From assembly GCA_017859785.1 (NCBI GenBank), contig JAFMMJ010000007.1, positions 1-48,004 of the forward strand: a stretch of DNA of 48,004 nt. The letters are read 5' to 3'. The DNA is from Ilumatobacteraceae bacterium. Lineage in GTDB: Bacteria > Actinomycetota > Acidimicrobiia > Acidimicrobiales > Ilumatobacteraceae. A model generated the notes under the pieces. It was not told the DNA's origin. It was given only the letters and a program-made list of their open reading frames with translations, and did not search any database. The translations under genes and the position numbers were made by a program. Positions 1 through 48,004 of the stretch are shown one piece after another (within the stretch, counting starts at the first letter, position 1; every line of letters starts with the position of its first letter).

Positions 1-41
1 TCGAGAACGGCCCGGGCAAAGCCGAGTTCCTCGGCAAGTAG
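1..41 (+). CDS. 3' end of an unidentified gene (partial)
   Basis: Frame 3 is open from the window edge and ends in ENGPGKAEFLGK followed by a TAG stop at 39-41. Only 12 residues are visible, so the product cannot be named. The following 25-bp duplication copies the last codons and the stop, which makes this the most plausible reading frame. The stretch between this stop and the next start (42-113) holds only the duplicated copy and a ribosome binding site. Confidence 0.4.
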   Translation, partial: ENGPGKAEFLGK

Positions 42-80
42 ACCCGTCGAGTTCCTCGGCAAGTAGACCCGTCGAGTTCC
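24..80. repeat. 25-bp tandem duplication across a stop codon
   Basis: Positions 24-48 and 49-73 are identical 25-mers beginning GAGTTCCTCGGC, and a third partial copy (GAGTTCC) follows at 74-80. The unit contains the final codons and TAG stop of the upstream gene, so the stop region exists twice. The lack of any mismatch suggests a recent replication-slippage event. Confidence 0.9.
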
Positions 81-113
81 CCGCAGGGGGCCCTCCGGCG
101 CCCACCGGAGGTC

Positions 114-806
114 ATGCGCGAACTCTTCCAACACCTCCACGACCACGACGGCGTCGCCACCTGTGACGACCTCCGACGCCTCGGCGTCTCTTGGCATCGA
201 GAGCGACGGCTCCTCGATATCGGCGTGCTCGACCGCGTTGGTTCTCGCGTCGTGCGCGTCACATCGACCCCAGAGAGCTTTCGTCAGCGCTGCCGAATCG
301 CCACGCTCGGGCCGGGCCGCGGCGTGATCTCTCACGGTGCCGCCGCCCGCCTGCATCGACTCGACGGCTTCAACGATCACGACCGAGTCGACCTCCTCTG
401 TCGACGCGGGTCGTGGCCCGGACATCCCGGGGTCATCATCACCCACTTCACCCGCGGTCCGGTCGACGAAGCGGTCGTCGACGTGTCGGGCATCCCAGTG
501 CTCGACATCCCCGACACCCTCGCCCTGCTCTCACCCCACACACGACCGGATCTCCTCGAGCGGGCAGTGGTCAGCGCTCTCGGCCGCGGCTGGACCGTCA
601 CCCAACTCCGCGACGGCGCCGAACGCTGGACGAGCCGGGGTCGACCGGGGCCCCGCGCCCTCGAGGTGGTGCTCGACGATCTCAGCCGGCGAAGCCGTCA
701 GGCGTCGACCGGAGCCAACATCTCATCGGCGGCGGTCCAGGGGTCGACACGACGACCGAGCACCTCGTCGGTCAACTCGTCCCAGCGCTCACCCGTGCAC
801 ACCTGA
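114..806 (+). CDS. AbiEi-like antitoxin-domain protein, probably C-terminally truncated
   Basis: The first ~190 residues resemble the actinobacterial proteins that carry an AbiEi-type winged-helix antitoxin domain: an N-terminal helix-turn-helix with a GVATCDDLRRLGVS-like segment, then a 'VISHGAAARLHRLDG' region and the 'PVLDIPDTLALLSP' segment. Full-length relatives usually continue into a DUF559/Vsr-like nuclease domain of roughly 100 residues. Here the family-like sequence stops near residue 193 and the last ~35 residues are simply the antisense of the meaB 3' end. GGAGG at 107-111 precedes the ATG by only two bases. I infer that a deletion or rearrangement removed the C-terminal domain and brought meaB next to it. 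No partner AbiEii toxin gene is visible. Whether the remnant is functional is unknown. Confidence 0.6.
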   Translation: MRELFQHLHDHDGVATCDDLRRLGVSWHRERRLLDIGVLDRVGSRVVRVTSTPESFRQRCRIATLGPGRGVISHGAAARLHRLDGFNDHDRVDLLCRRGSWPGHPGVIITHFTRGPVDEAVVDVSGIPVLDIPDTLALLSPHTRPDLLERAVVSALGRGWTVTQLRDGAERWTSRGRPGPRALEVVLDDLSRRSRQASTGANISSAAVQGSTRRPSTSSVNSSQRSPVHT

Positions 807-1660
807 CGAGCTCGCTCGCGAAGCCGCGCGGCGACGATCTCTCGCATCTCCTCCCGCAGGCGGAACTGGCGTCGCTCAGCGAGCAGGCCGCTCTCCTCCG
901 CGAAGGCGCGGTGACGACCCACGGCCTCCCACAACTCGGCAACGCCCTCACCCGAGTTCGCGACGGTCGCCACGATCGGCGGTCGCCACGAGTCGTTTGG
1001 CAACTCCGACAGGTCGAGCATCTGCTCGAGGTCACGGCGGGTCTCCTCGACCCCCTTGCGATCGGCCTTGTTGATGACGAACACATCGGCGATCTCCATG
1101 AGGCCCGCCTTGTTCGCCTGAACGCTGTCACCCCAACCCGGGTTCACCACCACCACGGTGGTATCCGCCTTGCCCGCGACCTCGACCTCCACCTGTCCGA
1201 CACCGACCGTCTCGAGCAGGATCCAACGGCGACCGAGGGCGTCGAGAAGTCGGATCGCCTCAGGGGCGGCCACCGACAGGCCACCGAGATGCCCTCGGGT
1301 GGCCATCGACCGGATGAACACCCCGGGATCGTTCGCGTGATCCTGCATCCTCACCCGATCACCGAGGATCGCCCCTCCGGTGAACGGAGAGGAGGGATCG
1401 ATCGCGAGCACGGCGACCTCGAGCTCGAGTGCACGGAGGTGGCCGATCAGCGCGCTCGTGAGGGTGCTCTTACCGGCACCGGGAGCGCCGGTGAGCCCGA
1501 CGGTGTAGCCCTCTCCGCTCAAGGGATGGGCGAGTCGGCCCACCGCGCGGCCTTCGACCCCACCGCGCTCCACGAGCGAGAGAAGGCGAGCCGTCGCCGC
1601 CCGGTCACCCTCGCGGGCGGAGGCGAACAGCGCGACGGGATCCGCCGGAGCGCGACCCAT
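698..1660 (-). CDS. meaB: Methylmalonyl-CoA mutase-associated GTPase MeaB
   Basis: This 320-residue protein is a G3E-type P-loop GTPase of the MeaB/ArgK family. It protects and reloads adenosylcobalamin-dependent methylmalonyl-CoA mutase in the cytosol. The Walker A motif GAPGAGKST is at residues 58-66, followed by AIDPSSPFTGGAILGDR (the family's switch region), an ETVGVGQVE segment and the NKAD guanine-specificity motif. Its ATG overlaps the stop of the upstream NifU-like gene (TGATG), so the two are probably translated together. No mutase gene lies in the window. The 3' end overlaps the convergent antitoxin-like frame by 109 bases. Confidence 0.95.
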   Translation of the reverse strand: MGRAPADPVALFASAREGDRAATARLLSLVERGGVEGRAVGRLAHPLSGEGYTVGLTGAPGAGKSTLTSALIGHLRALELEVAVLAIDPSSPFTGGAILGDRVRMQDHANDPGVFIRSMATRGHLGGLSVAAPEAIRLLDALGRRWILLETVGVGQVEVEVAGKADTTVVVVNPGWGDSVQANKAGLMEIADVFVINKADRKGVEETRRDLEQMLDLSELPNDSWRPPIVATVANSGEGVAELWEAVGRHRAFAEESGLLAERRQFRLREEMREIVAARLRERARQVCTGERWDELTDEVLGRRVDPWTAADEMLAPVDA

Positions 1661-1905
1661 CAGATCGCGTTCTCGGCCTCGGCGACGTTGATTACCTCGG
1701 TGACCCCGTCGACGCGGTCGCGCAGGATGCGTTCGATCCCGCCTTTGAGCGTCTGCGTCGACACCGGGCAGGTTCCGCAGGCCCCCACAAGCCGGACGCT
1801 GACCACACCGGTCTCCTCGTCGACGCCGACGAGTTCCATGTCGCCGCCATCGGCCTGAAGAGCCGGTCGAATGACCTCGATCGTCGCCTTGATCTGCTCC
1901 AACAT
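1660..1905 (-). CDS. NifU C-terminal-domain Fe-S scaffold protein
   Basis: This 81-residue protein is a stand-alone NifU/Nfu domain that assembles and transfers Fe-S clusters. It has the typical helix 'IRPALQADGGD', then GACGTCPVS with the CxxC cluster ligands at Cys43 and Cys46. I chose the ATG at 1905 because the family normally begins right at the first helix. An upstream GTG at 1944 would add 13 residues that look non-conserved. It is coupled to meaB by a TGATG overlap. A link between Fe-S delivery and a B12-enzyme chaperone is unproven. Confidence 0.9.
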   Translation of the reverse strand: MLEQIKATIEVIRPALQADGGDMELVGVDEETGVVSVRLVGACGTCPVSTQTLKGGIERILRDRVDGVTEVINVAEAENAI

Positions 1906-1967
1906 CGTCTGGACAGTCAACCAGACACCGGGGTCGGCTCGCACGATCGACCTCGTACGCTCACAAC

Positions 1968-2156
1968 GTGCCTCTCATCGCGCACCAAGGCGGCTGGGAC
2001 GAGATCCTGCTCGTCGCCGGCCCAATGCTTGTGGTCATCGGCGTACTCGCGCTGGTGAAGCGTCGGGTGGAGGCCGCGGCCCAAGCGGCGGCCGAAGCCG
2101 AAAGGGATGCCGAAGACGAGACCCGCGGCGACGTGCCGAGCGAACCTGCCGACTGA
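1968..2156 (+). CDS. Small single-pass membrane protein
   Basis: This 62-residue hypothetical protein has one hydrophobic segment at about residues 13-30 (ILLVAGPMLVVIGVLALV), followed by KRR, consistent with a cytoplasmic C-terminus rich in Ala and Glu. The GTG start is supported by a leaderless promoter: TACGCT at 1956-1961, then six bases. It is divergent from the NifU-like gene and ends 12 bases before the convergent murA stop. I do not recognise its function. Confidence 0.6.
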   Translation: MPLIAHQGGWDEILLVAGPMLVVIGVLALVKRRVEAAAQAAAEAERDAEDETRGDVPSEPAD

Positions 2157-2168
2157 GCCGTCGCGGGG

Positions 2169-3485
2169 TCAGGGGTCGACGCGGGCGATATCCGCGCCGA
2201 TCGACGCGAGACGACCGACGAGGTCGTCGTAGCCGCGGTCGATATGTCGCACCCCAGAGATCGTCGTCGTGCCCTCGGCCGCCAGACCGGCCACCACCAT
2301 CGCGGCGCCCGCGCGGATGTCGTGAGCCCGCACCGGGGCGCCGGAGAGCCGCGGCTGTCCCCTCACCACGGCATGATGACCGTCGGTGCGGATATCCGCC
2401 CCGAGCCGCTGCAGTTCCTCGACGTATCGGAAGCGACCGGGATAGAGGTTCTCGGTCACGATCGACACCCCATCGGCCACGGCGAGCATCGTGATGATGA
2501 GCGGTTTGTAGTCGGTGGCGATTCCCGGATACGGCAAGGTCTGAACATCGACCGACCTCAGCCGGGTGGAGCACGACACCCGCACCCCCTCGACACCGTC
2601 GTCCTCGAACGGTTCGAACACGATGCCCATATCTCGGCACCGGGTGAGCAGCATCTCCATATGCGCGGGCCGGGCATCCACCATCTCGACCTCTCCCCCG
2701 GCCACCGCCACCGCGGCGATGTAGGTGGCCGCCTGCACCCGATCGGGCACCGTGCGATGGCTCGCCGGGCGGAGTTCGTCGCGCCCGACCCCGCGCACCG
2801 TCAGGCGCGAGGTGCCCACCCCTGAGATGTCGGCCCCCATGGAGACGAGGAAATGACAAAGGTCGACGACCTCAGGTTCGCGGGCCGCGTTCTCCACCGT
2901 GGTCACCCCGTCAGCGAGTACCGCGGCGGTCACGATGTTCTCGGTCGCCCCAACGCTCGGGAAATCGAAGACGATGTCGGCCCCGTGGAGCCGATCGGCC
3001 CGCGCCTCGAGATATCCGTGCGAGGTCTTGAACTCGGCACCCATCGCCTCGAGGCCGGCGATGTGCATGTCGATCGGCCGAGCACCGAAGTCGTCACCAC
3101 CGGGCAGCGAGAGCCGCACCTCACCGCAGCGGGTCAGCAACGGTCCGAGCACGTTGATCGAAGCACGGATTCGCTCCACGAGCTCGTACGGAGCCACCGG
3201 AACTAGGTCACCGGGGTTGGTCACCCGGAGGGTGTTCGGCTCGGGGCTGTCGAGGCGGAGGCCGATCGCCTCAAGGAGTTCGCTCATGATCGACACATCG
3301 GCGATCCGAGGGACGTTCGAGATCTCCGAGGTGCCGTCAGCCAGCAAGCAGGCGGCCATCAACTTGAGCACCGAGTTCTTCGCCCCCGGCACCAGCACCC
3401 GTCCCGAGAGGTCGCCGGCGCGCCGGACCGTGATGAGCGGACCAGTGTCGATGATGCTCGGATCTAACCCAGGGCCGGCTGACAC
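2169..3485 (-). CDS. murA: UDP-N-acetylglucosamine 1-carboxyvinyltransferase MurA
   Basis: MurA transfers enolpyruvate from PEP to UDP-GlcNAc, the first committed step of peptidoglycan synthesis, in the cytosol. The sequence (438 aa from this start) has the family hallmarks [29 protein letters not shown] and a C-terminal [11 protein letters not shown] segment. The loop that carries Cys115 in E. coli (GGCxIG) reads GGDDFG here, placing Asp131 at the catalytic-loop position. The same swap in mycobacteria gives intrinsic fosfomycin resistance. The GTG at 3485 is chosen because a -10 like element lies just upstream. A TTG at 3491 with GGAG seven bases before it is the alternative. The open frame continues further upstream but overlaps the divergent transporter. 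Confidence 0.95.
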
Positions 3486-3490
3486 GGCCA

Positions 3491-3500
3491 ACAGTATGCT
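3491..3500. promoter_or_regulatory. Overlapping divergent -10 elements for murA and the MFS gene
   Basis: On the plus strand TATGCT (3495-3500) stands exactly six bases before the GTG at 3507. On the minus strand CATACT (3498-3493), or TACTGT (3496-3491), lies 7 or 5 bases before the murA GTG at 3485. The two -10 boxes share most of their bases, so both transcripts would be leaderless and polymerase could occupy only one at a time. Seen directly in sequence; promoter activity is inferred. Confidence 0.5.
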
Positions 3501-3506
3501 CCGCAC

Positions 3507-5030
3507 GTGCCGGGAGGTCAGCGCACCGTCATCCGACGGCACCGGAGCGAAGCCGGGCACTCCGACGAGGAGATCACCAGCCCGCGTTCGGGCCTCCTGA
3601 CCGAGCGAGTGGCCGAGTCGACCACCGACAGCCTCACCCTCGAGCAGGAACGCGGGCCGTTCGCCTCCTATCGACGCGTCCTTCGGCGCGACGGCGATCA
3701 CTGGGAGGAGCGCACCGACTACCGCCTCGAGATCCCCTGGTTCGGCTGGCTCTTCGCGATCCCAGTGCGACGCTGGATCGGTCGACGATCGCCCGAGCGA
3801 CGCCTCTGGTGGGCGCCACCGGAGGCCCTCGACCAACGCCAGATTCTCGTGCTCGGCCTCCTCGCCGCAGCCTCGATGACTTCCGCGTTCGTCAACACGA
3901 TCTTCACCCAGACCGTCGCCTTCGCCGCAGACGACTTCGGCGTCGGGAACACCGGCATTGGCGTGGCGGGCTCGATCGTCCGTGCGGGCATCCTCATCAC
4001 CATCCCCCTCGCGGTGGCCGCCGACCGGATCGGACGCCGACGAGTGATCACGACCGTCGCCTGGGCTGCGCCGCTCATCACCGCCCTCGGCGCGATCGCT
4101 CCCTCATTCGAGTGGCTCGTCGCCTCCCAGGCCGTCGGGCGACCCCTCGGCCTGGCCCTCGATTTCCTGATCGCCGTCGTCGCCGTCGAGGAGATGCCGC
4201 GGGGCTCGCGCGCCTACGCGGTCGCGCTCCTCGCGATGGCGAGCGGACTCGGGGCCGGGATCGCGGTCGGCGCGCTCCCCCTCACCGATCTCGGCGACGG
4301 CGGCTGGCGACTCGTCTATGTCGTGACGCTGATCTGGCTGGTGGTCGCGGTCGACATCGCTCGCCGACTGCCCGAGACGCGGCGCTTCAGCCGCGACCAC
4401 ACCGTCGCCCCACCTCTCGACCGCGGTCGATTCATCGCCCTCGGCGTGATCGCGATCGGCATCAACCTGTTCGTCGCACCGGCGAGCTTCTTTCAAAACC
4501 GATACCTCGACGAGATCCGAGATCTCTCCGGATCAACGATCGCCCTCTTCACCTTGACCACATCGACGCCCGCCGCCCTCGGCCTCGTCGTCGGCGGACA
4601 GCTCGCTGACAGAAGAGGGCGCCGCGGTCTCATAGCTCTCACCCTGCCGGTCGCCACCGCAGGCATCTGGACCTCCTTCAGCGTCGGCGGCTCCGCGATG
4701 TGGGTGTCCGCGTTCGCTGGTGGCTTCCTCGGCGGGATCGCCTACCCCGCCCTCGCCGTCTACCGGGCCGAGCTGTTCCCCACCGGCAATCGAGGACGGG
4801 CTGCCGGACTGCTCACCGTGCTCGCCCTGCTCGGCGGCATCGGCGGTCTCCTCGCAGCCGGGACGCTCCTCGACAGCGGATGGAGTTACGCCCGCGTCAT
4901 GGGGGTGCTGACTGCCGGCCAACTCGTCGTGGTCCATGTGGTGTGGCGGTACCTTCCCGAGACGGCCCGACGAGATCTCGACGAGCTGAATCCGGTCGAC
5001 GCGCTCAGCCCACCGGCATCGACTCAGTGA
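3507..5030 (+). CDS. MFS transporter
   Basis: This 507-residue protein has a ~100-residue hydrophilic N-terminus and then about twelve membrane segments starting at [12 protein letters not shown]. The MFS motif A appears after TM2 (ADRIGRRRV) and again in the second half ([13 protein letters not shown]). Late in the protein, [13 protein letters not shown] resembles the PESPR-region motif of metabolite/sugar porters. Substrate unknown. The GTG start is backed by a TATGCT -10 six bases upstream. A start at GTG 3609 would remove 34 residues. The 3' end overlaps the convergent J-domain gene by 26 bases. Confidence 0.85.
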
Positions 5031-5712
5031 GAATCCGTCGAGCCTCGTTGAGCTCGAGGATCGAGGCGCTCGCCGCCGAGGTGTCGCCGCCGTGGTCGGG
5101 GTGGACGTCGAGCATGCGGCGCCGGTAGCGACGCATCACCTCTCGACGGCTCGGGGCTCCCTCATCGGGATCGAACCCGAGCAGGGTCATCGCCCAACCC
5201 CGAGGATCCGCGAGGGATCGCAGCTCGGCCGATCGCGCTCCCGCCAGGTGGGCGACGAGGGACGGCCCGATCGGCCCCCTCCAGCGTGAGGCTCGGGTGA
5301 GCACCGGCCCGATGGCGCGTCGGGCCTCGAGACCGAGGCGCTCGAGGGCGTAGACAGCGCCGAGCACCTGAGCGACATCGGTGCCCTTAGCATCGAATTC
5401 GAAGGAGATGTCGTCCCCGTCGCCGACCATGATGTGTCGGCTACAGGCGAGACCGTGGCGATCCACCTGATAGCGGTGCCGAAGGCGGGGCTGGGGCACT
5501 CGGTGACCGTGTTCCACCTCTGAGATGAGACGTCCGATATCGAGGAGATCGTCGCCGTCGAGCCGTCGGGCGTGCTCGGCAACCACGGCGCCGAGAAGGA
5601 TTCCCCCGAGACCCGGTGCCGGATCAACCGGGAGGACCAGGTGACCGAGGGCGACCCGGCGGGTTGGCTGGACGGCGCGGGAGTGGAAGATCTCGAGCTC
5701 GGCCAGCACCAT
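5005..5712 (-). CDS. J-domain (DnaJ-like) protein with unknown N-terminal region
   Basis: The last ~70 of 235 residues form a J-domain: 'ALLGF'-like helix I, RREVMRRYRRRMLDVHPDHGG carrying the HPD tripeptide that stimulates DnaK ATPase, and a final helix with LNEARRIL. The first ~160 residues match no family I know and contain a LADPRGWAMTLLG junction. J-domains are normally N-terminal, so the C-terminal placement is like specialised co-chaperones with their own client-binding part. The start is supported by TACGTT six bases before the ATG (leaderless). It is convergent with the MFS gene, overlapping by 26 bases. Confidence 0.75.
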   Translation of the reverse strand: MVLAELEIFHSRAVQPTRRVALGHLVLPVDPAPGLGGILLGAVVAEHARRLDGDDLLDIGRLISEVEHGHRVPQPRLRHRYQVDRHGLACSRHIMVGDGDDISFEFDAKGTDVAQVLGAVYALERLGLEARRAIGPVLTRASRWRGPIGPSLVAHLAGARSAELRSLADPRGWAMTLLGFDPDEGAPSRREVMRRYRRRMLDVHPDHGGDTSAASASILELNEARRILTESMPVG

Positions 5713-5769
5713 GGCGAAAACGTACCGGTGGGTGATCGCCCTGTCGCCGTGAGCGAAGGGTACGTTGGC

Positions 5770-6486
5770 TCAGACCCAGGGTCGGCAGACGTCGCGAAGG
5801 TCCTCGGCCGCTGAGGAGACCCGAGCCGGTTCGAAGTCGGCCGCCGTGAAGGCCGCACGCACGTCGGTGGCCCGCTCGAGCACTCGTCGCCACACCCCGA
5901 GCGCCACCCCGAACGGAGCGGCCTCCGGCGAGAGGGTTGGGAGCAGGTCGAACAGTTGGGTCCGGGCCGCCGATGCCGTTCCATCGCGCGCCAGCCGGTC
6001 ACCGATAGCGAAGAGTTCCTGAAGGACGCCGTCGGGTGCCGTCTCGGCGGCTTCGGTGGGCGCGAGATCGCCGGCCTCGATGGCGTCGAGAAGATCGTCG
6101 ACGGTCTCCTCGGCGTCCTCGGCGACGACGACGTTGTCACCTTCCCATCGGTGCGGGATCTCCGCTTCAACGAGTGACCGGCGAAGCAGGTCGATCTCGG
6201 CAGGTGCCCAATCATCGAGTTGGAACTCGGTGCCCGGCTCACCCGCAGCGAGCATCACAGGGAACGGACCGAGTTCGTCCTCGAGTCGGTCGAAGACGGT
6301 GTCGACGGCCTCCTCGTCGGATTCAGGGACGAGCAGTTCGGTCCCACGCCAAGCATGAGGGAGCCCCTCGTTGGCCAACGACTCGGTGAGGGCTGCGATT
6401 TGGTCGGCGTCCCAGCCGTCGAGGTCGTAATGGACGACGACCGTGTCGGGATCGTCCGGGCGAAACTCGCGGTCGTCGGAGGTCAC
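5770..6486 (-). CDS. Conserved hypothetical protein with two internal repeats
   Basis: The 238-residue acidic protein contains the same ~55-residue module twice, at roughly residues 15-70 and 88-140. Each runs: hydrophobic strand, (Y/Q)xLDxW, helix with LxxSL, a PH(A/R)WxG turn, a (L/V)VV(P/A)E strand, then a DEExVD helix. The remaining ~95 residues are helical and end with CRPWV. No catalytic motif or membrane segment is visible. The module could be a small alpha/beta domain similar in size to DUF2007-type signal-transducing domains, but I cannot assign it. The GTG start follows TAGGGT by six bases, and that -10 overlaps the stop codon of the upstream S9 peptidase gene. Confidence 0.7.
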   Translation of the reverse strand: MTSDDREFRPDDPDTVVVHYDLDGWDADQIAALTESLANEGLPHAWRGTELLVPESDEEAVDTVFDRLEDELGPFPVMLAAGEPGTEFQLDDWAPAEIDLLRRSLVEAEIPHRWEGDNVVVAEDAEETVDDLLDAIEAGDLAPTEAAETAPDGVLQELFAIGDRLARDGTASAARTQLFDLLPTLSPEAAPFGVALGVWRRVLERATDVRAAFTAADFEPARVSSAAEDLRDVCRPWV

Positions 6487-6495
6487 GGCGGAACC

Positions 6496-8325
6496 CTACT
6501 GCGCGTCCTGATCGAGCCCGCTCGCGCGCCCGATGACTCCGGCGAGGAACTCGCCCACGAGGTCGTACTCGAGTCGACGGTTCTCCGGTGACCGGAAGCC
6601 GTGTCCCTCGCCCTCCAGCTCGACGATCCGCGCTTCGACGCGCGCGGGATCGAGGGCGGCGGCCAAGCGTCGCGTGTGCTCGATCGGCACGACGGGATCC
6701 TCCGTGCCGTGCATCACGAGCAGATGTCCGGAGATCTCCGCTGCCCTCGAGATCGGCGAGTTCGCGACGAGGGCGTCACTTCCCGGCGGCCCAACCAGAC
6801 CGTCGGTGTAATGAGCCTCGAAACGATGGGTGTGCTCGGCCAGACCGACGAGATCGGACACCGGGTAGAGAGCGATTCCAGCGACGATCGGGCCCGCTCC
6901 GATGAGGGCGTTCAACACGACCAGCCCGCCCGATGAGGAACCCATCACGACCGTTGTGTCGCGGGTCGACCATCCCGATGACTGGCAGTGCTCGGCGACG
7001 GCCAGCACGTCGTCGGTGTCGAGTCGTCCCCACCCGCCGCGGAGCGCGTCGGTGTAGGCGCGACCGTGTCCCGTCGACCCACGGGGATCGCAAACAACGA
7101 CATCCCAACCCTCCGACCACCACCGGGCGATCCTCGGCAAGAAGGTGACCGGCCACTGATCGGTTGGGCCGCCGTGCACCGCGATCAGCACCCGACCGCG
7201 ACCCGCGCGGTAGCGGCGCAGAGGTACCGCGACACCGTCGACGCCCGCAACCCGGTGCACTTCCGGTTCAGGCAGGTCGTGGCCTCGCCATTCCTCCAAC
7301 GGACCGACCGCGAGCACGGCGCGCTCCCCACTCGGCATCGAGTAGGCGACGACCTGCGTCGGAGTGCGAGCACCTGAGCGAATCGCCACGAGCGTGTTCC
7401 CGCCCCATGAGAGATGACCGTGCACCCCACGGCCGAGTTCGACCACCTCACCAGAGCTGATCTCGAGCACGCAGAGGCGACCGAAGCCGTCCTCATTGCG
7501 GGTGAACGCGATCTGCGTCCCGTCCGGCGAGCCGACGAAGCTGCGCTGGCCGGGACCCCACGAGGGTCCGCCGTGCTCCAACGGCTCGTCGACAAGGTGC
7601 TCCCAGGCGCCAAAGGGATCCCGGGCCCGCCAGAGGTTGAGCCAGCCCGAGTCGTCGCGGAGGCAGGCGAGCGAGCCGTCAGCGAGCGAGCGTGGCTGCT
7701 GCATGGCCACCGGGCGTCGCCCGATGTCGACCGGGCCATCCGCCGTAGCGACGACGATCGACGATCCGTCCCACGGCATATCGGGCACCGACCAGGCCTG
7801 CCAGACGATCCGCGCGTCGGGGCCATCTCCCCACACCTCCGGGTCGGCGACGAAATCGTGTCCGCCGTCATCGAGGCGCTCGATAACGGGTTGCAGCGAC
7901 CGACCGTCCGCCGCGACCCGCAGCACCCGCTCGGCGTCCACGGCGACGACCACACCACCGGAGGTGTCCCACACCGGCGCGGCGATCGACGATCCATCGG
8001 CTGGAAGTAGCAGTGCGCTCGAACCGTTGAGGTCGACCACCCAGAGACCGGCGCGGGCGATCACAGCGAGCCGTCGACCGTCCCGCGACCACGCCAGACA
8101 ACCTCCGAACATCCCTCGGCCGCCGCTCGGCTCGTCGGGGAACGTCAGCGTCCGCTCATCACCCCCGAATGCGGGGATCAGCAGCAGTTCGGCCGGTTCC
8201 CCTGGCGCTTTCGAGACCACCGCGACCGTCGAGCCATCCGGAGAAACGACCGGTCCGGTGAGGTCGCGGCCTCCGAGGCACAACTCGGTCGGTACGACCC
8301 GAGGGGCGTTGGAATCCGACGGCAC
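6496..8325 (-). CDS. S9 family peptidase (acylaminoacyl-peptidase-like)
   Basis: This 609-residue serine peptidase of the prolyl oligopeptidase family has an N-terminal WD40/TolB-like beta-propeller (about residues 15-350, repeated 'SPDG' turns) and a C-terminal alpha/beta hydrolase. The oxyanion-side HGGP motif occurs in AVHGGPTDQW. The nucleophile is Ser464 in GSSSG, and the likely acid and base are Asp543 (HGTEDPVVP) and His575 (GEGHGF). No signal peptide is seen, so it is probably cytosolic and cuts short peptides. The GTG start has TACCGT seven bases upstream, divergent from glpX. A second S9 enzyme lies at 23.8 kb. Confidence 0.9.
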   Translation of the reverse strand: MPSDSNAPRVVPTELCLGGRDLTGPVVSPDGSTVAVVSKAPGEPAELLLIPAFGGDERTLTFPDEPSGGRGMFGGCLAWSRDGRRLAVIARAGLWVVDLNGSSALLLPADGSSIAAPVWDTSGGVVVAVDAERVLRVAADGRSLQPVIERLDDGGHDFVADPEVWGDGPDARIVWQAWSVPDMPWDGSSIVVATADGPVDIGRRPVAMQQPRSLADGSLACLRDDSGWLNLWRARDPFGAWEHLVDEPLEHGGPSWGPGQRSFVGSPDGTQIAFTRNEDGFGRLCVLEISSGEVVELGRGVHGHLSWGGNTLVAIRSGARTPTQVVAYSMPSGERAVLAVGPLEEWRGHDLPEPEVHRVAGVDGVAVPLRRYRAGRGRVLIAVHGGPTDQWPVTFLPRIARWWSEGWDVVVCDPRGSTGHGRAYTDALRGGWGRLDTDDVLAVAEHCQSSGWSTRDTTVVMGSSSGGLVVLNALIGAGPIVAGIALYPVSDLVGLAEHTHRFEAHYTDGLVGPPGSDALVANSPISRAAEISGHLLVMHGTEDPVVPIEHTRRLAAALDPARVEARIVELEGEGHGFRSPENRRLEYDLVGEFLAGVIGRASGLDQDAQ

Positions 8326-8332
8326 CCGACCG

Positions 8333-8354
8333 ACGGTACCGCTAGGGCTACCGT
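8333..8354. promoter_or_regulatory. Divergent leaderless promoters, S9 peptidase and glpX
   Basis: TACCGT occurs on the minus strand at 8338-8333, seven bases before the peptidase GTG. It occurs again on the plus strand at 8349-8354, six bases before the glpX ATG. The 35-base intergenic region therefore holds two identical, opposed -10 hexamers and no ribosome binding site for either gene. Confidence 0.5.
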
Positions 8355-8360
8355 GGGGCC

Positions 8361-9359
8361 ATGGCGAGCCCGAGCGCCCAGCGACCCGACCGCAACCTCG
8401 CGATGGAGCTGGTGCGGGTAACCGAGTCCGCGGCCCTCGCCGCCGCTCGCTGGGTGGGCCGCGGCCACAAGGAGGGCGCTGACGCCGCCGCCGTCGACGC
8501 CATGCGCCTCAGCCTCTCTACCGTGCAGATGACCGGCACCGTGATCATCGGCGAGGGTGAGAAGGATGACGCCCCGATGCTCTTCAACGGCGAGGAGGTG
8601 GGCGACGGCACTGAGCCCCTCGTCGACGTCGCGGTCGACCCGATCGACGGAACCACTCTCACCGCCTACGGGCTGAACAACGCGCTGTCGGTCATCGCGG
8701 TTGGCGAGCGCCACTCGATGTTCGATCCGGGTCCCTCGTACTACATGGAGAAGATCGCCGTCGGACCCGAGAGCGCCGGAGCCATCGACATCACCGCGAG
8801 CGCCACCCAGAACCTGAAGTGGATCGCGAAGTCGAAACAGGCGAGCGTGCGCGACCTCACCGCCGTCATCCTCGACCGTCCCCGCCACACCGAACTCATC
8901 GACGAGGTGCGCGCCTCGGGGGCCCGCATCCGACTTATCCGCGACGGCGACGTCTACGGGGCGATCGCCTCGGCCTGGCCCGACGCCGGCGTCGACGTGC
9001 TCTTCGGCATCGGCGGCACCCCCGAGGGCGTCATCAGCGCCGCCGCGCTGAAGAGCATGGGTGGCGAGATGCAGGCCCGGTTACGCCCCCAAAGCGAGGC
9101 CGAGTCCGAGGCCGTGCTCGCCGCTGGCTACGACATAGATCGCGTCCTTACCCAGGACGACCTCGTCCAGGGCGACAATTGCTTCTTCGCCGCCACCGGC
9201 CTCACCGACGGACAGTTGCTCCGCGGGGTGCGATTCGATGCCCGAGGCGCCCGAACACAGAGCCTCGTCATGCGATCACGAAGCGGAACGGTGCGCTTCA
9301 TCGACGCGCGGCACCGGGTGCGGAAACTCCAAGAGTTCTCCGCGATCGACTACACCTGA
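8361..9359 (+). CDS. glpX: Fructose-1,6-bisphosphatase class II
   Basis: GlpX hydrolyses fructose 1,6-bisphosphate to fructose 6-phosphate in gluconeogenesis, with Mg/Mn cofactors, in the cytosol. The 332-residue length fits the family. Metal- and phosphate-binding motifs are plain: [11 protein letters not shown], the DPIDGTT signature, and GIGGTPEGV. Class II is the usual actinobacterial gluconeogenic FBPase. Nine bases separate its stop from the convergent dehydrogenase stop. Confidence 0.97.
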
Positions 9360-9368
9360 GGCCGTCGA

Positions 9369-10160
9369 TCAGACCCGCTGCACTCGCGCGGCGATCACCC
9401 TGAGCAGCGGTCGGGGTGTCACCGCCGAGAGCCCGGTCACCACCTTGTTCACCGCGCCCGGCACCGACACGACCCGTCCGCGCGTCACATCGCGCAGCCC
9501 GGTCTCGGCGACGCTGTCGACGCTCGACCAGGCAAAGCCAGGGAACCGGTCGACGTAGGACTCGGTGTTCGACACCCGTTGGAACTCGGTGCGCGTCAAA
9601 CCGGGGCAGAGTGCCGTCACGTGCACCCCAACTGCCGACACCTCCGCGTGTAGCGCCTCGGACAGGCTCGTGACATAGGCCTTCGACGCCGCGTACACCG
9701 CGAGCCCGGGAGCGGCCTGGAAGCCGGCGATGCTCGACACGTTGATCAGGTAGCCCCGATGACGGGGCACCATCGCCCGGAGCGCGGCATGGCTAAGTCG
9801 CGTGAGGGAGGCGGCGTTGAGCGACACCTCCCGCTCCAGTCGGTCGACGTCGAGGGTGACGAACGGGCCACTCGTGCCGAAGGCGGCGTTGTTCACGACT
9901 AGATCGATCGGATCGCGATCGTCGACGATCCTCGCCTCAACCGCGGCGAGACCTTCTGGGGTCGTCAGGTCGGCACCGAGCACCTCGACGTCACCGAGAC
10001 GGTCAGCCAGCGACTCGAGTCGATCCGCGCGCCTCGCCACCGCGACCACCGGCACACCCGCGGCCCGGAGCACCTCGACGAAGGCCTCACCAATACCCGA
10101 GGAAGCGCCGGTGACCAGCGCGCGGCCGAAGACCTCGCCGTGGGGACGGGGACGAGCCAA
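9369..10160 (-). CDS. Short-chain dehydrogenase/reductase
   Basis: A 263-residue classical SDR with the NAD(P)-binding TGASSGIG motif at residues ~17-24, NNAAFG, a catalytic Ser in INVSSIAG and the YAASK catalytic Tyr/Lys pair. An Arg-rich VARRADRL after beta-2 favours NADPH. Substrate unknown; similar enzymes act on fatty acyl or lipid ketones. The frame opens with TTG at 10160 and no clear ribosome binding site, so the start is uncertain. It lies six bases downstream of atpC on the same strand and may be carried on the ATP synthase transcript. Confidence 0.85.
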   Translation of the reverse strand: MARPRPHGEVFGRALVTGASSGIGEAFVEVLRAAGVPVVAVARRADRLESLADRLGDVEVLGADLTTPEGLAAVEARIVDDRDPIDLVVNNAAFGTSGPFVTLDVDRLEREVSLNAASLTRLSHAALRAMVPRHRGYLINVSSIAGFQAAPGLAVYAASKAYVTSLSEALHAEVSAVGVHVTALCPGLTRTEFQRVSNTESYVDRFPGFAWSSVDSVAETGLRDVTRGRVVSVPGAVNKVVTGLSAVTPRPLLRVIAARVQRV

Positions 10161-10166
10161 CGTGCG

Positions 10167-10574
10167 TCAGGAAGCGGCGGTGACGCCAGCTGCGCTGAGC
10201 CGGGCGTTCGCGCGGGCGAGCGCCGAGGCGGCCTCAGCGTCGTGCTCGTGTCGGAGGCGCTCCTCGGCGCGCTCACGGGCCGCCTTGGCGCGCTCGACAT
10301 CGATCAGCGAGGCGATCTCAGCCGAGTCGGAGAGGATCGACACCTTGTTGCCGCTCACCTCAACGAAGCCGCCGTGCACCGCGATGTCCTCCACCGTCCC
10401 CCCAGGCAGGAACACCCGGGTGTGGTTCTCGATGAGGGCACCGAGAAACGGCGCGTGCCCCGGCTGGAAGGCGATCTCCCCGCCACCAAGGGTGCGGGTG
10501 ATCACCATCTCGGCCTCACCTGAGTAGAGCACCGCCTCCGGGGAGACGACCTCGACGGTCATGGTCGTGGCCAT
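10167..10574 (-). CDS. atpC: ATP synthase F1 epsilon subunit
   Basis: 135 residues: an N-terminal beta-sandwich (TVEVVSPEAVLYSGEAEMVITRT... HAPFLGAL ... AVHGGFVEV) and a C-terminal helical hairpin rich in Ala/Arg/Glu that in this family inhibits ATP hydrolysis. It sits three bases after the atpD stop. A second ATG four codons in is an alternative start. Confidence 0.95.
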   Translation of the reverse strand: MATTMTVEVVSPEAVLYSGEAEMVITRTLGGGEIAFQPGHAPFLGALIENHTRVFLPGGTVEDIAVHGGFVEVSGNKVSILSDSAEIASLIDVERAKAARERAEERLRHEHDAEAASALARANARLSAAGVTAAS

Positions 10575-10577
10575 CGG

Positions 10578-12993
<2,416 letters not shown>

Positions 12994-13008
12994 GTCAGTC
13001 GTCCCGGG

Positions 13009-14607
<1,599 letters not shown>

Positions 14608-14616
14608 GGGTTGCTC

Positions 14617-15144
14617 CTAGAGACGGCTCTTCAACTGGTCGACGCGGGTGCGGACGCTCCCGTCGATGACGGTGTCGCCGACGGTGGCGACGAGGCCACC
14701 GACGACGGAGGGATCGATGACGACTTTCAGGTTCACCTCGTGACCGGTCGCGTTCGCGAGGGCGGCGCGGAGACGGGCCTGCTGATCGTCGGTCAGCGCG
14801 ACGGCGCTACGGACCTCGGCCACAGCGAGATCCTTCGACTGGGAGGCCCGGGCGACGAGGCGGTCGATGATCGCCGGAAGGTCGCGTCCGCGTCCAGAGC
14901 CGACCACCATCGAGACGAGTTGGACGGTGGTCGCGGTGGCCTGAGCGCCAAGCAACGTCTCGACGACGCCTTGGCGGCGCTCGATCGGAACCATCTCGTC
15001 GGTGAGGGCGTTGCGGAGCGCGTCGCTCGACTCATAGGAGCGAGCGAAGCGGAAGAGTTCGTCCTCGACCTCGTCGAGGGTGCCCTCGGCTCGCGCGATC
15101 TCGAAGAGGGCCCTCGCGTAGCCCTCGATGCGTGCTTCGCTCAT
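14617..15144 (-). CDS. atpH: ATP synthase F1 delta subunit
   Basis: 175 residues, OSCP/delta family, joining the F1 head to the peripheral stalk. It begins EARIEGYARALFEIA, and the C-terminal 'VNLKVVIDPSVVGGLVATVGDTVIDGSVRTRVDQLKSRL' region is the family signature. In mycobacteria this domain is fused to a b-type subunit. Here it is a separate gene whose ATG overlaps the stop of the second b gene (ATGA). Confidence 0.95.
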   Translation of the reverse strand: MSEARIEGYARALFEIARAEGTLDEVEDELFRFARSYESSDALRNALTDEMVPIERRQGVVETLLGAQATATTVQLVSMVVGSGRGRDLPAIIDRLVARASQSKDLAVAEVRSAVALTDDQQARLRAALANATGHEVNLKVVIDPSVVGGLVATVGDTVIDGSVRTRVDQLKSRL

Positions 15145-15686
15145 GACGACGACCCCACCTTCTGGATGAACGACTCGATGAGTGCCTGCTGAGCCGAATC
15201 GTCGAGGGTGTCCGCCAGGAGACGGTCGGACACCTCGGCGGCGAGACGGCTGATCTCGGTGCGCAGTTCGTCGCCGACGCGGCTCGCGGCTGCGGCCTGG
15301 TCGGCTTCAGCGCGAGCCTCGAGATCGGCGATCTCGGCGGCGAGCCGAGCACGGCCATCGCTGAGAAGCGCTTCGGCCTGGGCGTCGGCGTCGGCGAGGA
15401 GACGCTGACGCTCGGAAGCGATATCGCCCGCGGCGCGACGGATGTCGGCTGCCTCGGACTCAGCGGAGGAACGGGCCTCGGCGGATGCGTCGAGTTCACC
15501 TTGGATCTTCGCCGTGCGGTCGGCCATCGCCTTGCGGACGGCCGGGCCGGCGAACTTATAGAGCAGACCGAAGATGAGGATCGAGGCGAGGCTGCCGTAG
15601 ATGAGTTCGGCGGCGGCTGGCCAGAGCCAGTGGATGCTGCGCGCCGGATCGATCTCGCCGGCGGCGATCACTGCAAAGAGGTTCAT
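15141..15686 (-). CDS. atpF: ATP synthase Fo b subunit (second b-type gene)
   Basis: 181 residues: one N-terminal membrane segment (ELIYGSLASILIFGLLYKF, about residues 27-45), then a long charged Ala/Glu/Arg coiled coil of the peripheral stalk. It overlaps atpH by ATGA downstream and the first b-type gene by ATGA upstream, so the three are translationally coupled. By position it corresponds to the b' part of the mycobacterial b'-delta fusion. Confidence 0.93.
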   Translation of the reverse strand: MNLFAVIAAGEIDPARSIHWLWPAAAELIYGSLASILIFGLLYKFAGPAVRKAMADRTAKIQGELDASAEARSSAESEAADIRRAAGDIASERQRLLADADAQAEALLSDGRARLAAEIADLEARAEADQAAAASRVGDELRTEISRLAAEVSDRLLADTLDDSAQQALIESFIQKVGSSS

Positions 15687-16333
15687 CGCGACACCCCCGC
15701 GCTCATCGCCTCGTCGACCACTCGCGACATGGTCGCGGCGTCAGGGGCCTTGCCGGTGGCGAGCTCGACGGTTCGGCTGGCCACCGCGGCGACAGCGGAG
15801 CCGATCTCGGCCCGAGCGGCCTCGTGGGCAGCAGCGGCCTCGGCGGCGGCAGCGTCGCGGCGAGCGGAGATCCGCTCGTTGGCCTCGGCGAGTTGCGCGC
15901 CGCGCTCCTGCTCGAGCTGCGCGCGGGCCGCGTCGACTCGAGCGGACGCCTCGGCCTTGACCTCGGCGAGAGCCGACTCGTAAGTGGCGACCTCACTGCG
16001 AGCGGCTTGGCGCATCGCGTCAGCCTCGGTGTGTCCAGCGCGGATCGCCTCGTAGCGAGCGTCCATGCTGCGACGCAGCCTCGGGTAGAGGAAGAAGCGC
16101 ATGAGGAGGGCGAAGACGATGAACGTCCCGGCTCCCCAAGCGAGCTCCTTGGCCTCGGGCAGGATCGGGCTCGGCCCGGCCCCACAGTCACCGAGGCCGG
16201 TGAACGCCTCTGGATTGTCTGGCGCGAACTCGCAGTCCTCGGGTGTGTACTCGCTCTCAGACGAACTCTCGCTGTCTGCGGCGAGGAACACCTCGAGACC
16301 ATTGGGTCCGTTGGTGACGACGGCTCTTAGCAC
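15683..16333 (-). CDS. ATP synthase Fo b-type subunit with acidic N-terminal extension (first b-type gene)
   Basis: 216 residues. A membrane helix at about 67-85 (GAGTFIVFALLMRFFLYPRL) is followed by the stalk coiled coil. It is preceded by ~65 residues unlike a normal b subunit: a Ser/Glu-rich stretch and two cysteines (EDCEF and GDCGAG). The extension is likely real because AAGGAG lies five bases upstream of the GTG start at 16333. By topology the extension would be outside the membrane, where the two cysteines could form a disulfide; this is inference. Confidence 0.85.
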   Translation of the reverse strand: MLRAVVTNGPNGLEVFLAADSESSSESEYTPEDCEFAPDNPEAFTGLGDCGAGPSPILPEAKELAWGAGTFIVFALLMRFFLYPRLRRSMDARYEAIRAGHTEADAMRQAARSEVATYESALAEVKAEASARVDAARAQLEQERGAQLAEANERISARRDAAAAEAAAAHEAARAEIGSAVAAVASRTVELATGKAPDAATMSRVVDEAMSAGVSR

Positions 16334-16397
16334 GTCAACTCCTTGTGTGCACTAGCTCGGACATGGGCGGTGGTCGGTGCTGGGCACCGTCCGTCGG

Positions 16398-17466
<1,069 letters not shown>

Positions 17467-17482
17467 GTTTCGTTCCTATTCG

Positions 17483-17929
17483 TTACGGACGGGCGGGTCG
17501 GACGCCGGCGTGAGCCAGCGAGATGGCGACGTACTTGAGCTCCCACACGAGGAGACCGAGGTGCGTCACGATGATGGTCGCTCCGAGTGCCGGAAGTGAA
17601 ATCCAGGACGCGTCGCGAACGAGAAGTACAGCCAACATGATCAGTCCGAGACGGATCAGGTAGCCGAAAAGGGTGGCGGCCATCACGAGGCCGAGGGAGA
17701 TTCGGGAGGCTCCGGCGATCAGCCCGGCCGCCAGCAAGAAGTTGACCAGCACGAGTCCGGTGGCGAAGGCGGCGGAGAGCGAGCCCTCGATGTCCCAGAT
17801 CATTCCGGCGAGGATGACGAGCACCGGCGCGACCCAGAGACCGCGCTTCACCATGTCGACGCTGATGCGAACCTCCACCGCCTCTCCGGCGACGGGGCCC
17901 GACATCACGGTGGCGTCGGGAGCGCTCAC
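17483..17929 (-). CDS. AtpI-like membrane protein
   Basis: 148 residues with four predicted membrane segments (around 33-50, 55-72, 78-100, 112-130), directly before atpB. Position and topology match the ATP synthase protein I group, thought to help c-ring assembly or Mg uptake. Its GTG overlaps the stop of the upstream small gene (GTGA). It is weakly conserved in sequence, so the call rests mostly on context. Confidence 0.75.
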   Translation of the reverse strand: MSAPDATVMSGPVAGEAVEVRISVDMVKRGLWVAPVLVILAGMIWDIEGSLSAAFATGLVLVNFLLAAGLIAGASRISLGLVMAATLFGYLIRLGLIMLAVLLVRDASWISLPALGATIIVTHLGLLVWELKYVAISLAHAGVRPARP

Positions 17930-18195
17930 GCGGCCCTCCGAGCACTCTCGCGCCGTTCGCTCTCGAGCCGCGACATCGTGGCGTCGTAGACCAACTTCAT
18001 CCGTACGAACGTGCCGACGGCGGCGAAGACCACGAGGCCGATGGTGAAGATCGGGCGGGTGCCAAGCCAGGTGTCGACGAGCAGGCCGATACCGAGGAAA
18101 GCGAGCACCGTGAGGGCGGTGTCCATGCCACGACCGAGGTTGTCATCGGAGCCACTGGCGCGGGACGCGCGGGCACTCGTGAACAGCATCTTCAT
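17926..18195 (-). CDS. AtpZ/AtpI family small membrane protein
   Basis: 89 residues with two membrane segments (TALTVLAFLGIGLLVDTWL and IFTIGLVVFAAVGTFVRM) separated by the GTRP turn typical of AtpZ-type proteins. The ATG at 18195 gives the usual length. A further 26 upstream codons are open but look unlike the family. It is the first gene after the putative ATP synthase promoter. Confidence 0.75.
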   Translation of the reverse strand: MKMLFTSARASRASGSDDNLGRGMDTALTVLAFLGIGLLVDTWLGTRPIFTIGLVVFAAVGTFVRMKLVYDATMSRLESERRESARRAA

Positions 18196-18273
18196 CGGTC
18201 GGGGCGAACTCCGTTGTTCGAGGGGTGTGGCGACGACGGCTGGAGATAGCCACCGGCTTGTGAACGCTCGCAC

Positions 18274-18302
18274 AAACTAGACGATGGGCGCAGGGGCTGC
18301 AA
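18274..18302 (-). promoter_or_regulatory. Putative ATP synthase operon promoter
   Basis: In the 130 bases between wecA and the first atp-associated gene, the minus strand reads TTGCAG (18302-18297), 17 bases, then TAGTTT (18279-18274). A start about seven bases on would give a ~70-base untranslated leader. It is the best sigma-70-like match in this gap. Read-through from wecA is also possible. Confidence 0.4.
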
Positions 18303-18325
18303 CCCGAACGTCGAAGTCCGCACGC

Positions 18326-19498
18326 TCAGCTCCCTTGGCGGACCTGCTCGGAGGCGGGACGCGACAGGGCGTCCTCGATCTCCTCCGCGCGACGACGTCG
18401 CACACTCGGGTGCAACACCGTGAACAGCACGATCCCGAGCGCCCCGATTCCGAACGGGAGGTACGTCGGATTCTTCGAACTGAGCACCGGATACAGCACG
18501 AAGGCCGACAGCAGCAGCGTCCACGTCCACAGGATCAGCACGCTCCTGCGATGGCCGTGCCCGAGGTTCATGAGTCGGTGATGAAGGTGGCCTTTGTCGG
18601 CGACGTCGATCGCTTGACGCTTCGAGGCGCGACGGACGATCGCGAACAGCGTGTCGAGGATCGGCACCCCCAAGATGAGGAGCGGGATGACCAACGGCGC
18701 CAGGAAGAAGAACGTCTGACCCACGAAGTCCTGGGTGCTCGGGTCGGCGCGACCACCGACCATCGACGTGGAGACCGCGAGCAACATCCCGAGCAGGAAC
18801 GCTCCCCCGTCGCCCATGAAGATTCGCGCCGGGTTGAAGTTGAACGGCAGGAAGCCGACGGCCACACCCGCCGTCACCACCGCGAGCAGCGGACCGAGGT
18901 TCGGACGCGAGAGCAACTCGAGATCACCGAGGCGGAAGGCGTAGAGGAAGAACGCCGCCGCGGCGATGGCCACGATGCCCGCCGCGAGCCCATCGAGGCC
19001 GTCGATCAGATTGATGGCTTGGGTCATACCGAGCAGCCAGAGCACGGTGATCACCGGCTGCCAGTCACCCGACAGCAGGAACACGTCGAGGAAGGGAACA
19101 CGGAAGTAGAACATCGTCGCGCCGAACACCACCAGCACGAGGGCCGCGACGACGATCCCGGTCACCTTGGCCGGCGGTGGCAAGTCGCGGGAGTCGTCGA
19201 GGAAGCCGGTGGCGAACACGACGACCGCGGCGATCAGCACACCGAGCGGCTCGGTGCTATCGGTGAACACCTCCCGAAACGAGTCGGTGAGGGAGGCCAC
19301 CCCGAGTGCCGCCACCAGTCCGATGAGCATCGCCAATCCCCCGGCGTGGGGAATCGGCACGGTGTGGACGCTGCGCTCGTTCGGCGGCGCCACCCAGCCC
19401 CGCGCCACCGACAGCGCGGCGACCAACGGAGTCGCGACGAAGGTCACCCCCGCCGCGACGAGGCCGATGACCACGTGGGCGGCGAGTGAGGGCTGCAC
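18326..19498 (-). CDS. wecA: Polyprenyl-phosphate GlcNAc-1-phosphate transferase (WecA/TagO family)
   Basis: 390 residues, ~11 membrane segments. It moves a sugar-1-phosphate from a UDP-sugar to the lipid carrier at the inner membrane face, starting cell-wall glycan linker synthesis. Motifs: FLDDSRDLPP with the Asp101-Asp102 pair, NLIDGLDGLAAG, FNFNPARIFMGDGGAFLLG, and KGHLHHRL near the C-terminus, the signature that separates WecA from MraY. In mycobacteria wecA likewise precedes atpI-atpB. It follows glyA by 13 bases. Confidence 0.92.
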   Translation of the reverse strand: MQPSLAAHVVIGLVAAGVTFVATPLVAALSVARGWVAPPNERSVHTVPIPHAGGLAMLIGLVAALGVASLTDSFREVFTDSTEPLGVLIAAVVVFATGFLDDSRDLPPPAKVTGIVVAALVLVVFGATMFYFRVPFLDVFLLSGDWQPVITVLWLLGMTQAINLIDGLDGLAAGIVAIAAAAFFLYAFRLGDLELLSRPNLGPLLAVVTAGVAVGFLPFNFNPARIFMGDGGAFLLGMLLAVSTSMVGGRADPSTQDFVGQTFFFLAPLVIPLLILGVPILDTLFAIVRRASKRQAIDVADKGHLHHRLMNLGHGHRRSVLILWTWTLLLSAFVLYPVLSSKNPTYLPFGIGALGIVLFTVLHPSVRRRRAEEIEDALSRPASEQVRQGS

Positions 19499-19511
19499 CC
19501 GAATGAACCGA

Positions 19512-20753
19512 TCAGTACGCGGGGAACCGAGCGCACAGCTCGGCGACCTCGGCCCGAACGGCGGCGATCTCGTCGGCGGAGCCCCGCTCGCGGAGCGCCC
19601 GGGTGATGAGCGACGCGATGGTCGGCATCTCGTCGGGAGTCATGCCCTGGGTCGTCACCGACGGGGTCCCGATGCGGACACCGCTCGTCACGAACGGACT
19701 GCGCGGGTCGTCCGGGACCGTGTTCTTGTTCAGCGTGATACCCGCCGAGTCGAGCACCGCTTGGGCTTCCTTCCCGGTTAGGTCGGCGTCGAAGGTGCGC
19801 AGGTCGACGACGATCATGTGGGTGTCGGTTCCCCCCGACACCATTCGGAAGCCGTTCTCAGCGAGGGCGGCAGCCAACGCCGAGGCGTTCGCCACGATGC
19901 GATGCGCGTAATCGCGGAAGTGCTCGCTGGCCGCTTCGCGGAAGGCGACCGCCTTACCGGCGATCACATGCTCGAGCGGACCGCCCTGCCAACCCGGGAA
20001 GACCGCCTTGTCGACCGCCGCCGCGTGCTCGGCCTTGGAAAGGATGCAACCACCGCGAGGTCCACGAAGCGTCTTATGGGTGGTGAAGGTGACGACATCG
20101 GCGTAGGGCACCGGGTTCGGATGCGCTCCGCCAGCCACCAGCCCAGCCAGATGGGCGATGTCGAACAGGAGCAGCGCCCCCACCTCGTCGGCGATCGCCT
20201 TGAACGGCTCGGGGTCGATGCGCCGCGGATAGCTGGTGGTGCCCGCGACGATCATCCGCGGACGATGCTCGAGCGCGAGCTCGCGCACCTGATCCATATC
20301 GATGCGCTCCTCGGCGCCGACGCCGTAGTTGACGAATCGGTAGAGGATGCCGCTCGCGTTCACCGGCGAGCCGTGGGTGAGGTGCCCTCCGTGATCGAGG
20401 CCGAGACCGAGCACCGTGTCACCGGGCGAGAGCAAGGCCTGATACACGCACATGTTGGCGTTGGCCCCCGAGTGCGGCTGGACATTTGCGTGATCGGCGC
20501 CGAAGAGTGACTTCACGCGCTCGATCGCGAGCGCCTCGATGGAGTCGACCACCTCGTTGCCGCCGTAGTACCGCTTGCCCGGATAGCCCTCGGAGTATTT
20601 GTTGGTGAGCACCGAGCCCACCGCGCGCATGACCGCCGGGGAGGTGAAGTTCTCGCTCGCGATGAGTTGCAGGCCCGTCACCTGGCGCCGCTGCTCCTCG
20701 GCGATGAGGGCCTCGAGGTCGAGGTCGGGATCGGTATCGGAGGGGAAAGGCAT
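19512..20753 (-). CDS. glyA: Serine hydroxymethyltransferase
   Basis: 413 residues, PLP enzyme interconverting serine and glycine with tetrahydrofolate as C1 acceptor. The PLP-lysine motif is [12 protein letters not shown]. The N-terminal [10 protein letters not shown] and [12 protein letters not shown] are diagnostic. Its ATG overlaps the rpiB stop (TGATG). Confidence 0.98.
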
Positions 20754-21199
20754 CAGAACTGCTCCTCGAGCTCAGAGATCTGGGCGACGCGGCGGGCATG
20801 CCGGCCTCCCTCGAACGGGGTGGACAAGAACAGGTCGACGATCTCCTCGGCGAGACCGAGACCGACGACCCTGGCACCGATGGCGAGCACATTGGCGTCG
20901 TTGTGCTCACGGGCCATGCGGGCGGTGTAGAGGCAGTTGCACAGCGCTGCCCGAGCGCCGCGAACCTTGTTGGCAGCCAATTGCTCGCCTTGGCCGCTGC
21001 CGCCGAGCACGATGCCGAACTCGGCGTCTCCGGCGACCACCGAGCGAGCCGCCGCCGCGCAGAACGATGGGTAGTCGACACTCTCGGTCGAGTCGGTGCC
21101 GTGATCGATGACGGAGTGACCAGCCGCTCCCAACCGAGCGACGAGGTGCGCCTTCAACTCAAAGCCGGCGTGGTCTGATCCGATCGCGATGACTGCCAC
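20753..21199 (-). CDS. rpiB: Ribose-5-phosphate isomerase B
   Basis: 148 residues, interconverting ribose 5-phosphate and ribulose 5-phosphate. It has SDHAGFELK at the N-terminus. In the active-site loop [13 protein letters not shown] the catalytic Cys of E. coli RpiB is replaced by Ser, with a Glu nearby, as in mycobacterial RpiB where Glu acts as base. It is the first gene of rpiB-glyA-wecA. The GTG start lies six bases after TACACT. Confidence 0.95.
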
Positions 21200-21205
21200 G
21201 CGCCG

Positions 21206-21269
21206 AGTGTAGGACCCTGACCGGCCGCTGGCCGCCAGTGCGGACGGGCTGAAAGGCCGACCGTAGAGT
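21206..21269. promoter_or_regulatory. Divergent leaderless promoters, rpiB and the thiolase-like gene
   Basis: On the minus strand TACACT (21211-21206) stands six bases before the rpiB GTG. On the plus strand TAGAGT (21264-21269) stands seven bases before the GTG at 21277. No ribosome binding sites are apparent. Activity is inferred from position. Confidence 0.45.
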
Positions 21270-21276
21270 CGCCTCC

Positions 21277-22806
21277 GTGCCGGTCGATCCTCGAACTCCC
21301 GTCATCGTCGGCGTCGGTCAGGTGACGCGACGACCCGATGGGATCGACCCTCCCGCTGCCGACTCGCCCGATGCGACGGCCCTCATGGCGGAGGCGATTC
21401 GCCTCGCGCTCACCGACGCCGGTGGTCACGCCACCGACCAGATCGGCACTCGTGTGGACGTGCTCGCCGTGGTCAACACCCTGTCGTGGCGTTACGGCGA
21501 CCCGGCCCGCATCGTCGCCGAGCGAGCCGGGCTTGAACCGCGACGGCGGGTCGTTACCCCGATGGGAGGCAACTCACCACAGGCACTCGTGAACTCGACC
21601 GCGCGCTCGATCGCCGCAGGCGAGATCGACGTCGCGGTCCTCACCGGCGGCGAGACCTGGCGCACGAGGATGCGGGCTCGGCGGGCCGAAGTGGAACTCG
21701 ACTGGCCGCGCGTTGAGGAAGATCAGGTCGCCGCGGATCCACCGGAGGTGTGGGGCGGGGAGCTCACGATGAACTCCGAGCACGAGACCGCTCTCGGCGT
21801 CTACATGCCGGTGCAGATCTACCCGCTCTTCGAGTCGGCGATCCGAGCGCGCCGGGGCGCTGAGGGTGTGGACCCGATCACCCATCTCGAACAGGTCGCG
21901 ACCATGTGGGCGCGCTTCAGCGAGGTGGCCGCATCGAACCCGTACGCGTGGTCGCCCCGCGCCCTCTCAGCCGCCGAGGTGATCACCCCCGGGCCGACGA
22001 ACCGGATGGTTGGAGCTCCGTACACGAAGGTCATGAACTCCAACAACGACGTCGACATGGCGGCCGCGCTCATCGTGTGCTCGGCGGAGCGCGCCAGCGC
22101 GCTCGGCGTGCCCCGCGACCGATGGGTCTTCCCCCATTCGGGCGCCGACTGTCACGAGCATGCCCTCGTCTCGGAACGCGACCGGCTCGACGAGGTGCCC
22201 GCGGTGAAGGCCGGAGCCGCGCTCGCCCTCGACCTGGCTCGCATCACCCTCGACGATGTCGATCTCATCGACCTGTACTCCTGCTTCCCATCCGCCGTTC
22301 AGCTCGGCGCGAGAGCGATCGGCCTCGATCCCTACGGGGACCGAGCGCTCACCCTCACCGGGGGTCTCTCGTTCATGGGCGGCCCATGGAACAACTACGT
22401 GATGCACGCGATCGCGACAGCGGTCGATGGCCTGCGGGCCGGCGGTGGACGCGCCCTCGTCTGGGCGAATGGCGGCTACGTCACAAAACACTCCTTCGGC
22501 GTCTACGGCGACCGGCCCGTCGCTGACGGATTCCGTTGGGGTTCGCCCCAAGGTGAGGTGGACGCGCTCCCTCATCGGCGGTGCGCCACGGGCGACGAGG
22601 CGGCCGGCGAGGCCAGCATCGAGAGCCACACCGTGATGCACGATCGCGACGGGCTTCCCGAGCGCGCGATCACCACGGTGATCACCGAGAACGGTGACCG
22701 CGCCTGGGCGCTCTCGAATGCGTCCGACGTCGCCTCCGAGCTCGCCGACGGCGATCACGTCGGTCGGCGCGTCACCGTCGATGGCGAAGCCGGACTCCAC
22801 CTCTGA
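21277..22806 (+). CDS. Thiolase-like protein (type-1, acetyl-CoA acetyltransferase family)
   Basis: 509 residues: a thiolase double fold (about 1-385) plus a ~120-residue C-terminal domain. This matches the monomeric thiolase-like proteins of actinobacteria rather than true thiolases (~390 aa). The canonical catalytic signatures are altered: the nucleophile loop reads GGNSPQ without Cys, the NEAF loop reads SCFPS, the GHP loop reads GGPWNN, and the CxG loop reads ANGGY. A classic Claisen or thiolytic reaction is therefore doubtful; CoA binding without that chemistry is possible. It is followed 44 bases later by the nucleoside hydrolase. Confidence 0.8.
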   Translation: MPVDPRTPVIVGVGQVTRRPDGIDPPAADSPDATALMAEAIRLALTDAGGHATDQIGTRVDVLAVVNTLSWRYGDPARIVAERAGLEPRRRVVTPMGGNSPQALVNSTARSIAAGEIDVAVLTGGETWRTRMRARRAEVELDWPRVEEDQVAADPPEVWGGELTMNSEHETALGVYMPVQIYPLFESAIRARRGAEGVDPITHLEQVATMWARFSEVAASNPYAWSPRALSAAEVITPGPTNRMVGAPYTKVMNSNNDVDMAAALIVCSAERASALGVPRDRWVFPHSGADCHEHALVSERDRLDEVPAVKAGAALALDLARITLDDVDLIDLYSCFPSAVQLGARAIGLDPYGDRALTLTGGLSFMGGPWNNYVMHAIATAVDGLRAGGGRALVWANGGYVTKHSFGVYGDRPVADGFRWGSPQGEVDALPHRRCATGDEAAGEASIESHTVMHDRDGLPERAITTVITENGDRAWALSNASDVASELADGDHVGRRVTVDGEAGLHL

Positions 22807-22850
22807 CGGCGAACGACGGCCTCGTCGACCGAGCGTGCCAAGATCGCCGC

Positions 22851-23786
22851 ATGAGCGAGAGCACCCCTGCCATCATCCTCGACTGCGACCCTGGTCATGA
22901 CGATGTGGTCGCCATCGTGGCCGCCGCCCGACACACCGATCTGCTCGGTATCACCACCGTGGCCGGCAACGCTCCGCTCGACCGGACGACCTACAACGCT
23001 CGAGTCATGCGCGATCTCCTCGGCCTCGAGGTCGAGGTCCACTCCGGCGCCGCGGGACCGCTCGTCGTCGCGCCCGCCTTCGCCGGCTACGTCCACGGGG
23101 AGAGCGGACTCGACGGCGCCGAGCTGCCCGAGCCGACCACCCCGCTCGATGGCACCGACGCGGCGCGCTTCATCGTCGACACCATCCACGCCCGGCCCGG
23201 CTGCCATCTGGTCGTGACCGGCCCGATGACCAACATCGCCCTCGCTCTCGTGCAAGACCCGTCGATTCGCGACGATCTCGCTGGCATCTCGTTCATGGGC
23301 GGCGGGACCTTCGGCAACCGGACGCCAACCGCCGAGTTCAACATCTGGGCGGATCCGCACGCCGCTCGGGTGGTGGTCGACTCGGGGATCCCGCTGATCA
23401 TGGCGGGGCTCGACGTCACCCATCAGTTCCAGGCCACCTCCGATCGAATCGACCGGGTCCGGGCCATCGGTGGACCACTCGCGACTGTGCTCTCGGACCT
23501 GTTCACCTTCTTCTCGGCGAACTATCGGGAACGCCACGACGACCTCGAAGGCGCCGCCGTCCACGATCCTCTCGCTGTGCTGGCCCTCACCCATCCCTCC
23601 CTCTTCAGCGTCGCGGAGCGATTCGTCGCTGTCGTGGACTCCGGCGAGCTGACCCGGGGCATGACAGTGGTCGATCGACGCACGCTGGTCGACCGACCCA
23701 CCCCGAACTGCCGGGTGCTCGAGACGGTCGACGCCCCCGCGGCTTGGGACGTCATCGTCGAGGCGATCGCCGCCGCCCGCGGCTGA
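22851..23786 (+). CDS. Inosine/uridine-type nucleoside hydrolase
   Basis: 311 residues. Cleaves the N-glycosidic bond of ribonucleosides for base salvage, cytosolic. The Ca-binding signature DCDPGHDD supplies Asp13 and Asp17/18. EFNIWADPHAA and the later HDPLAV complete the metal and ribose site. Base preference cannot be read from the sequence. The start follows an extended -10, TGC-CAAGAT, by six bases. Confidence 0.92.
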   Translation: MSESTPAIILDCDPGHDDVVAIVAAARHTDLLGITTVAGNAPLDRTTYNARVMRDLLGLEVEVHSGAAGPLVVAPAFAGYVHGESGLDGAELPEPTTPLDGTDAARFIVDTIHARPGCHLVVTGPMTNIALALVQDPSIRDDLAGISFMGGGTFGNRTPTAEFNIWADPHAARVVVDSGIPLIMAGLDVTHQFQATSDRIDRVRAIGGPLATVLSDLFTFFSANYRERHDDLEGAAVHDPLAVLALTHPSLFSVAERFVAVVDSGELTRGMTVVDRRTLVDRPTPNCRVLETVDAPAAWDVIVEAIAAARG

Positions 23787-23837
23787 CCCCAGCCGAGTAT
23801 CGGAGCGATCAAGCGAGCCAACCGGCGGGCGAGAGCA

Positions 23838-25913
23838 ATGAGTGACGACACCTTCCCACGGCAGTACGCGAGGACGAGGCGGCTCACCCTCGGCGCCCCG
23901 AGAGATCTTCGAGTCACCGCCGACGGTCGCACCCTGGTCTTTCTCCGCTCAGCCGCTGGCGACGACCCGGTGAACGCCCTGTGGGCGGTCGATCTCGACG
24001 GAGGACCGGAGCGGCTGCTCGTCGACCCTCGACAACCCACCACGTCGAGTGGCACGTCTGGCAGCGAGTCGGCCGCCGAGCGCGCCATTCGCGAGCGACG
24101 CCGCGAGCAGGCCGGTGGAATCACCTCGTTCTCCACCGACTCCACTGGCCGGATGATCGTCTTCACCCTCGACGGACGACCTCACGTCTGCTCGATCGAC
24201 ACCGGGACGGTGAGCGCCATCGACACCGACGCCGCGGTGTTCGACCCACGACTCTCCCCCGACGGGGACCGCGTCGCCTTCGTCGAGGACGGAGCCCTCC
24301 GGGTGATCGCGCGCGACGACGGCTCCCGCCTCCTCGACCTCACTGACGAGGACCCGCTCGTCACCTGGGGTCTCGCCGAGTTCGTGGCCGCCGAGGAGAT
24401 GGGGCGTCAACGAGGCCACTGGTGGTCACCCGACGGCACCCTCCTCGCCGCCTGTCGGGTCGACGAGTCGGCGGTGTCCGAATGGAACCTCTCCGATGTG
24501 GCGAGCCCCTGGGAGCCGCCGCGGACGATCCGCTACCCGGCCGCTGGTTCCGAGAACGCGACCGTCACCCTTCACATCATCGAGGTCGCGACTGGCCACC
24601 GTCGCGACGTCGACTGGCGCTCCTTTGGGGCCGAATACCTCGCGGACGTCATCTGGGGCGCGGGTGGACTCGTCATCGTCACCCAGACCCGCGATCAGCG
24701 ACGGCTCGACATCGCCCTCGTCGATCCGATGACCGGTGCCACCACCCCCCTTCGGACCATCACGGACGAGAGCTGGGTCGATCTCGTGCCGGGGGTGCCC
24801 CGACTCCTCGGTGACGGCCGGCTGATCACCTGCGAGGAGCGTGACGGCTCTCGACGGCTCTGCGTCGATTCCGAGCCAGTGTCCCCCGAAGGACTCCACG
24901 TGCGATCCGTCGTCGCGGCGAATACCGAGGCGATCCACTTCACCGCCAATCCCATCGACGATCCGACGGTGATGCACCTCTGGTCGCACGCGGGCGAATC
25001 GTCGACCCCGGTGGCGGAACCCGACGGGATCGTCAGCGCCGTCGTCGGCGGTGGCCAGCTGGTTGTGCGTACCGCCTCCCTCGACGGTCCAACAGCCGAC
25101 TGGACGCTTCCCGACGGCCGACACCTCGTCGACCATTCCGAGCAACCGCTGGTGCGACCGCGGGTCACCCTCCTCGACGATGGTTGGTGCTCAGTCGCCG
25201 TGCTGCTCCCTCACGATCACGATGGGTCCCCCCTGCCGGTGATCGTCGATTCCTACGGCGGCCCCCACGCGCGCCGAGTGGTGCGCGCCTCCGCCGCCCA
25301 CAACAGCTCGCAATGGTTCGCCGATCAGGGGTTCGCTGTGGTCGTGATCGACGGGCGGGGCACACCCGGCCGTGGCACCTCCCACGAGCGCGCCGTCGCC
25401 GGCTCGCTCTCCGACGGTGTGCTCGATGACCAGGTGCGCGGCCTCCGACTCGCCGAGGCCAACGTGCCCGGCCTCGACCTGAGTCGGGTCGCCATCCGCG
25501 GTTGGAGTTTCGGTGGATATCTCGCCGCTCTCGCGGTGATGCGGCGACCCGACGTGTTCCACTGCGCGGTCGCCGGAGCACCCGTGACCGACTGGCGGTG
25601 GTACGACACCCACTACACCGAGCGCTACCTCGGCGACCCGCGGGAGCACCCCGACATCTACGACAATGACTCGCTCATCACCGGCCCGGGACGCCTCGAG
25701 CGTCCGCTGCTGCTCATCCACGGTCTCGCGGACGACAACGTCGTCGCCGCTCACACCCTGCGACTCTCTTCAGCCCTGCTCGCCAGTGGTCGCCCCCATG
25801 AGGTGCTACCCCTCGTCGGCGTCAGCCACATGACTCCTCAGGAGGTCGTGGCTGAGAACCTCCTCCTCCACCAACTCGACTTCATCAGGCGATCGCTCCC
25901 CCATTCAGCCTGA
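23838..25913 (+). CDS. Dipeptidyl peptidase IV-type S9 peptidase
   Basis: 691 residues. An eight-blade-type propeller (about 40-450) carries the double glutamate Glu186-Glu187 in FVAAEEMGRQRGHWWSP, which in DPP IV anchors the substrate N-terminus. The alpha/beta hydrolase has Ser557 in GWSFGG, Asp632 in HGLADDNV and His664 in SHMTPQE. It should release N-terminal dipeptides. No signal peptide is seen, so it is probably intracellular. No recognisable -10 precedes the ATG. Confidence 0.92.
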   Translation: MSDDTFPRQYARTRRLTLGAPRDLRVTADGRTLVFLRSAAGDDPVNALWAVDLDGGPERLLVDPRQPTTSSGTSGSESAAERAIRERRREQAGGITSFSTDSTGRMIVFTLDGRPHVCSIDTGTVSAIDTDAAVFDPRLSPDGDRVAFVEDGALRVIARDDGSRLLDLTDEDPLVTWGLAEFVAAEEMGRQRGHWWSPDGTLLAACRVDESAVSEWNLSDVASPWEPPRTIRYPAAGSENATVTLHIIEVATGHRRDVDWRSFGAEYLADVIWGAGGLVIVTQTRDQRRLDIALVDPMTGATTPLRTITDESWVDLVPGVPRLLGDGRLITCEERDGSRRLCVDSEPVSPEGLHVRSVVAANTEAIHFTANPIDDPTVMHLWSHAGESSTPVAEPDGIVSAVVGGGQLVVRTASLDGPTADWTLPDGRHLVDHSEQPLVRPRVTLLDDGWCSVAVLLPHDHDGSPLPVIVDSYGGPHARRVVRASAAHNSSQWFADQGFAVVVIDGRGTPGRGTSHERAVAGSLSDGVLDDQVRGLRLAEANVPGLDLSRVAIRGWSFGGYLAALAVMRRPDVFHCAVAGAPVTDWRWYDTHYTERYLGDPREHPDIYDNDSLITGPGRLERPLLLIHGLADDNVVAAHTLRLSSALLASGRPHEVLPLVGVSHMTPQEVVAENLLLHQLDFIRRSLPHSA

Positions 25914-25959
25914 TCGGAATCGACCGACGGCCGACCCTGTCGCGGTCTACGGTGCCGGC

Positions 25960-26364
25960 ATGGAACCACGCCTCGCGGAGCTCTACCGGGGAGTGGCGGT
26001 ACACGCCACCGCCGACGACGAGCATCTCGCCGCTCTCGAACTGCTGTGCCTCGTCATGGCCGTCGACACCCGCCTCGATGAGGCCGAAGTCGCGGCGATC
26101 CGCGAGATCTCCGCCGACTGGCGCGACGACCTCCCTCCGGGGACACCGTTCGAGCAACTTCTCGGGCGGGCGGTCGCGTCAGCCCAGTCCGCGGTGGCCG
26201 AGGGGCGGATCACCGACCTGCTCGACGATCTCGACCGCCGCATCTCGAGCAACGTGCTCCGACGGGCGCTGTTCTCGGCCGCCCGGGAAGTCGCCGGAGC
26301 CGACAACGAGGAGTTCGCCTCCGAGACCGGTCTGCTCGAGGACATCGCCGTCCGCTTCAGCTGA
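25960..26364 (+). CDS. TerB-like protein
   Basis: 134 residues, all-helical, with a TerB-type core: ALELLCLVMAVDTRLDEAEVAAI (acidic helix-loop-helix resembling the metal-binding part of TerB) and a second helix pair near ALFSAAREVAGADNEE. TerB-like proteins occur in tellurite/stress contexts, but no other ter gene is present. Leaderless start: TACGGT then six bases. It is followed by sucrose phosphorylase after 31 bases. Confidence 0.65.
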   Translation: MEPRLAELYRGVAVHATADDEHLAALELLCLVMAVDTRLDEAEVAAIREISADWRDDLPPGTPFEQLLGRAVASAQSAVAEGRITDLLDDLDRRISSNVLRRALFSAAREVAGADNEEFASETGLLEDIAVRFS

Positions 26365-26395
26365 CAGGACGGCGAGCCCGTTACCGTTCGCCGCG

Positions 26396-27898
26396 ATGCT
26401 CAACCGTCCGCAGCTCATCACCTACGCCGACCGCTTGGCCGGCGATCTCCGCGGGGTGGCCCAGATGCTCCGCGGCCCACTCGCCGGAGCCTTCGGCGGA
26501 GTGCACGTTCTTCCCTTCTTCGTACCGATCGACGGTGCCGACGCCGGATTCGATCCCGCCGACCACACGACCGTCGATCCCCGCGTCGGCGACTGGCACG
26601 ACATCGTCGACCTCGCCGGCGATCACGAGGTGATGGCCGACCTCATCATCAACCATGTCTCGGACGACTCGGCCCAGTTCCGCGACTGGCTCGCCCGAGG
26701 ATCGGAATCCCCGTACGACGGGATGTTCCTCACCCTCTCCAGTGTGTTCCCGGATGGCGCGCCCGAGGCGGCCCTCGCGGCGATCTACCGCCCCCGTCCC
26801 GGCATGCCGTTCACCAAGGTCGCCGCCGCCGACGGCACGACGCGTCTCGCTTGGACCACCTTCACCTCCCGTCAGATCGACATCGACATCGAGTCGGAGC
26901 CGGGTCGCGAGTACCTCGAGAGCATCGTCCAGGCGTTCGAGCGCGGCCGGGTCTCACTGGTGCGACTCGACGCCGTCGGGTACGGCATCAAGCGGGCCGG
27001 CACCTCGTGTTTCATGATTCCGGAGACCTTCGATTTCATCGCCTCCTTCGCCGAGCGCTGCCGGCAGGGTGGAATGGAGGTGCTGGTCGAGATCCACGGT
27101 TATCACGTTGATCAGATCGAGATCGCCGCTCGAGTCGACCTCGTGTACGACTTCGCACTTCCACCGCTCGTCCTCGACGCCTTCTACCGCGGTACCTCGA
27201 CGGTGCTTCGCCGCTGGTTCGACATCCGCCCGACCAACTGCGTGACGGTGCTCGATACCCACGACGGCATCGGCATCGTCGATGTGGCCGCGGACCCGTC
27301 CGACCGTTCGCGTCTCGGGCTACTCGACGACGATCAGGTCGCGGCGCTCGTGGCCGGCATTCACGAGCGCAGCGGCGGCACGAGTCAGCTCGCGACCGGC
27401 GCGGCCGCCTCGAACCTCGACATCTACCAGGTGAACTGCACCTACTACGAGGCCCTCGGCCGTGATGACGTCGCCTATCTGGCGGCGCGCCTCATCCAGG
27501 TGTTCACCCCCGGAACTCCGCAGATCTATTACGTCGGTCTGCTCGCCGGCACCAATGACCTCGACCTGCTCGGAGCGACCGGCGTCGGTCGCGACATCAA
27601 CCGCCACCACTACACGCCCTTCGAACTCACCGGCGAGCTCGAACGACCGGTGGTGCGAGCACTGCTCGCGCTGCTCAGGTGGCGCTGCCGCGAGGACGAG
27701 CTTTTCAACGGCGAGTTCGCCGTGCTCGACACCGACGACTCGATGATCGGCATGCGTTGGTCGTCCGCCGACCAAACCGCGACCCTGTCGGTCGGACTCG
27801 ATGACATCTCGTTCTGCCTCGAGATCGACAACAAGTCGACCAGCGTGGTGGTCGACACCATCGACGGGCTCATCGCCCTCGACGGACCAAGCGGGTGA
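26396..27898 (+). CDS. Sucrose phosphorylase (GH13)
   Basis: 500 residues, converting sucrose and phosphate to alpha-glucose 1-phosphate and fructose, or a related glucosyl transfer. The match to bifidobacterial sucrose phosphorylase is close throughout. The nucleophile Asp192 (VRLDAVGYG), acid/base Glu232 (VEIHGYHV) and stabiliser Asp290 (LDTHDGIG) fall at the same residue numbers as in the B. adolescentis enzyme. Also present: HVLPFF, GAAASNLDIYQVN and GRDINRHHY. The ATG at 26396 is chosen because the family begins LxNxxQLITYADR here; the open frame extends 148 codons upstream over the TerB gene. TACCGT lies eight bases before the ATG. Glucosylglycerate or sucrose 6'-phosphate phosphorylase are alternative activities. 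Confidence 0.93.
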   Translation: MLNRPQLITYADRLAGDLRGVAQMLRGPLAGAFGGVHVLPFFVPIDGADAGFDPADHTTVDPRVGDWHDIVDLAGDHEVMADLIINHVSDDSAQFRDWLARGSESPYDGMFLTLSSVFPDGAPEAALAAIYRPRPGMPFTKVAAADGTTRLAWTTFTSRQIDIDIESEPGREYLESIVQAFERGRVSLVRLDAVGYGIKRAGTSCFMIPETFDFIASFAERCRQGGMEVLVEIHGYHVDQIEIAARVDLVYDFALPPLVLDAFYRGTSTVLRRWFDIRPTNCVTVLDTHDGIGIVDVAADPSDRSRLGLLDDDQVAALVAGIHERSGGTSQLATGAAASNLDIYQVNCTYYEALGRDDVAYLAARLIQVFTPGTPQIYYVGLLAGTNDLDLLGATGVGRDINRHHYTPFELTGELERPVVRALLALLRWRCREDELFNGEFAVLDTDDSMIGMRWSSADQTATLSVGLDDISFCLEIDNKSTSVVVDTIDGLIALDGPSG

Positions 27899-28632
27899 CC
27901 GTCACCGAGATCGCGGTCATCGTGGCCGCGGTCCTCGTCGGCTCTCTCGTGAAGAGCGTGACCGGGATGGGATTCCCGATCATCGCCGTTCCGATCATGT
28001 CGCTCTACACGGGTCCGGCGACGGCGATCGCGGTGATCGCGATACCGAACGCCGCGCAGAATCTCGGCATCGCTTGGAGCCACCGACGCGCGCTTCCCGA
28101 GACGAAGGGCCTCGCGGTGTTCTGCGGGGTCGGGGTGCTCGGCGCGGTCGCCGGCGCGCTCACCCTCGGGGTGGTCCCCGAGGACCTGACCTCCGCTGTG
28201 CTTGTCACCGCTATCGCCGCCTGGGTGTTTCAAGCCCTCCGCCGACCCGATCTCGTCGTTCCCGAAAATCGACGGTCGATCGTGAATCCGCTCGCTGGCG
28301 CTCTCGCCGGCATCTTCCAGGGAGCTGCCGGCATCTCCGGCCCGATCGTGGCCGCTTGGCACCACGGGCTCCGACTCTCGAGAAACGCGTTCATTCTCTC
28401 GATCGCCACCGCCTTCTTTCTGACCGGCGCCGCGCAGATCGCCGTGCTCGGCGCTCGTGGTGAACTCGCCGGACGCCTCGGAGTCTCGGCCGTGCTCACG
28501 GTCATCGTGCTTGGCACCATTCCGATCGGCGCGCGACTGCGGGAACGTCTTAGCGGCCCGGCCTTCGAACGGCTCGTGCTGGCGATGGTCGCCGCTTCAG
28601 GCCTTGGCCTCCTCGTTGACATCCTGAGCTGA
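27895..28632 (+). CDS. TauE/SafE family membrane exporter
   Basis: 245 residues with about eight membrane segments and the duplicated TauE/SafE pattern: GSLVKSVTGMGFPIIAVPIM in the first half and LAGALAGIFQGAAGISGPIVAAW in the second. The family exports sulfite or sulfonate-derived anions. The GTG start overlaps the sucrose phosphorylase stop (GTGA), so the two are translated together, although no shared pathway is obvious. Nine bases separate it from the convergent fabH stop. Confidence 0.85.
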   Translation: MTVTEIAVIVAAVLVGSLVKSVTGMGFPIIAVPIMSLYTGPATAIAVIAIPNAAQNLGIAWSHRRALPETKGLAVFCGVGVLGAVAGALTLGVVPEDLTSAVLVTAIAAWVFQALRRPDLVVPENRRSIVNPLAGALAGIFQGAAGISGPIVAAWHHGLRLSRNAFILSIATAFFLTGAAQIAVLGARGELAGRLGVSAVLTVIVLGTIPIGARLRERLSGPAFERLVLAMVAASGLGLLVDILS

Positions 28633-28641
28633 GCCGACCGC

Positions 28642-29739
28642 TCAGTCGTAGAGCGGGGCGAAGAACTCCCGGTTCTTCGCCAGCAGCTCGTCGACCGTGA
28701 CCTCGACCGGGTCGAGGGCGGCGTCGCTCGTGCCGAGGCGCTCCACTCGGTCCCCCCATCGCAGCACCACCGAGCCCCAGGTGACGCCGCCACCGAACGC
28801 GGTAAAGACCACGATGTCGCCGGGGCGCACTCGGCCGGTGTCGAGAGCGTCGTTCAACGCCATCGGGATCGAGGCCGCCGAGGTGTTGCCATGGGTCGCG
28901 ATGTTCAACATCACCTGGTCGTCGCTCAAGCCGAGTCGTGAGGCCGCGGCGCGGATAATCCGCTCGTTCGCCTGATGCGGGACGACGAGGTCGACGTCGT
29001 CGGCGGTGAGGCCCGCTCGGTCGAGCGCCCGGCAGACCGAATCGATCATGCCCCGGACAGCAATCTTGAAGACCGCCTGGCCCTCGAAGTGGAGGCGAGA
29101 GTTCGCTGGGTCGCGAGTGCTCGTGAGCTCTCCTCGCGAGCCGAGCGTCGGCACCACCATCGTCGAGCCGGAGACACCATCGGCTCCTAGGTCGGTGCCG
29201 AGCACTCCAGGACCAGAGGAGTCAGCCGGATCGTCAATCGCCTCGTAGACGACGGCGCCAGCGCCGTCACCGAACAGCACACAGGTGTTCCGATCCCGGT
29301 AGTCCATGAGGAAGTGGAGCTTCTCCACCCCGACGACGAGCACGGTGCGCTTCGCCCCGGCCGCGATCATCGAGGCAGCAGTCACCGATCCGTAGACGAA
29401 GCCCGAGCAGGCCGCGTTCAGATCGAAGGCCGCCGCGTTCACCGCGCCGATCCGCTCCTGGAGCGAGCAGGCTGCACTTGGGCAGGAGACCTCCGGAGTC
29501 AAGGTGCATGTGATGATGAGGTCGAGGTCGGTGGGTTCGAGCCCCGCCGCGGCGAGGGCGTGACGAGCGGCGACCTCAGCCATGTCGGTGGTCTCCATAT
29601 GACAGAGCCCGCGCTCGGTGATCCCGGTGCGTTCCGCGATCCACTCGTCGGAGGTCTCGACGAGACGCTCGAGATCAGCGTTCGTCAACGACAGCGGTGG
29701 GCGGCACTTGCCCCACCCGGTGATGACCGCGCGGGTCAC
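28642..29739 (-). CDS. fabH: 3-oxoacyl-ACP synthase III (FabH family)
   Basis: 365 residues from GTG 29739. Condenses acyl-CoA with malonyl-ACP. The catalytic triad is Cys111 (NAACSGF), His255 (PHQAN) and Asn285 (THGNTSA). About 30 residues after the usual C-terminal 'GGGVTWGSVVLRW' form an extra tail. It is the last gene of the minus-strand block and overlaps the DUF202 gene by GTGA. Because it lies at the end of an acyl-CoA catabolic operon, a secondary-metabolic or branched acyl primer role is possible. Confidence 0.9.
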   Translation of the reverse strand: MTRAVITGWGKCRPPLSLTNADLERLVETSDEWIAERTGITERGLCHMETTDMAEVAARHALAAAGLEPTDLDLIITCTLTPEVSCPSAACSLQERIGAVNAAAFDLNAACSGFVYGSVTAASMIAAGAKRTVLVVGVEKLHFLMDYRDRNTCVLFGDGAGAVVYEAIDDPADSSGPGVLGTDLGADGVSGSTMVVPTLGSRGELTSTRDPANSRLHFEGQAVFKIAVRGMIDSVCRALDRAGLTADDVDLVVPHQANERIIRAAASRLGLSDDQVMLNIATHGNTSAASIPMALNDALDTGRVRPGDIVVFTAFGGGVTWGSVVLRWGDRVERLGTSDAALDPVEVTVDELLAKNREFFAPLYD

Positions 29740-30089
29740 GGATCCACCAGGGTCAAGAAGACAGCGAGGATGAGCGCGACCCCCGTGAACACCACCGTCG
29801 AGATACCGACCACCCGGGTGACGGTCGGATGGGCTGGCGTCTCGCCCGCTCGGAGCGGCCCGTGGAGATCCTCGTAGTGGCGGGCCGCCCAAAGCAGCAC
29901 GGCCCCGCCGAGCACCACCCACGTGACACCGAGCGCGCCGAGAACGAAATGGCCATGGCTTGAGGCGTAACGACCGAGAATGGCTCCGGCGACCATCATC
30001 GCGACCGCCGTGCGTTCCCACGCGAGCGCGGTGCGTTCATGCTGAACACCGGGATCGAAGACCGTCGTCGGACGGGCGTGCTCGCTCAC
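29736..30089 (-). CDS. DUF202 membrane protein
   Basis: 117 residues with three membrane helices. The DUF202 signature appears as VQHERTALAWERTAVAMM before the first helix. Function unknown; some relatives are induced in stress. It overlaps fabH and the next DUF202 gene by GTGA at both ends. Confidence 0.8.
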   Translation of the reverse strand: MSEHARPTTVFDPGVQHERTALAWERTAVAMMVAGAILGRYASSHGHFVLGALGVTWVVLGGAVLLWAARHYEDLHGPLRAGETPAHPTVTRVVGISTVVFTGVALILAVFLTLVDP

Positions 30090-30454
30090 CGGGAGTCGAC
30101 GATCAAGAGGACGACAGCGACAATGCCGATCACGGCGACACCGGTCGCCATGATCTGCGGGAGGGGTGATGGGGGAAGCGGCTCGTCGAGCCGAATGGAG
30201 CGCTCGTTGAGCGCCCAGCGGCGGTACGCGGTGGCGGCGGCGACGAAGGCGAACAGGAGGACCACCACGCCGAGCACCTCAGCGCCAGCGACGTCTTCCA
30301 ACAACACGATGGCCCCGAGCCCACCGGCGACGAGCGCGAGGGAGGTGCGGATCCACGACAGGAAGGTCCGCTCGTTGGCGAGGGAGAACCGGTAGTCGGG
30401 GGTCTTCCCAACGAGCCGCGGATCAGCTGGGAACAGGAACCGAAACGGATTCAC
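30086..30454 (-). CDS. DUF202 membrane protein (YidH-like)
   Basis: 122 residues with three membrane helices and the FSLANERTFLSWIRTSLAL signature of the YidH group of DUF202. Two different DUF202 proteins side by side, as here and as in E. coli yidG-yidH, suggest a heteromeric membrane unit. The GTG start follows CAATAT by six bases, so the pair plus fabH may have its own promoter in addition to read-through from the aminotransferase gene 23 bases upstream. Confidence 0.8.
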   Translation of the reverse strand: MNPFRFLFPADPRLVGKTPDYRFSLANERTFLSWIRTSLALVAGGLGAIVLLEDVAGAEVLGVVVLLFAFVAAATAYRRWALNERSIRLDEPLPPSPLPQIMATGVAVIGIVAVVLLIVDSR

Positions 30455-30477
30455 ACCGCGATATTGCCACGATGCGG

Positions 30478-31599
30478 TCAGCCGCCCGGCGAAACACCGT
30501 TGAGCGCAGCGAGGAACCGGTCGTTCTCGGTCGCCGATCCGATCGTCACCCGGATCCCCTCGTCGGCGAACGGGCGCACGACGACCCCAGCGCGTTCGAG
30601 ATCAACCGCGATCGAAGCGGTGCGCGCACCGGTCGAGAGCCACACGAAGTTGCCCCGATGATCCGGGAGATCCCAGCCGGCCGCACGAAGCGTCGACTCG
30701 ACTCGGATGCGCTCGGCGACCACTCGGCCGACCCGCTCGGCGATCTCCTCGGGATGCTGAAGGGCAGCGAGAGCGGCCGCCTGCGCCAGGGCGTTCACGG
30801 CGAACGGCAGCGCCACTTTGTCGATGTCGGCGATGACCGCCGGATGCCCAACGCCGTAGCCGATCCGGAGCCCGGCAAGCCCTTGGGCCTTGGAGAGGGT
30901 TCGGGTCACCACGACATTCGGGTGATCCGGCAAGAGATCGTCGATCGCGTCGTCGCCGTCGGCGTCGAACTCCCGGTAGGCCTCGTCAACCACGATGATC
31001 GTGCCGAGGCCGGCGGCCGTAGCCAGCCGGGCGAGATCGGCGGTCGAGGTCGCCGTGCCGGTCGGGTTATTCGGGGTGGCGACCACCACAAGGCGGGTCT
31101 CGGGGGTGAGCGCGGCGATGAGCCCGTCGACGTCGACGCTGAGTCGCGCATCGAGGGGCACCGTGGCGGCCTCGCCGCCGGCCAGTCGGGTGTAGATCGG
31201 GTACACCTCGAACGATCGCCACGGGTAGAGCACCCGGTCACCCCGGGCCACATAGGTCTGGAAGATCTGCTGAAGCACACCCGATGAGCCGTTGCCGACG
31301 GTGACGGACTCGGAGGTCACTCCGAGGCGTTCGGCGAGCGCGGCCCGCACGGCTCCCGCGCGGTGGTCGGCGTAACGGTTCACGCCGCTGGCTGCCTCGG
31401 TCACCGCGGCCACGACGGCGGAGATCGGCGGCTCGGGCATCTCGTTGGAGGCGAGCTTCACCGCTCCGGTGATCCCGTGGTCGCGCTCGGCCTGGGCGGC
31501 ATCACGACCCGGCCGATACGACGGCAAGGCGTGCACCTCCTCGCGTGGTCGACCGGGGTGGTCGGCGCTCGGAACGTGGGCGGCGGCCTCGTCGCTCAT
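30478..31599 (-). CDS. Histidinol-phosphate/aromatic aminotransferase family protein
   Basis: 373 residues, class I/II PLP aminotransferase of the HisC group. Signatures: KLASNEMP, ATPNNPTGT, VVDEAYREF and the PLP-lysine segment TRTLSKAQGLAGLRIGY. In actinobacteria such paralogues include aromatic aminotransferases; no his gene is nearby, so a role outside histidine synthesis is more likely. The ATG overlaps the CoA-transferase stop (ATGA). Confidence 0.88.
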   Translation of the reverse strand: MSDEAAAHVPSADHPGRPREEVHALPSYRPGRDAAQAERDHGITGAVKLASNEMPEPPISAVVAAVTEAASGVNRYADHRAGAVRAALAERLGVTSESVTVGNGSSGVLQQIFQTYVARGDRVLYPWRSFEVYPIYTRLAGGEAATVPLDARLSVDVDGLIAALTPETRLVVVATPNNPTGTATSTADLARLATAAGLGTIIVVDEAYREFDADGDDAIDDLLPDHPNVVVTRTLSKAQGLAGLRIGYGVGHPAVIADIDKVALPFAVNALAQAAALAALQHPEEIAERVGRVVAERIRVESTLRAAGWDLPDHRGNFVWLSTGARTASIAVDLERAGVVVRPFADEGIRVTIGSATENDRFLAALNGVSPGG

Positions 31600-32783
31600 G
31601 ACTCCCGACGGTAGCGACCGAGCACGCCCGCCTCCTCGAGGGCATCGAGGCGCTCATCGTCGTAGCCGACTTCGCTGAGCACCTCGCGGCCGTGTTCGCC
31701 GAGAAGCGGCGCAGGGCGTCGCGGGGCGTCGTCGACGGCTGGGCCTCCGACGAGCGGTGGGGTGTGCCGATAGGCACCGGCGACGGGATGCTCCACGAGC
31801 GGGAGCCCGTCGACGATGGAGTCGAGGGTCTCCACTCGTGAGGCGGGAACGCCGTGAGAGGCACAGGCCTCAAGGAAGGAGGCGGTCGTGTGGCCGTCGG
31901 CGATGCGTTGGTACTCGCGGTAGAGCTCGTCGATGTTGTCGAGTCGTCCGAGCCGCGTGAGGAATCGCGGATCGTCGAGCATCTCGAGACGTCCCCCGAT
32001 GGTGATCAACCCTTCGAACTGGTGGCGCTCATAGGCAAGGATCACGACGAGGCCGTCGGAGGTGCGAAGCGGACGTCGCTCGGGGCTGAGGAGCCGCGGG
32101 TAGCCGCTGCGCCCCTGAGGCGGCTCGGCGATCGCCGCCGCCCCGTGCTCGACAAGCAGGAACCCGCGGATGATGTCGTACATGGCGAGCACCGTCTCGG
32201 AGCCCTCACCGGTGCGCTCTCGGTGAAGCAGGCCAGCGGTCACCGCTTGGGCTAAGGCCATGCCGCACACCTTGTCGACGAGCAGGGTCGGCGACAGCAC
32301 CGGCGGCAGACCGGACCGCTCGGCGACGTCGACGAGTCCGGCCGCGGCCTGGATGATGTCGTCGTAAGCGGCGTCGTCGGCCCGCTCGCTGTCAGCGGGG
32401 TAGCCAGCAGCGGCGCACCAGACGAGGTCGGGTCGCGCGATAGCGAGATCGTCGCGGGTGATGCGCGCCCGCGCCCGCGAGCCGGGACGAAGATTGGTGA
32501 CGAACACATCGGCGCTCGACACGAGTCGCAAAAGCGCCTCGTAGCCCGACTCGGATCGAAGATCGAGAACGATCGAGCGCTTGTTTCGCAGCAGGTTGAG
32601 GGCGACTCCGGAGAGTTCGGGGTGAGGGCCCGTGCCCATATGACGGTTCGCGTCGCCGAGGGCAGCCTCGATAGCGATCACGTCGGCTCCGAGGTCGGCG
32701 AGCATCTGTGTGCCGAGCGGACCCATGACGACCGAGGTCAGATCGATCACGCGGATTCCCGCGAGGGGCTGAACGGCGCTCAT
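31596..32783 (-). CDS. CaiB/BaiF family CoA-transferase
   Basis: 395 residues, family III CoA-transferase. It starts LAGIRVIDLTSVVMGPLGTQMLADLGADVI, and NKRSIVLDL is typical. The catalytic Asp lies in AAYDDIIQAAAGL. It activates or swaps CoA on a carboxylic acid, fitting the carboxylase/AtuA operon. It is placed four bases after atuA. Confidence 0.93.
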   Translation of the reverse strand: MSAVQPLAGIRVIDLTSVVMGPLGTQMLADLGADVIAIEAALGDANRHMGTGPHPELSGVALNLLRNKRSIVLDLRSESGYEALLRLVSSADVFVTNLRPGSRARARITRDDLAIARPDLVWCAAAGYPADSERADDAAYDDIIQAAAGLVDVAERSGLPPVLSPTLLVDKVCGMALAQAVTAGLLHRERTGEGSETVLAMYDIIRGFLLVEHGAAAIAEPPQGRSGYPRLLSPERRPLRTSDGLVVILAYERHQFEGLITIGGRLEMLDDPRFLTRLGRLDNIDELYREYQRIADGHTTASFLEACASHGVPASRVETLDSIVDGLPLVEHPVAGAYRHTPPLVGGPAVDDAPRRPAPLLGEHGREVLSEVGYDDERLDALEEAGVLGRYRRES

Positions 32784-32787
32784 CGGC

Positions 32788-34551
32788 TCAGGAGTCGATC
32801 AGGTCGACCGGCGCCTCGACAACCCGGGCGCGCAACCACTCCCCCAGACTCTTGGCCTGGGGATCGCTCCTCGTCGACGCCGCGACACCCTCCTCGAGGA
32901 GACCCCGGATCACGAAGTTCATCGCCCGGAGTCGGGGAAGAAGGTGTCGTTCAACGGGAAGATCAGCGATCTCGGGGAGCAGTTCGCGCAGTCGCTCCAC
33001 GGTGAGCTCCGCGACCAGCCACGGGTAGACGGCGTCGTCGCGGGTGAACACGCCGAGGTTGGCGTCACCGCCTTTGTCACCGCTGCGCGTCCCGATCAGG
33101 CGACCGAGCGGGATCGGCCTCGTCGGCCCATTCGATTCACGAGCCGAGGGCACGCCCTCGACGTCGCGCTCCGTCGGGGCACCCGAACCCGACGGGGTGT
33201 CGACCACGGTCGTCCGTCCGTCGATGTGGGCGTATTGCGGCACGAGCGCAGCAGGAACGAGGGCTGGCCGATACACGCCGTAGGGCTGACCAGCCGATGG
33301 CCCGCCGCTCAGCAGGTACATGCCCGGGATGCTCGCGAGCGCCGTCTCCACCATCGCGTTGGAGAAGGCACGGCCGACCAGACGCTCATCGGGATCCTTT
33401 ACCGAGATGCGCAATTCGGCGGTCGCTGCCTCGTTCGACCTCGGGTCGTCGTGCTCGCGTCGCACCACCCGCGTCGTGCATGAGGCGAAGTCGCCCGGAT
33501 CGTTGGGACAGGCACGCCAGAAAGCGGCGAGGGCCGCCTCGGCCTTGGCGTCAACGTCGAGTCCGGTGAGAGCGACCACGAGGTCGTTGCGGTAGCCGCC
33601 GAGTTCGTTCATCGCGACCTTCACCGTTCCCGTCGGGGCCGACCCTCGAACACCCGAGATTCGAACCCGGTCCGTCGCGACCTGCTCCAAGTCGATGGTG
33701 TCGAAGTGCGCGATCACATCGGGGCCGAGGTAATCCGGCCCGCCGATCTCGTAGAGGATCTGACTGGTGATCGTCCCGACGGTCACCGCGCCCCCGGTGT
33801 CGTCGTGCTTGCCGATCACCGAGGATCCGTCGGCCGCGATCTCAGCCCACGGGAAGCCGATGTGCGCGATACCCGGGATCTCCTCGAAGAAGGAGTAGTT
33901 CCCGCCGGTCGCCTGGGCGGAGCACTCGATGACGTGACCGGCGACGACAGCTCCGGCCAGCGCATCGAAGTCGTCGCGTCGCCATCCGTGGTGATGGGCT
34001 GCTGGACCGCACACCACAGCGGCGTCGGTCACCCGGCCGGTGACAACGATGTCCGCTCCGGCGGAGAGCGCCTCGACGATTCCCCAACAGCCGAGATAGG
34101 CGTTCGCTGACACGAGCGCGGACGGGTCTCCGAGCCCACCGGAATGCGGGCCGAACTCGATGAGATCGCCGGTCGCCATGAGCTCGGCCGCCCGCGGCAA
34201 CAGATCGTCCCCATCGACGTAGGCGATCCGCGGTGACAGACCGAGACGGCCGGCGACCTCGCCCAACTGCTCGGCGCAACCAGCCGGGTCGAGACCCCCG
34301 GCGTTGGAGACAACGGTGATGCCGCGGTCGAGGCAGGTCCCCATCACCTCCTCCATCTGGGTGACGAAGGTGGAGGCGAACCCCCGACCCGGTCGCTTGG
34401 CCCGGATCCTCGCGAGGATCAGCATGGTCAACTCAGCGAGCCAGTCGCCGGTGAGTACGTCGATCGGTCCTCCGTCGACCATCTCGCGCGCCGCCGAGAG
34501 TCGGTCGCCGAAGAACCCGGAGCAGTTCGCGATCCGGATCGGATCGCTCAC
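32788..34551 (-). CDS. AtuA family protein (DUF1446, acyclic terpene utilisation-like)
   Basis: 587 residues in two parts: a DUF1446/AtuA domain (about 1-455; IANCSGFFGDRLSAA, VVSNAGGLDP, VVTGRVTDAA, SQATGGNYSFF) and the small C-terminal AtuA domain beginning near GRLIGTRSGDKGGDANLGVF. AtuA is needed for citronellol/geraniol breakdown in Pseudomonas, with unknown chemistry. The GTG overlaps the carboxylase alpha stop (GTGA). Placement directly after a biotin carboxylase mirrors the atu cluster. Confidence 0.9.
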   Translation of the reverse strand: MSDPIRIANCSGFFGDRLSAAREMVDGGPIDVLTGDWLAELTMLILARIRAKRPGRGFASTFVTQMEEVMGTCLDRGITVVSNAGGLDPAGCAEQLGEVAGRLGLSPRIAYVDGDDLLPRAAELMATGDLIEFGPHSGGLGDPSALVSANAYLGCWGIVEALSAGADIVVTGRVTDAAVVCGPAAHHHGWRRDDFDALAGAVVAGHVIECSAQATGGNYSFFEEIPGIAHIGFPWAEIAADGSSVIGKHDDTGGAVTVGTITSQILYEIGGPDYLGPDVIAHFDTIDLEQVATDRVRISGVRGSAPTGTVKVAMNELGGYRNDLVVALTGLDVDAKAEAALAAFWRACPNDPGDFASCTTRVVRREHDDPRSNEAATAELRISVKDPDERLVGRAFSNAMVETALASIPGMYLLSGGPSAGQPYGVYRPALVPAALVPQYAHIDGRTTVVDTPSGSGAPTERDVEGVPSARESNGPTRPIPLGRLIGTRSGDKGGDANLGVFTRDDAVYPWLVAELTVERLRELLPEIADLPVERHLLPRLRAMNFVIRGLLEEGVAASTRSDPQAKSLGEWLRARVVEAPVDLIDS

Positions 34552-36596
34552 GACGATTCACCGGTGTCGAGCACCACGAGGAGGTCGCCCATGTCGACCC
34601 GGTCGCCGACGGCGAAACGCACCTCGCTCACGACCCCGGCGGCCGGCGCGGTGATTTGATGCTCCATCTTCATCGCCTCGACGACCATGAGCACCTGGTC
34701 GGCCTCCACCTTCTGGCCAGCCTCCACGGCGACAGCGATGACCGTTCCGGGGAGCGGAGCGACCGGCCCCGAGCCGACCAACTCGGACTCGTGATCGACG
34801 AACCGTGGTCGAAGCATCCATCGGGTACGTCCCGTCGGGTCGACAGCGATTCGTTCGGCCCCTCGCCCCGCGAGGGTCACGGTGCGAGCGAGTCCATCGA
34901 CCTCAACGAAAACCACCTCGGAGTCGGCCAACTCGGCGCGCCTCTCGCGTCGGAACTGAAGGGTTCGGCGCTCGTCGGCGGGCAGCGCGCCCTTCTCGTC
35001 GGGCTCGGGCCAGTCACCGAGCATCACATTCCAATGATCCTCGAAGCCTCCACGGGTGACGATCTCGTACTCGACACGATGCTCGATCGGCTCGGGTCCG
35101 CCGTCCTCCAAGAGCACCACCCGGGTTCCGCGGGTTCGCACGTTTCGCCATCCCGACGGCACCTCACCCCAGTGACGATCCGCCGATCGGTTCGCCGACT
35201 CGACCGAGGCGACAACGGCCATGAGGTGCGCGGTCAGGTCATCACCGGTCGGTCGGGATCCGTTCAGGATGTCCGGTGAACGCGCGAGTAGACCGGTGTC
35301 GAGGCGCCCCGCGGCGAAGTCGTCATCATCGAGAAGAGCAACGAGCATGTCGATGTTGGTCCGAACCCCATCGACCTCGGATGATCGCAACGCGGCTCGC
35401 AGCCGTCGCCGCGCCGTGTCACGGTCCGGGCCGTATGCGATGACCTTCGCGAGCAACGAGTCGTAATCGGTGGTGACGACGCTGCCCGCCTCAACCCCGG
35501 AGTCGACACGCACTCCGTCGCCGATCTCGAACCGGTCGATCCGCCCGGTGGAGGGCAACCATCCCGAGGCGGGGTCTTCCGCGACCACCCGCGCCTCGAT
35601 GGCATGCCCGTCGAAACGGACATCATCTTGGCCAAGTGGAAGGGGATGACCAGCCGCGATGGCGAGTTGCATCTCGACCAGATCCAGACCAGTGATCGCC
35701 TCGGTGACCGGATGCTCGACCTGGAGGCGGGTGTTGACCTCGAGGAAGGTGATGGTCCCGTCCGGGCCGACTAGGAACTCGACCGTGCCGGCACCGCGGT
35801 AGCCGACATGACGTGCGAGCGAGACCGCTCCCGAGCGAAGCGCGTCGCGCACGGTCGGCTCGAGGCCGGGGGCCGGGGCCTCCTCGACCACCTTCTGGTT
35901 GCGTCGCTGCACCGAGCAGTCGCGCTCACCAAGGTGAATGACCGACCCATGCGAGTCCGCCATGATCTGCACCTCGATGTGGCGGCCGTGCTCGATATAC
36001 GGCTCGATGAACACCGTTGGATCGCCGAAAGCGGCGAGCGCCTCGCGCCCGGCCGCCTCGATCGCCCCGGCGAGATCCTCGGCGCGATGAACCACCCTCA
36101 TCCCGCGGCCCCCACCGCCGGCCGCCGCCTTCACGAGGGCGGGCATGGCGACCCCCTCCGGTGGCGGACCGGCCAGATCGACGGTGTGGACGGTGGTCGT
36201 CGGCACACCAGCGGCGACGGCCGCCCGCTTGGCGGCGATCTTGTCGCCGAGCAACTCGATCTGCTCGGGGGTGGGACCAACCCAGATGAGGCCTGCCGCT
36301 TCGACGGCGCGTGCCGCCGCTGGGTTCTCGGCGAGGAAGCCGTAGCCCGGGTGCACCGCATCGCAGCCGGTCGCGAGCGCAGCGGCGACGATGGCGTCGA
36401 CCCGCAGATACGACTCCGCGGGTGTCGATCCACCGAGGGAGACCGACCGGTCCATCGTTCGGGTGTGCAGCGCTCCCCGATCGGCCTCGGAGTGAACGCC
36501 GATCGGGGAGATGCCGAGTCGGCGGGCGGTGCGCGCGATCCTCACCGCGATTTCCCCACGGTTCGCGATGAGTAGGCGATCGATGGTTGCCGCCAT
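34548..36596 (-). CDS. Acyl-CoA carboxylase alpha (biotin carboxylase + BCCP)
   Basis: 682 residues: biotin carboxylase domain (about 1-445; LLIANRGEIAVRI, ATP-grasp KAAAGGGGRGMR, EVNTRLQVEHPVTE), a linker/BT region, and a C-terminal biotinyl domain with Lys643 in EAMKM. It carboxylates biotin with ATP and bicarbonate for the beta subunit. The ATG at 36596 overlaps the beta stop (TGATG), and family alignment begins exactly there. Methylcrotonyl-, geranyl- or other acyl-CoA substrates are possible. Confidence 0.93.
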   Translation of the reverse strand: MAATIDRLLIANRGEIAVRIARTARRLGISPIGVHSEADRGALHTRTMDRSVSLGGSTPAESYLRVDAIVAAALATGCDAVHPGYGFLAENPAAARAVEAAGLIWVGPTPEQIELLGDKIAAKRAAVAAGVPTTTVHTVDLAGPPPEGVAMPALVKAAAGGGGRGMRVVHRAEDLAGAIEAAGREALAAFGDPTVFIEPYIEHGRHIEVQIMADSHGSVIHLGERDCSVQRRNQKVVEEAPAPGLEPTVRDALRSGAVSLARHVGYRGAGTVEFLVGPDGTITFLEVNTRLQVEHPVTEAITGLDLVEMQLAIAAGHPLPLGQDDVRFDGHAIEARVVAEDPASGWLPSTGRIDRFEIGDGVRVDSGVEAGSVVTTDYDSLLAKVIAYGPDRDTARRRLRAALRSSEVDGVRTNIDMLVALLDDDDFAAGRLDTGLLARSPDILNGSRPTGDDLTAHLMAVVASVESANRSADRHWGEVPSGWRNVRTRGTRVVLLEDGGPEPIEHRVEYEIVTRGGFEDHWNVMLGDWPEPDEKGALPADERRTLQFRRERRAELADSEVVFVEVDGLARTVTLAGRGAERIAVDPTGRTRWMLRPRFVDHESELVGSGPVAPLPGTVIAVAVEAGQKVEADQVLMVVEAMKMEHQITAPAAGVVSEVRFAVGDRVDMGDLLVVLDTGESS

Positions 36597-38209
36597 CAGT
36601 GCCTCCACACCCCGTACTCGGTGGCTCCTCGCACCTCGGCCGAATGGGTGACCGAGAGCGCCATGGTGAGGATGTGTCTGGTGTCGTTCGGGTGGATGAT
36701 CCCGTCGTCCCACACCCGCCCGGTCGAATAGAGCGCGGACGACTCAGATTCGATCTGCGCTTCGAGGGCCGCCTTGCGCTGGTCGAGTTCGGCTTCGTCG
36801 ACCTCGATTCCGCGGCCGGCAGCGGCGTTCCTGGCGACGATGTCCATCACCCCGGCGAGTTGACGACCGCCCATCACAGCAATGCGATGGTTGGGCCAGG
36901 TGAAGATGAACCTCGGGTCGTAGGCCTTGCCCGCCATGCCGTAGTTACCCGCGCCATAAGACGCGCCGACCATGAGCACGATGTGCGGGACGGTCGAGTT
37001 CGACACCGCGTTGATGAGTTTCGCCCCGTTGCGGATGATGCCGCCACGCTCGGCCTTCGACCCGACCATGAACCCCGTGATGTTGTGCATGAAGACGAGC
37101 GGGGTGTCGGTGCGGTTGCACAACTGGATGAACTGGGCGCCCTTTGCGGCCTCCTCGGAGAAGAGGATCCCGTTGTTGCCGAGCAGACCGACGGGGAAGC
37201 CGCCGATGGAGCCCCATCCACACACGAGTTTGTCGCCGTACAGCGGTTTGAACTCCTCGAACCGGCTGCCGTCGAGCACTCGGGCGAGCACTTCGCGGAT
37301 GTCGAAGGGCACGCGCACATCAGCCGAGGCGCAACCGATGAGCTCGTCGGGATCGTGGACGGGCGGATCGGCTTCCAGGGTCGGGCCCGGTCCGAGTTTG
37401 CGCCAACGCAGATGAGCGACGATCTCACGGGTGATGCGGAGGGCATCCATCTCGTCGACGGCGAGGTAGTCGGAGAGACCACTGACGCGGGTGTGCATCT
37501 CGGCGCCGCCGAGGGTCTCCTCGTCGACGATCTCGTCGATCGCCATCTTCACGAGCGGTGGTCCCCCGAGGTAGGCGGTGCCACGGCCCTTGACGAACAC
37601 GGTGTAGTCGCTCATGCCCGGCGTGTAGGCGCCGCCGGCGGTGGCCGGGCCGAAGCCGACGGTGATGGTTGGGATGCCGAGTTTCGAGAGTTGGGTCTGG
37701 TTGCGGAAGCCCTCGCCGCCGCGGATGAAGATGTCGGCCTGATGCGGCAGATCGGCTCCGGCTGACTCGTTGAGCGAGATCCAAGGAAGTCGGTTGGCGC
37801 GGACGATCTCTTGGAACCGCATGTTCTTGTCGACCGAGCGCGGGTTCATCGATCCGCCGCGGTAGGTCATGTCGGTCGCGGTGATGGCGACCTCGGTTCC
37901 CTCGACGATGCCGATCCCGTTGACGACGCCGGCGCTCACCGGGAACTCCGATCCCCAGCCGGCGAGCGGGGAGAGTTCGAGAAACGGCGTGTCGGGGTCG
38001 ATGAGTTGTTCGATGCGCTCGCGGGCGAGCATCTTCCCGCGCTGGCGGTGCCGATCGACGTAGCGCTGTCCACCGATTCCGGGCACCGTCGCCAGTTCGG
38101 CCTCAACGGTCGCCCACAGGGCCTCCATCTCCGCGCGATTCGCGCGATACGCCTCGCTCGCGGGGGCGAGCCGCGACCGCAGGACGGGTCCCGAGGAGCG
38201 CTGTCTCAC
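36596..38209 (-). CDS. Acyl-CoA carboxylase beta (carboxyltransferase; methylcrotonyl/geranyl-CoA type)
   Basis: 537 residues with the two crotonase-like carboxyltransferase halves: SAGADLPHQADIFIRGGEGFRNQ, FGPATAGGAYTPGMSDY and FMHNITGFMVGSKAERGGIIRNGAKL, ASYGAGNYGMAGKAY. This is the MCC/GCC branch rather than propionyl-CoA carboxylase. The substrate-side segment RGGEGFRNQ differs from the usual MCC FGRIFYNQ, and neighbouring AtuA hints at a terpenoid-like or branched acyl-CoA. First gene of the operon; the GTG start lies six bases after a TAGGTT -10. Confidence 0.93.
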   Translation of the reverse strand: MRQRSSGPVLRSRLAPASEAYRANRAEMEALWATVEAELATVPGIGGQRYVDRHRQRGKMLARERIEQLIDPDTPFLELSPLAGWGSEFPVSAGVVNGIGIVEGTEVAITATDMTYRGGSMNPRSVDKNMRFQEIVRANRLPWISLNESAGADLPHQADIFIRGGEGFRNQTQLSKLGIPTITVGFGPATAGGAYTPGMSDYTVFVKGRGTAYLGGPPLVKMAIDEIVDEETLGGAEMHTRVSGLSDYLAVDEMDALRITREIVAHLRWRKLGPGPTLEADPPVHDPDELIGCASADVRVPFDIREVLARVLDGSRFEEFKPLYGDKLVCGWGSIGGFPVGLLGNNGILFSEEAAKGAQFIQLCNRTDTPLVFMHNITGFMVGSKAERGGIIRNGAKLINAVSNSTVPHIVLMVGASYGAGNYGMAGKAYDPRFIFTWPNHRIAVMGGRQLAGVMDIVARNAAAGRGIEVDEAELDQRKAALEAQIESESSALYSTGRVWDDGIIHPNDTRHILTMALSVTHSAEVRGATEYGVWRH

Positions 38210-38215
38210 GACCGA

Positions 38216-38245
38216 AACCTACGGTTTGGTACCGTTCAGTGTCAA
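38216..38245 (-). promoter_or_regulatory. Near-consensus leaderless promoter of the carboxylase operon
   Basis: Minus strand: TTGACA (38245-38240), an 18-base spacer, TAGGTT (38221-38216), six bases, then the GTG of the beta subunit. This is the strongest sigma-70-like promoter in the window. A strong promoter overlapped by repeated sites (next entry) suggests control by a repressor. Confidence 0.65.
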
Positions 38246-38254
38246 CTGGTACCG
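38227..38254. promoter_or_regulatory. Paired TGGTACCG operator candidate
   Basis: The octamer TGGTACCG occurs at 38227-38234 and 38247-38254, exactly 20 bases (two helical turns) apart. Each contains the palindrome GGTACC. One lies in the promoter spacer and the other directly upstream of the -35 box, so a bound dimer pair would block polymerase. The region is shared by the divergent TIGR03084 gene. The TetR-type protein encoded at 41.5-42.1 kb is the obvious candidate ligand-responsive regulator; this is inference. Confidence 0.5.
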
Positions 38255-38276
38255 CCCGCGGGCGGAGGGAGGCAAC

Positions 38277-39068
38277 ATGGACGTCGCTGGGGTCACTGCC
38301 GATCTGATCGCTGAGCAAGATGCGCTCGACGCGGTCGTCGCCCCACTCGCCGACGGCGCCTGGTCGACAGCGACACCGAGTCCGGGCTGGACCGTGGCTG
38401 ATCAGATCGGTCACCTCACCTTCTTCGACCGAACCGCCGCCCTCGCCATCGAGGATCCCGACGCCTTCATCGCGCACCGAGCCAAGCTCGTCGCCTCATT
38501 CGCCGACGCCGACGCCGTCGAGCGAATCACCCTCGGTGAGTTCCGAGCGATGGAACCCGGAGAGTTGCTCGATGCTTGGAGATCAGGGCGGAGCGCGCTT
38601 GCTCGGGCGGCCTCCGGTCTCGCCGACGACACCAGAGTGGAGTGGTACGGACCGTCAATGAGCGCGAAGTCGTTCCTCACGGCCCGCCTCATGGAGGCCT
38701 GGGCCCACGGTCAAGACATCGTCGACACGGTGGGTGCGAGCCGCGAGCCGAGCGATCGCCTCCGCCACATCGCGCAACTCGGCGTGATCACCCGTGGCTG
38801 GTCATACATCAATCGCGGTCTCGAACGACCCTCCAGTGAGGTGTCGGTGGTGCTCGACGCCCCGTCGGGCGAGGAGTGGTCCTGGGAGCATGCCGACGAG
38901 GTCGGACGAGTCACCGGACCGGCAGAGGACTTCTGCCTCGTCGTCACCCAGCGCCGCCATGTCGATGACACCCGACTCGTCGTGTCCGAGGGTCCGGCAC
39001 GAGACTGGCTGTTGATCGCTCAGGCCTTCGCCGGCGGCGCGACCGACGGACCGTCGGCCCGGGCCTGA
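38277..39068 (+). CDS. TIGR03084 family protein (DinB/mycothiol-isomerase-like fold)
   Basis: 263 residues, an actinobacterial family related to mycothiol-dependent maleylpyruvate isomerase/DinB_2. The N-terminal helix bundle includes SPGWTVADQIGHLTFFD with the His used for metal binding in the fold, and ARLMEAWAHGQDI supplies a further His. A C-terminal beta-rich part follows. The ATG at 38277 is chosen because GGAGG lies four bases upstream; a frame from 38226 would start inside the operator. It is divergent from the carboxylase operon and followed by an acyl-CoA dehydrogenase. Confidence 0.85.
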   Translation: MDVAGVTADLIAEQDALDAVVAPLADGAWSTATPSPGWTVADQIGHLTFFDRTAALAIEDPDAFIAHRAKLVASFADADAVERITLGEFRAMEPGELLDAWRSGRSALARAASGLADDTRVEWYGPSMSAKSFLTARLMEAWAHGQDIVDTVGASREPSDRLRHIAQLGVITRGWSYINRGLERPSSEVSVVLDAPSGEEWSWEHADEVGRVTGPAEDFCLVVTQRRHVDDTRLVVSEGPARDWLLIAQAFAGGATDGPSARA

Positions 39069-39099
39069 GACACCGCCACCCGAGACGAGCAGACACGAG

Positions 39100-40356
39100 A
39101 TGGACTTCGACCTTCCCGCCGACGACGACCCGCGACGTCTCGAGGTGCGCGCTTGGCTCGCCGAGCATCCCGAGCCCACCAACACCGATCTCGCCGAGGC
39201 CGGGTACATCGTTCCTCACTGGCCGCGACCCTGGGGTCTTGACGCCGACCCGATGCACCAACTGATCATCGACGACGAACTCCGGCGGGCGGGCGTCGTC
39301 CGAACGGCCTCGACCACCAATGCCATCGGGGTCGGCTGGGCCGCCCCGACGATCCTGCTGGCCGGCAGCGACTGGCAGAAGGAGCGGTTCCTGCCGAAAA
39401 TCTTCTCCGGCGAGGAGTCCTGGTGTCAGCTCTTCAGCGAGCCGGACTCGGGAAGCGATCTCGCCTCCCTCGCGACCCGCGCGGTTCGCGACGGCGACGA
39501 GTACGTCATCAACGGATCGAAGATCTGGTCGAGTGGAGCCCACCACGCCGACTTCGGGATCTTGATCGCGCGCACCGATCCCGACGTCGCCAAACACAAA
39601 GGCATCTCCTACTTCTTGGTGCCGATGGATCTGCCTGGCATCACCCTGTCCCCCATCGTCGACATGACGACGGCTCACTCGTTCAATCAGACCTTCTTCG
39701 ACGACGTTCGACTACCGGCTGAGTACCTCGTCGGCGCGGAGGGCGACGGCTGGCGGCTCGCGAAGGTCACGCTCGCTAACGAGCGGGTGTCGCTCTCATC
39801 GGCCGGGTCGATGTGGGGCACCGGGCCGTCGGCCGCGCAACTGCTCGACCTCGTGCGATCAGGTCCGCCGATCACTGATCCGAACATGCGCCAACGCATC
39901 GCCGCGCTCCACATCGAGGCGGAGGTGCTCCGACTCAACCGACTTCGCACGCTGAGCGCTCGACTCCAAGGGCGCACTCCGGGAGAGGAGGCATCCGTGC
40001 AAAAGATCATGGGTGACGAGCACGGCCAGCACGTGATGGAACTCGCCAAGGATCTCGCGGGCGCCGCTGGAATGCTCGAGGGGTCAGGGCCCGCCGGTGA
40101 CATCCCTGCTGGAGCACGTAGCGGAGCCACCGACATCAACTTCCCGCGTGGCGTGAAGAGCCAGTTCCCCGACACGGACCCCGTCTGGCACTACGGCTAC
40201 CTCTTCGCGCCGGCACTGACCCTCGGAGGAGGCACCTTCGCGGTCCAGCGCAACATCGTCGCGGAGCAGGTGCTCGGTCTGCCGCGTGACATCCATGGCG
40301 ACCAAGGCATGACATGGTCGGAGTATCGATCGGGAAGGAACGGTGACAACTCATGA
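39100..40356 (+). CDS. Acyl-CoA dehydrogenase
   Basis: 418 residues, FAD enzyme introducing the alpha-beta double bond in acyl-CoA. Signatures: WCQLFSEPDSGSDLASL (FAD/substrate loop), NGSKIWSSGA, and C-terminal GGGTFAVQRNIVAEQVLGLPR. An alpha-beta-unsaturated product would be a natural substrate for the divergent methylcrotonyl/geranyl-type carboxylase. The next gene overlaps its stop (ATGA). Confidence 0.92.
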   Translation: MDFDLPADDDPRRLEVRAWLAEHPEPTNTDLAEAGYIVPHWPRPWGLDADPMHQLIIDDELRRAGVVRTASTTNAIGVGWAAPTILLAGSDWQKERFLPKIFSGEESWCQLFSEPDSGSDLASLATRAVRDGDEYVINGSKIWSSGAHHADFGILIARTDPDVAKHKGISYFLVPMDLPGITLSPIVDMTTAHSFNQTFFDDVRLPAEYLVGAEGDGWRLAKVTLANERVSLSSAGSMWGTGPSAAQLLDLVRSGPPITDPNMRQRIAALHIEAEVLRLNRLRTLSARLQGRTPGEEASVQKIMGDEHGQHVMELAKDLAGAAGMLEGSGPAGDIPAGARSGATDINFPRGVKSQFPDTDPVWHYGYLFAPALTLGGGTFAVQRNIVAEQVLGLPRDIHGDQGMTWSEYRSGRNGDNS

Positions 40357-41498
40357 AGACCCGTGTCACGGAGATGTTCGGTATCGACCTGCCGATCCTC
40401 GCTTTCAGCCACTGCCGAGACGTCGTCGCGGCGGTGTCGCGTGCCGGGGGCCTCGGTGTGCTCGGGGCGGTCGGCCACTCCGACAGCCAACTCGAGATCG
40501 ACCTCGACTGGATCGAGGACCAGATCGGTGATCGCCCCTACGGCGTCGATCTGATCGCACCGGCGAAGTACACCGGCAGTGACGGCGGCGGTGCTCGGGT
40601 GCAGGACCTCGTCGGCATGATTCCCGACGAGCACCGAACCTTCGTCGAGCGACTCCTCAACGAGTTCGATGTGCCCGAGCTGCCCGACGGTGTTCGAGGT
40701 GAGCGCGGGCTCGCTTCCCATGGCGACGCGGCACCCCTCACCGCCGAGCGCGCGGCGCCGCAACTCGAGATCTCTCTCGCTCACCGACCCTCGCTCATCG
40801 TCAACGCGCTCGGCCCTCCCCCGGCTCACATGCTCGAGAGATCCCATGAAGAAGGACGACTCGTCGGCGCGTTGGCCGGCAAGGCCCAGCATGCCGAACG
40901 CCATGTCGCGGCCGGCGTCGATCTGGTGATCGCACAAGGGTCCGAAGCCGGTGGTCACACCGGCGAGATCGGGACGATGGTGCTGATCCCCGAGATCGTC
41001 GACGCGATCGGCGACCGGGTGCCGGTGCTCGGTGCGGGTGGTATTGGCCGCGGTCGTCAGATGGCCGCCGCCATGGCCCTCGGAGCGGAGGGGGTCTGGT
41101 GCGGGTCGGTGTGGTTGACCACCGAGGAGGCCGAGACCCATCCGACCGTGAAGGAGAAATTCCTCGCCGCGACCTCCTCCGACACGATCCGCTCGCGTTC
41201 GCGCACCGGCAAGCCGGCCCGCCAGTTGCGGACCGCGTGGACCGATGCTTGGGAGGACCCGTCGAACCCGGCTCCGCTCCCGATGCCGCTGCAGCCGATG
41301 TTGGTCGACGACGCGATCCGGCGGATCGATCGGGCCGCGCACAACGCGGACTCCGGCGCCGCCAAGCTCGCGAACTACTTCGTCGGCCAGGTGGTCGGAT
41401 CGATGAACGAGTCGAAGTCGGCCTCTCGAGTCGTCTACGAGATGATCGAAGAGTTCATCGAGTCGACCGAGCGCCTCGGTTCGCTCCTCGAGGACTGA
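40353..41498 (+). CDS. Nitronate monooxygenase family FMN enzyme
   Basis: 381 residues, 2-nitropropane dioxygenase/NMO-like TIM barrel. The N-terminus (GIDLPILAFSHCRDVVAAVSRAGGLGVLGAV) is typical, the FMN-phosphate site is AGGIGRGRQMAAAMALGAEGV, and GSEAGGHTG carries the class His. Many such proteins in acyl-CoA operons act on unknown substrates or as enoyl reductases, so the name is nominal. It ends five bases before the convergent TetR gene. Confidence 0.85.
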   Translation: MKTRVTEMFGIDLPILAFSHCRDVVAAVSRAGGLGVLGAVGHSDSQLEIDLDWIEDQIGDRPYGVDLIAPAKYTGSDGGGARVQDLVGMIPDEHRTFVERLLNEFDVPELPDGVRGERGLASHGDAAPLTAERAAPQLEISLAHRPSLIVNALGPPPAHMLERSHEEGRLVGALAGKAQHAERHVAAGVDLVIAQGSEAGGHTGEIGTMVLIPEIVDAIGDRVPVLGAGGIGRGRQMAAAMALGAEGVWCGSVWLTTEEAETHPTVKEKFLAATSSDTIRSRSRTGKPARQLRTAWTDAWEDPSNPAPLPMPLQPMLVDDAIRRIDRAAHNADSGAAKLANYFVGQVVGSMNESKSASRVVYEMIEEFIESTERLGSLLED

Positions 41499-41503
41499 GA
41501 CGC

Positions 41504-42139
41504 TCAGGCGAGGATCGAGCGGATCACCAGGTCGAGCATCGCATCGGTTGGATCCGGATGCGCGATCTCGACCTGGTTGAAGTAGAGACCGCTTCCGGCG
41601 AGCACCCCGGCCACGATCGACGGTGACACCTGCCGGAACTCACCGGCTGCCACGCCCTCGGCGACGAGTTCTTCGGTCACGGCCATCACGTATCGGAAGT
41701 GGCGGTCGAGCAACCGCCGCGCCGCCGGGTCGTCGGCGAGATCCTCAGCGAAGGTTTGCGACAACCGCTGCAACTCGACTCCACCTCGGAAGTAGGCACG
41801 AATGCGATCGGCATGGGGCTGCTCACGGTCGATCGAATCGAGAGCGGTTCGACCCACGCGATGCAGGAAGCGGTCGAGGACCACCAGCACCAACTCGTCT
41901 TTCGATGGAGCGAGTTCATAAAGGGTGCGTCGTGAGCATCCGACGTTCGCCGCGAGTTCGCGCACGCTGATCCCCCCGAAACCCTCCTCGAGGAAGAGCC
42001 GTTCGAGTTGGTCGAGCACCTGGCGATGTCGCGGGCCGAGCCGTTCCTCGGCGCGTTGGGAGAGCAGCGGCCTCGGCATCGACTCAGGAGCCGGAGCCGA
42101 CCGACCTGTTCGACGTTCCGCTGCCTCCTCGATGGCCAT
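41504..42139 (-). CDS. TetR family transcriptional regulator
   Basis: 211 residues. The helix-turn-helix lies at about 56-80 (ISVRELAANVGCSRRTLYELAPSKDELV), with a helical ligand-binding domain after it. About 35 extra residues precede the DNA-binding domain. It follows trmB by one base, so it is probably co-transcribed from the oxygenase-trmB side, yet it lies next to the acyl-CoA genes and is a good candidate to bind the paired TGGTACCG sites. Confidence 0.88.
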   Translation of the reverse strand: MAIEEAAERRTGRSAPAPESMPRPLLSQRAEERLGPRHRQVLDQLERLFLEEGFGGISVRELAANVGCSRRTLYELAPSKDELVLVVLDRFLHRVGRTALDSIDREQPHADRIRAYFRGGVELQRLSQTFAEDLADDPAARRLLDRHFRYVMAVTEELVAEGVAAGEFRQVSPSIVAGVLAGSGLYFNQVEIAHPDPTDAMLDLVIRSILA

Positions 42140-42140
42140 C

Positions 42141-42818
42141 TCAGCTCACTACCCGATACTCGAAGTCGGTGACTCGGCGGCCCGCTTCGAGCCCTTTCGT
42201 CTCGAACCGGGTGATCGGACGGTCGTCGGGCCGAGGCACGATGCCTCCCTCGAGGCGCGCCGACCGGGAGCAGACCTCGCCGATCTGCTCGGCGTAGTCG
42301 TCGACGTCGGTGGCGAGACGAAACCGAGCCCCGATGATCATGGTGCCGATGATGGTCTCGAGGAGGTCGTCTCGGACGAGTCGGCGTTGGCGCTGCCGTG
42401 GTTTCGGCCAGGGGTCGGGGAAGAAGATCCTGACCTCGTCGAAGGAGCGGCCCGGAAGGCGAGCGGCGAAGTCGAGAGCGTCGCCGTGCACGACGCGCAG
42501 GTTCGTGAGCCCCGTTCGGTCGATCTCGGTGAGGAGTCGGGCGATGCCCGGGGTGTGGACGTCGCAGGCGATGAGATCGGTGTCGGGAGCGGCCGCCGAC
42601 ATGTCGAGCGCCGCCTCCCCGGCCCCGCAACCGATCTCGAGGGCGCGGCGGGATCGACGCCCGAAGACCGCGTCAAGATCGATCGGCGGGCCGGAGACCT
42701 CAAGGCCGAGGACGGGCAGCAGTCGATCGAGTTCCGCTTCGCGGGTCGGCGACAGGCGACGACGACGGGGCTTGAAGGTTCGCGACCGGGCCGGATAGGC
42801 GCCGGGGGGAACCGTCAT
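42141..42818 (-). CDS. trmB: tRNA (guanine-N7-)-methyltransferase
   Basis: 225 residues, class I SAM methyltransferase making m7G46 in tRNA. Motifs: ALEIGCGAGEAALD (SAM site), VVHGDALDF, the family signature FFPDPWPKPRQRQRRL, and the C-terminal TRFETKG. The ATG at 42818 overlaps the oxygenase stop (ATGA). The frame reads further upstream only as a shadow. Confidence 0.95.
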   Translation of the reverse strand: MTVPPGAYPARSRTFKPRRRRLSPTREAELDRLLPVLGLEVSGPPIDLDAVFGRRSRRALEIGCGAGEAALDMSAAAPDTDLIACDVHTPGIARLLTEIDRTGLTNLRVVHGDALDFAARLPGRSFDEVRIFFPDPWPKPRQRQRRLVRDDLLETIIGTMIIGARFRLATDVDDYAEQIGEVCSRSARLEGGIVPRPDDRPITRFETKGLEAGRRVTDFEYRVVS

Positions 42819-43783
42819 TGGTTCGAGTCGTTCTGGGTTCGACGGAACTTCTCCATCAGGTGCCGGCCGGCGGTGATCGGAGGAAGGAGGTCGGTTGGGT
42901 CCTCGGGTCGACATGGCTCGAGACAGTCGATGACGGCATCCCAGTTCGCGTTGTGGAAGAACGCGATCGACTGACGTTCCGTCGATTCGGTGACGTCGGT
43001 TGGGGGCAGCACCACGCGGTGCAGGGTTGAGCGCCACCGGCCGTTGGTCCATCGTTCGAGGGCGTCGCCGATGTTGACGACGTATGCGCCGTCGACCGCG
43101 GGCGCGGATACCCAAGTGTTGTCGGCGGCGAGCACTTCGAGGCCGCCCGGAGCGTCGTCTTGACGCAGGAGGGTCAAGGTGCCGTAGTCGGAGTGAGCGC
43201 CGGCTCGCAGTTGGCCCGGTTCGGCGCGTGTGCCGGCGAGATCGGGGTAGTGGAGCAGCCGCAGCGCGGAGGTGTGTTGATCGGTGAGCGGGATGAAGTG
43301 GTCGACGGGGAGTCCGAGCGCGGTGGCCATGAGCGACAGAATCCGGTCAACCAGTTCAGCGAGATCGTCGTAGTAGCGACGCATGACCGGTTCCATCTCG
43401 GGTAGCGCGTCTGGCCAGCGGTTCGGAGAGAACGAGAACGCGGCCGCGGGATCATCGGCGAGTAGCCCAGGCGGGTTCTCGAACGGCCCGATTGAGAAGG
43501 TCTCCTTCAGATCGGGAGGGGTGTCGACACCAAGTGAGGAGGCGAGTCGCTCCACCCGATACGGGCCGTAGCCGTAGGCATCGCCGGGAGGGATCGTGGC
43601 CTCATGCTTGTCAGCCTCCGGCAGGGAGAAGAACCGCCGGGCGCATTCCCACGCTTCGTTCTCAACATCAGCATCGAGCCCGTGACCGACGACCTGCACG
43701 AAGCCGACCTCGCTGCACGCACGGTCGAGTTCGATCGCGACCCGTTCGGTCGGTCCAGAGAGGTCGACGACGGGGATCTCCAC
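42815..43783 (-). CDS. 2-oxoglutarate/Fe(II)-dependent oxygenase (isopenicillin N synthase-like)
   Basis: 322 residues. DIOX_N region at the start (IPVVDLSGP, GFVQVVGHG). The Fe ligands are the HxD in GAHSDYGTLTLL and the distal His in STLHRVVLPP, with the 2OG-binding RxS in RQSIAFF. Substrate unknown; the family spans hydroxylation of small molecules. I start at GTG 43783 (VEIPVVDLS), where the family begins; TACGCT lies eight bases upstream. An ATG at 43837 would overlap the upstream gene. Confidence 0.9.
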   Translation of the reverse strand: MEIPVVDLSGPTERVAIELDRACSEVGFVQVVGHGLDADVENEAWECARRFFSLPEADKHEATIPPGDAYGYGPYRVERLASSLGVDTPPDLKETFSIGPFENPPGLLADDPAAAFSFSPNRWPDALPEMEPVMRRYYDDLAELVDRILSLMATALGLPVDHFIPLTDQHTSALRLLHYPDLAGTRAEPGQLRAGAHSDYGTLTLLRQDDAPGGLEVLAADNTWVSAPAVDGAYVVNIGDALERWTNGRWRSTLHRVVLPPTDVTESTERQSIAFFHNANWDAVIDCLEPCRPEDPTDLLPPITAGRHLMEKFRRTQNDSNQ

Positions 43784-43811
43784 GACGGGCGAGCGTAGTG
43801 AGCGCTGTCGA

Positions 43812-44243
43812 TTACCCCGCCCTGATTCGACGACCACTGACCTCCGTGGCTCGGATCCTCACCCAGTGAGTTCTTGACACCGCATCGGCCCATGGTTGAA
43901 GTCCAAGGTGCGCCAAGTTGTCGAGCTCGTCGGCATCGAGGACCTCCTCGGCGCTACCCCGAAGCAACACGCTCCAGCCGGTGTGACCAGCGGTATCCCA
44001 GGCGTCCACCTCGAATGCGATCGGTCGCCCCATCGAAGCGGCAAGCAATTTCGAACCGTACGAGGTTCGAAACACGATCGAGTGCCCGTCAACCCGGTGA
44101 GTCACGGGGAACACCACCGGCTCACCGGCGTCGACAAAGGCGACCCGGCCGACGGCGGCGGAGTTCAGCCGCGTCCAACAGGCGTCGTTATCGAGCACCT
44201 CAAGGCCTTGATGGTCGCGGATCGGGTCGGAGCGAGTGTCCAT
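43812..44243 (-). CDS. Pyridoxamine 5'-phosphate oxidase-like (flavin split-barrel) protein
   Basis: 143 residues. Split-barrel fold: VGRVAFVDAGEPVVFPVTHRVDGHSIVFRTSYGSKLLAA, then VAFEVDAWD and a final WVRIRATEVSGRRI. Members bind FMN or F420 and reduce or bind varied ligands. The upstream region holds a DosR-like box (44276-44295) and GCACACT six bases before the ATG, the same arrangement as the response regulator gene. Such proteins are also found in the mycobacterial DosR regulon. Confidence 0.88.
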   Translation of the reverse strand: MDTRSDPIRDHQGLEVLDNDACWTRLNSAAVGRVAFVDAGEPVVFPVTHRVDGHSIVFRTSYGSKLLAASMGRPIAFEVDAWDTAGHTGWSVLLRGSAEEVLDADELDNLAHLGLQPWADAVSRTHWVRIRATEVSGRRIRAG

Positions 44244-44275
44244 GCTTCGAGTGTGCGCCGGCGGTTCGCGCCGCG

Positions 44276-44295
44276 CCAGAGCCGTTGGTCCCGAC
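44276..44295 (-). promoter_or_regulatory. DosR-box-like element upstream of the split-barrel gene
   Basis: Minus strand GTCGGGACCAACGGCTCTGG matches the mycobacterial DosR consensus at about 12 of 20 positions, with an intact GGGAC half. It occupies -52 to -33 relative to the ATG at 44243, centred at -42.5 if the transcript is leaderless, as for a class II activator. CACACT (44255-44250) six bases before the ATG would be the -10. Relative to the divergent kinase it overlaps the -35/spacer area, so binding could repress the kinase. Confidence 0.55.
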
Positions 44296-44300
44296 CCCGA

Positions 44301-44306
44301 TACGGT
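44301..44306 (+). promoter_or_regulatory. Leaderless -10 of the histidine kinase gene
   Basis: TACGGT, six bases, then the ATG at 44313. This fixes the kinase start at MSPDGSRV and rejects the longer frame from 43896, which would run antisense through the split-barrel gene. Confidence 0.5.
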
Positions 44307-44312
44307 GGTCCG

Positions 44313-45311
44313 ATGTCCCCCGACGGCTCGCGCGTGGCCTTCGAGGCCAATCCCGATGCGGTGCTCATCGTCGGTGCCGACGGCGTGATCTCCGAGGCGA
44401 ACCCGGCGGCGCACCTGCTCTTCGGCTACGGCCCGACCGAGTTGATCGGGCTCACCGTGGAGCAGTTGGTTCCCGAAATGAGTCGTCACCGTCATGTCGA
44501 ACTCCGCCAGGGCTACGAGGCGCATCCACTCCCCCGCCCGATGGGTCTCGGTATGGGGTTGATGTGCGAGCGAGCCGATGGAACGAACGTCCCGGTTGAG
44601 ATCTCCCTCAGCCCGCTCGGTGATGGCGGCTCGACCATCGCCACGGTCAGAGACGTGACTGACCGGCTGGCTGACCGGAATGAGGCGAGGCGCAACGTCT
44701 CTCGACTCGAGTTACTCGAGGACCGCGAGCGGATCGCCCGAGACCTTCACGACATGGTGATCCAACGTTTGTTCGCCTCGGGCATGAGCTTGCAGGCGGT
44801 GGCCGCAATCGCCGAACCCGCTGAGGTGGCTGAGCGGATCATGTTCACCATCGATGAACTCGACGACACCATCCGCGACATTCGCAACACGATCTTCGAA
44901 CTGCACCTGCAGCGGCGTCCTGCGCTGTCGGAGCAACTCGCCAACTTGATCGCCGACCGGAGCGACGCGCTCGGATTCGAGCCCAAGCTCAGCGTGACCG
45001 AAGAGATCGACCGGCTTCCTGCTGATTTGAGCGACGACTTGCTCGCGACCCTCGCCGAGGCCCTGTCGAACGTCGGTCGACACGCCACCGCCGGATCCGC
45101 ATCGGTCACCGTGGAGCAGCGAAGCGGTTCACTGAGCCTCGTCGTGGTCGATAACGGGCGCGGAATGCCGGCCGGGCCGAATCCGGGACACGGTCTGTCG
45201 AACATCCTCTGGAGGGCCGCGAACCACGGCGGCCGATGCACTTGGCGCCCCGCCGATGGCGGAGGCACCGTCATGGAGTGGCAGGTGCCCGTGCCGATTG
45301 CTGGGCCGTAA
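44313..45311 (+). CDS. PAS-domain sensor histidine kinase (NarL/DesK-type, DevS-like core)
   Basis: 332 residues, soluble. A PAS domain (about 8-118) is followed by the HisKA_3 helix with the phospho-acceptor His146 in RIARDLHDMVIQRLF and an HATPase domain (LAEALSNVGRHA, DNGRGM, GHGLSNI). The core resembles DevS/DosS, but the two GAF domains are replaced by one PAS. That PAS aligns with FixL so that His61 falls at the haem-ligand His and Met81 at the distal Arg220 position (Met95 in EcDOS), leaving open haem-based sensing. Its stop lies three bases from the stop of the convergent response regulator. Confidence 0.9.
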   Translation: MSPDGSRVAFEANPDAVLIVGADGVISEANPAAHLLFGYGPTELIGLTVEQLVPEMSRHRHVELRQGYEAHPLPRPMGLGMGLMCERADGTNVPVEISLSPLGDGGSTIATVRDVTDRLADRNEARRNVSRLELLEDRERIARDLHDMVIQRLFASGMSLQAVAAIAEPAEVAERIMFTIDELDDTIRDIRNTIFELHLQRRPALSEQLANLIADRSDALGFEPKLSVTEEIDRLPADLSDDLLATLAEALSNVGRHATAGSASVTVEQRSGSLSLVVVDNGRGMPAGPNPGHGLSNILWRAANHGGRCTWRPADGGGTVMEWQVPVPIAGP

Positions 45312-45314
45312 ACA

Positions 45315-45977
45315 TCAGGCGTCTCGTCGATGCCGTTCAGTCAGGCGAGCGGCGAGCGCCGCGGCCTCGGTGCGCCGCGACATCCCCAACTTCGCGAGGA
45401 GATTCGACACGTAGTTCTTGACGGTCTTCTCCGCCAAGAACATCTCCTCCGCGATCTGTCGATTGGTTCGTCCCTCTCCGATGAGGTCAAAGATCCTCGT
45501 CTCCTGTGGCGTCAGGTCGAGGAGCCGGCCCCCCTCGGAAGACCTCAAGCGCTGCAAGGCCATCTTGGCCTCCGCCGAATCGAGCAGGACCGCGCCTCCC
45601 GCAATCCGACGGATCGCGTCGACGAGGTCGGTGCCACGGATCTGCTTGAGGACGTATCCCGCTGCACCGGCCATCGCGGCATCGAGAATCGCCTGGTCAT
45701 CGTGGAGTGAGGTCAGGATGAGGCAACGGACATCCTCATGAGCCGACCGGATGGCTCGACAGACCTCGATGCCGTTGCCGTCGGCGAGACGCACATCGAG
45801 TACCGCCACATCGGGCCGAACCCGGTCGACGACCCGCAACGCTTCAGTGGCGCCGCCCGCCTCCCCAACGATCTCGATATCGGTCTCGCGATCGAGCATC
45901 GCTGCCAACCCAGCGCGAACGACCTCGTGATCATCGAGCAGGAAGACCCTGATCGTCCCGAGTTCGGTTGCGGCCAT
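45315..45977 (-). CDS. DevR/DosR-like response regulator (NarL family)
   Basis: 220 residues. Receiver domain with DDHEVVRAGL and phospho-acceptor Asp61 in VLDVRLADGNGIEVCR, then a LuxR-type HTH (about 150-200). The recognition helix EKTVKNYVSNLLAKLGM is virtually that of mycobacterial DosR, so a similar DNA target is expected. It is partnered with the adjacent kinase. A DosR-like box at 46010-46029 upstream of its own start predicts autoregulation. Confidence 0.93.
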   Translation of the reverse strand: MAATELGTIRVFLLDDHEVVRAGLAAMLDRETDIEIVGEAGGATEALRVVDRVRPDVAVLDVRLADGNGIEVCRAIRSAHEDVRCLILTSLHDDQAILDAAMAGAAGYVLKQIRGTDLVDAIRRIAGGAVLLDSAEAKMALQRLRSSEGGRLLDLTPQETRIFDLIGEGRTNRQIAEEMFLAEKTVKNYVSNLLAKLGMSRRTEAAALAARLTERHRRDA

Positions 45978-46009
45978 ATCACCAGTGTGCTCGTTGCCGA
46001 AGCATCGTC

Positions 46010-46029
46010 CTAGGGACCAAGGTCACCCT
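46010..46029 (-). promoter_or_regulatory. DosR-box-like element upstream of the response regulator
   Basis: Minus strand AGGGTGACCTTGGTCCCTAG matches the DosR consensus at about 13 of 20 positions and holds the dyad GACC/GGTC. It spans -52 to -33 from the ATG at 45977, exactly as the box before the split-barrel gene. GCACACT ends six bases before the ATG (CACACT at 45989-45984). The remaining ~90 bases up to the small gene at 46119 show nothing I recognise. Confidence 0.55.
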
Positions 46030-46118
46030 GGCCGTGCCGCGGTTCGGCCTGCCGCATGAGGTCATCGGCACGCCTGCGCCAGAGCCCGACTCAGCGCCGG
46101 TGCAGCGACCGCGTGTCG

Positions 46119-46343
46119 TCAGCCGTCGATGTCGGCAGCGACTCCTCGAGCGAGCGCCGTCAGACGTCGACGAAAGGCCGACACGCTCGGGGTGTCGAAT
46201 TTGAAGCCTTTCGGTGAGAACTCGAGGATTTCAGCCCACTCCGCTCGCCGATCCTCGGCCGCCTTGGTGCGACTGGGGTACGCCTCGACGAGAAACGCCG
46301 CGACGAAGTCGTCGATGTCATTCGAAGACTTCGAACCCGCCAT
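46119..46343 (-). CDS. Small hypothetical protein
   Basis: 74 residues from ATG 46343, where GGAG lies three bases upstream. The frame also opens at 46358 (TTG-ATG). The composition is mixed, charged and soluble, with a FVAAFLVEAYPSRTKAAEDRRAEWAEIL helix and a basic FRRRLTALARG helix. No known family. It is adjacent to the tRNA gene on the same strand. Confidence 0.45.
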   Translation of the reverse strand: MAGSKSSNDIDDFVAAFLVEAYPSRTKAAEDRRAEWAEILEFSPKGFKFDTPSVSAFRRRLTALARGVAADIDG

Positions 46344-46414
46344 GCGCTCCACCATCAACTGGTACGAGTGAAGTCGGAGGTGAAGCGGTCCATCACCTGA
46401 CCCACCTCGTCCGG

Positions 46415-46500
46415 TGCCCGGGGCGGGACTTGAACCCGCACGACTCTTTCGAGCCAGGGGGGTTTAAGCCCCCCGTGTCTGCCAATTCCACCACCCGGGC
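46415..46500 (-). tRNA. tRNA-Leu (anticodon UAA)
   Basis: The minus strand folds as an 86-nt class II tRNA. The acceptor stem GCCCGGG pairs with CCCGGGC, and the D-arm contains TGGTGGAATTGGCAGACA as in leucine tRNAs. The anticodon loop CTTAAAC gives anticodon UAA on a G-rich stem, the long variable arm GGCTC/GAGTC is present, and the T-arm loop is TTCAAGT. The 3' CCA is not encoded (discriminator A is followed by CCG). Confidence 0.96.
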
Positions 46501-46542
46501 GTCAGCGGAAGGGTAGACGCGTCGGGCGTCGAGACGGTCGGC

Positions 46543-46953
46543 TCAGGCGACCCGACGTTGGGGCGGCATCGCGGCGGAGTCATCGACCACCAGTGCCGAG
46601 GCGACCGACTCCCACAGCGCAGCCCGCGCCCGGTCGGCATCCGGCGCGTGAAGCCCGTTAGCGACCACGACCCCCTCGACCATGTCGGCGAGCACCGCTG
46701 GCCATGGTCGATCGCGCACCCGAATCGAGACGACGGCGGGAGCCGCCTCACCCGACGTCGACCGACGACGCCGGACACTCCGATCGACTCCAACGAGGCG
46801 CGGCGGCGAACGGAAACCGGGTGCCTCGAGACCCATTGAGCGGGCGGTCGCGCCGAGAACCTTCACCGCGCCCGCGAACTCAAGACTCCCGTTCGCCGGC
46901 CCCAACGGAGAGGTTCGGTGAGTACGGGAGGAGCGTCGGGGAGTCGGATGCAT
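46543..46953 (-). CDS. Conserved hypothetical protein
   Basis: 136 residues from ATG 46953. The N-terminal ~20 residues are basic. The rest is soluble with a GLEAPGFRSPPRLVGVDRSVRRR segment, a strand VVSIRVRDRPWPAVLADMVEGVVVAN and a C-terminal helix. It resembles uncharacterised acidimicrobial proteins in overall pattern, without motifs I can interpret. The frame opens at 47031, but that would overlap the divergent nuclease gene. Confidence 0.6.
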   Translation of the reverse strand: MHPTPRRSSRTHRTSPLGPANGSLEFAGAVKVLGATARSMGLEAPGFRSPPRLVGVDRSVRRRRSTSGEAAPAVVSIRVRDRPWPAVLADMVEGVVVANGLHAPDADRARAALWESVASALVVDDSAAMPPQRRVA

Positions 46954-47018
46954 GTGGCCATCATGATCGAGGGGTGTGACGCCCGAACCGAGCCTCAGGG
47001 TCTCGGTAGGGTTCGGCC

Positions 47019-47948
47019 ATGGAGGCCGCATCGCTGACCCCGGCCCAAGAGTCGACGCTCGCGTTGCTGAGACGCGATGGAGACCCGGTCGTCTTCGACC
47101 GTCACCTGATCGATTCGCTCACCGCCGATTTCGCCGAGGCTTTCGAGCATCTCTCCTCGCGGGTCGAGGCGACCGGCGGTGACCTGTTCATCAACAAGAC
47201 TCGACTCACCTCGGTGCTCGGCTGCGAGGAGCACCACCTCAACGGCGCGCCATTCGAATGGAACACCCGGAACGCGGTCGGCACGGTCAGCCACCGATCG
47301 GTCGAGCTCATCACCAACTGGCGCGGCGAGATCACTCCAGCCGATGTGGTCGACGAGGCGATCGCGCGACTCATCGAATCCGGTACTGGCGTCGGACCGT
47401 GGCTCGCCGGGCTCGGAGAGGCCGACCTCGCGGACCTGCGGGGCCCGTGCACCGACGCAGTGGTGAAGTTCCTTGAGACCTTCCCGCCCCTCGACCGACG
47501 ATGGGCTCCCGTCGTCGAGTCGTCGCTCCGATGGCCCGCGAACGGACCACTGACGCTCTCGGGCAAGGTCGACCTTGTCATCGGCCGCGCAGTCGGATCA
47601 GAGAGTCGCAAAGTGATTATCGACCTGAAGACCGGTGGCGTGTACCCGAACCACCTCGACGACCTCCGGTTCTACGCCCTCCTCGAGACGCTCCGCACCG
47701 GCGTACCCCCGCGCAAGGTGGCTGGCTTCTACCTCGACGCCGGCCGCGCCGTTCCCGAGGACGTCACCATCGAGATGCTCCGCTCCGCCATGCACCGAAC
47801 CCTCGAGGGGGTCGGACGGGCGGTCGAACTCCTCGAGGGACGCCCACCGGTGAGGCGACCGCAATCGTCATGCCGGTGGTGCCCCTTGCGCGACGACTGC
47901 GAGGAGGGGCGCGAATACCTCGCCGAACTCGCCGAGCGCTACGACTAA
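47019..47948 (+). CDS. PD-(D/E)XK nuclease with Fe-S cysteines (Cas4/AddB-like)
   Basis: 309 residues. The nuclease core has Asp185 (GKVDLVIGR) and Asp202-x-Lys204 (IIDLKTGG), followed by a QxxxY-like LRFYALLETL helix. Four cysteines fit the Fe-S clasp of Cas4 and AddB: Cys69 (VLGCEEHH) and the C-terminal CxxC-x5-C at 285, 288 and 294. No helicase or cas gene lies beside it, so a stand-alone DNA end-processing role is likely. The start lies six bases after TAGGGT (leaderless). Confidence 0.85.
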   Translation: MEAASLTPAQESTLALLRRDGDPVVFDRHLIDSLTADFAEAFEHLSSRVEATGGDLFINKTRLTSVLGCEEHHLNGAPFEWNTRNAVGTVSHRSVELITNWRGEITPADVVDEAIARLIESGTGVGPWLAGLGEADLADLRGPCTDAVVKFLETFPPLDRRWAPVVESSLRWPANGPLTLSGKVDLVIGRAVGSESRKVIIDLKTGGVYPNHLDDLRFYALLETLRTGVPPRKVAGFYLDAGRAVPEDVTIEMLRSAMHRTLEGVGRAVELLEGRPPVRRPQSSCRWCPLRDDCEEGREYLAELAERYD

Positions 47949-47955
47949 AGCCGCG

Positions 47956-48004
47956 TCACGAGATCACCCGAACGGTGTCTCCCACCTCGAGGTGGTCCCA
48001 CACC
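47956..48004 (-). CDS. 3' end of a further gene (partial)
   Basis: On the minus strand a frame enters from the window edge and ends VWDHLEVGDTVRVIS with TGA at 47956-47958. This looks like a beta-strand C-terminus (LEVGDTVRV), but it is too short to name. It would be convergent with the nuclease gene, seven bases apart. Confidence 0.45.
   Translation of the reverse strand, partial: VWDHLEVGDTVRVIS

Follow-up and report, generated by a model that had tools for sequence, protein, structure and literature searches.

The textbook example of a gas-sensing dormancy switch is DosS/DosR. Its mycobacterial form (DosS/DevS-DosR) and OsdK-OsdR of Streptomyces rely on GAF sensor domains, with a DosR-like box preceding the regulator gene. 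The haem ligand of DevS is reported to be His149, and it is a matter of dispute whether DosS responds to gas or to redox state (PMC4082495, accessible text). PAS domains carry the haem in FixL, where the sensor drives a histidine kinase, in PAS-A of DosP (EcDOS), and in FG214, the HTH-PAS haem protein of Fimbriimonas ginsengisoli (PDB 10JX/10JY). According to the available text on DosP, Met95 is the distal ligand, Arg97 the O2-binding arginine and Leu99/Phe113/Leu115 a hydrophobic triad, with autoxidation per min of 0.0053 in wild type, 0.16 in R97I and >9.5 in R97A (PMC4263535). FG214 is described as a haem b protein with the motif RTMG and His156 as proximal ligand; in the ferric state the distal position is assigned to His175, the dithionite-soaked crystal displays the pair His156-Met172, the M172I variant retains near-wild-type haem, and ferric FixL is given as five-coordinate in the same source (PMC13060918, accessible text).

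Drawing on nearly 3 million PAS domains, a survey identified a histidine on the F-alpha helix as the primary haem-binding determinant in the FixL/DosP cluster, where it predicts haem for >9,700 sequences, or 60% of the total; the other 40% have no F-alpha His, and for many PAS domains no cofactor is known (PMC10468136, accessible text). Because haem is predicted there for F-alpha-His sequences, the haem-PAS class prediction is already in print, and haem-PAS and DosR systems are each already known. Among the matches listed in an open-access literature search, the titles and abstracts contained no PAS-type sensor for a DosR-like regulator and nothing on DosR in Acidimicrobiia.

A single-PAS histidine kinase next to a DosR-type regulator

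We analyzed a 48,004-nucleotide stretch of DNA from an Ilumatobacteraceae bacterium, referred to as the window (Table 1). The domain make-up computed for its kinase consists of a PAS domain (Pfam PAS, E 2.6e-12, residues 8-113) and a HisKA_3 plus HATPase_c core common to the sensor kinases DosS/DosT, DevS being the closest PDB sequence to the ATPase domain. Unlike the GAF-bearing DosS/DevS and OsdK sensors, it harbors one PAS domain, and Pfam yielded no GAF match in the kinase at E <= 0.01. It is the sole HisKA_3 match at E <= 0.001 in the genome (1.96 Mb, 98.8% complete) and reaches 44.6 bits against the NCBIfam FixL model, below the cut-off of 850. The nearest named relatives are found in metagenome-assembled genomes of Actinomycetota and Ilumatobacteraceae.

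Table 1 Coordinates of the features discussed (window positions unless a relative locus is named)
Feature	Position	Strand	Basis or remark
Sensor histidine kinase, 332 aa, PAS-HisKA_3-HATPase_c	44313..45311	+	ORF, codons, Pfam
PAS domain, residues 8-118, FixL/DosP/FG214 class	44334..44666	+	Pfam, TIGR00229, PDB sequences, AF2, Foldseek
His61, candidate proximal haem ligand, F-alpha helix	44493..44495	+	Alignment, conservation, AF2 helix 55-70
Arg75, on BjFixL His214 and DosP Arg91	44535..44537	+	Alignment; 57/57
Met77 of RPMG, on FG214 Met172, candidate sixth ligand	44541..44543	+	Alignment; 57/57
Met81, on FixL Arg220/DosP Arg97	44553..44555	+	Alignment; Met in 8/57, Leu in 40/57
HisKA_3 domain, residues 138-198	44724..44906	+	Pfam
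Phospho-acceptor His146 in HisKA_3	44748-44750	+	Invariant in 40/40 aligned kinases
HATPase_c domain, residues 241-328	45033..45296	+	Pfam; DevS closest among PDB sequences, E 9.9e-12
DosR/DevR-type response regulator, 220 aa	45315..45977	-	Pfam, PDB sequences, residues; convergent with kinase, 3 bp between genes
DosR-like box GGGACCAAGGTCAC, 36 bp upstream of regulator start	46013..46026	+	Motif scan; 2 mismatches to relatives' motif
Pyridoxamine 5'-phosphate oxidase family gene (Pyridox_ox_2)	43812..44243	-	Divergent from kinase, 69 bp between starts
Multicopper oxidase genes of relatives	L088:2482-3912, L083:2595-3980, L119:123-1514, L012:64-1452, L091:2559-3956		Membrane-anchored-looking

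The closest PDB sequence to the adjacent regulator is mycobacterial DevR (218.7 bits, E 4.6e-64), followed by VraR at 135.5 bits. It combines a receiver with a LuxR-type domain, and its Asp61, Thr89, Lys111, Lys184, Lys187 and Asn188 correspond to DevR Asp54, Thr82, Lys104, Lys179, Lys182 and Asn183, which we take to be the phospho-Asp and DNA-contact type residues and which are thus kept; the role of DevR Lys182 is also stated in an abstract. Speaking against DosR identity, the best NCBIfam model is MadR, with a score of 177 bits where the cut-off is 300. The regulator adjoins the kinase in 52/57 loci, lying 3' and convergent in 27 and 5' and divergent in 25; in the remaining 5 it was not found in the available stretch. 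Across 221 genomes of the family, the kinase (E <= 1e-45) occurs in 57, a set different from the 57 His61 sequences described below, the regulator (E <= 1e-60) in 67, and both in 55. Within the window's genus, kinase and regulator occur as a pair in 2/16 genomes (G000-G015), which may reflect loss in small genomes or transfer.

Several neighboring genes were recorded as well. Genes like Pyridox_ox_2 lie near PAS-type kinases in 5/5 cases (L033-L037) and near GAF-type kinases in 4/12 (L016, L017, L018, L023). The segment 42141-43837 (minus strand) holds a Methyltransf_4 gene (tRNA methyltransferase type) and a gene for a 2OG-Fe(II) oxygenase; in L003, the nearest relative, the oxygenase gene is again found next to the kinase. 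A tRNA-Leu (taa) gene at 46413-46500 (minus strand) separates the regulator from a PD-(D/E)XK nuclease-family gene.

The PAS domain resembles FixL, DosP and FG214

Searched with phmmer against PDB sequences, the PAS domain matched FixL best (E 4.9e-14), and the alignment with BjFixL runs gapless through the haem pocket from residue 11 to about 110. This agrees with the initial annotation of 44313-44670 (kinase residues 1-119), as does the position of His61 on the FixL haem His, which we take to be BjFixL His200; the same column holds DosP His77 and FG214 His156. As judged by sequence comparison, the likeness to FixL exceeds chance, because all 14 of the 14 distinct PDB sequences at E < 1e-6 are FixL, FG214 or DosP and the next match stands at E 0.003. 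The domain is closer in sequence to FixL/DosP than to other solved PAS domains, and with an F-alpha His at the FixL place it fits the FixL/DosP class of haem PAS (cluster 3, Xing et al. 2023).

Around the presumptive distal side, Met77 aligns with FixL Ile216, DosP Glu93 and FG214 Met172, Leu79 with the distal Met95 of DosP, and Gly80 with FG214 His175. Met81, 20 residues past His61, aligns with FixL Arg220 and DosP Arg97; the FixL R220A variant 1y28 has its Ala exactly in this column, which confirms the Arg220 number and the placement originally proposed. The same annotation had equated this position with the distal Met of EcDOS, a claim that is off by two residues because DosP Met95 aligns with Leu79. 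For this comparison, the DosP sequence was taken from E. coli MG1655, in which the annotated residue numbers run 8 below those of the literature.

The window kinase therefore shares with FixL, a haem-PAS driving a histidine kinase, the gapless alignment and the proximal His, but has Met81 in place of the O2-binding Arg220 (Arg in 1/57 relatives) and a DosR-like partner instead of FixJ. With PAS-A of DosP it shares the proximal His, the Arg at +14 and the places of the hydrophobic triad, which map onto Leu83/Ile97/Leu99, whereas Met95 and Arg97 of DosP are Leu79 and Met81 here, and the reported DosP output, c-di-GMP hydrolysis, contrasts with a histidine kinase. FG214 has its proximal His and motif Met at the places of His61 and Met77, so that its His156/Met172 pair is matched, at the level of sequence, by His61/Met77, while its His156/His175 pair is unmatched, His61 and Gly80 being found instead; FG214 is a one-component DNA-binding protein, not a kinase. 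The initial annotation rightly cautioned that PAS domains of the RPMG type are common, yet FG214, with RTMG, is a crystallised haem protein.

FAD and Fe-S cofactors are disfavoured, because residues 1-120 contain no Trp and one Cys: the mark of FAD-PAS proteins such as NifL and Aer, a Trp on F-alpha according to the accessible text of PMC10468136, is absent from this segment, and so is the Cys cluster of Fe-S PAS domains of the NreB type.

His61 and Met77 are conserved together

Relatives were collected as ORFs covering >= 85% of query positions 15-320 at E < 1e-40 (76 ORFs, 70 distinct); gathering by similarity to the window kinase favours shared residues. His61 is present in 57/70. It is kept in 57/57 single-PAS relatives of the same type, so that the lack of conservation named in the initial annotation as grounds for refutation does not occur. 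Met77, Arg65, Arg75 and Leu99 are each present in 57/57 of these. The hydrophobic positions vary little (position 97: Ile in 52, Val in 5; position 83: Leu in 52, Val in 5), and position 81 is Leu in 40, Met in 8 (including the near relatives L003, L009 and L090), Gly in 5, and Pro, Val, Ile and Arg in one each. The 13 relatives without His61 belong to Streptomyces, Wenjunlia, Planomonospora and Actinomadura, and Met77 is found in 0/13; since the 13 form one clade in a quick tree, the joint absence of His61 and Met77 counts as one event.

In 12 PAS domains from elsewhere, 11 of them hand-picked from 60 matches listed plus S. meliloti FixL, His61 occurs in 11/12 and Met77 in 7/12. Three FixL-like rows combine Ile77 with Arg81, a Paraburkholderia PAS has Met77 together with Arg81, a Croceicoccus PAS pairs His61 with Val77, and a Halorarius PAS has neither His61 nor Met77.

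An RPMG-type PAS with the His also occurs in PAS-PAS-STAS proteins of streptomycetes (L041:644-1927 and similar ORFs in other streptomycete loci), encoded ~2 kb from a PAS kinase without His and Met. The PAS of the Streptomyces protein in L041 matches FG214 best among PDB sequences (E 7e-24), ahead of FixL (2.2e-19), and might supply a STAS regulator with a haem-PAS input.

Structure models place His61 on a helix

The AF2 model of the PAS domain (57 sequences; pLDDT 89.9, pTM 0.83) has His61 on helix 55-70. Foldseek searches with this model returned FG214, FixL or DosP in rows 1-30, FG214 ranking first and the first other PAS appearing in row 31. VIA-align likewise ranked FG214 first (Z 17.1) and FixL next (16.4); they were followed by the PAS structure 3lyx (15.9), for which no haem is stated, and by a LOV domain (15.4). 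Since 3lyx and LOV domains score this close to haem-PAS proteins, the fold cannot settle the cofactor, and fold alone was discarded as proof of haem. In the model of the full kinase (40 sequences; pLDDT 89.3, pTM 0.51), helix 116-166 holds His146.

DosR-like boxes precede the regulator gene

The mycobacterial DosR consensus has 3 sites in the window versus 2.82 expected, and genome-wide it has 3 per strand where the reversed pattern has 9, so it gives no signal here. Scanning 82 relative loci, taken as Acidimicrobiia and some of them duplicated, with the 20-base DosR consensus gave 11 matches at <= 4 mismatches (12 permuted palindromes: 0-3) and 24 at <= 5 mismatches (controls: 2-17); 16 streptomycete-group loci gave 0. 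The matches in the 82 loci served to derive the relatives' motif GGGACCAAAGTCCC. At <= 2 mismatches, this motif has 44 matches in 57 loci, a tally in which a palindromic site counts twice, compared with 0-10 for 10 shuffled motifs. It lies within 150 bp upstream of the regulator in 18/52 loci, where 40 permuted motifs reach at most 1/52, and in 37/52 at <= 3 mismatches, the latter count being without control. Within 150 bp after the kinase it occurs in 21/57 loci (controls at most 2), a position favoured by construction because these loci, and mostly their after-kinase sites, were the source of the motif; the regulator position is much less favoured in this way. Genome-wide, GGGACCAAAGTCCC has 6 sites versus 5 for the reversed pattern, and hence no excess.

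The window's predicted box is placed before the regulator gene, as in DosS/DevS-DosR and OsdK-OsdR. In the nearest relative, the site is a perfect palindrome at the same spacing, likewise with 2 mismatches to the motif. A promoter and terminator scan of 45250-46200 found none. In relatives with the divergent arrangement, the after-kinase box precedes a cupredoxin plus two-domain multicopper oxidase gene in 5/5 scanned, making this cupredoxin-multicopper oxidase a possible target of the kinase-regulator system. Nitrite reductase was rejected as an assignment for the multicopper gene: among the 5 scanned, the best score was 73 bits, below the cut-off of 296.3.

PAS and GAF sensors alternate within the family

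Twelve genomes of the family have the regulator without a PAS kinase at threshold. Six of these (G022, G026, G029, G157, G240, G241) encode a GAF-HisKA_3 kinase together with the regulator in one stretch; G029 additionally has a two-PAS kinase with the same PAS type, just under threshold, and in G019 the PAS kinase looks split between contigs. A GAF domain from the same order (L018) matches DevS GAF-A at E 5.7e-51. An HP motif is present in 31/34 GAF stretches, the other 3 being without the anchor string; we read this motif as holding the equivalent of the haem ligand reported as His149 in DevS, the placement being our own reading of the sequences. Because DosS-type GAF kinases adjoin such regulators, one regulator kind appears to work with two different haem folds within a single family, which bears out the suggestion that a PAS domain replaces the GAF of DosS. 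In a quick tree of 112 catalytic cores, with weak deep forks and long branches that meet, the PAS-His group needs 5 changes, and for at least 2 of these the branches that require them are well supported. We tentatively propose that the haem sensor of a DosR-type system was exchanged between two unrelated folds, the PAS-haem form with His61/Met77 and no distal Arg being tuned to redox or NO. As far as found, a His/Met axial pair has not been described in a histidine kinase, and this part of the proposal is equally tentative.

Proposed mechanism and alternatives

Taken as a whole, the window kinase is probably a haem-PAS, DosS-like kinase with a DosR-type partner. It would be a soluble enzyme whose sole sensor, a PAS domain of the FixL/DosP/FG214 class, most likely carries haem b, with His61 on the F-alpha helix as putative proximal ligand. 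The distal side would be hydrophobic (Leu83, Ile97, Leu99) and free of an O2-stabilising Arg, and in one of its redox or ligand states Met77 of RPMG may fill the sixth site. Because Met or Leu replaces the O2-binding Arg, and DosP without Arg97 is reported to autoxidise much faster, the domain is unlikely to hold O2 stably; a redox, NO or CO signal, or O2 read via oxidation, is the favoured inference. Reduction, or a gas displacing the sixth ligand, would move the F-G loop, and the change may travel down the helix starting at residue 116 to His146 and set autophosphorylation. The phosphoryl group would then pass from His146 to the neighbouring regulator, at Asp61, and this regulator would bind DosR-like boxes, including the one that precedes its own gene.

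That the domain binds haem at all is likely. The genome has a ferrochelatase gene, so haem can be made by the host, and the haem or redox sensing initially suggested gains from the haem-PAS identity of the closest solved relatives, from His61 in 57/57 and from the DosR-type partner and its box, while the ligand role given to Met81 is not supported. Counting against haem, the class contains a great many His-bearing PAS domains, of which few have been tested, and the main distal His of FG214 is Gly80 here, with FG214 M172I reported to load haem nonetheless. The wider reading has against it the genome-wide box count and the presence of the pair in no more than 2/16 genomes of the genus. A PAS domain with another ligand, or one acting purely as a structural dimerisation module, would suit the many PAS domains without known cofactor, the 40% of the class without the His (PMC10468136, accessible text) and the failure of the fold alone to separate haem-PAS from other domains. 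We consider it unlikely, given the invariant His61, nearest solved sequences that are all haem proteins, and a DosR-type partner, whose known sensors are, in the texts available, haem kinases.

If haem is bound, the question is what occupies the sixth site. Met77 then has nearly an even chance of being the ligand, and overall its ligation is a tentative assignment. A five-coordinate, FixL-like site, with His61 alone on the iron and Met77 structural in the F-G turn, is somewhat short of even but a serious option once haem is granted, and somewhat doubtful as a complete account. Ferric FixL itself, the near-wild-type haem of FG214 M172I (PMC13060918, accessible text) and the FixL rows with Ile at the Met77 place all accord with it, but Met77 is strictly kept among the relatives and is Met in 7/12 PAS domains elsewhere, and Met172 is reported on the iron in reduced FG214 crystals (PMC13060918, accessible text). 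The originally proposed EcDOS-like pair of His61 and Met81 can point to the proximity of Met81 and to the Met retained in 8/57 (L003, L009 and L090 included). Yet Met81 falls on the O2-binding Arg and not on DosP Met95, and position 81 is Leu in 40/57 whereas Met77 is invariant and aligns with FG214 Met172. An EcDOS-like role for Met81 is therefore rejected, on the direct DosP alignment as well as on conservation; as a ligand it is improbable even with haem present, and the His61/Met81 pair as an overall reading is very improbable.

Significance for Ilumatobacteraceae

A marine-type actinobacterium appears to sense O2, NO or redox by a FixL-type haem domain, and this sensor appears wired to the kind of regulator that mycobacteria control through a quite different haem domain. 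A natural DosR system with another haem fold and without the O2-binding Arg would separate the contributions of haem fold and kinase. The common RPMG-type PAS domains, whose signal is mostly unassigned, would become testable as a His/Met haem sub-class, and the Ilumatobacteraceae would gain a testable low-oxygen or NO response.
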